Shown here piece by piece: positions 1-64,000 of a DNA stretch of 64,000 nt. The DNA lies in NCBI RefSeq assembly GCF_030704535.1, contig NC_081815.1:2743001-2807000 (forward strand), in the 5' to 3' direction. The stretch comes from Vitis vinifera (lineage: Eukaryota; Streptophyta; Magnoliopsida; Vitales; Vitaceae). A program made the translations under genes and the position numbers. The first letter of the stretch is position 1. Every line of letters begins with the position of its first letter. The notes below the pieces were generated by a model. It was given only the letters and a program-made list of their open reading frames with translations, was not told where the DNA came from and did not search any database.

Positions 1-285
1 ATGATAGTCCATGTCTGCTTCATCCTCCAAATCAGAAGCATCACTATTATTCACCACTGTGCGAATTACATAAGAATTAGCCGATATTGAGTTCTTCAAA
101 ATGGTGGCATCGCCAACCATCATAGATACTGAACCCTTTACAGTAGGTGATAGAGTCAAGGTATTCATACTGGGAAGTTCAAAAACCTGAAACACAATTA
201 CAGAAGCAACCACTAGGCCCACAATGAAGAGAAGTCTTCTGGACTCAACATGACATAACTTCATGAATAGAGCTGTCATATCCAT
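1..285 (-). CDS. GT47/exostosin-family glycosyltransferase, N-terminal exon (partial)
   Basis: This is the first 95 codons of a minus-strand gene that runs off the left edge. The start at 285 (M-D-M-T-A-L-F) follows an in-frame stop 19 codons upstream. Residues about 16-36 form one hydrophobic membrane segment. It is preceded by a short cytosolic tail with the signature LCHVESRRLL and followed by FELPS, the layout seen at the N-terminus of plant exostosin-like proteins (At5g03795 type). These are type II Golgi membrane proteins whose lumenal GT47 domain builds cell-wall polysaccharides. Only the anchor and the start of a variable, acidic stem region (SDASDLEDEAD) lie here. The catalytic domain is outside the window, so donor and acceptor sugars cannot be inferred. 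The gene is divergent from CAF1, with 949 bp between the start codons. Confidence 0.68.
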   Translation of the reverse strand, partial: MDMTALFMKLCHVESRRLLFIVGLVVASVIVFQVFELPSMNTLTLSPTVKGSVSMMVGDATILKNSISANSYVIRTVVNNSDASDLEDEADMDYH

Positions 286-1072
286 ATCATAAAATGGCAA
301 CAAATAACCAATTACATCAGGTACAATCTGGTCATCACTCTAATCGTGTTAGCCTGCATCTGGAAAGGCAATCTTAAATAAAGTTACATCTTTGTCTGAG
401 AAAAGAGAAATGAATTATCACACTGGAAATGCTAGACTCAGATGAAATTTCTGCATTTACAGAGACAAGCACCCGTGGGTAGTATTTCAGTAGTTTCTTG
501 CTTTCTAAAGCAAGAAAATTGCGGAATGTCAACTTCAGAAGGTAAGAAAAAACTTCCAAAATTCTAAACAAACAGGATCTAAATTAACTGTTGACCAAAC
601 CTTTTCCCACAAATATACAAGGGCATCTCATTATCAATTTAAAAAAAGAAAAAAGAAAAAAAAATGATTTTTATGAAGTATAATATCCAGCATCAAGAAT
701 TAACAAGTAAGGAAATCAAATCATTTAATTTTGAAAATCATAAGGTTCCATTTGGTTGCTGAGAAAGTGCAGGGAAAAGAGAAGAAAATTTGGAATCTTG
801 TCACTGCTACACCAATCCCAGAACCTGCAATGGGCTTCCAAAATTTCCACTCTTGCCCAGCCATTTTTTCTCGAGAATCAAACGGATGATACAAGAAGAT
901 GGAAGAAAACTGGTACGAGTAGTACCTGTTCACGCTCTCCGTAGATCATTCTGAAGCATTTTGGGGTCGGTCAGTGCTTGGAAGTTGGAACACTAGCTCC
1001 AGCTTCAGTGCAGTGAATAAGATTGCCCTTCAATCATAAGGAAATAACGGAAATACCCGCCCCATCAATAAT
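286..1072. other. Divergent spacer between the glycosyltransferase and CAF1
   Basis: This stretch holds the 5' leader of the minus-strand glycosyltransferase and upstream DNA of CAF1. No conserved coding segment is seen. At 745-765 it carries a TTTGGTTGCTGAGAAA copy of a motif that recurs in first introns elsewhere in the window. Confidence 0.5.
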
Positions 1073-1136
1073 ACGACGCCGTTTTGGAGACCCTAAAATT
1101 AATATAAAGAGGCTGCCCGATTTACGACGTCGTTTT
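1073..1136 (+). promoter_or_regulatory. CAF1 core promoter: TATA box between two ACGACG-YCGTTTT elements
   Basis: A TATAAAG box lies at 1103-1109, about 130 bp before the CAF1 start codon. It is flanked by two near-identical elements, ACGACGCCGTTTT (1073-1085) and ACGACGTCGTTTT (1124-1136). A related AACGACGTCG lies at the glyoxalase I start region (58857-58866). Two overlapping mini-uORFs (1198-1209 and 1202-1231) precede the start at 1235 if transcription begins at this TATA box. Confidence 0.55.
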
Positions 1137-1234
1137 AATTGTCTGAAACTACTCTTATTTCCTTCTCCTAGGTCCTCCAATCTCTTCTCGTTTTCGCATG
1201 GATGAATAGAGTTCTCCCAAAACCTTCTTGAAAA

Positions 1235-4200
1235 ATGGCGCTCAAAACCCTAATTCCATTTCCAATTTTGGCCCCATCGAACCCATCTCACCGGCCAGCT
1301 TCCGAGGTTCGGTTTTCCCGGTGGAACAATGCCAACGCCGAGAGGTTCACCCTCCGAGAACGCGCTCAGAAAGAAATTGAAGACAATATTCGCCGGGAAC
1401 GGCGTTTTGATTCCGCCACTAGAATCGCCGATATTGATGATGCCGGTACTTCCAAAGAAGCCGCCGCCGCCGGAACCTTCAAGTCCACGGGAACTCCGTC
1501 TTCTCCCTCAAAACCTTCGATTCCCGGAAAATCCTCCAAGTACTCCAAAAATTCTAAAACATCGCACCCCGCCTTTCGTCAAATTTCAAGAAGAACGAAG
1601 CTTCCAGGCCCTAATATCTCCCCCGAAGCGAAACGCGGCATTTCTATAGGGGAGGATGGAGTTTCGTACATGGTTCCTGGTGTTCCATTTGAACTGAGAT
1701 ACAGTTACACTGAAACCCCAAAGGTAAAGCCGATAGCTTTGCGCGAGCCGCCTTTTTTGCCCTTCGGTCCTGACACAATGCCGCGGCCCTGGACCGGCCG
1801 AGCGCCTCTTCCGCCGAGCAAGAAGAAATTGAAAGAATTTGATTCTTTTCAGCTGCCACCGCCCGGTAAAAAAAGGGTTAAGCCAGTGCAGGCGCCAGGG
1901 CCCTTCTTGCCTGGATCCGGTCCAAGATATGTGAGGTCAAGGGAGGAGATATTGGGGGAACCATTGACAGAGGAGGAGATCAAAGAGTTGGTCCAGGGGT
2001 GTGTGAAATCAAAGAGGCAATTGAATATGGGTATGCTTGAATTTTCGTTGGTTTTGGTTGTATCTTTTCTATTTTGGTTTTTTTTGGTCGAATAGGCACA
2101 TTAGGGAATTGAATGTGGCAATGCTTGAATTCACTCATTCTGTTCGTAGCTTTTTGAATTTTGATGACTAGAGTAAGTTGACTGTGGCTGTCTTTGAATT
2201 CATTGATTTGTGAATAACTTTGAATTATGTAATGATTACTTCTACATTTTTTGCATTTTAGTTTCTCTTTTTCTTATAATTTAACCCTCTGTTTGGTTGC
2301 TGAAAATTGAGAGGAAAAGGAAAGAAAATGATGAAACTCAATTCTTATAGTTGTGGTTCCCACAAAAATTGAGAGGTCTGATTATGTTATTTACTAGTTT
2401 GTTGAACCATGGGCTAACTAGGACCTTGTTTTAGAAATTCTGGACTTCTTTCTTTATTACACTTCAAGGCTCTGTGGGGTTCTCAAGAATACTTTAGGGC
2501 TCCATTTGGTTCTCAGAAAGAATGAGAAAATAGAAGAAAACACATTAGGGTTCTGCATTATGGATGATTGAGGATGATACTTGATACTCATGGTAATTTT
2601 AATTATTTATGGTTGAATATTTTCTTTTTAGGTAGAGATGGCTTGACACATAATATGTTGGACAACATCCATGCTCACTGGAAACGGCGGAGGGTATGCA
2701 AGATAAAATGCAAAGGTGTGTGTACAGTTGACATGGATAACGTGCGCCAACAGCTGGAGGTTGGTCTACCCCATATTCTTTTTCTGAGGTTTTGGCTATC
2801 CTGTTTTATTATGTGCTCTCATGTTTTTACAACTTCATTTTGGTTAACATTTTGTTTATCTAGTAGGTAATATTTGTTATTGTATGTGGGGAGTTGTGAA
2901 ATAATACCATTTACATCATTCAAATCCTTGCTCCTAATTCTTTCAGGACTTTTGGAGAATCAGGGCGCCTTTCATTATCTTGGGGCAAGAAAATTCTTAT
3001 GGAACTAGGGAATTCTTAACTTGTATCAGTTTTTTTTAGGATGAGAATGTTCACTAAAAGCAAATGCTAAATGTGTTATCATTGACTATGTTGTTGATCT
3101 GTGTAGAATTACATACTTTGGTGTGGTAGATGTGGCATGTGTGGCTGAAATGATAGCCAAATAAAATTCTTGATCAATCATTTAAAATGACTGAGTTGGG
3201 AGAATATTAGTTTGTCCTTTTACCATTCTGAGGCATTGTAATATGTTCCTTTAAAATGTTTGTCTCAGTTATGAACTAATGATGAGATGTAGAATAATTG
3301 TTCACTGAAACATATGCAGGATATATTTTATCTTTGAGCTGTGTTGAATATTGCATCTTGTGTGATAATTAGTGTGTGTGGTAACTCGTGTGGAGATTCT
3401 GCTATTAGGGATTGTTTTTCGGATCTTTTCTACATGTCAGTTAACAAAGATTCCATGGTGGCAGATTATTAGTATGTGGAAGGTGACTTGAGGCTATTGG
3501 AATCCAAGGTCTATCTAAGCATTTCATGATTGCGAATTGGGAATAGGGGAATTCTTTTTGTCTTGTTTCAGAATGTGATTGTGCATGTAGATAAGGAGGA
3601 TAAAATAGTATGGAAATATGCCATAGGGCCCTGCTTTTGGCCCATAGCATCTGTTTCACGGATAGAAGGGTTTGGGGTCACTTGTTCTTTCCAAAGTTGA
3701 TTTCTTGGTTTCAAAAGTAGTTTGGGAAAAGATTCTTACTTTGGATGAACTTATGGAAGAAAGTAGGATATTAGCCAATTAGTGTTGTTTGTATGAACAG
3801 AAAGAAGTATCATTCAACCATTTATTAATTTGTGTGGCTTCGATCGGTCAAATTGTAGTTGAAAAAAATTTTATGAATTTTTTGTTAGAATGATCCAATG
3901 GATTCATAGGAAATGGAAGTCTTTCTTTGGTAGATTTCCTTCATGTTCGGGTGGTACTTAGGGTGTAACGAGCCCCCTTTTTGGGGCTCATTTTGTACCA
4001 TCCTAATTATTTGGAAAGAAAAAAAAAGAGGAAAATATAAACATTATTATTTGTACTACACTTCATTGAGAGAAGACTTCATATCCCTAATTATTTGTAA
4101 ATTGACAGGAGAAAACAGGAGGGAAGGTCATTTATGGTAAAGGTGGGGTACTATTCCTTTTCCGTGGCAGAAATTACAACTATAGAAATCGCCCGCGATT

Positions 4201-5653
4201 TCCTCTAATGTTGTGGAAACCTGTTACTCCTGTATATCCAAGGTTGGTTCAAAGGGCTCCAGAGGGTCTAACACTTGAAGAAGCTGGTGCAATGCGCAAG
4301 AAAGGACGGAAACTTATCCCTATATGCAAGCTTGGTAACCCATTTACAGCTATGTGCTTCAGTTGATTTATATTATAGAAAACGAAAAAGTGTTTCATTT
4401 TTTGTTGGCAAGAAAAATTATAATCCAACCTTTCCTGTGTCATGCAGCAAAAAATGGTGTATACACAGACTTGGTAAATAATGTGAGAGAGGCATTTGAA
4501 GAATGTGAGTTGGTCCGAATAAATTGTCAAGGATTGAATGCAAGTGACTACAGAAAAATAGGTGCCAAACTCAAGGTCCGGTAAATTTATTTTTATGAGG
4601 TTCATTCTTGTATCATCACATTTATACTAAAATTATATTCTAAAAACAATTCCTTCAATTCTTTAATTGCAGGACCTTGTCCCATGTGTGCTAATCTCAT
4701 TTGAGCATGAGCATATACTTATGTGGAGAGGAAGCGATTGGAAGTTCTTGCATCCAAAACCAGAAGATGGTTGCAAGGAAGCTAAGGAGTCTGACAATAA
4801 TAGTGAAGCTTCCATTCCACCACCTTTTGAAGGTCAAGAATTATCAGCATCATGTTCTTCAAAGATCTCAGTTAAGGATACAAGTCTCGACATGCTTGAC
4901 ACAATCGCATCCCCTGTGATTAATGAAGATGTTGCTATGGACAAAACAGAGGATTTGTCCTCAAAAGGAAATGATATCCTCTCCTTTGAAGGAAATGATA
5001 AGCCATTTGCAGCTACTCAACTGGTGAAAACTGCATACAATTGGGACACCGTTTCAGATGACACTGGTGGTACCAATGAATCAGAGATTATATTGACCAA
5101 ATTGGATAATGCACATCATGCTGATGATGAATCAGCAGCGATGCCAGTGGAACTTGACACTATGCTGGAAAATGGAAGCATTAAAAACGAGTTGATGGAT
5201 GCTGTAACTCATGACATGGACAAACTGCAAGACATTCCCAAAGCCTCACAGGATTGTGGTAAGATGACAGGATCGAGTGCGCCCTGTACTGGGGGGCTTC
5301 TTTTACTCTTGAAGCAAGCTGTTGATAGTGGGAGCGCGGTTGTTTTAGATGGTGATAGTTGTGATGCTGACATTGTTTATGGAAAGACAGTTGCCTTTTC
5401 TAAGGATGCTCCACCAGGGCCTGTTTTTAGGAGGCCTAGGAAAGCAGCAGTTCAGAAGTGTGAGAAAGAAGAACCCAGAGACCTAGTGGTGGGCAAAATT
5501 GTAACAGCTCCAGAGAAGGGTAGAAGCCAGAGCAAAAGTTCTAGAAATCAAATAGCCAAAGATTTCAAAGAAGGTTATCTAGATGTAGATTATCCAGGTG
5601 TAGGAACACGGGGAACCCTTGGAGTGGATGAACTTGCAAAACTATTGGCTTAA
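1235..5653 (+). CDS. CAF1: CRS2-associated factor 1 (CAF1), chloroplast group II intron splicing factor
   Basis: Five coding exons, 1235-2030, 2632-2759, 4109-4334, 4448-4575 and 4673-5653, join in frame to give 752 residues (Arabidopsis CAF1 is about 700). CAF1 acts in the chloroplast stroma with the peptidyl-tRNA-hydrolase-like protein CRS2 to splice a subset of plastid group II introns. The N-terminus is a basic, Ser/Pro-rich transit region containing the CAF hallmark [16 protein letters not shown]. Two CRM RNA-binding domains follow, at about 243-340 ([20 protein letters not shown], then [11 protein letters not shown]) and 356-453 (LAKNGVY, then [13 protein letters not shown]). A long, weakly conserved acidic tail ends in the family motif VDELAKLLA. 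Exon 4 uses an unusual AAG|GTCCGG donor with a better-looking GTAAAT five bases downstream. The CAF1 rather than CAF2 call rests on the N-terminus and the C-terminal [11 protein letters not shown] segment. Confidence 0.93.
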
Positions 5654-5980
5654 TGGTCACTGGAACTCTGAGATGAATGCATCATTTTTCTTATATAATA
5701 GGGCTGTCTTATGTGGTGTTAATCGCTCCAACCCAGCCTTTTTGTACATTCTTGACATTTGTGTTTCCAATGTATTTTTGCATAATGTATTGGATTCCAT
5801 TGAAACTGAAAGTAGTGCATGTCATACTGATTACAATTATTGGAAATTCTTTGTTTATACTGCTGCAGAAAGTGAAACATTTCCTAAAACTATTGAACAA
5901 AAAATGTGTTCATAAACCCAATAATAATCTATAGAAGGGCTCTCCCCAGTCTCCACTTGAGGATTTCAATAGAGTAGTCC
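5654..5980. other. Convergent 3' spacer between CAF1 and STP14
   Basis: 327 bp separate the two stop codons. It presumably contains both 3' UTRs and polyadenylation signals. Short open frames here are not conserved. Confidence 0.6.
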
Positions 5981-8269
5981 TTAATTCTCAGCTGACTTGC
6001 CTTCGGTCCGTGGCTCATCCCCTACTATTTTCTTCCAGATTGGGTGCTTGGACCAGAGGTAACATACCTCTTCAATTGGAACCTGCTTTGTTTCTGGCAG
6101 GAGGAAGTAAATGAAGCAGCTCATTATGATAATTAAGCCAGCAAAGACCAAGAAAATCCCATATCGGAGGTGACATAGAGACACCAGGAAACACTGAGCA
6201 ATGAGAGCTGTGAAGAAGAGATTGACACAGACCACCATACTCTGCCCAGCTGACCTGGTCTCCAAGGGGAAGAGCTCGCTAGGGACCAGCCACCCCAGAG
6301 GGCCCCAAGACCTTCCATAAGCCAACACAAAGAGAGAGATTATGATCACTAAGAAGTAGCTAGTTCCTTTGGGAAGCGTTTTTCCTTGTCCAAACTCCAG
6401 GGCCAGAGTAATGGCCACAGCCACCTGCGGATCAGACACCCAAGTAAATAATGCAACCGTACAGTTTGTTAGAAGAGAATCAGGGGAGGAAAACTAGAAT
6501 TCCACTTACCATATAGCATATCATTTCACAACCTGCCTCCAAAAAGAACTTTCTTCTACCCCACCTATCTACAAATGCCATTGATATTAATGAAGCAAGA
6601 ACCAGTGCTCCACTGGTTATTAGAGATGAATACAGAGATGCATTAGAACCGAAACCCAAGCTCTGAAATATCACAGGAGCATAGAAGAGAATGGAGTTCA
6701 TGCCAGTGAGCTGCTGAAAAGCTGGGATTCCCAAAGCCCCTATTATCAACTGGGGACGATTTCTTCGCTTCAGGAGGTTCCTGAACGGATGCTTTATGGC
6801 TTGTGCTGCTTTGCTCGCATCAACAAGATCAGCAAACTCGGCTTCAATTTTCGATGTTCCTCTGACTTTCTCCAATACCTTTCTTGCTTCTTCAAATTTG
6901 CCTTGCTCTACAAGACTGTTTGGGGTCTCAGGAAGAGCAAGACCCCCAAGAAACATTACAGTTGCAGGGACTGTGGCTAAACCAAGAGATAATCTCCAAC
7001 CCCATGGATGCAATTTATCAGTTTCATAATTTATAAAATTGGCTACTAAGATCCCTAAGCAGGTTGATAGTTGGAAAAGCTGGTTCACTGCTCCTCGGAT
7101 TTTAGCAGGTGACATTTCTGAAAGATACAGAGGAACCGCCTGTGGCATAAGAACAAGAGCACAGAAGCCAATGAGAAAGCTTCTATTAGCTTGCTTCCAA
7201 AGAAGGATTTAAAAAAGATTTTAGTCTGGGGGCGTTGAGCTTACCTGGTTACCAAATCCAATGCCTACCCCAAGGAGAATTCTTCCAATGATCAGCATAG
7301 CAATGTTCACTGCAGCAGCATTGAGGACTGCTCCTAAAAAGAAGCTAATGGACCCAACAAGTATTGAGGCTTTCCTGCCTTTTTTTCTGGTCACATGGGA
7401 AGCAGCAAAGGTGGAAACAAGGCCAGCAAAGTATAAAGAAGATGTGAAGAGTGTAAGGATCTGGCTCTCATATTTACAGTAATCTGTCTCTTTGAGATGT
7501 TCTTGCTTCCTCCTGTACACTTTTGGAAAGAAGCGCTTCAAGAAATCATCCATGGAAGTCACCCCACCTGGAACCAGGGTAGAAAGTCTGATCAGTTTTT
7601 GTTCTTAAACAAACCCCTTTATAAGTATTTGGTACTAGATAATGTGGGTCAAAGTCCTAATCTCCATTGATATGCAAAGAAAGAACAAATTCAACTGACA
7701 AAAGGATCCTGGTCACATCCAATAATACAGTGAGAGGAGGCAAGAAAAGTTAGGAAATTTATCTATAGAAACTGAAAGAGGAGTTTCTGAGAAGATCTCT
7801 GTTGTCTATTCAGAACATGAAAGTCATCTTTTCATGACTTTATTCTCAGAAAGAAGGGAGAGAAAAAAGAATCTTATTGTTCACTTCCCACCAAACAATA
7901 TGAATAAATCTCAGAAAATGCTTCTGTTTCTTCTCCTTTTTCACTTTCATTTACTTTGATACTTTCTGTTCTGCTTTTCATTTCTACCACTATTATCGGA
8001 TCAGGTTACAAAAATTGAGGTAAATCTCATTCCTAACACAACACATACCTAAAAAAAACCCAGATCAAACAGGAGGCCAAACTCCACAATTGAAGCAATA
8101 AAAAGGAATAAACAAAAAAAAACTCACCAGAAACACCAAGATCATATCCAAAAAGAGCTCCCCCAGAAGCTGCAACAATGCAAGAAAAGATGAAATAGCC
8201 TGTAATCTTATACTCATAGAGATGGGCCCTTTTTGCAGCCTCTGTATCCTCAAATGCACCGCCTGCCAT
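5981..8269 (-). CDS. STP14: Sugar transport protein 14-like hexose/H+ symporter
   Basis: Four exons on the minus strand, 8269-8128, 7567-7245, 7139-6510 and 6424-5981, join in frame to 512 residues (Arabidopsis STP14 is 504). This is a plasma-membrane MFS symporter of the STP family that imports monosaccharides with protons; STP14 is known as a galactose-type transporter. Visible motifs are the proton-site FGYDLG with Asp43, the helix-4 GRILLG arginine, the loop motif RKKGRK, PETPNSLVEQGK, the sugar-binding QQLTGMNSILFY, DRWGRR, GPLGWLVPSELFPLETR and PETKQVPIEE. Cys78 (DYCKYES) and the late LCHLRYG cysteine match the disulphide that holds the STP lid domain. The frame is intact and nothing in it suggests loss of function. 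The promoter has a TATA box about 100 bp upstream. The call over other STPs rests on near end-to-end similarity, including the MAGGA start. Confidence 0.93.
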
Positions 8270-8368
8270 TGCTCCTCAACTCTCTCCTCTCCTCCTTTCT
8301 CTTTCTTCTTCCCCTCTGAAGTCAAGAAAAACAAAAAAATCTGACTAAACTTCTGAACATTCACTTCC

Positions 8369-8375
8369 CTTTATA
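8369..8375 (-). promoter_or_regulatory. TATA box of the STP14 gene
   Basis: TATAAAG on the minus strand, 100 bp upstream of the start codon at 8269. The leader between them is CT-rich. Position and sequence fit a plant core promoter; the transcription start is not known. Confidence 0.5.
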
Positions 8376-11154
8376 CTGCAGCCTCAAAAGAAAAAACAAC
8401 CCAAGCGGGCCAAGCCTTTGCAGGGATGGGCATGGAAAATTGGAAATTGCAAAAAATAGGCCAAAGGTCAACTACCCAATAATGCCGCACTCAAACAAAC
8501 GACCCTCAACGCAAATTGGTCTTAAAGTAATTGTATCACACACCTCTCTATGTACTAAATAATTCCTAAATGAAAATACCAGATTGAGACTTGATTGGAG
8601 TCTTGGACTTTTTGTCTTTCTATTGATTTTTTTCCCGAGTCACCCAATCCCTTTATTGAAATCCTGAGATGCATACATCAAGCTTTCCTCTTCTGGTCAA
8701 AGAATTCTTAAATAAGAAAACGGATATTTAGGCTTTAGGCTTTTGGCTTTTGGCTTTTGGCTTGGCTATTGGCCTTTACCCCTCTATAGCCTATCTGATT
8801 CTAATCCCTTAGTTTTCCAAAACTCTTGGTACCTTCTTTCCCATCATACCTTTCCTTTCCATGGTAATTTGCTAGAAATTGAATTTATATCAGATGGGTT
8901 TTTCTTCACTAGAAATATTTGATTTGGGTTTTTATTTTTTTACTTTTTTGATCCAACTAAATCGAGGGTATATAGAAAGAGAATTCCCCCCATTATTCTA
9001 CAGATATAAGACGATTGAGATTGAATTTCCAACTCATCTGATTGAGTGAATTCAACCATTCACACGGCATTTCTTGGATATGGATAAGAAGCATTGACCG
9101 ACTTTTCATATATAATAGGAATTTAATTTAATATACATTAATCCTTATCCGTTTAAATCCATAAAATTATCCTCTATCGAATAAATTAAGGAGAGAAATC
9201 TAAATTTAGAGTAGGTTATCATAACTATTTTAGAAAATATTTTTAATATTTAAAGTATAAAAAGTTAAACATTAAAAATACCTCTTAAAATTATTGACTA
9301 TATTTATTCCCTTCTTATCTTGAATAATTTCCAAAAAAAAAATCATCTTATCTAATTTACATTGATTAGAAGTTTTTTTATCATATTTGATATTTGAATC
9401 GATATCACTATTTTAAATTTTTTTTCACTTATTTAATTCTTCTACTTATAATATGAGAGAATAAATCATTTTTCTTAACAATTTTTTTTCCCGACTTCCT
9501 GACAACTAAATATAACTTAATAATTTTGAGATTTGCTTGTTGATTTGAGTTGTAATATCTAAACGTCCCTTTTGTAACCATTAAGATTTAGCCATACAAC
9601 CCAACTACCACTTCCCAAAAAAGGCAATTTCTTCTATGGGTTGACTTGCATTGGTACAACGTCCCCTTTCTCCAACCAATAAAAATGGAAGCCAAAAATA
9701 TTTGACAGACTAGGCCATTCATACCATGCAAACATCTATCCATACAAAGTGGGGTGCAATTTTATTTTTTTTATTTTTTTTGGGAAAAGATTATTTTAAA
9801 AGGTTTCCAATCTTATGCTATAGCCAAAGATTTTTAGTTGGGATGTACTTTTTCAATTTGATTTTATATGGTTTTGTATTTTTTTAACTTTTAAATATCA
9901 TATAATAAATAAATAAATCCTTAGTTTTTAATAAAATAAATAAATTTATAAATAAAATCTAATTAAGTGGTAGGTGGGGCCAGTGATAATTGATGGCGGC
10001 GGATAACCTCAACCCAACTTTCATTCATTATTTTCATTTCAAATGATTGATTGTCTACCTCGATTCCGTTATTATTAATAATTTCAACTTTTTTTTTATT
10101 GTTTTAAAAAACCTATATAAATTCATATGTAGTTGTATTGTAATAAAAAATAAAAAATAAAAAGGAAATACAATCTCAAAAAATGCCTAATTTTGAATAT
10201 TTTAATTTTAAGTTTTGAAAGTTATATACCTTCTAAGAAAAATAATATTAGTAATTTACTTTTCTTAATGAGTATTTTTATCCAATGATTTCAAAATATG
10301 GATATTTACCCTACATTTAATGGGGTAATATTGGTATTTTTAAAGGTCACGATATAAGAGTTGAATAAAATAATCAAATCAAAATTTGAAAATATTAGAA
10401 AAAATCAAATTTTGGAGATAGTAGGAAAAATCAAAATAATCAAAGATTGAGAAAGTTATATATACAAAATTTTAAATGAAAAATCCTTATATTAGCTGTA
10501 AAGATAATAGAGATCGATAAATCTACAATGTACTGTAATGGGATTTAAGATTATACATAAATTTACTTGTCCACTTTACCCTAAAAACTTATTGTATAGC
10601 ATCTAATTTTTTTTTTTAAATTTCTTAATCTTAAATCCTCAATTTAAAATTAATTTCCAAATTATCTTTATTATTTAGATTTTTTTCTAAATTCTCAATT
10701 TAATTTTTTTTTAAATTAATTATAACATTTTGGCTCAATTAAAACTTTCAATTCAACTCTACCTTACCCAGAAAAACTAACTTGTGTTTATTCAACACTT
10801 TTTAAATTTCTTCTTCGTTGGTTAAATATATAGGTATTTTATCAAATACTTTTTTTATTTTGAGAGATACGACAGGTAAGTGAAAATAACAAATAAAAAT
10901 AAAATAAAAGGTATTTGATGAAATTTTGAATCAATAAGAGTCAAGTGTATATAATAAAAACTTAAAGGAAAGAAAGTGAAATTAAAAGAGCGTAAATGAA
11001 ATAAGCCCTTAAATACACTATTTTAATAATATATATTTGTCAAAATTATATAAATAATAAACTTTAAATTATATTCATGTAGAATAAATGTAATAATATT
11101 AGTGTATAGATTAAAAATAAATGTATAAAACATACTAAAATTAATTTAAAATCT
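8376..11154. other. AT-rich spacer with no supported gene
   Basis: Upstream DNA of STP14 followed by long A/T runs. A short (TTTTGGC)n-like tandem lies at 8731-8766. No conserved coding segment is seen on either strand. Confidence 0.6.
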
Positions 11155-11706
11155 AGGTGTTTGGTAAATCAACTTAATAACTTAATTTAAGTCATTAAGT
11201 AAATTGAATATGTTTGGTAAAATAACTTAAAGTATAACTTAAAATTAAAAACTACTTTAAGTAATAAAATAAACACAATTAACTTATTCGTCTAAATATT
11301 TATTTTACTTTTTATCTTATTTGTCACAATTACCTTCAGAATCTCTTTTATTATTATACAACATCTACTATTAAAGCCCGTTTGATAATGATTTTAAAAA
11401 ATGTTTTCAAACTTTTTAACACTTTAAAATTTGTATCATTTAAGTGTTAAAAATGTTAAAAATATTTTATAAAATCATTACTAAACGCACTCTTATTCAA
11501 CCTCTTTTACCCTAATTATAATTTATAATAATAAATATATCAATTTAATGATTTAAAATTAGTTTTAAGTAAATTTTCTTAAACAATCTTAATACTTAAA
11601 ATAAAATATAAGTAAATAAGTTTTAAATCAATAATTTAAATATAATTTAATTTAAATGAACTTAAGCCATTAAATAATAAATATTAAATTTTATACAAAA
11701 CACCCT
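11155..11706. repeat. hAT-like MITE (GGTGTTTGGTAAA family), interrupted by a second MITE
   Basis: The left end AGGTGTTTGGTAAATCAACTT and the reverse complement of the right end (AGGGTGTTTTGTATAAAATT) form imperfect terminal inverted repeats. The interior is rich in ACTTAA and TTAAGT. It resembles the elements at 34718-35394 and 51842-52170. No clear target duplication could be fixed by eye. The second, smaller element sits inside at 11375-11493. Confidence 0.45.
11375..11493. repeat. Small MITE nested in the larger MITE
   Basis: About 119 bp with terminal inverted repeats: AGCCCGTTTGATAATGATTTT at the left and, reversed, AGAGTGCGTTTAGTAATGATT at the right. The interior contains a second inverted pair around AACACTTTAAAA and AAGTGTTAAAAA. 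A partial relative begins at 63927. Confidence 0.5.
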
Positions 11707-12232
11707 CTAACTCATTTTGTTGGCAAAGAATTAAAGCACCGGGTGAAAAAAAATAATAGAATTTATGTTTCAAGATGAATGTATAAATAAATAAATATGT
11801 TAAAATATTTAATGAGTGCATATATAATTTATAATTAAATAAACTACTTACATTGTGTTATGATAAGATAATATTTATAAAAAAAAATTATATTTAGTAA
11901 CTTAAAATGTTGTAATAGATGTAATTTCAAATATTTATTAAAAATTATTTTTATCTTTAATCATTCTCTTTTATAATTATTTAAAAAATAAAAACAACTA
12001 AAAATAATTAAAATATATTATAAAAAAATATCTTATTCTAAGAAAAATGATTAAAAGCAGTGTTCTAAAAATAATTGATAATCATAGACATGTTTTTATA
12101 TATATTTTTTTAAAATGAGAAAAATAAGTCGGCAAATAGAAAAAAAAATTCCAATGTTAATTAAAATTTTAAAAAATATTAAAATTATTCTTATTTTTTG
12201 ATAATTTTATTATTAGTAGCATTTGTGATGTT
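11707..12232. other. AT-rich spacer before the retrotransposon
   Basis: Low-complexity A/T sequence with no coding signal. It ends at the target-site duplication ACATA (12233-12237). Confidence 0.6.
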
Positions 12233-12237
12233 ACATA

Positions 12238-12844
12238 TGTTAGATTAATTTTTGTAATTAATCTATAATTTGGGCCACACATGTAAATAATTAAAATGTG
12301 TGTGCTATCATTTAATTAAGCCTAAATATAGTGATCTAATTAATAATTGATTAATTGGCTTAAGGGTATAATTGTCATGAGATTATTGTGTAGATACCAT
12401 TAGACAATTATTATTTCTATGAGGGGCAGAAATATAATTGTGATAAAATTAAAACTGCCCTAGCAGTTTATAAATAGGGTTATGGTCCCCATTCTACGAC
12501 TACGCAATTCCAATTTCTGAAAATCCTCTCAAAGAGAAATTGACACAGAATCTAGTGGCTAGAATTGGAAGACCATCTCAAAGGGTTTTTTTTTCTATAA
12601 GGTTTCTCCTTCAATGGATTCAGGTATGCTTCCGCTATTATTTTTCTACTCATTGTTTTTTAATCAGGAGATTCCAATGTATATATAAATTAAGGTATTC
12701 ACCTTGTTAAATATTTCAGTACATATGTAGTTAGGGTATTCACCCTGTTAAATATTCCAGTACATATGTAGTTAGAGTATTCACCCAGTTAACTATTCCA
12801 GTATATATGAAATCAGGGTATTCATCTTGGTTGAATACATTACA
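12238..12844 (+). repeat. 5' LTR of the Copia element
   Basis: 607 bp, 41 bp shorter than the 3' LTR because it has one fewer copy of an internal 41-bp tandem unit (copies at 12692-12732, 12733-12773 and 12774-12814, then a partial copy). It contains a TATA box and, downstream of it, an ATG (12614) directly before a splice-donor-like CAG|GTATGC. Confidence 0.93.
12469..12476 (+). promoter_or_regulatory. LTR promoter TATA box
   Basis: TATAAATA within GCAGTTTATAAATAGGG, the natural U3/R boundary region of the LTR. The identical copy in the 3' LTR is at 18206-18213. Confidence 0.65.
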
Positions 12845-12846
12845 AG

Positions 12847-12858
12847 TGGTATCAGAGC
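12847..12858 (+). other. Primer-binding site for initiator tRNA-Met
   Basis: TGGTATCAGAGC begins two bases after the 5' LTR and is complementary to the 3' end of plant initiator tRNA-Met, the usual Copia minus-strand primer. Confidence 0.92.
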
Positions 12859-12947
12859 CTACTCCTTGATTAATTCTTTGAGTTATTATTTTAATATATA
12901 TATGTCAATGGATTAAGATTTATGAAATATTGAGTTGATAAATTTTT

Positions 12948-12963
12948 TATTATTATTATTACG

Positions 12964-12999
<36 letters not shown>

Positions 13000-13001
13000 G
13001 T
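12948..13001. repeat. (ATT)n microsatellite in the retrotransposon leader
   Basis: About 17 ATT units interrupted once by an ACG triplet, lying between the primer-binding site and Gag. It falls inside the proposed leader intron. Confidence 0.9.
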
Positions 13002-13428
13002 TATTTAATAGCATTTTATGATATTAATATTTAAGTTATTGATCTAGCATTTTTAAATAGGCTAATTAAAGCGGAAAATCACCAAAGTGACATCTTCCGT
13101 GTAGATTAGTCTGTTCGGGGTGTTAGATATTTGTGTGTATGTGATTCATGCGGGTATTGACTGGCCCAAAGGAAAGTTAATATTTGGTCAAATTGCATAC
13201 ATACTTGTGGTGATAAATATGTGATGATTATAAAGGTAACTTAATGTGAATAATAAATCAATCCAAAGATGGATTTATTATTTGACATAACTTATCATCA
13301 ATGTTTGATCACTACAACAAGAGTACCACTTACAGTTAATATTACTGTCCAAAGACTTGATATTAATGTTGTGCTAGGTATCTTGAAATGTCATAATTTG
13401 CTTTTAAATTTAAAGATTATGTGTTTAA

Positions 13429-16400
13429 TTGCTTATTTTATGTGAGCATGATGGTTTATTTGATTCATTTTATTTTGTTCTCGATTCAGCTTTTATATCA
13501 ACCACTTCTATATCTGCCAACATCAATAATGTCCCTATGTTAAATGGGACTAATTTTAAGGACTGGAAAGAGAATATGATGATTCTCTTAGGCTGCATGG
13601 ATATAGACTTAGCCTTGAGAATGCCCAAACCCGATGAACTCAATGAGCAAAGTACTCAAGAGGATGATGTTTATTGGGGTAAGTGGGAACGTTCAAATAG
13701 GCTAAGTCTTATGATCATGAAGCGCGGCATTCCAGAAGCTTTCAGGGGTGCGGTAACCGATGAGGTTACTAATGCCAGTGACTTCCTTGCGGAAATTCAG
13801 AAGCGTTTTGCCAAAAACGATAAGGCTGAAACGAGCACGCTTTTAGCAAGCTTGATTTCAATGAAGTATAAAGGCAAGGGTAATGTTCGGGAGTACATCA
13901 TGGAGATGTCTCATCTTGCTTCAAAACTTAAGGCTTTGAAACTCGAGTTATCTGATGATTTACTCGTGCATTTGGTTCTCATCTCTCTTCCTGCACAATT
14001 TAATCAATTCAAGGTCAGTTATAACTGTCAAAAGGATAAATGGACTCTTAATGAGCTTATTTCATTCTGTGTGCAAGAGGAAGAGAGATTGAAGCAAGAC
14101 AAGACCGAAAGTGCTCATCTGGCTAGCACTTCGAAGGATAAGGGCAAACGAAAGAATAAGGATAATAAGGTTGCTGCTTCTAATGGTCCAGAACAAAAGA
14201 AACAGAAAGTTGAGGTAACATGTTTCTTCTATAATAAGCCTGGACATACTAAGAAGGAATGTACCAAGTATGCTGCTTGGCGTGTTAAGAAAGGTATGTT
14301 TCTTACTTTGGTCTGTTCTGAAGTTAATTTAGCTTCAGTATCTAGAAACACATGGTGGTTAGATTCTGGTGCTACTACTCACATTTGTGTTTCTATGCAG
14401 GGTTGCCTGAGTTACCGAAAACCAAGTGATGCTGAAAGATGCATCTATGTCGGAGACGGTCAGTCGGTAGAAGTAGAGGCAATAGGGCACTTTAGATTAT
14501 TATTGAAATCTGGTTATTTTTTGGATTTAATAGATACTTTTATTGTACCGTCTTTTAGACGGAATTTAATTTCAGTTTCTGTTTTGGACAAATCAGGTTA
14601 TTGTTGTTCATTTGGAAACAATAAATTTACATTATCTATTAATTCAAATGCTGTAGGAACCGGTTTACTTAATGTTTATGATAATCTATATTTGTTGGAA
14701 ACTGTTCCGTCCTATAATGAAACCTTGCATGTGGAATCACGAGGTACAAAACGTAAATTGAATAAAGATAATTCGGCCTCATTGTGGCACAAACGCCTAG
14801 GTCATATCTCTAAATCTAGAGTTGAGCGACTTGTGTCCGATGGGATTTTGGATTCACTTGACTTTTCAGATTTTGATATTTGTGTTGAGTGTATTAAAGG
14901 AAAACAGACCAAAACAAAGAAATTAGGTGCCAATAGAGCTACAGACGTCTTAGAATTAATTCATACAGATATCTGTGGACCATACCCTACGGCATCTTGG
15001 AATGGTCAACAGTACTTTATAACATTCATAGACGACTACTCAAGATATGGCTACTTATTTCTTATACATGAGAAATCACAATCATTGGATGTGTTCAAAA
15101 CATTTAAAGTAGAAGTTGAGTTACAACTCAACAAAAGAATAAAGAGCGTCAGATCTGATCGTGGTGGTGAATACTATGGTAGATATGACGGATCAAGTGA
15201 ACAACATCCAGGACCATTTGCTAAATACCTAGAGGAATGTGGGATCGTCCCTCAATACACCATGCCAGGATCACCTAGCATGAATGGTGTAGCAGAAAGA
15301 CGAAACCGAACCCTTAAGGACATGGTAGGGAGTATGATTAGTCATTCTACTTTACCCGAAAAACTCTGGGGTGAAGCACTCAAAACGGCAGCTTATATCC
15401 TAAATCGGGTGCCAACTAAAGCAGCTGCTAAAACGCCTTATGAGCTTTGGACGGGTCGAAAGCCCAGTTTAAAGCATTTTCATATTTGGGGATGTCCAGC
15501 TGAAGCGAGACCTTATAAGCCTCATGAAAAGAAATTGGACTCTAAAACAGTTAGCAGCTACTTTATTGGCTATGCAGAGCGATCAAGGGGTTTTAAATTT
15601 TATGATCCTGCTATTAGGTCAATTTTTGAGACGGGAACTGCAACATTTTTTGAGGATGTTGAGTTTGGGGGGAGAAATCAGCCTAGGAATATTGTCTTTG
15701 AGGAGGAAGAGGGATCTACTATTGCTATTGATAATGTACAGGTTTCACTACCTATCATTGATCAAGAAGTAAATTTGGATCCTCAACCAACATACAATAT
15801 TGTTCAACCCTTAATTGCAAATGAGGACATTACTTCTGAAGAACAAACTCAACAACCTCAAGAAAATATGCCATTAAGGAGATCCACTAGAGAGAGGAGA
15901 AATGCAATTTCGGACGATTATATCGTATATCTCCAGGAACGTGAGGTAGAAAGTGGAATGATGGAAGATGATCCAATCAACTTCCAGCAAGCCATGAAAA
16001 GTTCCAACTCTCAGAAATGGATTGAAGCCATGAATGAAGAGTACAAATCTATGCAAGACAATAAAGTTTGGGAACTTGTCCCATTACCAGTTGGTACGAA
16101 ACCCATTGGTTGTAAATGGATATTTAAAACCAAGCGGGATTCAAATGGTAATGTAGAAAGATATAAAGCACGTCTTGTAGCTAAAGGCTTTACTCAAAAA
16201 GAAGGAATTGACTTCAAAGAGACCTTCTCTCCAGTTTCTACGAAGGACTCTTTCAGGATAATCATGGCACTAGTTGCACATTATGATCTCGAGTTACATC
16301 AAATGGATGTTAAAACAGCGTTTCTCAATGGTGACATTGATGAAACAATTTATATGGTACAACCAGAAAATTTTGTGTCCGAAGACTCAAAGAATATGGT

Positions 16401-17553
16401 TTGTAAATTAACTAAATCCATTTATGGGCTCAAGCAAACTTCTCGTCAGTGGTACTTCAAGTTTCATCAAATTATTGTCTCATATGGTTTTGAGGCAAAT
16501 CTTATGGATGAATGTGTGTATCACAAATTCAGTGGGAGTAAGTATATTTTCCTGGTTTTATATGTCGATGACATATTGCTAGCCACAAATGATATTGGCA
16601 TATTGCACGACACCAAGAGATTTTTATCAAAACATTTTGAGATGAAAGATCTTGGTGATGCCTCTTTTGTCTTAGGAATCCAGATACACCGAGATCGTTC
16701 TAGGGGTATTTTAGGATTGTCACAAAGGACCTATATTGATAAAGTCCTCCAAAGGTATGGCATGCAAAATAGCAAACCAGGTGATACCCCTGTCGCTAAA
16801 GGAGACAAATTCAGTCTTAATCAATGCCCTAAAAATAGTTTAGAAAGTCAAGAAATGCAGAAGATTCCTTACGCTTCGGCTGTGGGGAGTCTAATGTATG
16901 CTCAAGTATGTACACGTCCGGATATTGCGTACATTGTTGGCATGTTAGGCAGATATCTAAGTAACCCTGGAATGGATCATTGGAGAGCAGCCAAGAGGGT
17001 TATGAGATATTTACAGAGAACAAAAGAGTACATGCTTACATATAGGAGATTGGATCAGTTAGAGTTGATTGGGTATTCCGACTCCGACTTTGCTGGATGC
17101 CAAGACAGTAGAAGATCCACATCAGGCTATATTTATCTGTTGGCTGGTGGAGCAATTTCATGGAGGTCTGCCAAACAGACACTCGTAACTTCATCCACCA
17201 TGGAAGCAGAGTTTGTAGCATGTTATGAGGCATCCAATCAAGGAATATGGCTACGAAATTTTGTCACTGGGCTGCGTGTTCTGGATGGTATTGAAAGACC
17301 ACTGAAGATATTTTGTGACAATAAATCAGCAGTTTTATATTCCAATAACAACAGGAGTTCTACAAAATCAAAATACATTGATATCAAGTTCCTAATTGTA
17401 AAAGAAAAAGTACAGAGTGGACAGATATCCATAGAGCATATTGGAACAAACTCCATGATAGCGGATCCGCTTACAAAGGGATTACCACCCAAGGTCTTTC
17501 ATGAGCACACTGCTCATATGGGTGTTGTCTCATTTGAGGATATCCAAATTTAG
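13429..17553 (+). CDS. Copia Gag-Pol polyprotein
   Basis: An uninterrupted frame of about 1374 codons ends at TAG 17551-17553. It opens right after a TAA with TTG, and the first in-frame ATG is at 13537, inside conserved Gag sequence ([11 protein letters not shown]). The true start may be the LTR ATG at 12614, joined by splicing from 12623 to 13490 in the same frame. Domains in order (frame numbering): Gag UBN2 region; a CCHC knuckle near 265-278 whose second Cys is Tyr; protease WLDSGA near 310; integrase with an HHCC zinc site (LGHISKS, CVEC) and its Asp/Asp/Glu residues ([26 protein letters not shown]); reverse transcriptase with YVDD at 1045-1048; RNase H ([20 protein letters not shown]). 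No frameshift or internal stop is present. Confidence 0.95.
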
Positions 17554-17974
17554 TGGGAGTTTGTATTATTTATTGTATATTGCTCTATGTTATGTTTAGA
17601 CTTTATCTATACATTTGGATTGTGTTCTGCAGAAATAAAGTATTCATTTTATTGCACTCTGTTAAATTATGCTAAAGATTTGATCTCAGTAAAGTTAAGT
17701 TGGACCAGTTGGAAATAGGCATGAATAGATCACATTGCATGTAATTTCCATGCTATGCACTCATGATTGATCTATGTCATTTAGCTGTGCAGATATATGT
17801 GACCATTGATTGGTCTAGTAACAATTGATGTAACAAAGGCCACCTTGATCCTATGTCAGTATAGTTAATGGACGAGATTGTTCGGATATACCCTAAGGAC
17901 ATGATAGCAAATTTTGAGCTCATAAGGTTAAACACATTTATTTGATTACATATGCATGTGGCCCATTGGGAGAT
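17554..17974 (+). other. 3' non-coding segment and polypurine tract of the retrotransposon
   Basis: About 420 bp between the polyprotein stop and the 3' LTR. The purine-rich ATTGGGAGAT directly before the LTR (17965-17974) is the likely plus-strand primer site. No second reading frame is supported. Confidence 0.6.
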
Positions 17975-18622
17975 TGTTAGATTAATTTTTGTAATTAATC
18001 TATAATTTGGGCCACACATGTAAATAATTAAAATGTGTGTGCTATCATTTAATTAAGCCTAAATATAGTGATCTAATTAATAATTGATTAATTGGCTTAA
18101 GGGTATAATTGTCATGAGATTATTGTGTAGATACCATTAGACAATTATTATTTCTATGAGGGGCAGAAATATAATTGTGATAAAATTAAAACTGCCCTAG
18201 CAGTTTATAAATAGGGTTATGGTCCCCATTCTACGACTACGCAATTCCAATTTCTGAAAATCCTCTCAGAGAGAAATTGACACAGAATCTAGTGGCTAGA
18301 ATTGGAAGACCATCTCAAAGGGTTTTTTTTTCTATAAGGTTTCTCCTTCAATGGATTCAGGTATGCTTCCGCTATTATTTTTCTACTCATTGTTTTTTAA
18401 TCAGGAGATTCCAGTGTATATATAAATTAAGGTATTCACCTTGTTAAATATTTCAGTACATATGTAGTTAGGGTATTCACCCTGTTAAATATTCCAGTAC
18501 ATATGTAGTTAGGGTATTCACCCTATTAAATATTCCAGTACATATGTAGTTAGGGTATTCACCCAGTTAACTATTCCAGTATATATGAAATCAGGGTATT
18601 CATCTTGGTTGAATACTAAACA
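17975..18622 (+). repeat. 3' LTR of the Copia element
   Basis: 648 bp with four full 41-bp tandem units (18429-18469, 18470-18510, 18511-18551, 18552-18592) plus a partial one, against three in the 5' LTR. It keeps the TATA box (18206-18213) and the ATGGATTCAG|GTATGC donor (18351-18366). It ends about 340 bp before the likely NINJA leader-exon donor. Confidence 0.93.
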
Positions 18623-18627
18623 ACATA

Positions 18628-20083
18628 TCGAATAAGGGAGAAAACTTCTTTAACAGTGTTGATATAATTTAAAGTAGTGAATGTCCCTTTTGGACATGGA
18701 GCGGACGAGATCAGATGCCTTATTTTTTATTTTTTTCTAAAAATAAAGGGTTTGGATTTGGATGGGAGGGAAGGGCAAAAATGGCAAGAAAGAATATACA
18801 TGACAATCACATGCTCCAGCAAAAATAGAAAGAGAGAAAAAAAAAAGAAGCAAAACTGGAGCTAGGTTTTTAAACAATTGTTGGAGTCTCCCGCTAGTGA
18901 AACCCAAAATCCATTGATTTTCTTCATCTAGGGTTTCAAGTTTGATGTGCTCCGTTGATTCAGGTCTGTTTCTTTTGAGTTTCTTGAATTTGGGTTTGGT
19001 ACATGTTCTGTTTGTACTTTTTTTCTTTTTCTTTTTTTTCTTCCTCTTAATTAAATTCTGGGAGTTTTTTTGGTTCCATCAGTCTTTGAGCTTGCATGTG
19101 GGGATGGGCAGATCTGTGGGTTGCTTTTAATTGGTGGGCTTTGTGTGAATTTGATCGGCCCTCGTTTGGTTACTGAGAAACCGGAGGAAAAAAATGAAAA
19201 ACAAACGAAAATGTTGGCTCTTGCTCTTCTCTTGTGATTTTTTTTTTTTTTTTGCCTCGGGGAATTGAAAATTTTAGCTCACCCGATAAATAATTCTACT
19301 GAGATGGGGTTTCTTCTTGTTGGGTTCTAATTGATGGAAATTTGAAGATTTAATATTTCTGAGCTATCAAATGAGATTTTTCTTTGGTTTTCAGATCTAA
19401 TAAATTATGCAGGTGATTCTGAATGATCGATTTCTAGTTTGGTTATCTAGAACTATGTAATAAATCTGGGTTTGTATCTTAGGCATGAACCATTGTTGAA
19501 ATCTGATGAAAATGTTTAGAGCTTTGAATATTTACTAAAAATTCTTTCAATTTTTGAAGCTGTTTGAGGGCACGGTACTTCAGTGGGGGTAGATTTTTTA
19601 TTTTTTTATTTTTTTATTTGTGATGATCATCGGTAACTCCAGCCAATTAGAAAGCTTTAGCCAAGACCTCTATAATGTTTGTGCTTTTGTGTTTTTCTTG
19701 ATGCATTTGCTTTGTTAGAGACACTATGCACATCATACTGAAGACCATTTGTAATGGTGTCAATTAAGGAAGGAACCACCTGAGAACGGTGAGGTACCTA
19801 GGTTTTGATTGTGATTCCCTGCATTAATGTTATTTTCAAATGGATGTGTGATTATCATAATTGTTATCCTTTCCTTCATTTTTGTTTCATTGATTTTTTA
19901 GAATTGTCTGGCATGATGGCAAGTTAGTTTGGAACAAAACTTCCTTCTATTGTTTTCTGAAAAGAGATCAACTGCTGTGCAGGTGTCTATATTTGGGATA
20001 CCATCTTAGGATCACTGTTGTGAGGATTTGCACAAGAAAAGATGTTATGAGTGAAACTCATTGACAAATTTTGGTTCAGTAAA
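18628..20083 (+). promoter_or_regulatory. NINJA upstream region, 5' UTR exons and leader intron
   Basis: The likely first leader exon ends at a CAG|GTCTGT donor (18963|18964). The second begins after TGTGCAG at 19983 and runs into the start codon at 20084, giving a leader intron of about 1 kb. Exon limits are inferred from splice consensus only. The intron carries a CTCGTTTGGTTACTGAGAAA motif (about 19161-19180). Two overlapping mini-uORFs, 20042-20050 and 20047-20064, end 19 bases before the main ATG. The retrotransposon's 3' LTR directly abuts this region. Confidence 0.5.
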
Positions 20084-22485
20084 ATGGAAGATGAGAATGG
20101 ACTTGAGCTTAGCCTGGGTCTATCTTGTGGTGGATCCTCTATCAAATCAAAAGGTAAAAATGGTGTCCCATCGGATACCAGGGCAGAGGAAGTTGATAGG
20201 GGAAACACATTAACGGATGATTTCAAAAATTTCCTTAATCCTGGCACCCAGAAACAGGACTCAAGCACTGGTTCCCAGAGAAGTGATCCAGTGAAACCTC
20301 AGGAGAACTTCTTTAGCAACTTTCCAAAGGCTGCTGTTGAAGCAGATGCTTCCATGAACTTGAATGGGAGAGGACTTTGGGCTGCAAACAATAATAGGTC
20401 TCCTGAAGTTGAGGAAGAAAAAAGGCCAGAGTTAGGTAATAAACGTAAAATGTTATTTGATGAGGTAAACCATCAAAAGAAGCATGACAGAGAGGTGCAC
20501 CATGCTGATTTACACGAGAAGACAAAAACGTCACACATTTCCATAACAACTGAAGACGGTTCAACTGCTGAAAATGAAGATGTTGCGGAGTCTGAGGTTG
20601 ATGTTTCAACCTCAAGGCTGGCTTCACACCCTGATGATGGCTCCAAACGATTCGTTGGAGCTGGTGGCTCTTCTGAGGTCGCAAAGGAGGTTCATGGGGT
20701 TACTGATTCTAGTGCTGTAGACTTGCAAGGGCAAAAGAGGTTTAACTTTTCATCAGAAAATGAGTTCAAGCGGAACCTGGCCTATTGTGTTCCTTTCCCA
20801 GTCCAATCAGTAAATATCAATGTGCCTTATTCGTTACATGCAAAGGAGTCCAACCCTGTAGGTGCACCCGGCACATCAGGCTATTCATTACCAGGTATGA
20901 TGCAGGTAATGCCTCCTGCAAATAATGAGCGAGCAGGGATCCAGCCTGTGAACACTGGAAACCTTCCACTGATGTTTGGCTATTCACCTGTCCAGCTTCC
21001 AATGTTGGATAAGAACAATTCGTGGGGGGTGGCTTCTCATTCTCAACAGTTCCACCCTCCCTATGCTGGCAAGGGTCCACCAAACTCTGATAAACATAAT
21101 GATGGATTGAAGATATCTCAAGGTAATACTTTTCACCCTCCTAAAATTCTTTTTTGGGTATTACAAAAATATGGGTAAAATGCCAAAATTGCGGAGATAT
21201 GTTGGCTAAATATGCCATGCAATTCCAACCTTTTCTATTCACCACCACATGGAAAGCCCTTACCTATCCTCTACATTAACTGCAAAAAATGCTGATGCTA
21301 ACTGATTCACTCTTTTCCTATTGGAATTTTGTCCTCTGAACAAGGAAACTGTGATGTGTTTCCGGTTTTGACCTGGATTTGATATTTGCAAGTTTCAACT
21401 AGCTGTGGAATATCATCATTACACAATATGGTTGCATGTGACTCACATTTACAGTTTGTATTGATTTTCTGTATTGAAATATTAGAAAACACTAGTTATC
21501 TTATAGGCTATACAACTCTTAGAAGCTGTACAGATTTCCTGACTACTGATCTAAGTTGTTAGCTTTTTCTATATGGCCTATGCATTTTTTTTCCTTTTTC
21601 TTTTGTTCAGCATTTTAGTTGAGCCTTGTTGCAAATTAAGGTTTGTTAGTTAATTGTTCTCAAAAACAGTTTTCTCTTTGAGAATAAAAAACCAAAAAAT
21701 ATGTTTGACAACTAGAAAATAAAAAATAGTTTTCTATTTTTAGAAATAGAAAACATGGTGTTTCTTAGAACATATTTTAGTTGTTTTTACTAATTTTTAG
21801 AAGACTATTTTTAAAAGTATTTGAAAACTTAGAAAACAAGTTGAAAACATTTCAAGTTTCCAAATAGAATCTTGTTCTAAAAAACATCAAAGAACTTTTT
21901 TTGAAAATTATTCTTAAAAATTGTTTTTTAAAATGTTCCCAAACATATTCTATGTTTCCTTTCTTATCCTTTACCTCTTGTATGGATGTAGCTGCAGTGC
22001 AAGCAATTCCACATAATTCACCTGAAGCTTCACATTATGATGGGAGGGCATTAGAACTGACCAAAGGTGATGGGAAACAGCATCCCACAGAAGAGGGCTC
22101 CTCTTGTCAAACAGAAGATGATGTGAAGGGAAACAATGTGATCTTTAGGTCAAAGGATGGCACTGATCAAGCAATAACAGAAGTTTTCTCCTATGAAAGT
22201 TCAGCTATAAGACCTGGCATTGCTGCAGATATGAAATTCGGGGGATCTGGTTCCCACCCAAATCTACCATGGGTTTCCACAACAGGTTCAAATGGTAAGA
22301 CAATTTCTGGTGTTACCTATAGATATAGCAGAGACCAAATCAGGATTGTCTGTGCTTGTCATGGGTCTCACATGTCCCCCGAAGAGTTTGTTCAGCATGC
22401 TAGTGAAGAGCATGCCAATCCAGAGACTGGCACTGGTTTAGCACCATTTCCCAGTAGCAATCCTGCCACTTCAGCTCAAAGTTGA
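20084..22485 (+). CDS. NINJA: NINJA (Novel Interactor of JAZ), jasmonate-signalling adaptor
   Basis: Two coding exons, 20084-21122 and 21992-22485, give 510 residues (Arabidopsis NINJA is 425). NINJA is a nuclear adaptor linking JAZ repressors to the co-repressor TOPLESS. It opens with an EAR motif, LELSLGL (residues 7-13), the TOPLESS contact. A central region has NKRKMLFDE and the block GSTAENEDVAESEVDVS, then LPLMFGYSPVQLPMLDK. The C-terminal domain (about 437-490), LPWVSTTG followed by CACHGSHMSPEEFVQHASEE, is the JAZ/TIFY-binding part. I chose ATG 20084 because the frame upstream lacks an ATG and the family begins MEDENGLELSLGL. The second exon has two in-frame acceptors six bases apart (21992 or 21998), which would add or drop two alanines. 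AFP-type relatives are less likely, given the end-to-end NINJA match. Confidence 0.94.
21640..21960. repeat. AT-rich dispersed-repeat-like segment in the NINJA intron
   Basis: Alternating AGTTTTCT, GAAAACA and TTTTTAGAA blocks end at ATGTTCCCAAACAT, just before the acceptor. The style is that of a decayed MITE, but I could not define ends or a target duplication. Confidence 0.28.
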
Positions 22486-24754
22486 TTCCCTTGCAGCTAT
22501 GTTCAATGAGACCAATAAATGTTGACCTATCATGCAAGGAAGAAAACCTGGTTATCAGGCTATGTTATTTACACCAATCGTGAGATTTCTCGTCCCTTAT
22601 CTCATTGGAGATGCTAGGATGTTATCTTTGTATCAGTTGTCTTAGCGGCACTTTCTGCAATGAATATTGCAGGAGTACTTAGCAATGTATAAGCATCCTA
22701 GCTTAATAGTAATGTTAAGTGCTTCACTGCTACCAAGCCAGATGTAGAGGGCAATGCATGTTCTCTGTACAACTGATATAATTTAAAGTTCTTTTCCAAA
22801 GTTCTATCTTAGTTTTGCAGTGGATTGTAACTTATGCGGTGCAGGGGTAGGATCAGTATTGGGATTTCATGAAATGATTCCACTTTTATTTTGCACTCAT
22901 TTTGTCTATAACCCCTTGCCATATGTTGAATTTACACCTTTAGATGCTTGTAGAACACAATGGAGCCATTCAATCCAAATTCTTCTGCTTCAGCTGGGTG
23001 TCAGGAGGAGATAATAGCATTGCTTCCATTCAAGGCTTTACTCTGGTAAACATTATCCATGTGTAAGACCGGACTGAGCTAAAACTATTTTCTTTTGCTG
23101 TGCCATTAGGACCTCTAGCCTAGTGAGGCTTTCTTTTAAAAAGGAAATCAGAGAGAGAGAGCGAGGCAATCTTATAATATGGTAACAATCTGTTTTAGAG
23201 ATTAGATGTTCTGTTAATACAAAACAACACATTGAGGTGAATTGTGCCCCTTCACCACTGTGACTGTTTTTTCATTCACGGCCCAGCCAATTAAGATACA
23301 TTTCCACATAAGTTTTATGTGCTTGATACTAAGAGAATTTCTTTAACCTCATGCCACTTCCAATCCACCCATTTCTTGGGTTCATCTCAGATTTCAACCA
23401 GAACACCTCTCTAAGTGACCAGAATTGGACAATCACACCATTTTCCCTGGATTAATGTCACATACCTCTACTGTACGGCAGTATCATTGGCAGGCCTAAA
23501 CCTAATTTTTTAGTTTCTCATCGTTCATTGCTTTTGTTTTTAGGCCTTTGTTTTATTTGACCACAGGCACCTCTTGCTCCACTGTTCTAAATAAAATTTC
23601 CTTACTTTTTCATTGAGAAAAGGGTCAATGTTGGCTAGCTCTGAAACAATAAAACATGTTTAAGGCAGACAAAAATGCCTTGATCTTTGGTACTTCTTGG
23701 TCAAGCTAGCATGCATTATCTGTCATGCTTGTGTCACTTCGATTGACTATGTGGGCTCCTCCATACCCACGGTATCCTGCATGTGAATCCCGGAGAAACG
23801 CCCCGAAGATTGTGTGTATGTGTTTATTCCTTACAACTTGGTTCTCCTCAGATACATCGGCAAAGCATGGATCATATTCTACTCTTTCTAATAATAGCAG
23901 AATCTTCCCATCAAGGAAATTGCATGGCAACCTCCCTACCACATACAGCCTCATGGTTCTTCGATGTCTTCTGACTTTTTCCCTTTCAGTTTAATATGAA
24001 AATGAAAATCAAGCTTGCAGTGTTTGACAAGTTTTCAGGGTTTACCCGGTCGACTTCGTATTAACAACTCATTAATTCTATCCAATAGAAAAATGCAAAT
24101 AACTTCAGAGAACTTTGACTTGGGTAATTTCTAGCTCAGATGAGCTGAATTTGAGTTTGGGCCATACCCAGATTGTGAACCAACCCCATGACTTCTGGGT
24201 TTTCTAAGAAACTCGTGGTGCTGCTAAATTTGACTTTCCATTTATTATTTTTATTCACAAATACTACTGAATTTCAAAGATAAACATGGCCAGGTGAATC
24301 ATTAACAACCAGGAACAAAGAAAAGCAAAGTCATACAAGAAAGGAAGAAAAGACAGGATTGAATAACAGACAACTTCTGAATGGATGGAGGTATAAACTG
24401 TGTGAAGTTTCACCACAATAAATAGGGTTTTAAATGGGTCAGTTTAGGTAGTTTGTCTCACTGTGGGTGGCGTCACCGCTGGACAGAACCCTTTAATTTA
24501 GTAGTATAGATGATATCATGTGCTTTTTCTTTATAATGTGGGATTTGCTACCCTGTTAAATGTCTTCCAAGCCAAGTCAAATATGTACACAGTTATAAGC
24601 ATCTCCACCTTTCCATCACTACTGAATTCCACATTTTTAAAGCCTACCCTACAAAATAAAAATGATTTTCTCTAGTTTGGACACACAAGAACAGCCTAAG
24701 AAGAAACCGATAAAAGCGGCAAACCAGACAGGAGTAGTCTCTGGGGAGTGGGCA
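22486..24754. other. Spacer between NINJA and ATL42
   Basis: NINJA 3' UTR followed by unique-looking DNA and the ATL42 promoter. Open frames of 60-90 codons here show no conserved motif, codon bias or splice context that would support a gene. Confidence 0.55.
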
Positions 24755-24762
24755 TATATATT
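24755..24762 (+). promoter_or_regulatory. TATA box of the ATL42-like gene
   Basis: TATATATT within GGGCATATATATTAAAAGG, about 130 bp upstream of the start codon at 24890. It would place transcription start near 24785-24795, upstream of both uORFs. Confidence 0.5.
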
Positions 24763-24821
24763 AAAAGGTCCATGCATAGCAGAACCATATCAAACTGCTA
24801 TGCCCTTTTGACAAGTTTTAC

Positions 24822-24893
24822 ATGTCTTGGTGGAATGCTTGTCGGGTAAGCGTGGAATTCTGGGCAAGTCTCGAGCTTCTGTCTTGGCGATGA
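24822..24893 (+). other. 23-codon uORF whose stop overlaps the ATL42 start
   Basis: ATG at 24822 is read in a frame different from ATL42 and ends at TGA 24891-24893, sharing the ATGA tetranucleotide with the main start at 24890. A shorter uORF (ATG CCC TTT TGA) lies at 24800-24811. Whether either is in the mRNA depends on the unmapped transcription start. Confidence 0.45.
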
Positions 24894-26161
24894 ATCGGTG
24901 GAGTTCGATTATCTGGTTTCTGCTTTCTGGGTTATTGTTCAATGTTGAATCACAGGCTGCCCCAGGACAGGAGAACTTCTCTTCACAAGATGCTGTTACT
25001 GCTTTTAAACCAAGCCTTGCTGTGGTGATTGGAATCCTGGCTGTGATGTTTTTGTTAACATTTATTCTTCTTGTGTATGCAAAACTCTGTCACAGGGCGT
25101 CGAACAGTGATCGGGAAAATCAGCAGGGGCTTACCAGATCAGAGTCTCGGTTTTCTGGAATCGACAAAACTGTAATTGAGTCACTTCCTTTCTTCAGATT
25201 CTGTTCGCTTAAAGGGTCAAAGGAAGGGCTTGAATGTGCAGTCTGCCTATCAAAATTTGAAGACATAGAAATTCTCAGGCTGTTGCCTAAGTGCAAACAT
25301 GCCTTCCACATTGACTGTGTTGATCAGTGGCTTGAGAAGCATTCAAGCTGCCCTCTTTGTAGGCACAAGGTCAGCGCCGAGGACCTTGCAATCTTAACGT
25401 ATTCGAATAGTTTGAGGTTCTTATGGAACCAGTCTGAGCTAAGAGAGAACTCAAATTTGGAGCTCTTTGTTCAAAGAGAGGAAGATCATCATGGGTCTTC
25501 CAGGTTCAGCATTGGAAGCAGCTTTAGGAAGGTTGAAAAGGGTGTGAAGGAAGAAGAATCAGTACTAATCCAAGAAGAAGAAGATGATAATGATGATGAA
25601 AAAATCTTGCACAAAATCAATCACAAGATTATTGTATCCGATGTTGTCCTCAAGAACAGATGGAGCAGTGTGAGCTCTTCAGACTTGATGTATCTGAATT
25701 CAGAACTGGTTCATGCCATGTCAAGCGATAGATTTGCTTCTTTGGATTCAAACAACTCCGCAATGGGAAGACCAATTGAGGACTGGGAAGTCATGAAGAT
25801 CAAGGAGGAAATAGAGAGGAAGAGAATTTTCGAAAGCAGGGTCAGTAGAATCAACCATAGCAACCCAGTTTCATCTTCAGGCCTTCCTTCTACTTCAAAA
25901 ACTGAAGCAAACTCAGGTCATGCTTCACGCTTCTTGCATCCCACCGAAAAGAGATCAATGTCAGAGATCACAGCTTGTTCAAGATACGCAGATTTCAGTA
26001 CAAAGAATAGAATTAGGGAGTCTTCTTTAGCTCAAAATAACATAAAGGAGGAGAGAATGAGGCGGCTTTGGTTGCCAATTGCAAGAAGAACAGTTGAATG
26101 GTTTGCCAATAGAGAAGGGTCTCAACAGTCTCAAAACACAAAACAGGCACCAGATGTATGA
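24890..26161 (+). CDS. ATL42: ATL42-like RING-H2 E3 ubiquitin ligase
   Basis: A single exon of 423 residues, as is usual for ATL genes. The first ATG in frame (24890) gives a cleavable signal peptide (about 1-22). A transmembrane helix at about 42-66 (LAVVIGILAVMFLLTFILL) follows, then the GLD-type box FSGIDKTVIESLPFF, then the RING-H2 domain at 116-157 with all eight zinc ligands (ECAVCLSKFED, CKHAFHIDC, CPLCR) and the E2-contact DQWLE. ATL proteins are membrane-anchored E3 ligases that pass ubiquitin from an E2 to substrates. The long C-terminal half is Ser-rich with an acidic EEEDDNDDE run and ends with RRLWLPIARRTVEWFANRE, which Arabidopsis ATL42 shares. This makes ATL42 (paralogue ATL12) a better call than a generic ATL. 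The substrate is unknown. Confidence 0.92.
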   Translation: MNRWSSIIWFLLSGLLFNVESQAAPGQENFSSQDAVTAFKPSLAVVIGILAVMFLLTFILLVYAKLCHRASNSDRENQQGLTRSESRFSGIDKTVIESLPFFRFCSLKGSKEGLECAVCLSKFEDIEILRLLPKCKHAFHIDCVDQWLEKHSSCPLCRHKVSAEDLAILTYSNSLRFLWNQSELRENSNLELFVQREEDHHGSSRFSIGSSFRKVEKGVKEEESVLIQEEEDDNDDEKILHKINHKIIVSDVVLKNRWSSVSSSDLMYLNSELVHAMSSDRFASLDSNNSAMGRPIEDWEVMKIKEEIERKRIFESRVSRINHSNPVSSSGLPSTSKTEANSGHASRFLHPTEKRSMSEITACSRYADFSTKNRIRESSLAQNNIKEERMRRLWLPIARRTVEWFANREGSQQSQNTKQAPDV

Positions 26162-28551
26162 ATCCAACCCAGAAATAGCTCTCAGAAGTTTCTCATTTCC
26201 TGCCATTTTTGCATATTTTGCAGTTTCTGAACATTGTTACCCGAAAATTGGATAGGAATCCATGGAAACACTCATGTAGGTATATTACTTGTTATATACC
26301 AAAAAGAGCAGACATACATTTTCATTTTGTTATTTTCATGATTCCACATAAACTCCATGACATGTTTGCCATTGATGATGCATCCATTTTGTCATAACCA
26401 GATTTACAAGAAATATAAGAACTACTCAATTCTTCATTGCAGATTTGTATTCTACCAGATTACCAAAAGAAAATGTTATCCTGTTGATTGTTTTATTCAG
26501 ATATCTCCTGCATATGCTCAATAAATAAATGCATGATTACATTATTAACAAAGGAGATTGAACAACAAGGAACTACTTGCCACCCTGGTTCTATGAATCA
26601 AGCAATTAACCCTTTTCTTTTTGAGGATTCTCTGAGTGGGAGACCCAATGAATCAAGTTGTGAGAATCTCTACTTGCCATCCACAAACCTCTGACAGATA
26701 TTAAAAAAATAGTATGATAAAAAAATATGATAAGAGATCCTTAAGGCTCCTGACTACTTCAAGAAACATTACTTTCATAAAGCATGCCCCCATTTGAAAG
26801 AGGACAAAAATTTCCAGCCAACCCCATCTGGGTATCACTGGATGGGTATGTTCATACCCATCCAATCTCTAGAATTTCTCTAGTATGTGCCCCTTAAAGT
26901 CTTTCATGGGCCACACCTGAGGTTCATGAGATTGTCATATTATTATTCACATATCTTGGAATCACAAGATGGGTGTTTCTAGTTAAATTTTTAATTTATT
27001 TTTGATAAACTACCATTCATTTTAAAACTTTTTAACCTATGAAGAATAAGTCATTATCAAAATATGTTATTTAAGCTTAATTTCCTTGCCTTTTAAGTCT
27101 TCAGCTAACAGATTGAAGTTATTTAACAAATCTAAAGATTTCTTTTTCCTCTTGATTTGATTTTAAACATCACTTTGAATGCCTAGAGAACTCCAAAAAG
27201 GCACAAACAACAAATATGTCATTTTGTTACAAAGTCAATGATCACAAATCAATCCAAGCATGCCCTCTGGACTAGGGTTTTATTTTTAGGGGGGGTGTCA
27301 GGATCAGTAGGGCAAGTGTTCAAATATACAAATATTAGCCATGTCAACTACGTAAGAGATGAGGCATCACCCTTTTGTCTTGGCTTAAGGAATCCAACAA
27401 ATCATCTTTTGTAAGATTAAGATCATATGACATCTCATTTCTCATTATTAAGGTTAATTACTCCCTACTTTCCAACTTTCCCTCTCTCACTCTCATATTT
27501 TATCTTGAGAAAATGTGGCCGGTTTGATCCATAAGCTTTGTTTAAGTCTTAATGATTAGTTCTTTGCCCTCCTTTAATTTTTATAACAGAGAAATAGATT
27601 GGAGGAGTTGGTGGGGAAAATGTAACCTTGCTGGAGTTATTATTATTAATACTTTTATTTAATTGAAATGAAAATATAAAAGGGAAAAGAAATGAAAACA
27701 AAGAGGAAGAGAGCAGTAGGTCCGGAGAATTATGTTTTCACCACAGTTGGGCTGGATAATTGAGTTAAGGTCCTCCTATTACCCGTAATTGATAACAAGG
27801 ATATGAGATGGTAATAGACACAAATACCCCTTAGACTCGTTTTTATTTTTATTCTATCATTCTTTACATGCCACTATTAACACATTATCTCTTATTTAAC
27901 TATTTTTAGATTTTTCATTGGTTTTTTTTAAAACTCTTTTATAAATAATTGAAAATCAACATTATTTTATATTTTTAAATTATAAATAAAAAAAATTATA
28001 TTGATGATTTAAAAACTATTCTGGAAAATACTTTCTAAAAAATGTTAATTTAAATAAATAAAAATTATCTTTTATATTTTAGAAGTAAATAATTTAATGA
28101 TTAAAACACTATTTAAAATAAATATATTCACTATTTTATTTTCTTTTATACTAAAAAGTATTTTAAAGTTTTCTTTATCCTATTATAAAATAAAAGGTTC
28201 AATTTTTTTTAAAAAAAATTCTTCCTTTCTTATTTTAATAACTTTTTGCACATGACTTTTAGTAATAAGTTATATGAAATGTTGTAAATTTGTTTAATAA
28301 GGATTTTTTTAATGATTTGAATTAATTGAAAATTTATCAACATAAGAAAAAAAAAAAAGTAAAAGAAAGAAATAGGATAGATGAAGAGTTTTTATTTTAA
28401 ATATACAATTAAAATGTTTTCGTATGACTTAATTTTAGAAGTGAATTATATTCATATATAGTAGATATTGAATTTTTCTTAAATAAAAGGGTTACAATGT
28501 ATATTTACTCATTTTAGATGAAAACAAGAAGTTTAAAAGTATATAGATTGT
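26162..28551. other. AT-rich intergenic DNA downstream of ATL42
   Basis: 3' UTR of ATL42, then increasingly AT-rich sequence with no supported coding segment. It ends at the 8-bp target duplication GTTTGAGT (28552-28559) of the next element. Confidence 0.6.
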
Positions 28552-28559
28552 GTTTGAGT

Positions 28560-29396
28560 CAAGGATGAAAATATCGGTAATTACGGATATATCGGTACTT
28601 CGATTTTACGGATATATCGGAGATATATCGGTGGATATTTTGGAAAAAAATATCGATAAGCTTAAAATTGTTAAAAACTCATAAAAATGTAAGGAAAACC
28701 TCATAATAATATAATTAGAAGTATAATAGACATTTTAAAGGTATTTTATTGAAAATTTTGATATATGTATAACATGATTTATCATATTTGATAATAATAT
28801 CGTATGCATCGATAAAAATATGAATTTTATAAGTATACATTTATTATTAAATTACACCTAATATTATGATATTTGATTATAATATGTCTAATTTTAAATA
28901 TATATTAATATTAAAATATGATCTATTTAATTCAGTTGTATTAAACAATATAAAATAAATTATGATATATATATAATTTTTTAATATTTAATTAATTATT
29001 AATGATATTAAAAACATTATGAAGAAAATTATATAATTTTTATATTTTTGGTAATTAATTAAAAGATTTTGCATTTAATTATAAAATAATTATAATTAAT
29101 TTGTTTTTTAAAATATTCTTTTAATATTTTCTTTATATACTGAGTTTAAGTATATACATATTTTTTGCACATTATATATCAAGGGGCTAGTTAGCCCAGA
29201 TGGTAAGTGGCTGACTGCACTGTAGCGCATTTGACTTTCATTGACCCGCGTTGACCATGCAATATATTGGGAAAAATCGTCGATTTGTCGCCAAAATCGC
29301 CTATATATCGCGATTTATTACGAAATATCGTCGGGCCAATATTTCTCCATGAAATATCGTGTCGATACCCTTCGATACACGATATTTTCTTCCTTG
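28560..29396. mobile_element. Non-autonomous hAT-type DNA transposon
   Basis: 837 bp bounded by a perfect 8-bp direct repeat GTTTGAGT (28552-28559 and 29397-29404), the hAT hallmark. Termini are imperfect inverted repeats: CAAGGATGAAAATATCG at the left and, reversed, CAAGGAAGAAAATATCG at the right. Subterminal regions hold many ATATCG/CGATAT copies on both sides, as expected for transposase-binding sites. The AT-rich interior has no transposase frame, so it depends on a partner. Confidence 0.82.
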
Positions 29397-29607
29397 GTTT
29401 GAGTTTGGTTTAAAAATATTTTTCTAGTTTTTATTTTTTATTTTTTATTTCTAAAAATAAATTTTATTTTCTATATGGTCTCTTTTTGAAAATAAGTTTA
29501 ATTAAAAAATAAAAACTATTTTTAAAAATGAAAATTGAAAACCTTGTTTAGTACTATTTTTTCATATGAAAATAATAAAAAGACTCAAAAGAGTTTGGCT
29601 CTAAGTC

Positions 29608-30476
29608 ATACTATTTATTTAACTCCCACATGAAAATTTCAATACCTATAGTAACGATGTTTGGAGAAAAAAATTTGACCTTAACTCATGCACCATTTTC
29701 TCAACCAAACCATTGGAAACACAATAAACACACTTACGTGAACACATAACTTAAAGGGATATGAAATTTGTGTTATTATACAAGGGTATTACACTAATTG
29801 TACAATGAAAATATACTAAGTATACAAGAGTGTATAAAATTACCCTTTGTGAAATATTTCTCAATTATGAACCACTTCATTTTGTTTTCCTTGTTACCCA
29901 CATATTGTATACTCATGTTATACACTTTATTTAACTCTCACATAAAGATTTCAATACTTTCCCTAGTAATGATGTTTAGGGAAAAAAAAATTGACCCTAA
30001 GTCATCCAATATTTTCTCAACCAAACAATTAGAAATATGGTTAACACACCTACATGTACACATAATTTAGGAGGGATATGAAATTTGTACCACTATATAA
30101 AGGTATTACATTAACTGTATAAGGAAAATATATTAAGTGCACAAGAGTGTACAAGACTACCATTTATGAAAAAATTCAATTGATTTTGAATCATTTCTTT
30201 ATTTTCCTTGTCACCCAAGGATTGTATACCCATGACATACACTTTATTTAACTCCCATATGAAAATTCCAATGCTTTCCCTAATAATGATGTTTGGGGAA
30301 AAAGTTTGGATCATAAGTAATCCACCATTTTTCCAACCAAATGATTAAAAACATGTTTAACATCTACATGGACACATAACTTAGGAGAGATATAAAATTT
30401 ACACTACTATACAATATTATACCAATTGTACAAGGAAAATATGTCAAGTATACAAGACTCTTAATAGGTTTTGTAC
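29608..30476. repeat. Three-copy tandem repeat, unit about 315 bp
   Basis: Anchor AACTCCCACATGAAAATTTC at 29621 recurs in diverged form at 29933 and 30250, and each copy then runs in the same order. That order is: a GATGTTTGG-GAAAAA block, CTCAACCAAAC, ACACATAACTTA, GGATATGAAATTTG, a GGTATTAC-ACTAATTGTA block, then AAATAT-AAGTATACAAGAGTGTA. Spacings are about 312 and 317 bp. No reading frame is kept. Confidence 0.8.
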
Positions 30477-30521
30477 GATTTTTAAACAATTTGAGTTTGA
30501 CATTAAAACGATTATCGATAG

Positions 30522-30522
<1 letters not shown>

Positions 30523-30579
<57 letters not shown>
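30523..30579. repeat. (ATT)n microsatellite
   Basis: About 19 uninterrupted ATT units in intergenic AT-rich DNA. Confidence 0.95.
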
Positions 30580-30582
<3 letters not shown>

Positions 30583-32417
30583 AACTATGCCATTAAGATC
30601 AATGAAAAATAATGGACAACATATTTATTATTTTGTAAGTTAGAAACAAAAAAATATTTGCTAAGGTATTTAAAAAATATTTATTATATATTCTATAAGT
30701 TTGAAAAAAAAAATTTAATGATGTGTAATTTGCAAATTAGAACAAATAAAAAATAGTAATATTTTATAAGGTGTTTAAAAATTGTTTAATATATATGAGA
30801 AATAATGTAAGTTTGAAATAAAAAATAATATTTATTATATATTATGAAAGTTTGAAAAAAAAAATATTTGATAAGGTATTTAAAAATTATTTACTTCAAA
30901 AATACATTTAACAATAATAATTTTTAACAATTTAACTTTCATGTTCAATTTGTTGGAGAAAAATGATTGATAAATCATTCAAGTTAGTCTCACTAATAAA
31001 TAGGTAAGAGAAGGGTGAAAAAATCAAAAAGAGAATGAGAAAGGTAGAGTAACCGTTAGTTCTTTTATTTAATAATTAAGGGTATTTTAGTAATTTTTTT
31101 AAGGCAATATCCTTCCTTTCAATTTCTACTCTTTCATTGGGTTTTGAGTTTAATTATGGATGATCGGAGACCTTACTTCAATGATTCAAAACACACTTTT
31201 CCCTAACCCTTTCCCTTTGCTTCTTCCCCCCCTCCCCTCCATGGGCTCCTCCTTTCTTCCTCTTCTTTCTTGTTATTCAGATCTTTCCTTTCATAAATTG
31301 AAACCAAAAATAGGGGAGGGGCTGCTGCTATGACTGACTATCAAGACAGTGGCAATGCCTCATCATGAGTAACAGTTCACGAGTGTGCAGCCAAGCGCTG
31401 CTGCCGGTCATGGTGGTTTGCCACGGCCCCATCTCATAGAAAAGGAAAGAAGTGAAGGAACGGGGTTAGACTGAGGATTAGGGTTGGGGTGGGATGCGTG
31501 CGAGGAAGATGAGCTTTCATATTTAGTTGTGGATTTTAAAAAGACAAAAAGATGGGTGGAAAAACATATTAGGTGGGTGCGAGTAACATCACTCAATAAA
31601 TCATTCTATATATGTACCCGAATCAATAAAATTACCTACAAGATGAGGGAAATGGAACAAATAAAAACTTACACAATCACTCCCAATTTCTAAAACAACC
31701 TATTGCCCTCATCAACCTTCCTCCTTTACAGTAGTATCTGTGGGTTGATGAGGGTTAAGCAGAATTTCAGATACAACTACTGAATATGAAAATTAAACAA
31801 GGCAACAGACAACATAAGAGAAAAATGGGTGGAAAAAGAATGGTAATTTTGATATTCTGACAGCAAGGAAAGTTCCCTATATTGACCTGATTGCAATTAT
31901 TGAAGTAATACACAGCTCAATTCGACAGTTCCTGAAAAAGTAAGTACATGCCAATCTCTTCGTCTATGATTGATAATACAAACAAAACAAAAAAAAAATG
32001 AAAAGTGGTTTGGCAAAGGAAATATGGTTATTTAAAGCCACCACTGCCAATGTTTTTGGAGAACCAGAATTTCATTTTTGGAAAAAATAAAAGTGGACCA
32101 TTAAATCATTTACATATTTATGCATTTACAAAAGCAGAAAAAAGACATTAAAATCTTAAAAATTTATTAACTGACCTCCCCCATTGAGCTGCTTAAATGG
32201 CCAGTTGGGCTAAAAGAGAATTTCCAATGCTGTTCTGTACATCATGCGAAGGAGAATCATGGGGTTGAGAGAGAATTCTGTTCTGCAACTCACTCACTTT
32301 CTCCATCTTGTGTTGTAAGTTCAGGGTGCATATTAATTCAAAAATTCTCGCATGGGAGAAAAGAAATGCAGTTGAAAAATGTTTATAACTGGTTGAAACC
32401 CCATTCCAAGAATTCTT
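30580..32417. other. Intergenic DNA and 3' UTR of the phosphatase-kinase gene
   Basis: AT-rich DNA gives way near 31150 to a more GC-balanced stretch. The 3' UTR of the minus-strand gene occupies the right end. No conserved coding sequence is seen. Confidence 0.5.
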
Positions 32418-35400
32418 CTACCACTCTTCAAGCCATTCTGGAGTATTAAGTTCTTCTGGGTCTCGAGATGGGGAAAGTGAATGAATGGTATAGTCCTCTG
32501 TGTGATTTTCCAGATGTTGAGCTATTCGAGATGTGATCTCATGTGGAACAGGAAAGCTAGAATCTGTCAGTCTCTTCCAATCAATCCCATCAAACCACTT
32601 ATGGCTTTTGACAGAATCTGGATTTTGGCTTCCAAGTCTTGTGCTTTCATCAACTTCAAGTAACTAAATCAATTCATTTATAAAAATAAGCAAAGCTTTC
32701 AAAAATATCCTGAGATTCCCCCCAGGCACAGTAAAAAACACAGGAAATAACTAAAAGTTCAAATAAGACCTTTGTTATGAGATCAACAGCTTCAGGACTG
32801 AAGGTGCACGGAAGGTTTAGCTGTCCCCTAGCAATCTTTGCAAATGTATCAAGCTCACTTTCTCTCCATGATCCAAATGGCATTTCACCTTGTAGCATAA
32901 AATAGATCAAGACTCCCAGTGCCCACCTGCACATATTTAAAACTCAGAAGAAAATTTCCAGGACACCAGCAATTTAAAAGGAAAGATATAGAGCAAACAC
33001 CACAAATTGTTCACATATAGTGATTCTAATCACTAAAGCAAACAAGTTTGCCATATCCAGAAATTTCTTAGTGACTCCAATTGCTTTCCCCAGAAGCAAT
33101 ATAAGATAAAGAAAAACAATTAATCAATATATATAGCGCAAACGATTTCCACAGATGTATTATTCCAGATGATGAGTGCAGTCACTGTTACCCAAAAACA
33201 AATAAGAAAAAGAACCATTGGGCTCTCCTAAGCACTCTGCTTCTGTTTAGATATATTTTTTTTTTTTTTTTTTGTCTTTCAGAATGAAAACAAAATTTAA
33301 AATTACCACTTTTATTTCTTGTGATTCACACTTGGATTTTTTATTTTTTTTTTCTAATTTGAGACAGCATTCAATGGTCCAAGATACTGTGCAAGGTGAG
33401 GACAAATCCCGAAGTTATACAAGTTTAATATTTACCAGTCAGCAGGAAAGCCATGTCCTTTTCCTTGGACTATCTCTGGTGCTAAAGAGTCTGCCATCCC
33501 ACATATTGTAAATGTTCTTTCATCAGCCAACTTCTTCCCAAATCTGAAGTCTACAAGCTACAATACAGCAAGGGAAAAGAAAATAATGAAGAATGTTATT
33601 TTTCAAGTTGCTCTTCTTCATAAGAACAGAGAAAAGGGAAATGTAATAATACATCTATTAATCAATATAATGCAGCATAAATACCATAATAAAACCAACC
33701 TGCAAATGTCCTGTGTGATCAAACATTAGAACATCAGGAGACACACCTCTGTAGAGAATACCATTCTGAAATTCAAATAAGAAAATAAAACCCCCAAAAA
33801 AAGTTGAAATCATGGTATATGCAAAGCACAGTTAGCAGTTGAGGAAGAAAAAAGGTAGAAAAAGAACTCTAGACATCAAACCTTGTGTAAATTTTCCAAG
33901 GCAATAACAACAGAGGCAGCACAGAACCGTGCAGATGGTTCATCTAGTGGAGTGTGAAGTATCGAAGCAAATGGGCAGGCAAGACATGTATTCAGCAGGA
34001 TACTGGCATGGTTCTGGTCAGCAATAGTGCATAGAACCTGTGGCACACAAGCTGAAGGAGCCATACTCATCATTAGATTCTTCTCCTTTAAGACCTGTGC
34101 TTCCTTCCCAAGCCTTTTGATCTTCTGCTTTGAAAACCTTTTCAAGCTTAGCAAATTTTCTGATAGCCAGTCAGACCCAAAAAGAAGCATTTCATCAGTC
34201 AGTTTACCGTTCACATAAATGTAGAAATAATATCTTAAAAAAAGTAACCAAAACAAAAAGTGACACAATGAAAACTGGTGCAATGGAGGAAATAAACTAA
34301 GATAATATAAAATAAACCAACCTGAATCTCTCAACAATACAAGCCCAATCTCACTGCAGTCAGTGGAATATAAACAGGTTCTCCACTCCTAAACAAAATT
34401 AGATAATTTCAGATGTCTATCTATTTCAAAACCAAGGTCTTTGCAACATGGACGTTAGCAAGACCCATTAATTATTCCTTACCAAGTCAGAAGGCTGAAC
34501 TTTCGTAAGAGTTGAAGGATCAATATTTTTGACAGATTCCTTAGGGAGGCTTGAAGAATAGTCTCTTGAATGGTCTCTTGACCTAAACAACATTAGTATT
34601 TTCAGGGTAAGATGTACTTCTAATGTATTAAACACTTAAGAACAAGAAAGGACCAAGTACTTGTCAATCATAAAGCTCCAAACTACCTTGCATTGAAAAT
34701 ACCAATTTCATTCAATAAGGTGGCATTTGGTAAACTTAAAACTTAATACTATTAAATATTAGGTTTTACCAAACACCCACTAGCACCTTAAGATAACTTA
34801 ATCTGAATTTTACTTAGTTGAATTTAAAACTCATTACTCAGTGTCCATTTAGATACACTTCCTCTTTTTATTTTTAAAATTAGAAACTTCTATATAAAGT
34901 AGAACATCTTGTACAAAAATTATAGACTTATGTTATGTCTTTAAAATCACTTTCAAAAATTATAAAATTCAAGATAGTAAAAAAATTTTAATATCTCAAT
35001 TTATTTTAACAGTTTTTAAAACCATTACTTCTTCAATGTAAGCCTCAAAGAGTTCTTGTATCTTAGATAAAAGTCACTACAGTTATCTGATTTTAAAAAC
35101 AGAACAGGAAGTGTATCTAAATGGACACTGAGTAATAAGTTTTAAATTCACATATTTACCCTTTTTAATATTAAGTAATGAGCTTATGAGAGAGATAAAA
35201 GAGAGAAAATCTAACAAGTGTGTTAAAGAGTTGATAAGAAGCCAAGAGTTTTGGAAGGCACAAAACTATTTTGGATTCAGAAAAAGTGATTTCTCTGAAC
35301 TTATTGTTTTAAGTTATTGTACCAAATAGACTAAATTTGCTTAATGAACTATAAATTATACTAACTCATTAAGTTGGTTTAGCAAATATCCCCTAAGATA

Positions 35401-38400
35401 TAAACAGTAACATTCCCTACAGGAAATTAGATCGTACTTTTCATCACCCTGTGACAGCTTTGCCAATGGACCAACAACAGCATCAAACTTTTCCTTTGTT
35501 AAAACAGCACACACCACATCACCCATAGCAACTGCACTAAAAGAGCCAATATTTTCACCAAGAAGTGCCCATTCACCAAAATAGCTTCCCTCAGTCTTCA
35601 CTACAAACTCTGTACTGCTTTCTGTATCATCATCCTGCTTTTGATTGTCAGATACAAGGCTCCCGAAGCTTGGACTCCTTATTGAGTCTGGATCAAAAGT
35701 GATTCTCACTTGTCCCTTTTGGATGATATACAAAGCAACAGGACCCTCATTCTGCAAGCACAAGCTGGAAAAAGTTAACGAAAAAAAATAATAACACATA
35801 TTAAATGGAATATGTTTTTGGATAGAGTAAGTTTACTTTGTCAACTATAGTTTGCCCATCAGAGAAGGACACTTCAGAAAGAGAATCTGCAATGTGGCTC
35901 AACTGTAAGATTGTCAACCTTGAAAGAAGATCTACTGACCGAAGCAACTTCAAGGATGACAAATTTGAAAATTCAGACATCAAAATTCCTCGAAAATCTT
36001 CTCTTTTCAAAGCCCAAAGAGTTCCATTTGTCACAGCACGAACAGATGCCTGTAGCGGTTTGTTATACCTGAAATACCACATATCCCCAAAAAAGGACAT
36101 GCACAGACAGAGAGGAAAGGAGGACAAAAAGAAGTAGTAAGAATAAATAGGACCACACTGATTACCAAGAAAAGTTTAACTGGACAGTTTTTACATATGT
36201 CATGGAACTGCACCAACTTTCCAGGAAATTATACCCCTAACAAGATTGTGCAACCCACAAATGCACAAATGTAACAACATCAGAAATATTGTACTCAAAA
36301 AGCTTGTGCAATCATTAATAAAATCTAGCAGTTTTTGACAATGTGTTCACAATTGTGTTATTTTGATTATTTCTGAACCTATTCAAAAAGTGCTTGCAAA
36401 GTCTACAACTTTTTACAAGTTTCATTGAATTGAAATTGGCTCAATAATTATAATTATTTGTTCACTAATCCAGTTTATAGTTATTTAATTTTTAATGAAC
36501 TAAAATACCAACTTGTTGAAAATTGATGAGCCAATCCATTTTTAACAAAAATGAAATTGTCATTTAAACCCAGCATGAAGGAGTGAAATGATAACTCACA
36601 TGAGTGCCAGCTCGCCAAAGGATGATAACTTTTCAGCTGTATACTGTTGCAGAACCCTAGTCACCTCGCCATTTTTTTCTTCCTGTTATCCATAATATCT
36701 TGTTAACACCAATATCAAAAAACAAAAATAATAATAATAATAATCTAACCTCCAAAATGTACAACTGGAAAACTAGAAGATAATTGAATTGATCAAGGAT
36801 GATTATCAAGGTAGCCTTTATATTAGTTCTGAAATGGTTTGAACAACAATAAGAAGAAACTGATGGCGTTACACAAATTAGTAAATCTGAAGTTGCATCA
36901 AATAACAAAAGTTAGAACCTGGGTTGCCAAGACCTCAAATTCTCCACTGCCAACAACATAAAAGCAGTCACCTTCACCACCCTGCAAAAGACAAAATCAA
37001 TTACATTTCTGCAGCTATGAATACGACTGTAGTTAAAAATTGCATTTACATAAACAGTCCTTAATTTCTGGCATGCGAAGCCTGCAGACCTGAGGTTCAG
37101 CATACTAAAAATAAACCTCTAAGTCAAGCAGCATTAGCCTACCCATGTGCATGAGAATATAAACTAGAAAAGTGGTGGCGAATATGTATTTGCAGCTTTG
37201 ATAAAGGTTCTCATCACCAATTATGTCCACCACATACTCAGAACTTGAATGGAAATCTGTTTATGGTTACAATTTATAAATCTCCTATCAGAGACACAAA
37301 TAAAATATATTCAGGTTAATTATTTAATTCCTTCTGCTTAAAATTCTTGTTTCTTAATGCTTTTAGTAGTTTAAAGATAGAAATAGTATGTCTGTAAATT
37401 GTAATTGTTACTTCTTTTCTAGAGATTATGCTCAACTTGGATGAACTTTGATCCATATCTGCCACTGATACACATACACACAATATCCAGGTTATGCACA
37501 ACAGTTGAAGAACTCTACTCAATTATAAATTTAAAAAGATTAAAGAGAAGAAGGGAAGGGGGAAAGACAGACAGACAGAGAGACAGAGAGCTAGCCTGTT
37601 TCACTACAACATCCCCTGATTGAACTTCAACTCGTTGCATGCAATCCAACAAGACATGGCACTGAGAGTCAGTAAGCTTCCTGAATAGGAAATGGTCATG
37701 CAATGCCCGCTCAATGTGTGCCTGTGACATATGTGAATAAAATTGCTAACCACAAATGTATGGGATAAGGACTCATTGTAAGATAAACTTGTTCCAGTCT
37801 TCTCTTCATATAAAATTGTGTCAAAAGCAATATTTATAATAGAAAAAGGTTTACCTCTTCTTCCCATGTCTTCCTGTGAGCTGGAGATGGAGGAACCCAA
37901 ATTTGACCATTCTCCAGAGAACTTTCAATGGCACGAAGACGTGCCCGTGATAAATCATGCCTTACCCGATGATTCCTAGAATTCCAGCTCAAGGTTGAAG
38001 GAGATTCAGATCCTGTTACTTCCACGACTTGTGGAACAGGAGGTCTTGAAATAGCACCAGGATTTGCTGATTGTCCAACATCAGGCTGATGAAAGAAGAC
38101 AAAATCAGTTGACTGAACTCACAAAAAATATATAAATAATAAACAAATGATCATGTGAAGCACAATATAAATCAGATAAAAGACAATAGACAGAGCAAAA
38201 CAAGCCCTCACATCAGTTAGCCCATTAATATGCACAACTATCACAGTAATGTCATCTGTGCGAGTTTCATACTGTAGCCAAAGCCGATAAGATTCAGCAA
38301 CAATTGCAGCACAAGCATCACGGGGATCCTTAAACTTTGTAACCTGGAAATTCAGTAACAAAATCAGGAACACAATTATAAACATGAGAAGAGGCACTAT

Positions 38401-41400
38401 ATCTGCCAATGCAATTTCTATTCAGAGATGGAAATATAAGGGAGTGAGAATTAACACAAGTTGAACTGCAGTTATTTTTCTCTCTTCAGAGATGGAATTT
38501 AAAAGCAATGGATTCTCTGCAAAAGGAAGCAAGGGCTAATCAATTTACTAAGTTGAAACTGGATAGCTGCTGAACAGCTAGGAAAATCATTGGGTCTAAA
38601 AGAACTAGAGCATCTAAGCTGTCACTGTTATGATACTGAGGAGACAAGAAATAAGTTCACAATGCCAGTCATAACTCTCTGAATAGCTTGCTGGCAAAAG
38701 CCAAGGCTCTTACCATGCACACATGTAGGTGCATGCCACAAACAGCAAAGCATCATACTCCCCCTATAATAAGCACTTAGCATGGAAGAGCCTATTTGAC
38801 TCCATCATAGGCTTCACCCTCAAAATGTGGCAAAGCATGTCACAATGATCAGATCCTTAGCTCTTGCTACTGCCATGTTTCATGTTCTAAAGTTTGATCA
38901 TCTCTATCATGTCCTTTCCTCAGTAATATAACATGATTTTTTAAACTTAAGCTATAGTTTTGTAGGCCCTTTGTTTTCTGGTCTGTAATTACTTGGTTTG
39001 AACGTAATGACCTTGTTAGTCGCTATTTTCCACTTTCATTTTAGAATCAGAAATAATCATTCCATTGCACTTAATTAGTGAGTACAAACAAGGATAAGAA
39101 ATCCTTCCAAGAACACAATCTGCTGTACAATATCAAAAAAAGCTAACTGCACAGTTGAAGATTGTCATAAAAACAATCCAAAATATTATTCAATATAACT
39201 AACTAAAGGTAAAAGAAAATCCAGTAAAAAAGAAACCAAAATACATTAAAAAAGAAACCAAATATTGTCCCAATGATTTGCTAAAAGATTCACCATATAA
39301 CTGGTCAAGCTAGGACCCTAACAAAAGGAACAACCCAACTCTAAAGTAATATAGAAAATTTGACAAAGCCAACCATCAAACTTCCGTCGCCATCCTTTTT
39401 CCTTAGGCAACTAAGATATGACTATGGCAAATCCCCCTCCACCAATAGATTGGAAAGATCAAAATTTAGCCTAGAAAGGCCCTCCGATACGGATAAAATC
39501 TCAGCCCTGATAGAGCAACCCTCTTCAGTAGGTGTAGAAAAAAGCTCTCACCATTGTACCAAAATGACCCCTAAGCAATCCTCCAATTTCTAGTTGTCCT
39601 CAGTGACTCAAAGAACACCAACCAAAATTTAACTTGGCAAAACTCACTAGTGGTGATGATAATACAAGAAGTGTCTTCTCCACTAACCTCAACTTGCACA
39701 TTAGATTCTAATCTAGCAATATAAGGGCCACATAAGGGTCTGCAAAGGCTTCATTAATAAAATCAGAATGATGAGAAAAAAAAAAAACTAAGTTTCAAAC
39801 TGCCTCCAAATTCCTTCATATATCATAAGAATCCTGTATTCAATCAATTAATTCAAATCAATTTGAAGCTAGCAATACACTAAAGAGTCATGCCTCCATG
39901 AAGTCTTTTAAAACCCTTGAACGAAATTATCACCATCCCCACCATGCTTATGGATGGAACCCTTTCAATCTAAGCAAGTCAAACAACTAATGTCATAATG
40001 ACAATGCTATCAAGCTATGTAAGAGACAATCAACTCATTCTCCAGTCCCCTTCCACATGATACACCACTTTAACTAGAGTGTTTTGCATGGCCTCTTTAA
40101 CCAGAGCAAATCATTGACATTAACCTACTCATTTTCCAAAATCCACACCAAAGGCCTCTCTACTTTTGATTGGGCTCTAGATTTCTAAACCAATTTTATG
40201 AGGATAATGGGAATCGAGTTGTGTAGAAGTAACGAAAGCCTTAAAGAATGAACTAACTAAGAAAAAATCTGAGGAATCTATCAAAAGAAAAAAAAACCTA
40301 AGAATAAATGTGAGGAAACCAAAAACTAAAATCTCACATTAGGAACAATGAACGATAAATAAACAACTAAAGCAAACACAAAAATAACAATTTCCTCAAT
40401 CTTTTGATTTAAAAGGTTGAAGAGAAAATTGAAATTTCAAAACCAAGGAAGAGAAATCACAGCCCTAAAGAGATTTGGGTATTGGATAAGAAAATGTTGA
40501 TTGATTACCTTCCAAACATCGTTATGAAAACGAATTTTTGCACCATCCGCACAAAATAACAAGTAGGACAAAAAGACAGAAAATTTATTTAATAGCCTTC
40601 CAAGGGCAACAACATGACCACCTAACAACCATGTTAGTATAACATCTAGTAGAATGTGGCCAATAGGTACTCAAGATGACCTTGTGCCCTATATATATAT
40701 ATGCACCACTTTCCCAAAAGAGCTTTATTTCTCAAGGATACCCTCAACACTATAAACCCATTCCCTCTCAGGCTAACAAACTGGTCCAAACCCATGAGAT
40801 GATCACTCTTTCCTTTTACAATCCCGAACAAAGAAAAACCTTTTGCAACCTCTCTATCCTAGGAGCCACTTTGACCAAAGTCCTAAACATAGATAGGAAA
40901 TTAAGGTAAAATGGAACAAATATTACTAAACAAGAATTATTCTACCACCTACTGACAAGTAGGCTTTCTTCCAACTATCAAAACATCAAGAAATCCTATC
41001 CAAAATTGAATCCCAGCAAGAAACAGCTCTAGGGTCCCCTTCAAAGGAAGACCCAAATAACAAGGAGCCAATAAAAGACACTACATTCTAAAAGGATAGA
41101 CAATTAAAGAACTTAGCCCTAACTAACATTGATACCTAATAGGATGCTCTTATCTAGATTTTTCTTAAGCCCTGAAAAATGTCAAATCACCAATAAAATT
41201 GGTTCAAGACATTGTGTGAAATCTGATCTATTTCTTGAAGAAAAAAATGATATCAATAGTAGACCATAAATGAGTCACCCATATTCTACTTGCACCCACC
41301 ATAAAGCCCTCTAAGATACCACATTCTCCCACTCTCATCATTAAGATACCACAATGGCAATAACGATAAAAAGAAAGAATGAAAATGGATTGCCCTATCT

Positions 41401-44400
41401 TAAACCCCTATTAGATGTCTTAACCCATTTTTAAAGCATCCACTTACTAGCATAAAAACTCATTGATGACAAGCATCCACAAATCCATGATCTCCATCTC
41501 TACCTAAAACCTTTATTTCTAATGAATGATTGAAAACTCTCAATCCACATAACCATAACCTTAATCAAAATCAATATTAAAAACAATCCCTCCTCCTAAA
41601 CATCTTTTATCATCCAACACTTCATTCAAATTTATCTAATATTGGTAAAGGCTTCTTGAGAAAGATGAATGATCTCATACAAATCCTCATGTAAACACTA
41701 AAACATCAACTTAGCCATGATTTGGCTCCTTTCGCGCACTAAAGCAGTGAAAATGGTATTAATGCTCTTATTAACTACTCCACTATCATAGGATTCAACA
41801 AACCTCCTCGATTGTGTTAAAGCAATCATATACAATGCTAAAGTAAAAACCATTTGGGTTTGGTGCCTTTTCCTTCTCCACATGAAAGATCACTTCTCCT
41901 ATTTCCTATTTCTAAGAGAGGTCACTCCAAACTACTAAATGGGAGATAGTCTATACATTCTAAACATCACAAATCCTCATTGATTAATTGTAAAGTTTAC
42001 CAGGAAAAATCAAAATCTCTTTTGAGATACTATGTTGGTCATCCAACATCACACCTTCCTTAATCACTAAATTTGATCAACTTTCCCTTCTTCCATTAGC
42101 CATCATGTCGGAGCACTTGGAATTGAAGTCCTCCTCCTTGGCATATTTTACTCTAGTTTGCTAGCTCCAATGCAACACTTCCCAAAAAACAATTGTTCCA
42201 ACTCCACTTTCTCAAGGGATCTTATAGGTTGCTAATTCATTACTCCAAGGCTCTCCTCCTTGAAGGAATTTACCATGGCAATTTCCCTAATGAAAGCTAT
42301 CTTTCTTTTCCTAATATTCTCAAGAGCTATCTTATTTTACCATTTCAATTTTGCTTTAATGTCTTATTGTCTCTTCATAAACCTATGACCTTCCCAATCC
42401 ACACCTTGAAACTCTCTCCATCAAGTACCCATACAATCTTTGAAATCAAGGTAAAGCAACCACATGTTTTCCAACCTAACTAGAGTTAGCCCTCACTTCA
42501 AAAGATTGATATCTAATCCCATTTAGGAAAAAAGTAATTTTTTATCAAACAAAGAACTTTTGCAAATTGACCAAGTGAAAGTGGCATTTCTACGAAGGGA
42601 ATCAACTAACTCGCACTCCCTAATTTCTAGTAAAACAAGATCACCCCTGATGCACTCTCCCAAGGTGATCCAATAACTCATTCCCACAACTCCTTTATAA
42701 GCATGAGAGCATTTGAGACAAAAACCTTTAGACAAGTGACCCGGCTGCCAAAAATAAAAAATTGAAAATTAAAATTTCTTTTACTATTTGAAGAAAGTAT
42801 GACTAAAACTAAAGAGGACCCTAAAACCATCTTGATGCACAAAAATATCCTAAAATATAGTGACCTTGTTCCACTTGTAGAGAATCTAATGCATCTTAAT
42901 TTTTAATTCAGTGAGGAGGGAAGACTTTTTTAGGGGCTTAGATAGGAAGGAATTGGATAAATCTATATCATCAATATGTTCCCAATAAATTATCATGTCC
43001 GGAGGTTGAATATTTGAGATTAACTAAATTACCTGTACGACTTGATATCACTTCAGTTGTGAAACATGCAACAACTATTTTGAAGCCTTGGTTAATCATT
43101 CCCCTGTCAAAATAGAGATGATGACTTCAAAGAGGCCATACCACTACTTAGTGTGACTGAGAACCTCACATTTTAGTTATTCATTGAGCTGGATGACTAT
43201 CAAATGCTACAAAATCGTGAATAAAACTTGGATGTTGATGTATCATGTTTCTTATCGATGGATACTTTTACTATAAAGTTTTACTTGTAGAAAATAATTT
43301 AGTTTGAGTTTTCAAGTGTATAAGTATAAGAACAACCTTTACATAAATTCCATGTTTCATAAAATTTTCTTGTAACTACAAATTATTACATGAAACCAAG
43401 AAAAGAAAAGAAAAAAGAAAGAAGGGCCTCCCATTTACTCTTCCTGACAAGATTCCAACTTCATCCTATAAGAAGAACCCACAAGTATCCAAAGAGCTAA
43501 AATTAGTATGCTAGGCAACCAAGGCAAATCAAAAGGAATCTGCATGCCTCAAGGGCTCTCAAGTAAAAGAAACCTGGCCACACATACCAAAAATACCTCA
43601 AACATTCTAATGTATTATGTTTTTTATAGGCAATCAGAAACATTAATCAAGAGCACCTAACAAAAATAGGCAGTGCAACCCCAGCAAAAGTAGGGGCGCA
43701 ACCCTAGTACACCAAGAATATACAAAGAGCACGAAAACAAACAAATAATGAAATATATATAAAGTTAATAATGCTTGAGTGAGACCCACTGGCTGGTTAG
43801 GTTGTATTTTACAAAAGAAAATCTTTTTTCTAGGTGGATTGTCAAATAAAAGAAAAAATCAATAAATAAAAAACATTTAATAGAAGTTATTATGAAATAA
43901 TTTATATTTTGTACTCATATAAATTATGTAACAAATATAAAATGTTACTAATTATGTTATCTCAATGCACCAAATCCTTTCCAGCCAAGTCATAGTATTC
44001 TTAAATTTGACAGTTGCATGGATTGAATGCCTAGACCCACACCAGCACCAAACCCATATGATATAGCACATTATGTATTTTGAAATCAGGAACTCAAAAA
44101 GAGTGTCAAACAAAATTTGTATCAACCCTACACAAGGAATATGTTTCCCAATATCATACTCTTTTGATTTATAAATGTGAGCCCAGTGAGATCAAACGGT
44201 ATTATCTATCAGGAAGTAATAATCGCGCAATCAAACAGGATTTGTTCCTATGGGGGAAGAAATTCACACTCCAAAACATCTCAAAGCCACCGACATGCTA
44301 GACCAAGAACAACAAATGATTTGTATACCTGAATTATTCCAGTTATGGATTTAGGCCATCATTTATGCAATTCATCACAAGATTCTAAATTGATCACCAG

Positions 44401-45617
44401 GGTTCAGAAAGAAAACTAAATATCATATTCAGCAAAAACATACAAATAAAAGACAACCTACAATCATAAGCATGGAACAAATGTAACTCTGAGAACTTTA
44501 GGCTTCAGTAACACTCAAATCAAATAAGCTAAAAATCACATTTTCACATAGATTATTGTAATAAGATAGAAGGATACCTTACCATGTCAACAACAGTTTG
44601 GCTGGAAAGGAACTCAAACACCCCATCGCTAGCTAGCACAAAGAAAGGATGATCTGGTGTGAGCTCCAGAACAACAATTTCAGGGTTAGCAACCACCCCA
44701 ATTGACTCAGCAATTGAATCGCCAATACTTCGGGTAAAAGCCGTGCCAGGATACATCCCATTGGGTACCCATAGTCTAGGAGGATCGCCATCATCCCCCT
44801 CTTCAGTGCCCCAACACTGCACATCTGGGTTCTTCAGCCCTTCTATCTGATCCAAAGTGAGGACCCTCGCTCCACAAAGCTTAACTCTTTCAAGTTCATC
44901 AGCCCGAAATGGTGTTTGATCAATTGATAAATCAACAGCCACAATTTCTTTCCCTTTTCTTTCTGCTATAACAGCTCTGGAATCCCCTGAGTTAGCAACA
45001 TATATAGTCCGACCACGAACCAATACTGTTATTGCAGTTGTGCCGCTCATGCTATCATCCAAACTATCAGCATGTAACTGTGAATTTGTCGTCAAGAATG
45101 CGGCATGGCATGCCTCAATTGCATCCATATGGAACCTACTATTCCTAAGCAAATTTTCACATAATTTTTGCTTCACAAACTGTGAGCACTGAGCACCGAA
45201 TTCTCCATGCCCATCAAAAACCCCAAAAAAATGATCGTCAGGGTTTGTCCCTAAAGGGGTGTGGATACAAAAACTGTCTTGGTTAGCTTTATCAAGAGCA
45301 TCAGGATAATATCCTCTCTGTGACAGAAACGAAAATCGTAATTCATAGTTTCCCGATGGAATTTTAACAGTTCGTGACCCATCATGGGGTAGAAACTGAG
45401 AAGAAACCCTAGAAAGCCTAGTGATGCCTACTTCAGAATCCCTAGTTAAACTCAACTGATTCAACTGATCTCTAATTTCCCCATCTTCCCCATCTGAAGA
45501 AGCAGGAGAGAACACGGGAAGCTCTGCACCTGCTCTCGCATTTTCAGTTTCTTTAACTCTTGCATGTCTTGGAGTACAAACCTCCCCAATACATGACCTC
45601 GAATAAACACACCCCAT
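32418..45617 (-). CDS. PP2C phosphatase, cyclic-nucleotide-binding and kinase-like fusion protein (At2g20050 type)
   Basis: Fifteen exons (45617-44583, 38343-38212, 38085-37855, 37721-37596, 36981-36919, 36682-36600, 36068-35837, 35751-35438, 34582-34483, 34388-34322, 34159-33882, 33765-33700, 33557-33436, 32926-32770, 32663-32418) join in frame to 1083 residues; the Arabidopsis orthologue has 1094. The start MGCVYSRS is an N-myristoylation and palmitoylation signal. A PP2C domain (about 94-390) keeps its metal-binding aspartates (FGVFDGHGEFG, LASDGVFEF, TRTDDITVIVV). Two cNMP-binding folds follow (about 475-740; FGELALMYNKP and YFGEWALLG), then an AGC-kinase-like fold (about 775-1040). The kinase keeps the ATP lysine (SLKRF, Lys801) and LAPEIV, but the HRD aspartate is Gly894 (YRGVSP), DFG is DFR (912-914) and the glycine loop is lost. 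Rice homologues have been reported as plant PKG. The exon 4 donor is GC. Confidence 0.93.
34718..35394. repeat. hAT-like MITE with a nested long-inverted-repeat element, in an intron
   Basis: The outer element has ends AGGTGGCATTTGGTAAACTT and, reversed, AGGGGATATTTGCTAAACCA, the same family as 11155-11706. Inside, 34820-34867 and 35102-35149 form a 48-bp inverted repeat with one mismatch, centred on CAGTGTCCATTTAGATACAC. All of it lies in the intron between exons 8 and 9 of the phosphatase-kinase gene, 43 bp from the exon 8 donor. Confidence 0.6.
39300..42960 (-). mobile_element. Decayed LINE (L1 clade, with RNase H) in the first intron of the phosphatase-kinase gene
   Basis: Read on the minus strand with frameshifts and stops ignored, this shows plant LINE order. 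An endonuclease-like block (NATFTWS, about 42600) comes first. Reverse transcriptase follows at 41150-41900, with SWICGCLSSMSF and then GLR-stop-GNPFSFFLF, the RT signature. Next come a post-RT block (YLSVGGRIILVNNICS; VSLRNKALLGKW, about 40700-41000) and a C-terminal RNase H block (GGLLRGHFGTMVRAFS; AEILSVSEGLS, 39450-39590). The catalytic YADD region (about 41240-41260) is broken by a stop. Ends are approximate and no target duplication was found. It lies in sense with the host gene. Confidence 0.8.
43618..43745 (-). repeat. LINE 3'-end/SINE-like fragment (copy 1)
   Basis: TTTTTTATAGGCAATCAGAAA leads into a GCGCAACCC-AGTACACCAAGAATATACAAAGAG stretch. A diverged relative lies at 53868-54060. 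The T-rich left end suggests a reversed poly(A) tail, hence minus orientation. Confidence 0.4.
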
Positions 45618-46440
45618 TACTGAGAATAAGAAATGGAGACAAACCCAGATGCTAGAATCACGCGAAAATTCATCAGGTTCAAGTCCAACAATCCCTCGAA
45701 ACTTAGAACAAAAAACAAAACACCGCGAACTCAATGCCCGTCCTCTGTTTCAAGGAGAACCCAGCCCAAATCCGAGCATTCCAACAAGGCAATTCCTGGG
45801 CGATTTCCGTACAAATTGAAGAGAAACTGCAAGAAAAATCGAGGGAAATGCATGAAAAAAAAAAAACTCTATCAGATTTCACTCAAGACCTTATCTTTAA
45901 CACTCCCCACTGAATCACAACCCGATACCTAATGATTCAAACCAAACAAAACCCAGAAAACCCCACAAATCATCACAAATAAATTTTACAAACTTTGATT
46001 GAACTCATCGAAATTTGCACAAATACATTCCCAATAACATCCTCGATCTACCTTGTGCACGGGCAGTCACAGTAACAAATCCAGAGCAGTCAAAAAACCC
46101 AATCAAACAATAAACAATTATTTATCTATAAACACATCGACAGAAAACCCGTGGATTTGAAAGACGCTTGATGACGAGAAAAGTCAATAAAAAAAGAAAA
46201 ACAAAAAAAGACAGAGTTGCAGAGAGAGAACAGAGTCACGCACCCAGATGAGATGACGTCCGTCTTAGCCAATCCCGATTCAGATAAAGGACGCCCAGTG
46301 CGTACTACGCCCCCATCACCACCCTCCCAACATAGAGAAAGAGAAATAGAGGAGGGAGAGAGAGACACGTCGTGGGTTGTAGAGGCGTTTGTGACTTGGT
46401 GGTGGGTAGAGTAGCAGAGAGAGTTCAGACTTCAGAGAGT
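45618..46440 (-). promoter_or_regulatory. 5' leader and promoter of the phosphatase-kinase gene
   Basis: The frame upstream of MGCVYSRS stays open for 39 more codons but starts with a non-ATG codon and lacks conservation, so I left it out. The far end (46340-46440) is rich in GAGA/TCTC, common in plant leaders. No TATA box is obvious. A leader intron is possible but not proven. Confidence 0.4.
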
Positions 46441-46994
46441 CGTTTGGAGAGACGTCTTACTCCCACCACTCCCCCTGCATGTGTGTAGGGAGACGCCCTG
46501 TCCCCCCTCCTCCACGCGCCATTCTCCTCTTCCTACCATAATCAATCAATCGATTCAAACCCAGAAAATATTTTCAAATATCTCTGGAAATCGGCAAATG
46601 GGCCCTTTTTTTTCCAATTAATTTCCAAAAAAAAAAATTAATTTTTTTTACAAATTTATAGAAAATAAAAATAAGAATAAAGGGTTAAGTCGTAAGTGAA
46701 AGGAAAAAGTGGAAACGAATTATTAGTGCCTTTGTTTTGATATGATATGAGATATTGAAATGAGTACACAAAGTAGATGTAAAGATGATGGCCGTCTCAA
46801 TATATTTTCAAAATCATTTTTATTTTTATTTAAATTATATACTAATATTAACTTCACAAATTGGAATATCTTGTCTATTTTTTAATATTAATAATGGTGA
46901 AATCAAATTTGTATTCTTTTTCATTTAGTTCTTGATGGTTAAGCTAGAAGCATATATATTTAAATTCACGATAAAAAAAATATAATATTAAAAT

Positions 46995-47690
46995 AATTGT
47001 TTTCAAAAATAATTTTGAGAATAGTTTTTTAAAATAGTTTAATTTTTATAAAACAAAAGTGTGTTTAGAAACTTAAAATATTTTTAACATCTTTTTTATA
47101 TTTTTAAATTTATTTTAAAAATAATTTTTATATGTAGTATTTCATTTTTAATTATTGTACATGTTTCTATAATTATATATTAAAATAGTTCTTAAAAAAT
47201 AAGAAAAAACAAAAAAAAAATTAAATTTTGTTTTTTAAAAAATACCTTGTTTTTTGTTTTTAATAATATAAAACATAAAATAATTTTTTATTGTCAAATA
47301 TGTTTCTTGTTATGAAATACGAAAACTGTTTTAATTGACAATTGTTTTTCAAAAATCGTTTTTTATTTTTAAAAAATGAAAAATACATTGACAATTAGAA
47401 ACCGTCTTTTATTTTTTGTTTTCAAAAATTTAAAAAAAATGGTATTTTCATATAAGATATTTTAATTATTTTTAGTTATTTTTATTTATTTTTTAAATAT
47501 TTTAAAATATAATTACAAAAACATACATATCAATTAAAAATAAGACATCGATATGAAAATTATTACTAAAATATATTTAAAAATATTAAAAATAAGTTAA
47601 AAATATTTCAAGTTTTATAATAAACTTTTATTTTATAAAATATTAGAAACTATTTTAAAAAATTATTTTAAAAAATAATTACTAAAGATA
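46995..47690. repeat. Large AT-rich inverted-repeat element (MITE-like)
   Basis: The left arm near 47000-47130 (AACTTAAAATATTTTTAAC then TTTTTAAATTTATTTTAAAA) is matched in reverse orientation by the right arm near 47560-47690. It can form a hairpin of roughly 100 bp or more per arm. Ends and target duplication are not resolved. Confidence 0.45.
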
Positions 47691-47756
47691 GACTTCATAA
47701 TTTAGAATATACATAGCGTTCCATCCATCTATATCCACTGAACATTTTTCGAGATC

Positions 47757-47783
47757 ATATATATATATATATATATATATATA
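47757..47783. repeat. (AT)n microsatellite
   Basis: About 13 AT units just outside the inverted-repeat element. Confidence 0.9.
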
Positions 47784-50700
47784 ATGAAAAAAAAAATAGG
47801 AAAAAAACCTAGAACATGAAGAGTCATATGAGAGCATGGGGTTGTGATCCAAAAATCTCTTTACAAACATTCATTCTTTGAGAGTTTCATGTAATGAAAT
47901 GATGTAAAATGCATTGAATCCACAAACCCACATGAAAAGTTTGAAGCCTCTACAGTCTACTCATCCTCATCCACCCTCCATCCAACTTTAAATGGTCCCT
48001 CTCAATTGTTTGTTTGCACTGCATTTATGTATTTCCTGTATTTATTTCATGGAATTGACTCATAGCTATATTTCCCATCTAATCTTGTGTTATATATAGA
48101 AATCAATTATCAGACATTAAACAAAATTTATATCTAAACTAAAAAAATTTAATTACATTTAACATGTTTATCTCGAATTAATTTTTTATTTTTTATTGAA
48201 AATTTTACAAAATAATAAAGAAGTAAAAATAAAAATTTATTGTAATAACTTATATGCACTTATATTATATTTTTAAAATTTCAGATAATAATTTATTTTA
48301 ATATCTCAAAGTTTTTAAATAATTTTTAAAAATTATGGTTAATTTCACACAAATCTTAGAGGTTTTGTATAAATATACTTAGCCACTATTAGTTTTAAAT
48401 TTATTTTAATTAGCACCTCCGTATAAATTTATTTTATTTATAAAATTTAGTTTTTGGAGAGATTTTATGCAAATAGATTTTAAATAGGTGTATTTAATGG
48501 TTCTCTTAAGTGATTACAACAGGAGAATACATTTCACTCACCTCTTATAAAATTTGTGTTAAATATATTTTATTAAATGACTTTCTTATTTTAAATCATA
48601 CATCCAAAAAATTTCAAAATAACGATGATAGAATGTATTTAACCCGAATTTTGGGAAGTACGTGAAATTATTAGTGTCTCGTATTGATAATAGGCAATAA
48701 TTGAGATTTTGAAAAAATAAAATACAACAATGTTAAAAAATATTTTTTAAAATTCGACATTTGAAACTATTTCTAAATCCAATTTCAAGAAATTCAATTT
48801 TGTTTTTTTGAAGAGATAACTTTCAATTGAAAGGACAATTTTTAATAGGCATTGTAAAAAAAATTTATAAATTAAAAAGTAGTTTTTAAAAATGTTATAT
48901 TTTAATAAATATTATTTATTTATTTTTTATTTTTTTCAAAAAACCGGCAATAGCCAATAGCACATAGAAGCAACACTCCCTTGTGTCCCTTATTTTATAG
49001 GACTATCCTCACATGGAAAAGGGCAGTGTAGGACATGTTCCATCTGGGCACCACACATGGGCAGTGGCAGAGACCCACCCACCCCTCCTTTCCAAAGGGG
49101 CTCGAGGGGCTTAGTGCTTATCTCAAAACAGAAAGAAAAAAAAGGCAACAAAGCCCACACCCCATTTTCCAGAGCGTGAGAGAAACGCCCCCAACCACAA
49201 AAAGTGGCTGAAAAACAAAAGACCATACACAAAATACAAAAACATATTGGCAAGTTGGCACAAACCCATTTGATGGTGGGGGTGCAAAGGAGCAAGTCAC
49301 ATCACCTCTGAGAGGGGTGGCCGGGGGAGGCCACTTTCACAAGGCAACTGAGCCCTTAGCTTATAATATATTTTGATTGGACCATCTAGAAAGGGAAAAC
49401 TGAAAACTGAAAAGTGGTATTTAATTATTTTTATTAATAAATAAATTGGACCCATCTTTGGAGGGACCGGACTCCACACCAATCTTTCTGGGAACTTGGT
49501 GGGGGAACTTTTCATTGTTTCTCTACTCAAACTGCCATGTATTTTCCCCTAGTGTTGAGTCTACATGTCATATTGCTTTCAAACATTTTGGTTTGGTTTG
49601 CCTTATTTTGACCACACCCCAAAAGTGATAAGATGAGGAAAATGGAATGAAGTTCTCCACTCATCTTCCGTTCTCCTTTTAGGTATAATTACACTACTTG
49701 GACGATCAAATCTAAATCCAATTTGGATGGATTTTTACCATCATTTTAATACTCAGATTTGATCTATGATGATTTTTTTCAATCATTATTCAATTTGCTT
49801 TGGACTTGAACCAAGATTTTGAAAACCCAAATCTAACAAATCCAATTTGACATTTAAAATTTATATCATATAACTATGTCATGTACTTTTTTTATTTAAA
49901 AAGAAAACTATAAATTAATTTTTTATATAAAAATATCTATAAAAAAATTATTAATGAATTTTGAATCGTACAACTTCATCGATCATCAACCTAAATCTAA
50001 TTCAACCAATCAGATTGAATTTAAGTTCATTATTTTTTAATTCAAGTTAGGCTCAAGTTTACCGATCCAATCTAGTTAAGTTACAACCCATTGTCGCCCC
50101 AAGATTTAATTGTATACTTTTTTTCTTAATGCATTTTAGGGTAGACATCAATGTTTCTTTTCCCCTCCTCTTTTCTAATAAAGAAAAATGGTCTCTCAAC
50201 AACCAAAGTTGGAAGGTGTGGATATGAATGGGTTGGTTTGGCTTAGATGGGTATTTGGATCCTTAAAAGGGAACAGAGGAACAGTTGGAGGACAAGCATG
50301 GAAGTGCATCCCAAAAGTATCAATAATAGAGGGCACTTTTTCTATTCCAACATGATAACACCATAATGTATAGGTATATAAGGTGGGTTTGGCAGAACCG
50401 CAGAAGTGGACCGCACCCAATTCAATTCAAATGGATCACCTTTGACTGGACTCAAGATTTTTATGATTAGGTAAATAGAACTTAATTATTAAATAAAACT
50501 CACATGTATAAATATAAAAAATACCGAAAATATCAAAAGAAAAGGGCATATCCCCTTGTCCATGCAGTGATAATTAATCACCAAGCAATATGTCAACAGT
50601 TCAACAATTTTCAAGCTTCATGCATAAATTGAGATTGGCATACGGACTTTCCTGCAAAAGTTTTGATCTTAAAATCAGCTTGTTAAACTTAAATGCGGTT

Positions 50701-51008
50701 GCTGATTGAACATGAGTTTTCCTTGACAGGGAATGATTTCTTCAAAAAGAGCAAAAAGAATAAATAAATAAGCAGAAAATTAATATTGTCTACTTTCTAC
50801 AATGCTGCCCAACTACAGGGAAGGAGATGCTTAAACGATGGTTATTGTAATAGTTGGGATTATTTTATCGACAAAGATGGCATTGATACACTCTGAGATG
50901 GACTCTTTGGAAGAATCATCCTGGCCAGAAGTAAGGTTTGAGTTGATCAAACCATTCTAGCTCCCGATCCGTCCTTGCAGACTTTGGTATAGTGACATTC
51001 CAAAGTAC

Positions 51009-52724
51009 TCAATCCAATTCCTTGAGGAAATCAATATTATCAACAAAAACCTGGAGAAAATATGAGAGGAGAGATATCAAGATATCAAACCGAAGCAATT
51101 ATATAAAGATGACTAATCAATTATTTAAAGATGGTTATTAGAAAAGAAAAGATAGCACCAGGGGTTTGATATTTCTCGCGAGATAATTGGACTCCATAAT
51201 ACAAGACTTAAAAATAAAGATTTGATAGCAGAATGCATGTTGTAATAGAAGTTTTAGCATAGCTAAATGGCACACTTCCAACATCTCAACACTTCAAGAA
51301 AAAACCATTGCTCAACTATACTTCCAATATGACAAACAGAAAAATCATAAGCAATCCTTATCATGGCCATGGAGTGCGAAAAAGACAGGGTAGAAAAAGA
51401 CATAGTGATCAATTTAAAGTACATCACGATACAAGAAGTTTGGCTGAATCTTTTGAGTACTGATCTAAACTTCAATACTCACAAGCAGGTGGTCAAACAA
51501 TCCATTTTCGATCCAAGTTTGAATTATTTTCTTTTCTCATCATTTTTCTTTTACTGGGGTCCATCGGAAAAAATAATACAATAGTCCCTACTGAATATCA
51601 AGGGGTAGTCCTCCTCCACAGGACCAAGCCCTCCTAATTTCCCAAACCCTTGTGAAAGCAGAATTTGATCCCCAAGTCTCCAATACAACTACATTTGAGT
51701 TTTTACAATTGTCAGTGGTTTTTCTCCACCTAAATCCCATAACTCGGTTTTCTAGCATACATGCAATGGTGCATCTTTGGAGGACATTTTACCTGTTCAT
51801 CAAAGTTGCCTCAAGCACCTAAACCCATTATAAAAATACTAAGGTGGTGTTTGGTTTTTTTTTTTACTTAAAAGTTGAGTGCAATGTACCTTCAGACTTC
51901 AGGTTATTTGTTTTTAATTTTTTTTTTTCTACTCATTACTTTTTAAATTTTTTTGATTGAATAGAAAAAGTTAAAATATTTGGTTTTTTTGAAAAATGAC
52001 TTTTTGAAACAACCAAAACACAATTTGAGCACAACTTTCAGCCTATTAATACCCAATACTTAATAAAATAATAAAAAAACAAACAACTTAATATTTAATA
52101 CTATTAAGTTGTATTTAAAGTTAAGCTAAATTAAGTTATATTTAAATTTAAGTAAAAAAACACAAACTCCAGCTTCAACATCTGACTTACCTTCTAGAAC
52201 TCTTATGTGGTGTAAGCAAATTAACAGTGCAATGTGTTCATGAAGTTTCTTGTGAAAAGTAAAAATTCTCAGACACAAAACACAAAAGCATAAACTTTTT
52301 AAAAGCCATACCGACTTCCAACCATCAGGATCCACGCATGCAGTAATCTTGGTGTTAATGCCAGGTAATGGTCCAGGTTCTCGGGTAATCTTCCCACCAG
52401 AGAGTTTAATAGCTTCTGCAGTTTTATAGACATCATCTGTGCCGATTGCAATCTGTCAAGACACGAGAAATCAGTTGCTTCATTTGGTTCCCAGAAAATG
52501 GGTCTAGCACTGTGCATCCAATCCAGAATCAATGTCATGCTGTCATGCATGCCCACAACAGAAAAATGTTTCAAGATGGATTTCAGGGAAAACTAAAAAG
52601 AGGGAAGGTTTCCACCTGAGCATAACCATTTCCTTTGTCATATTCAGAGACCCCATAGTTGTAAGTCAGCTCCAGAACAGCATTTTTATCTTCAGGACCA
52701 TAGCCCATCATTGCTATTGTATAC

Positions 52725-52777
<53 letters not shown>

Positions 52778-55700
52778 GGTTGGGGACCACAAGTTAGTGT
52801 CAACCTAATAGAGATGCAGAATCAGACTAACCACCAAATGCTAACATGAAACACATTTGGAATAATTGAACAATGGTACAACAATCTAAGGATTGAGAAG
52901 GAATAATTTGGAATTCAGAAATTACCACAGCTAGAACACCCAAAAAAGGAAAAATAAAATAAAATAAAATGAAAGGAAAAAAAGAAGTCCAAGAAGCCAG
53001 TAGTGGTGACAAAAAAAGAAGTCAGAGCTCCGGGCAAAAAAGTTGGACTGGAAAACAAGAGTTGCCATTTTCTTTTCTACGAAGAAAAGTAAATACATCC
53101 AGATAATAAACAGTGTCTACAGATAATATACCATTTATAGAAATCATTTCTGCATGCATCAACAAGTTGGTGTGACATGTATACATCCACTGGCTTGTTG
53201 AAGGCCTTATTCTGGAAACCAGAGGAGTTTGGTCCAAAAACCAGTAACAGCCCAAGAGAATGGGCACATCAGCAAGGCCCCACAAAGGCCAATCAAAACA
53301 ATCTAGAATCCCAACCCTCACAACCTTGGGTATTGATAAGTGCATCCAAAATCGACATAAGAAAGTACAAGGCAATTGATGATCTAATGAAAGATGAGAT
53401 ACCTTGTACTCAGGATTATCTCTTTTACGGAGAAGCTCCATGCCAAAAGCCTAAAAAACAAATAGAGGTACATAATCAAAACTTTATGAAATGCAGAACA
53501 GAGCAAAGTAAATAAAATATTAGCAATAGAACAGCTTATCGCCAAAAGTATGCCCTTTCTCAATCTTGCCTAAGGCAACTCTCACCTTCTCGTAAAAATT
53601 TATGGAACGATCAAGATCACCAACTCGAAGCATAACTTGACACAATGGCTCAGGTGTAGGTCCCCTTTCCAAAAGTTCAAACTTATAGCCATCAGGATCT
53701 TCAATAAAAGCAATAACTGTACTGCCACCTTTAACAGGACCAGGTTCCCGGGTTACTTTGCCACCCTTAGCCTTTATGAGATCCACAGTCTTAGTAACCT
53801 ACAGTCAGAAGAGAAATTAAATCAAGACCCTATTACATGTCTGTGAGTACCAATAGTGCAACAATTTATTTTTATTTATTTTTGGATAAGCAAATGGCAA
53901 TAGTATTAATAAAAAGTGCCAAAAGGGGTGCACCAAATTACACACAATGTATACAACGGCCACCAAAGAGTGCCAAAAAGAATAAGGAAAACAAAATACG
54001 CCCTCCCTCAATCCAACCCCAACCAATCAATGAAATCGACTAAGGACAATAGTACAACAATAGATCTAGGACATTATCCAAAGTATAGGTTTTACAAAAA
54101 ATTATAGGTCTATGATTTCAGGAGCCCATTATTGCGAGAGCTTACAAGATCACATTATGCATAGATGTGCTCCTATTTAAAATAATAAATAAAAGCAATC
54201 TCATGCAGCACAATTCATTCAGGTGCAGAAAGTGTTTTGAAAAGAAAATCTGCTGATGAAGAAAAATAAGTTGATATTCCGTGACTCAACCTTGAAGATA
54301 TGTTGCCAAAAACAGATACTAGAAAAAGAAGCACTTACCAATATTAATGTATGAATAGAGACGGTTAAGAAAACATACACAAAATTTAAGGAATTGAACT
54401 TACATCCTCAACTGCAATACCAAAATGGCCAAAACCAGCTCCAATATCATACTTGTCAACTCCATAATCTGGTAGCACGATTAAACAAAAATCTATGAGA
54501 CACCGTTTAGTCTAGAGAGGTTTACTAATAAGTCCATGAACATACAAAGTACAGTGCATGTTTAGCAATCTCCAAAAGATTTATATGAAGTTCTAGATTC
54601 AATGACATGCTGACAAAATAAAAAAAAAGTGAAACGATTAGTTTACTGTATGTGAGTTCAATAACAAAGTGCGAATCTTCTGGCCCATATCCAAGAAAGG
54701 CATTTGTGTATCTTTCCTCTGGTATGTCTCGCCTTCGCAAAAGCTTCATCCCTAGGCACTCTGTGTAGAATCTGCAATAGCCAGACATAAATTTTGATCA
54801 AATCCTCGTCTTCAGAATAAATGAAAAAAAAAAAAAGCGCAAGATCAGCAAAGCAGCCCATGGTGTTTCAATAGATATACTTTATGGTCCTATCCAAATC
54901 CCCAACACGATACACAACATGGAGCATTCTTCGCTTGTCCTTCTTCACCCACTCTAGAACATTTTCTTGGGCAGCACTAGTGCTTGCGTGAGCAATATTT
55001 CCGGTTGCATTAAATCCCATGGCATTGCCCTCTCCTCCTCTTAACAATTTAGAAGCATTTAGACCAAAAATTTGGGACTGCGGAATAGCTGGATAACAAA
55101 ACAAAATCATCAAGTCTTTGAAGAATTCATAGCAGTACCATCTCAAGCATCAAACAGTATTTTCAAATGAAATGCATGTTAGGAGACCTAGAACCTCCAA
55201 CAATTACAACCTCCAGGATGGGAGCCTCAAAATAGAAGTCTTAGTCCTCAAAATTCTTCAATCAATTATTAAAATTAATTATAACAGATACACAACTCAA
55301 CTGTCAGACTGATAGAATGTAATTTATATCAGCTACAATGCAACATATCATCTCTGAAACAGCAATATAAATATTTCAATGCAAATCAGAAACATGATAT
55401 TTGTCATTATGAAATAAAGCCCAAAAGAAAACTAGGTTAAACTAGAAAACCTATTTAAAAGGAATAAGAAAATGGCAATATAAGGGAAAAAGAATAAAAT
55501 GAGTACACTAATGCTAAAATAGTACTTCTGTTTTGTGAATGTAATGCATGTTGGTTAAGCAAGTCGAAAACTGAGAGGTGGAACGCTCTGGCTATTGATT
55601 TACTCAGATAGCTTCAACTTAGCTCAAGCTGAAATATTGATATTAAGGCTTCAAGCTTGGTTTTGGCTGAGTACAAGCTTATACACTAGCCTGGCTCAGT

Positions 55701-58700
55701 ACACTAATTGAATATATAACACTTGCGTTTATAGAGATACCCAAAAACTCCTACATCGCTATTAGGGCTGCTCACTTTTATATGACTTAGCTTTGCTATC
55801 ACTCTGTCGGTCTAGTGGTATTCCTATCATACCTTAATTCCAATTATCTAATGCTAGATGCTTCACTAGAAGCTTTGCCAAAAGCAAGCAAGACAGGATT
55901 CATAGACAAGACTCCTCCACATTTGTCAACTTACAAGCTCGTGCGATGCTCACCCTATCTATAAGTTGAAAATTATATTGCTATGCAACAAAAATTATGT
56001 AGGAGGCTGCTCATAAATATCATCGATCTCATAAGTATCATACCAAATCCTATCAATCAAATCACTTTTTCAAGAAATTCGAGACGTCTTAGTCATATAA
56101 GTTAAGAGATCTATTTTTTAATATATTCTCCTAATTTACCTATAAAAAAATAAAAATAAAAAGTAAAAAGATTTATTCATTGATAAGAAAAAAGGAAAAA
56201 TGTGAATGGTGATTGGATTGGTAATAAAATAAAATTTTGGGTTAGAAACAGTGATTCAATTGATGATAAAGAAAGAAATCTAGGGATTCATTAATTAATA
56301 ATTAATACATTAATGAATAACATTAATGTCGGGTTGGGGCTTTCTGCCTTGTTATCAAAAAAAGGCTTTTTGCCTTGGACTAGCACAAGGCTTAGTCAAG
56401 TAGAATTGGGTTGCACTGCTTGATGTTCCGAATCTTCCGATTGAAAACATATCAGTGGGGCCATGCTGGTACGACTGAATATGCGTTAGAAAGGTCAATC
56501 CCTCCCCTATAGCACCAAAGCAAACTAGGCCAAACTTCTACTAGCCCGCCATAGTAGTTAAAAGCTTACGATACATGATATGATACAATGATACGATACA
56601 TTTTTTATGAAAATCAATACGTATCGCAATCTGTATTTTATTTTAAAAGAATAAGATACATACAAGATACAATACATGATATTACGATACAACAAAACGA
56701 TACGTGATATTACGATGCAATGATACATACATCTTTAACTATTTTTCATGATTTAAAAAAAAAATCAAATTATTATTATTATTTAAATAATTTATTATAT
56801 TAATTGTTTAAAATATACTAAAAGGTTAAAAATTGATCATAAAAATGAGAAATAGGTAAAATAGTCTTATATGAAAAGCTACATTCTTGTTGTCAAGTAT
56901 TATATTATAAGTCAAGTGAGTTTATTTTTAAGATGAATATTGAAGAATTTTCATTTGAATGGTTTAACTGTTGACAATGAAAATGATGGTGATTAGCGAC
57001 TAAAAATTTCTACTTAATATATTAGTTTTTTTTTATTTCTTTTTTGGTGGAAAAGGAATGATAATGAGCTTGAACAACTGAAACTTTAAAGATGACACAT
57101 AAAGGCATATATATACAACACAATAAGGGCATATGTCTAGTTAGAATAAGGAACTAAAAATTGTAGCTAAAAATTGAAGAAGTTAATTTTTGTGAATTAT
57201 GTGATGAATCTATATATTAAAGTCATATTTTGTTAATTTGAACTTGTTAAAACTTTAAATTCAATGTTTTCATTTGATATGATAAAGTTTAACTCTTTAA
57301 ATCCTACTATTTTCCTTAAAATTTGGTTATATATTACTCTATACTTCATACTTTCAATAGATATGCACACATATACATTTTTTTTTAATTATTTTTTACT
57401 ATATAAAAAAACTTACGATACACAATACAGAAAAATAAAAAAACAATACAAGATACATTTTACGAGTTAACAACCATGCAGCTCGCCAACTTCCATAAAA
57501 CAATATCATGCAACATAGACCTAAGTGGTTATATTGGATCCTTGGGAACCATCAAAGTACGGCAGCCTATATTAAAACAAGAATGCCATGTCATCCAGCA
57601 GATCCTAGAAGAAGGACATCCAGAAGCTCTTCAAAGGTTGGTCTACGATCAAGAAAATCTCAGTTGAAGATGAACCGAAAGAAGTGTGTTTTTGGTGTTT
57701 TTGTAAGGGAAGTGACTTGAAATAGTGATATTCAAACTTGGTTTGGCTCAGTACACTAATTGAATATACAACACCTAAACTTATAGAGATACCCAAGAAC
57801 TCCTACATTTGAAAAGATAGATGGAAAAAATACCCTATAAATTAAAATATAAAGTAAAAAAAAAAGTGTCACATGTGTAACAAGACTGCCTTTTCAAATG
57901 CTTTAGCATGAGTAGTGAGGATTTTTGTGAAAAAACACATCAAGAATCAGTGATATAGCAGTCCTAACACTGATTCAATTCTTTGAAATTCTTTACCACA
58001 CTGATATCACATTCTTTCGGTAAATTTATTAAGGTGCCATATTACAGTCACAAAACACTTCTTTCCGGAGTTTAGTTGAGATGATAGTTGCTCAAACTTG
58101 GTTCCCTTACAAAACAACTCCCAACTCAAATCCAAAGTGTCTTGTAAGTCAGTGCACAAACCAAACATAGTAAAGAAAAAAAAAAACTCATGTAGTCATA
58201 CTAGCCCACTGCTCAAAAGCGAAGTGGGTCTTGGGGTATTAGATTTGAGGCTCAAACTGACTTCCACACTCAGGCAAATTAGCAAGAATCCATCGTCTAC
58301 AATGAAACATCTACAGAAATTGAATGGCTCCATTTTTCCTTACATAACATTTGAAGATCCAGAATACAAATCCATCATCTATAATTGGAACATCCAAAAA
58401 AATGCAAATCTTTACTACAACCAATGCCATACAATCAGTCGTAGAATTCCATGAAAAGTGTAGGAGTCTAAGACACAATAAACCAATTCAATTTCCACAG
58501 GAGAAACATTTTGACCGATCCTGATTCTATTCCTCGTGTAACCAAAAATTATCTTCTTTATTCTTCCAGGTTGATTAAGGCAAAACATAAAAATTCTATC
58601 CAATAAAATCTTTAAAAAAAAACAAAAACAAAAACAAACAAAAAATGACAAAAATCCAGAATTGTCCATTGCCGATTGAGCAACACAAAATAAAAATAAA

Positions 58701-58888
58701 ATAAAAGAAGAAGAAAAACAAAATTCTAGGGCATGGAATGAAGATTTACCGCTGCCGACGTGTAGCGAAGTGACCGTTCGAGAAATATTGAATGTGGAAA
58801 GCGGAAAACCAAGTCGAGAAGAAGTAGAAAATCCGAAAGAGGAAAGAGAAGGTCGAAACGACGTCGCCATGGGGATTATCCTCACCAT
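51009..58888 (-). CDS. Glyoxalase I (lactoylglutathione lyase), two-domain, plastid-targeted
   Basis: Nine exons (58888-58750, 55088-54881, 54771-54647, 54468-54404, 53798-53586, 53450-53403, 52723-52616, 52452-52312, 51050-51009) join in frame to 362 residues. It matches Arabidopsis At1g67280 from the start MVRIIPMA to the end NIDFLKELD. It isomerises the methylglyoxal-glutathione hemithioacetal to S-lactoylglutathione, the first step of methylglyoxal detoxification. Residues 1 to about 80 are a Ser-rich transit peptide. Two tandem glyoxalase folds follow. Likely metal ligands are visible in the first (His103 of MLHVVYRV; Glu of FVIELTYNYG) and in the second (Gln of CQVMLRV; Glu of VLELTYNYG), plus the conserved [12 protein letters not shown] and REPGP loops. 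Intron 1 (3.7 kb) carries several repeats. The acceptor of exon 7 abuts a (GA)n microsatellite. No frame defect is seen. Confidence 0.94.
51842..52170. repeat. hAT-like MITE in the last intron of glyoxalase I
   Basis: The left end GGTGGTGTTTGG with a long T run and ACTTAAAA is mirrored at the right by TAAGTAAAAAAACACAAAC. The interior ACTTAA/TTAAGT content matches the elements at 11155 and 34718. Confidence 0.45.
52728..52771. repeat. (GA)n microsatellite forming the polypyrimidine tract of glyoxalase I intron 6
   Basis: About 21 GA units on the + strand read as (CT)n on the gene strand and run straight into the CACAG acceptor of exon 7 (first base 52723). Confidence 0.95.
53868..54060 (-). 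repeat. LINE 3'-end/SINE-like fragment (copy 2)
   Basis: A T-rich start, then GGATAAGCAAATGGCAATAG, AAAAGTGCCAAAAGGGGTG and ACACAATGTATACAA. It resembles the fragment at 43618-43745. It lies in an intron of glyoxalase I (between exons 4 and 5). Confidence 0.4.
55691..55756. repeat. Direct repeat copy A in glyoxalase I intron 1
   Basis: GGCTCAGTACACTAATTGAA, then TATAGAGATACCCAAAAACT, then CCTACAT. The partner copy is at 57744-57808, with about 90% identity by eye. Confidence 0.75.
56551..57478. mobile_element. MULE-like MITE rich in GATAC
   Basis: About 928 bp. Ends ATAGTAGTTAA at the left and, reversed, (C)ATGGTTGTTAA at the right form short imperfect inverted repeats. Flanks TAGCCCGCC (56542-56550) and CAGCTCGCC (57479-57487) match at 7 of 9 positions, as expected of an aged 9-bp Mutator-type target duplication. 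Subterminal GATACA/GATACG repeats crowd both ends. No transposase frame is present. Confidence 0.5.
57744..57808. repeat. Direct repeat copy B in glyoxalase I intron 1
   Basis: Partner of 55691-55756 in the same orientation, 2.05 kb away. The MULE-like element lies between the two copies. Confidence 0.75.
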
Positions 58889-59974
58889 CTCTCCTACCTC
58901 CTCTGCCTTCTCTCACTTGAATTTTCCTACGAGTATCAAGTATGTGCGTCTGGACACTGGCGAGAGCGTCCGAGGTTCTGATAATATCGGCGCTGTTTGG
59001 AAACAAGGAATGAGAATAAAAAAAGAGCAAGGTGGAGTGAGCTTATAGGGGTTTTAATTTCCCGACTCCGATGCCGTGCCACGAGAGCGAGACTCACGAG
59101 GGTTTTACCGGGCCTGTTTGTTTCTATCTTGATCATATTCCTGCTGTGGACAGGAAACTCCTCGATTGTGATTGGTTGTCCTAGATGAAGTGGACTGTGA
59201 AAGTATTAGACTAGCTCATTCCAAGCCCACCTGTCCAGCCCAACATTTCATCAATCAATCTATATATTAAAAAATAAATATTATTACTAATGTTCATAAG
59301 CCCAAATCCTTTATAAATTAATATGATAATATTTAAAATTGCTCAAACAATCTAAAAGTTATAAACTTATGCTATAATTAATAAAGTGATAAAAAAAAAA
59401 AAAAAAGTAAAATAAAACAACCGGATGGATGTTATATCGGGTTGAATTAATTTGGGTTGCAATCATCAAATCCTTATCCAACTCAAATTCTAAAAAAATA
59501 TGTTTTACTCAAATAAAATGTTAAGGTGCAATAATGGTATTTATAAAATAAAATATATCATAGACTCGAAAAATAGTCAATTTTTCATATAAATATCATT
59601 TAATATTTAGATTATTTTAATATAAATTATAGAAAAAAATATATATATATATATATATTTTACGGGAAATAAAGATGGAGGATACTTTTATAAAAAAGTT
59701 AAAAACAAGTCATTTTTGGGCTAAGTATCCCAAAAATTATATTTGTAAATATGAGATATTTCATCATTTCATCAACTAACCATAATTATTATTATTTATT
59801 TATTTATTTATTTTTTTCATATCCAATTTTAATGTAAAAATTGATTTCCAAAAACATTAAACCCTAGCACACCAGACTCGTGGCTTCCCGTTCAAAACCG
59901 CCCAGCTATTTCACTGTAATTTTCTCTCATTTTCTCTCCTTTCCTTGCTTCCATACAACCGGAAGGGAGGAAAA
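58889..59974. promoter_or_regulatory. Divergent spacer between glyoxalase I and the RNA methyltransferase
   Basis: 1086 bp separate the two start codons, which point away from each other, so this holds both promoters. The left part (58900-59190) is GC-balanced. The right part is AT-rich with an (AT)n run at 59640-59660. No coding exon is supported. Confidence 0.5.
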
Positions 59975-62686
59975 ATGGACAACAACGAGCAGGCTGAAAA
60001 GGCATCTGGGGCTAATAAGAGGAAGAGAAAGCGGAAAGAGATTGCTCCCTTCGGCAATTACAGAAACTACTACGGCTATCGTGTAATTTTATTTTATGAT
60101 CCATATTTTTAGTGCTCTGTTTGGTTTCTGTGAAAAATGTCTTAAATGAAAAGAAATTGAAATCACTTACAACAGCCTCTACTATGTTGAAGGTGGAATT
60201 TGGCTGGGTGATTTCTTTCATTGATATTCTGGGAAGCCAATAGTTCATAAAAACACGAGTTACGAAAATTTTCCATTCTCTCACTTTCTTGGTAGAAAAA
60301 TAGGGAGGATGAGTTTATTTATTCAATTCTTGCTTCTGAACAATTTTGAGTGGAATAGTGGTTGATTGGTAACGGTTCCATTGTTGGATTGGAGCTGGGC
60401 GATTTCATCTATTTATTGACTAAAGGATAATCCTTGGTTTGAAATAGCTTGAAGTTATGGATTTTTTTTTTTTTTCATATTTGATCGGGTTTAGGAAAAT
60501 TTCTTTGTCATTAATTATAACCTAGTTTCGGATTCTTGACAGTCTGTAACCAGTTAAAAATTACTGCTTTATTTGATGTTTCAGATTGGCCAGGAGTTTG
60601 AGGAAGACCCTCGGCTAAAGGTTTTAAAGAAGGAATGGTTCGAAGGCAAGGATTGTCTTGACATTGGATGCAATAATGGGTTGATAACCATCGCTATTGG
60701 TAATTAATTCTCATTTCTCAACGCAATAATGTGTTGATAACCGCTTAGAATTAGAACCCCTTTTTCCTACAGCTTAATAGAAAGATCCATGATTTTCAAA
60801 AACTTAATTACATGATGCAATGTGGTTTATTGGTATAGGATATAAATACATAGATGTCAATAGTCTATACAAGTATGTTGCTGAACTTGTGTATGATCAA
60901 TAGCTTCTTTTGTGGTATATTGGTCGAGGATTTGTGGGAAGGAACTTGAAAAGTTTGAGCTATAAGATTTATTACGGTATTACCAAGCTAGTTAGAACTT
61001 GGAACTTAAAATTACTGTTAGAACTTGGGAATGTAAAAATTCTTATGTAGCTTTTATGGCAAATCTATGTATTATTATGCCATATTTTGTTAAACTTCCA
61101 ATATATGCATGACATTGATGAATGCATATGGTTACCTCTTTTATTCTTGTTGTGTTTTCATGTGATTGGTTATATATTTCTCTACTTTTTTCCCCACAAT
61201 TTATGTGTTATTTTGTGTGTGTATGTCATTTTCTACTTATTTACTAACATGTAAACGGGCTTATTTAATACACCATATGATATAACACACACTGTTGAAA
61301 TATGTTGAGAAGTATATTATTTTTGGCTTTGTACAAGTAGGAGGTTCTTTTTGTGTGTGTGTTTGTAATGGAAAGAAGACAAGACAAATGTAACAAAGTA
61401 GAATGTGGAAGGACCTAATTTACGAAGTTTTATGTGTGTATTACGTGAACTTGGGCGTAAAATATCTGATCATAAGTGTGTATTTTGGTTATATACATGT
61501 GCATTTGCATGTGCTACTGTTTGTGAGTTAAACAGTCAAGCCACTACATATTTGTGGTGATATGTAATTTGTGGTTTTGGCCCACAATGAATTTAATCTG
61601 CTGTTCTTCTTTCCTTTTTGCAGCAAAAAAGTTCCATTGCCAGAGCATCCTTGGAATTGACATTGATCCTGGTAAACTTTCACATTCAACCATAGTTTCT
61701 TTTTCTTTCAAGTTATTATATAAGTTGAATTTGTTCTGTTGTTAATGTGGTCATGTTGAGCAAAAGCTAAAAAATGTACTTCCATATTTATTGATGTGAA
61801 ATGTGGTGTTACAAATATTTGTTTACTTAAGTCTCTCATGCATATATTCATTTAAATACCAGGACCTTAGGATTTATGTGGCTCTAGGGTGAGCCACATA
61901 GATTCTCCAGCTAGTTAGAATGTTAGGGTTTTATCAAGAAGGTGAGGTTTAAATCAGATTTCTGAAGATATGCCTCTAAATAAGAATTACAACCATAATT
62001 TATGACGGAGCTACAAGAACAAAAAGTGGTGAAGCACTTTTAGATAATTGCAAAATGGTTTTTATGGAGTTGAATGCCATTGTTAATACTTACTTTTCTT
62101 GAAAATATTTTGAAGCAGTTGATCATAGACGGATGATGTAAATATATTTGATACTCCCATAGGCTAACTAACTTTAATGTTTCTAAAATCTAAGTATATG
62201 ACAAACAATTTGCAACAGTGAATGCTTTGTCTTGTATTTATGGTTGAGCTGGCTGGAAGCAAATGGAGCGTTTTTGAGTGTTGAAGCTCATATTGCTGTT
62301 TTGCAATTTAATATAAGAGATTGTGTATTGCTATTAATAAAACAAGGTTCTGTCTTCCCAATTGAGATTTTTTATGAACTAAAATAATGTAATTTTCCTT
62401 GTCCACCAGATCGAGTTGAGGATGCGCATTGGAATCTCAGAAAAATTTTGAGGAAGGAAAGTGCTGGTAAGATGCATTTGAATACATCCAAAATAGAGGC
62501 TGTGGAGAGAGCAAATGGTTTACATGATTGTACATCTGCATCATCAAATGAGCAGACAAAAGATATTTCAAGGGATTTCTCTACTTGTAAGGAAAAAGAT
62601 CTATCAGATATAGTGTCTTTTCAACAAGAGAATTTTGTGCAGAGTTGGCGTCCACGACAGGACAAGTCTTACCATACAATTCTTTG
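59975..62686 (+). CDS. Bin3/MePCE-type RNA 5'-phosphate methyltransferase (At5g51130 type), 5' part
   Basis: Four exons, 59975-60082, 60585-60699, 61624-61671 and 62410-62686, join in frame for about 182 residues. The last ends mid-codon at a TTTG|GTAATT donor, so the gene continues past the window. Bin3-family enzymes use S-adenosylmethionine to methylate the 5' gamma-phosphate of small RNAs; the animal enzyme MePCE caps 7SK RNA. A Lys/Arg-rich nuclear-type N-terminus (NKRKRKRKE) is followed by the family signature FGNYRNYYGYR and EDPRLKVLKKEWFEGK. SAM motif I is CLDIGCNNGLIT, followed by AKKFHCQSILGIDIDPDRVEDAHWNLR. A variable Ser/Glu-rich insert leads to IVSFQQENFVQ. The remaining motif, starting with LSVTKW in relatives, was not found before 64000. 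Its RNA target in plants cannot be read from sequence. Confidence 0.9.
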
Positions 62687-64000
62687 GTAATTTTTCTCTG
62701 CATTATGCTACTTGTATCTATTATGTGTTTAAGTTGAGAAGTTAAGCATATGGATTCCTACCATAAGTTGTTTACTTATAGGATCTCTGGCTCTTTATTG
62801 GCTTGGGAGGTATGGACCATTTCATCTATTAAGGTTGTTTCTTTTTGTGGGAAGGGGTTTGGGAGAAAATTCCTATGATTGAAGTACTTTTGAGAAGTGG
62901 TAGGATTCTTGTTAATTAATGTTGATTGTGTTAACGAGAGGAGTCTCCTACTCACGTTCTTATTCAATGGGTATGTGCCAATTGTGGTCTTTGTTTCTTA
63001 TTTTTAGAGTCTTTTGGTTTATGCCTCACCTGGTGAAGGGCGTGCTGACAAGTTGGCTTGGGCTGGCTTTTTGGAAGCCAAAAGCTTTTTTGAGCTCAAC
63101 AAGAGATTTCATGTGTTTTGGTAAGTTTATCAAAGAACTTTTAAATCAAAGAAGAAGCAATATTGATGTTGCTTTTTGTGGAAGTTTTTTTTTTGCCTTA
63201 TGTAGGAAGTTGCTTCATATTTAATGGAACTTTGATAAGATAATGATTACCCCTTCAAAATCATGGTGTCTAGAAGCTATTCCAAACAAGATTAATGTGC
63301 ATGTAGATTGAACCTTTCATGTTTTTTCTGGTGCTTATGGGAGGAGCCAAATCACTAGGCTTTTGAATTTGAGGAGCTGTCCCAGTTGAAACTAAAAGAT
63401 AATATCTTCTAATCTTTGTCTGTTTGGTCAAGGATTCTTTGGGTTATTGAGTTTTCTTCCTAATTTTATTGATGAGTTCGTGTTGACCTACAGCCCTGTT
63501 GTTATTTTGTTTGTTGTGGCGTTCCTTCTATTTCTTGTGTATTAGGGTTACACCCCTTTCTTTGTTAGATGCCTTTAAGATCATCCTTCTTTCCCTATCT
63601 CACAAGGAGGAAAAGTGTATTTGGGCACAGGAAAATTAATATGATATGCAGCGAAATTTCCCTTACTCAATATGAACTTAGGCTTGTTGCAATTTTCACC
63701 AACTACAACACAAATCCTTGTTAAACCAGATGCAGTTATACTATATTTTAATACCACATCAACGATCAATTTCAATGCACTAATTGAGAGCTAGATTGCT
63801 CTTCAAACAATTCCACATGAGACAGAATTTATGGTGGAAAACTCTTGTGAGGATTTTTTTTTTAAATCCTAATCTTTGATACCAAAAATCTAGTATCAAT
63901 AGGATGAATTAAGATTGAATAGTCTTAGAGTGCGTTTGACAGTGATTTTAAGAAGTGTTTCTAGTATTTCTAATACTTGAAAAATAAAAATTTTCAAGTG
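62687..64000 (+). other. Fourth intron of the RNA methyltransferase (partial)
   Basis: No further conserved exon is visible. A fragment at about 62980-63110 (LWSLFLIFRVFWFMPHLVKG in one frame) resembles the 3' end of plant LINE open frames, but weakly. The start of a small MITE appears at 63927. Confidence 0.45.
63927..64000. repeat. Partial small MITE at the right edge
   Basis: AGAGTGCGTTTGACAGTGAT followed by TTTAAGAAGTG matches the terminal repeat of the nested MITE at 11375-11493. The element continues beyond the window. Confidence 0.45.

Follow-up and report, generated by a model that had tools for sequence, protein, structure and literature searches.

The window, the whole stretch of 64,000 nucleotides of Vitis vinifera DNA that was analysed, carries a Ty1/copia LTR retrotransposon, recognised by its LTRs, primer-binding site (PBS), gag region, integrase placed before the reverse transcriptase (RT) and target-site duplication. 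The two LTRs differ by 6 mismatches over 607 aligned positions, and the PBS is presumably of the initiator methionine tRNA type. Pfam domains occur in the order Retrotran_gag_2, gag_pre-integrs, rve and RVT_2 within a single Gag-Pol open frame of 1374 codons (13429-17553), which, as had been noted originally, opens after a stop codon (TAA at 13426-13428) and contains no ATG until 13537. The features were assigned as follows:

12233..12237, no strand, target-site duplication ACATA, left
12238-18622, + strand, Copia LTR element with LTRs, PBS and one Gag-Pol frame
12238..12844, + strand, 5' LTR, TGTTA...TTACA, 607 bp
12469..12476, + strand, putative TATA box TATAAATA
12614..12623, + strand, predicted Gag-Pol start within the 5' LTR: coding mini-exon ATGGATTCAG, ATG GAT TCA G (Met-Asp-Ser and the first base of codon 4)
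12624..12629, + strand, predicted 5' splice site GTATGC, conserved
12624..13489, + strand, predicted intron of 866 nt: remainder of the LTR, PBS and ATG-rich leader
12847..12859, + strand, PBS TGGTATCAGAGCC
13470..13489, + strand, pyrimidine-rich tract and predicted 3' splice site, ending in TTCTCGATTCAG
13490..17550, + strand, predicted exon 2, Gag-Pol (Gag, gag-pre-integrase, integrase and RT by Pfam), with the stop at 17551-17553
13537..13539, + strand, first in-frame ATG of the unspliced Gag-Pol frame
17975..18622, + strand, 3' LTR, 648 bp, with a second copy of the mini-exon at 18351-18360
18623..18627, no strand, target-site duplication ACATA, right

A predicted intron in the leader

The original prediction was that the LTR motif ATG-GAT-TCA-G, ending at 12623, runs into a donor, that a pyrimidine tract and an acceptor precede Gag, and that splicing connects a Gag-Pol start in the LTR to the rest of the frame. 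Both sites were recovered in the window: in the regions scored, U1 duplex energy places the donor at 12624 first among 62 GTs, and pyrimidine content places the acceptor AG at 13488-13489 (context TGTTCTCGATTCAG followed by CT) first among 58 AGs. Codon arithmetic confirms that excision of the 866 nt fuses the LTR ATG to Gag-Pol in frame, with codon 4 made of 12623 and 13490-13491 and the following codon beginning at 13492. GATTCAG is present at both junctions, and the removed segment contains the PBS and the (ATT)n run, also as proposed. T makes up 41.7% of the predicted intron and 28.3% of the opening 300 nt of exon 2; the corresponding GC values are 26.9% and 41.3%. Placing the transcription start near 12500, an assumption based on the TATA box (12469), makes the LTR ATG the first one in the RNA; the interval 12500-13536 has 24 ATGs in all, and the predicted intron accounts for 22. 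On that assumption, the leader presents a first AUG and then a donor, in frame with the open reading frame behind the predicted acceptor.

Conservation in three grapevine families

Conservation of the LTR ATG, the donor and the acceptor among copies of the window's family (family 1) had been suggested as a check, and it holds for most copies though not for every one: the ATG is kept in 37 and the donor GT in 33 of the 38 copies having an LTR, and the acceptor AG in 38/39. No in-frame ATG occurs between the preceding stop and 13537 in any of 39 family-1 copies. Relatives with an ATG beside Gag, named originally as evidence against the claim, were also found, namely 21 of the 27 rows labelled family 2, in which an in-frame ATG of the ATGAATTCAG type overlaps the acceptor, one family-1 copy (C3:856761-856785), and L067, with in-frame ATGs gained via an indel; family 2, however, retains the LTR mini-exon and the donor.

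Two further families in the same genome, with Gag 53-67% identical, carry ATG-N7-GT upstream of the PBS. The motif ATGGATTCAGGT (up to 2 mismatches) was found 60-260 nt upstream of the PBS in 25 of the 30 family-2 and family-3 loci whose PBS was usable, out of 38, a count reached by 0 of 200 permuted motifs (mean 0.165 loci, maximum 5). With a motif-independent anchor, ATG-N7-GT was present in 20/22 family-2 segments versus 1.26 in shuffles, one miss being a false anchor, and in 3/7 family-3 segments versus 0.26. Between the window LTR and five representatives of the other families, the flanks are near shuffle level and a 12-nt block is 0.83-1.0 identical, a value that is circular alone because the loci were chosen by motif, so that reliance is placed on the permuted-motif, anchor and donor-position tests. 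All of these comparisons lie within one genome and among related copies, so the counts are not independent.

At the donors of family 2, +1G, +2T and +5G are invariant in 20/20 loci while +4 varies (G in 12, T in 3, A in 3, C in 2); the loci were picked by a motif reaching +3, which favours +1 and +2 but not +4 to +6. These 20 come from 26 family-2 loci, after omission of L052, L058, L063, L064 and L089 (LTR motif not present in the sequence retrieved) and of L050 (5' LTR cut at the donor); in family 3, 8 of 12 loci were counted, omitting L078, L080, L084 and L074, the last of which has the sequence ATGAATTCGAG and no longer a donor. Since +2 and +5 are fixed, though they would be free third codon bases in a short-ORF reading, the pattern is that of a splice site and not of codons. 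Predicted acceptors are of middling quality in families 2 and 3 (ranks 5-26, and L061 has none), and AG is absent at the acceptor in 8 of the 27 rows labelled family 2, one of which, L080, is probably mislabelled. Gag residues upstream of 13537 are conserved between families, and the 13537 position itself is Val in 16 of the 17 family-2 loci listed.

Other Copia lineages of this genome differ, with an in-frame ATG beside Gag in 19/20 and, in the 12 with a PBS found, 0 ATGs between the PBS and the Gag ATG. Relatives sought in collections of viral contigs and genome contigs gave none. Junction probes run over the genome found no junction for family 1 (all 17 matches at up to 3 mismatches look like the acceptor of the leader, TTCTGGATTCAG and similar) or for family 3 (its one match was to an LTR in unspliced form, donor GTAAGT). 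In family 2, locus L095 has the LTR mini-exon ATGGACTTAG fused to CATCTTC exactly at the predicted junction, the sole junction match reported genome-wide (reversed control, 0). If derived from spliced RNA, this locus would resemble the SpIREs of human L1, a non-LTR element whose spliced transcripts have been copied into the genome (PMC5860796); L095 could alternatively be a template jump or a deletion between the similar flanks of both sites.

A start codon probably supplied by splicing

The original proposal of an LTR start joined to Gag-Pol by splicing is supported by several lines taken together: conservation across three families, the invariant +5G, signs of coding constraint before 13537, the different layout of other lineages and a single genomic copy of the junction. 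From this comparative evidence, it is very probable that the Gag-Pol start codon is supplied by the LTR through a leader intron, as a variant of the spliced Copia elements already described. A model is proposed in which transcription would begin just upstream of the mini-exon, as the TATA box suggests, so that the first ATG of the RNA would be that of ATG-GAT-TCA-G, with the 5' splice site directly adjoining. The intron would extend from inside the LTR, across the PBS and the ATG-rich leader, to just before Gag, and its removal would fuse the mini-exon to Gag in frame (Met-Asp-Ser-Ala...), making the Gag-Pol ATG the first ATG of the mRNA. Unspliced RNA would retain the PBS and serve as the genome for copying, its Gag ATG at 13537 lying behind the 24 upstream ATGs. 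One RNA may thus be used for protein and another for copying, with unspliced RNA presumably untranslated and spliced RNA presumably uncopied. The arrangement of LTR start and leader intron appears to be shared by the three families and would be ancestral to them.

A compatible alternative is that family 2 uses both starts, splicing being the older and a second start, MNSA... beside MDSA..., being usable on unspliced RNA; this is possible but on balance doubtful. The LTR ATG, GT, local ATG and AG coexist in 12/20 family-2 loci, and the C3 copy shows that one substitution (C3:856785) is enough in family 1, but in both family-2 loci that were counted and have the local ATG (L051 and L055), 30-32 leader ATGs come before it. 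Ribosome shunting as in plant pararetroviruses is very unlikely; on unspliced RNA, a short upstream ORF would begin at the LTR ATG, and ribosomes would bypass the structured leader to initiate Gag close to the acceptor on a codon other than AUG. Shunting agrees with the long, ATG-rich leader, whose overall fold beats 20/20 shuffles (z -4.9), with the ORFs of 4-24 codons opened by the unspliced LTR ATG in the window and 14 representatives, and with the AUU start described for rice tungro bacilliform virus (RTBV) in PMC5902531. However, the upstream peptide is conserved for its first four residues only, whereas donor +2T and +5G are conserved; shunting leaves unexplained why the mini-exon is exactly 10 nt long and why its frame fits the acceptor, and the strong fold may equally serve packaging. 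Also very unlikely is initiation at an ATG close to Gag, namely 13537 for family 1 and ATGAATTCAG for family 2, with the LTR motif a relic or a regulatory upstream ORF: this reading draws on the ATG at 13537 kept in 39/39 family-1 copies and on the local ATGs of family 2, but it is opposed by the upstream ATGs before 13537, the Val at that position in family 2 and the conserved residues preceding it, the lack of a ATGAATTCAG-type ATG in 39/39 family-1 copies and 10/11 family-3 rows, and the invariant family-2 LTR donor.

Relation to known systems and meaning for the element

Parts of the proposed leader-intron arrangement are found elsewhere. In yeast Ty1, the Gag start codon likewise lies inside the 5' LTR, but there is no intron and the LTR codons continue directly into Gag. 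The env mRNA of avian leukosis virus also receives its first codons across a splice, but from a donor in gag, outside the LTR, and in the service of env. In the P4 mRNA of RTBV, a short leader ORF with a donor is spliced to a distant ORF, enabling its translation (PMC5902531); a leader AUG is donated across the splice, as predicted for the window element, but RTBV is a pararetrovirus in which, as that source describes it, the fusion serves ORF IV only and the first long ORF is reached by shunting. The comparison with BARE1 of barley made originally stands as regards a Copia element with a spliced RNA for translation, which there is capped and separate from the RNAs for copying, and is otherwise loose: the 104-nt BARE1 intron is found where gag ends and prevents expression of Pol, and the element's start codon is local (PMC3735527), whereas the predicted intron of the window element would lie in the leader, supply the start codon and keep Gag-Pol whole. 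In EVADE (EVD) of Arabidopsis, splicing similarly parts a well-translated RNA, the short shGAG RNA, from a full-length RNA coding for Gag-Pol, but its intron is downstream of the Gag start and not in the leader (PMC8892269; review PMC12786077). Grapevine Copia families such as Noble have long, variable untranslated leaders beginning with the same PBS, and the accessible parts of PMC2576258 discuss no start codon or leader intron in them. In grapevine callus, reads have been obtained from Copia families, but the study concerned did not find a convincing full-length transcript of Copia-23 (PMC9097378). No leader intron combined with an LTR start codon in plant Copia was recognised in the literature on retrotransposon leader introns, splicing, LTR starts and grapevine Copia leaders, covered mostly in its freely available part.

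LTR elements have long raised the question of how a single RNA can serve as messenger and as genome. Tentatively, and with chances a little short of even, splicing in family 1 may be an obligatory sorting switch, in which translatable Gag-Pol RNA would always be without the PBS and copyable RNA without a usable Gag-Pol start; the proteins would then act on unspliced RNA in trans in every case, re-entry of spliced RNA into the genome would be rare (as L095 in family 2), and every LTR would combine a promoter with a first coding exon that has a phase-1 donor. If the leader intron is real, a PBS-bearing intron whose removal supplies the start codon ties both RNA fates to one splicing choice, and the choice between translation and copying would be measurable at a single junction. 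Gene finders would then miss the real Gag start in this Copia lineage, and LTR copies could serve neighbouring genes as coding first exons.

The window element and its predicted leader intron

The window contains one intact-looking Ty1/copia element, with the following features.

Features of the window element
12238-18622: Ty1/copia element, target duplication ACATA
LTRs: 607 bp (5') and 648 bp (3'), 6 mismatches over 607 aligned positions; the 41 bp excess of the 3' LTR is one additional tandem unit
12614-12623: predicted mini-exon, a 10-nt ATG-led piece in the 5' LTR
12624-13489: predicted intron
12847: primer-binding site (PBS)
13429-17553: Gag-Pol in a single frame, with copia Gag, integrase and RT domains

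The Gag-Pol frame lacks an in-frame ATG upstream of 13537, as the original prediction held, and the predicted LTR start with its donor lies at 12614 as ATGGATTCAG/GTATGC (slash, splice boundary). The acceptor claimed before Gag is likewise present, TTCTCGATTCAG/CT with AG at 13488-13489, and removal of the intervening 866 nt keeps the polyprotein frame. Within the regions scored, U1 duplex energy puts this donor ahead of all other GTs (62 in total), and pyrimidine content likewise puts the acceptor first of 58 AGs; the predicted intron is T-rich relative to exon 2. Transcription would start near 12500, and under that assumption the LTR ATG is the first of 24 ATGs at 12500-13536. The predicted intron flanks resemble each other, at 12614-12623 and 13480-13489 of the window and at the corresponding sites of two more distant Copia families (ATGGATTCAG against CTCGATTCAG, CTGGATTCAG and ATGAATTCAG), a likeness that could be a remnant of intron origin, of template switching, or chance.

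The U5 tandem units of 41 bp occupy 12649-12886 and 18386-18664, with one unit fewer in the 5' LTR. The 3' LTR also carries TATA, ATG and donor (mini-exon 18351-18360); same-strand frames at 20051-26161, with TDBD and RING domains (Pfam), begin about 1.4 kb beyond its end, and the mini-exon and donor could be a coding first exon for a neighbour.

Conservation of the mini-exon in three Copia families

All family comparisons were made within one genome (495.6 Mb, 21 contigs). A gag-side search found the element's own family, family 1, in at least 40 places; the 39 other than the window's own were retrieved (L009-L047). In none of these 39 sister copies does the stretch from the preceding in-frame stop to 13537 contain an ATG in frame, and 38 have the LTR (exception L044). 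Of the predicted sites, ATG is kept in 37/38, GT in 33/38 and AG in 38/39. GT was lost in L018 (deletion over the mini-exon), L022 (CT), L025 (GC), L036 and L040 (both AT), and AG in L028 (AA). Since the copies are 98-100% alike over the 261-base gag-side query, conservation within family 1 is by itself weakly informative. Two further family-1 loci either gained in-frame ATGs through an indel (L067) or retain mini-exon and GT (L068). Apart from these, the copy at C3:856761-856785 has acquired a local ATG through one substitution at its acceptor (TTATGGATTCAG). Another LTR of this genome, at C3:14697149-14697174, has ATGGATTCAG and then the donor GTAAGT.

A Gag protein search gave at least 150 scored matches, 58 of those listed at 94-100% and 92 at 57-67%; searching again with L065 brought out a third family that shares 53-55% identity with that of the window. 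From families 2 and 3, 38 loci were fetched (26 and 12). In an interval anchored on the PBS and picked without the motif, ATGGATTCAGGT occurs with at most 2 mismatches in 25 of the 30 loci with a usable PBS; over 200 permutations of the motif the mean was 0.165 and the highest count 5. From a second motif-free anchor, placed in exon 1, ATG-N7-GT follows downstream in 20/22 family-2, 3/7 family-3 and 37/42 family-1 segments (shuffle means 1.26, 0.26 and 0.85), the two family-2 misses being a false anchor (L065) and ATA (L092). The mini-exon has constant length and drifting codons, with GATTCAG, GAATCAG, GAATTAG, GACTTAG, GACTCGG and others after the ATG.

Among six representatives picked by motif (15 pairs), a 12-nt block is 0.83-1.0 identical, while the window's 80-nt flanks stand at about shuffle level against the five others (highest, L065 downstream, 0.69 versus 0.62 ± 0.03). 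When family 2 is compared with family 3, some flanks slightly exceed shuffles (L051-L065 upstream, 0.66 versus 0.59; L065-L057 downstream, 0.69 versus 0.62). Within family 2, the 80 nt upstream are 0.78-0.82 alike and the 80 nt downstream 0.60-0.64, near shuffles, in 5/6 pairs (exception L051-L062, 0.76), an identity drop that marks a boundary where the exon is proposed to end.

A genomic copy of the predicted junction

A family-2 junction probe matched a single place in the genome, C11:10696439-10696469 (reversed control, 0 matches), and another probe, written with ambiguity codes, matched there again and nowhere else; genome junction probes found no such copies of families 1 and 3. In this locus (L095, C11:10693500-10703400), with LTRs at 2584-2954 (5') and 7499-7975 (3') of the locus, the 5' LTR is complete from its first base up to and including the mini-exon ATGGACTTAG, with U3 and R, and there abuts CATCTTC of Gag; the end of U5, the PBS and the leader are missing. 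The 3' LTR, by contrast, continues beyond the mini-exon in a differing context, GCGCATAATGGATTCAG/GTTGG. Because its two LTR ends differ, L095 looks as if two parent RNAs had contributed to it, of which one may have been spliced: the spliced RNA would have been copied after the first strand transfer, and the second transfer would have gone through R and exon 1, which are shared. These sequences could also have been joined by a template jump or deletion between the resembling site flanks, ATGGACTTAG and ATGAATTCAG, but the mini-exon letters are intact to the last base, leaving little homology for it if a leader of TTCAG type was lost. The L095 junction is support for splicing rather than proof. 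In L050, about 1224 nt before Gag, the 5' LTR terminates at the donor, exactly after ATGGATTCAG, and joins CAG/GTTCC just past the PBS, possibly through a second acceptor or CAGGTT microhomology; it may be read in the same two ways, as a spliced-RNA copy or a jump or deletion. The copy L052, with a 1372-codon frame, starts at the PBS about 1177 nt before Gag, and no 5' LTR was found for it.

Donor signature and the predicted start of Gag

In 20 family-2 loci (omitting L050, L052, L058, L063, L064 and L089), donor positions +1G, +2T and +5G are each 20/20, while +4 is G12/T3/A3/C2 and +6 T16/A4; in 8 family-3 loci (omitting L074, L078, L080 and L084), +1G is 6/8, +2T 8/8 and +5G 7/8. Were the LTR ATG merely to start a short ORF, the donor bases would be codons, +2 and +5 third codon bases, yet T and G are invariant there in family 2, and codon 5 would vary among Trp, Leu, Arg, stop, Ser and Met. 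A fixed +5G beside a variable +4 is the pattern that U1 pairing demands of a donor. Of the GTs scored for U1 duplex energy, the predicted donor is the best in 8/14 representatives and sixth or better in 13/14; acceptors, scored by pyrimidine count, are less impressive, with ranks of 5-26 and none in L061. The acceptor AG is retained in 19 of 27 rows labelled family 2, which include the probably mislabelled L080, and in 8/11 of family 3; the frame fits there in 27/27 and 10/11, partly by construction, the boundary being set by exon-2 alignment.

Gag residues upstream of 13537 are conserved between families (SISANVNNIPV and YSNINNITM elsewhere), and Val replaces the 13537 Met in 16 of 17 family-2 loci printed (L063 has Met); therefore translation most likely begins upstream of 13537. 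For contrast, 20 Gag loci were taken from other Copia lineages in the same genome, several of them near-duplicates, picked mainly for long frames from 150 listed matches of at least 150 scored. An in-frame ATG precedes Gag in 19/20, and the 12 with a PBS found have no ATG between PBS and Gag start, whereas the window's leader holds 17 ATGs and the leaders of seven family-2/3 loci hold 22-50. The leaders are opposite: short and ATG-free in the sampled other lineages. The leader RNA (12500-13489) folds more strongly than 20/20 shuffles (z -4.9), which makes ribosome shunting over it, as in RTBV, a rival explanation, though an improbable one.

A local in-frame ATG of ATGAATTCAG type, a possible start, lies at the acceptor in 21 of the 27 rows labelled family 2; L056, L059 and L060 lack it and retain LTR mini-exon and donor. 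Since LTR ATG, GT, local ATG and AG occur together in 12/20 family-2 loci, this family may use both starts.

Ty1 has its start codon inside the LTR. In RTBV, splicing of a leader ORF supplies the start to a distant ORF (PMC5902531), as predicted here. Spliced Copia RNAs are known from BARE1 (PMC3735527) and EVD (PMC8892269), where the intron is in or after gag, unlike the predicted leader intron of the window element. A partial literature search found no published precedent for a leader intron that begins in the LTR and contains the PBS. In this model the leader intron would be spliced out, the LTR ATG would serve as the Gag-Pol start, and spliced RNA would be for translation and unspliced RNA for copying.
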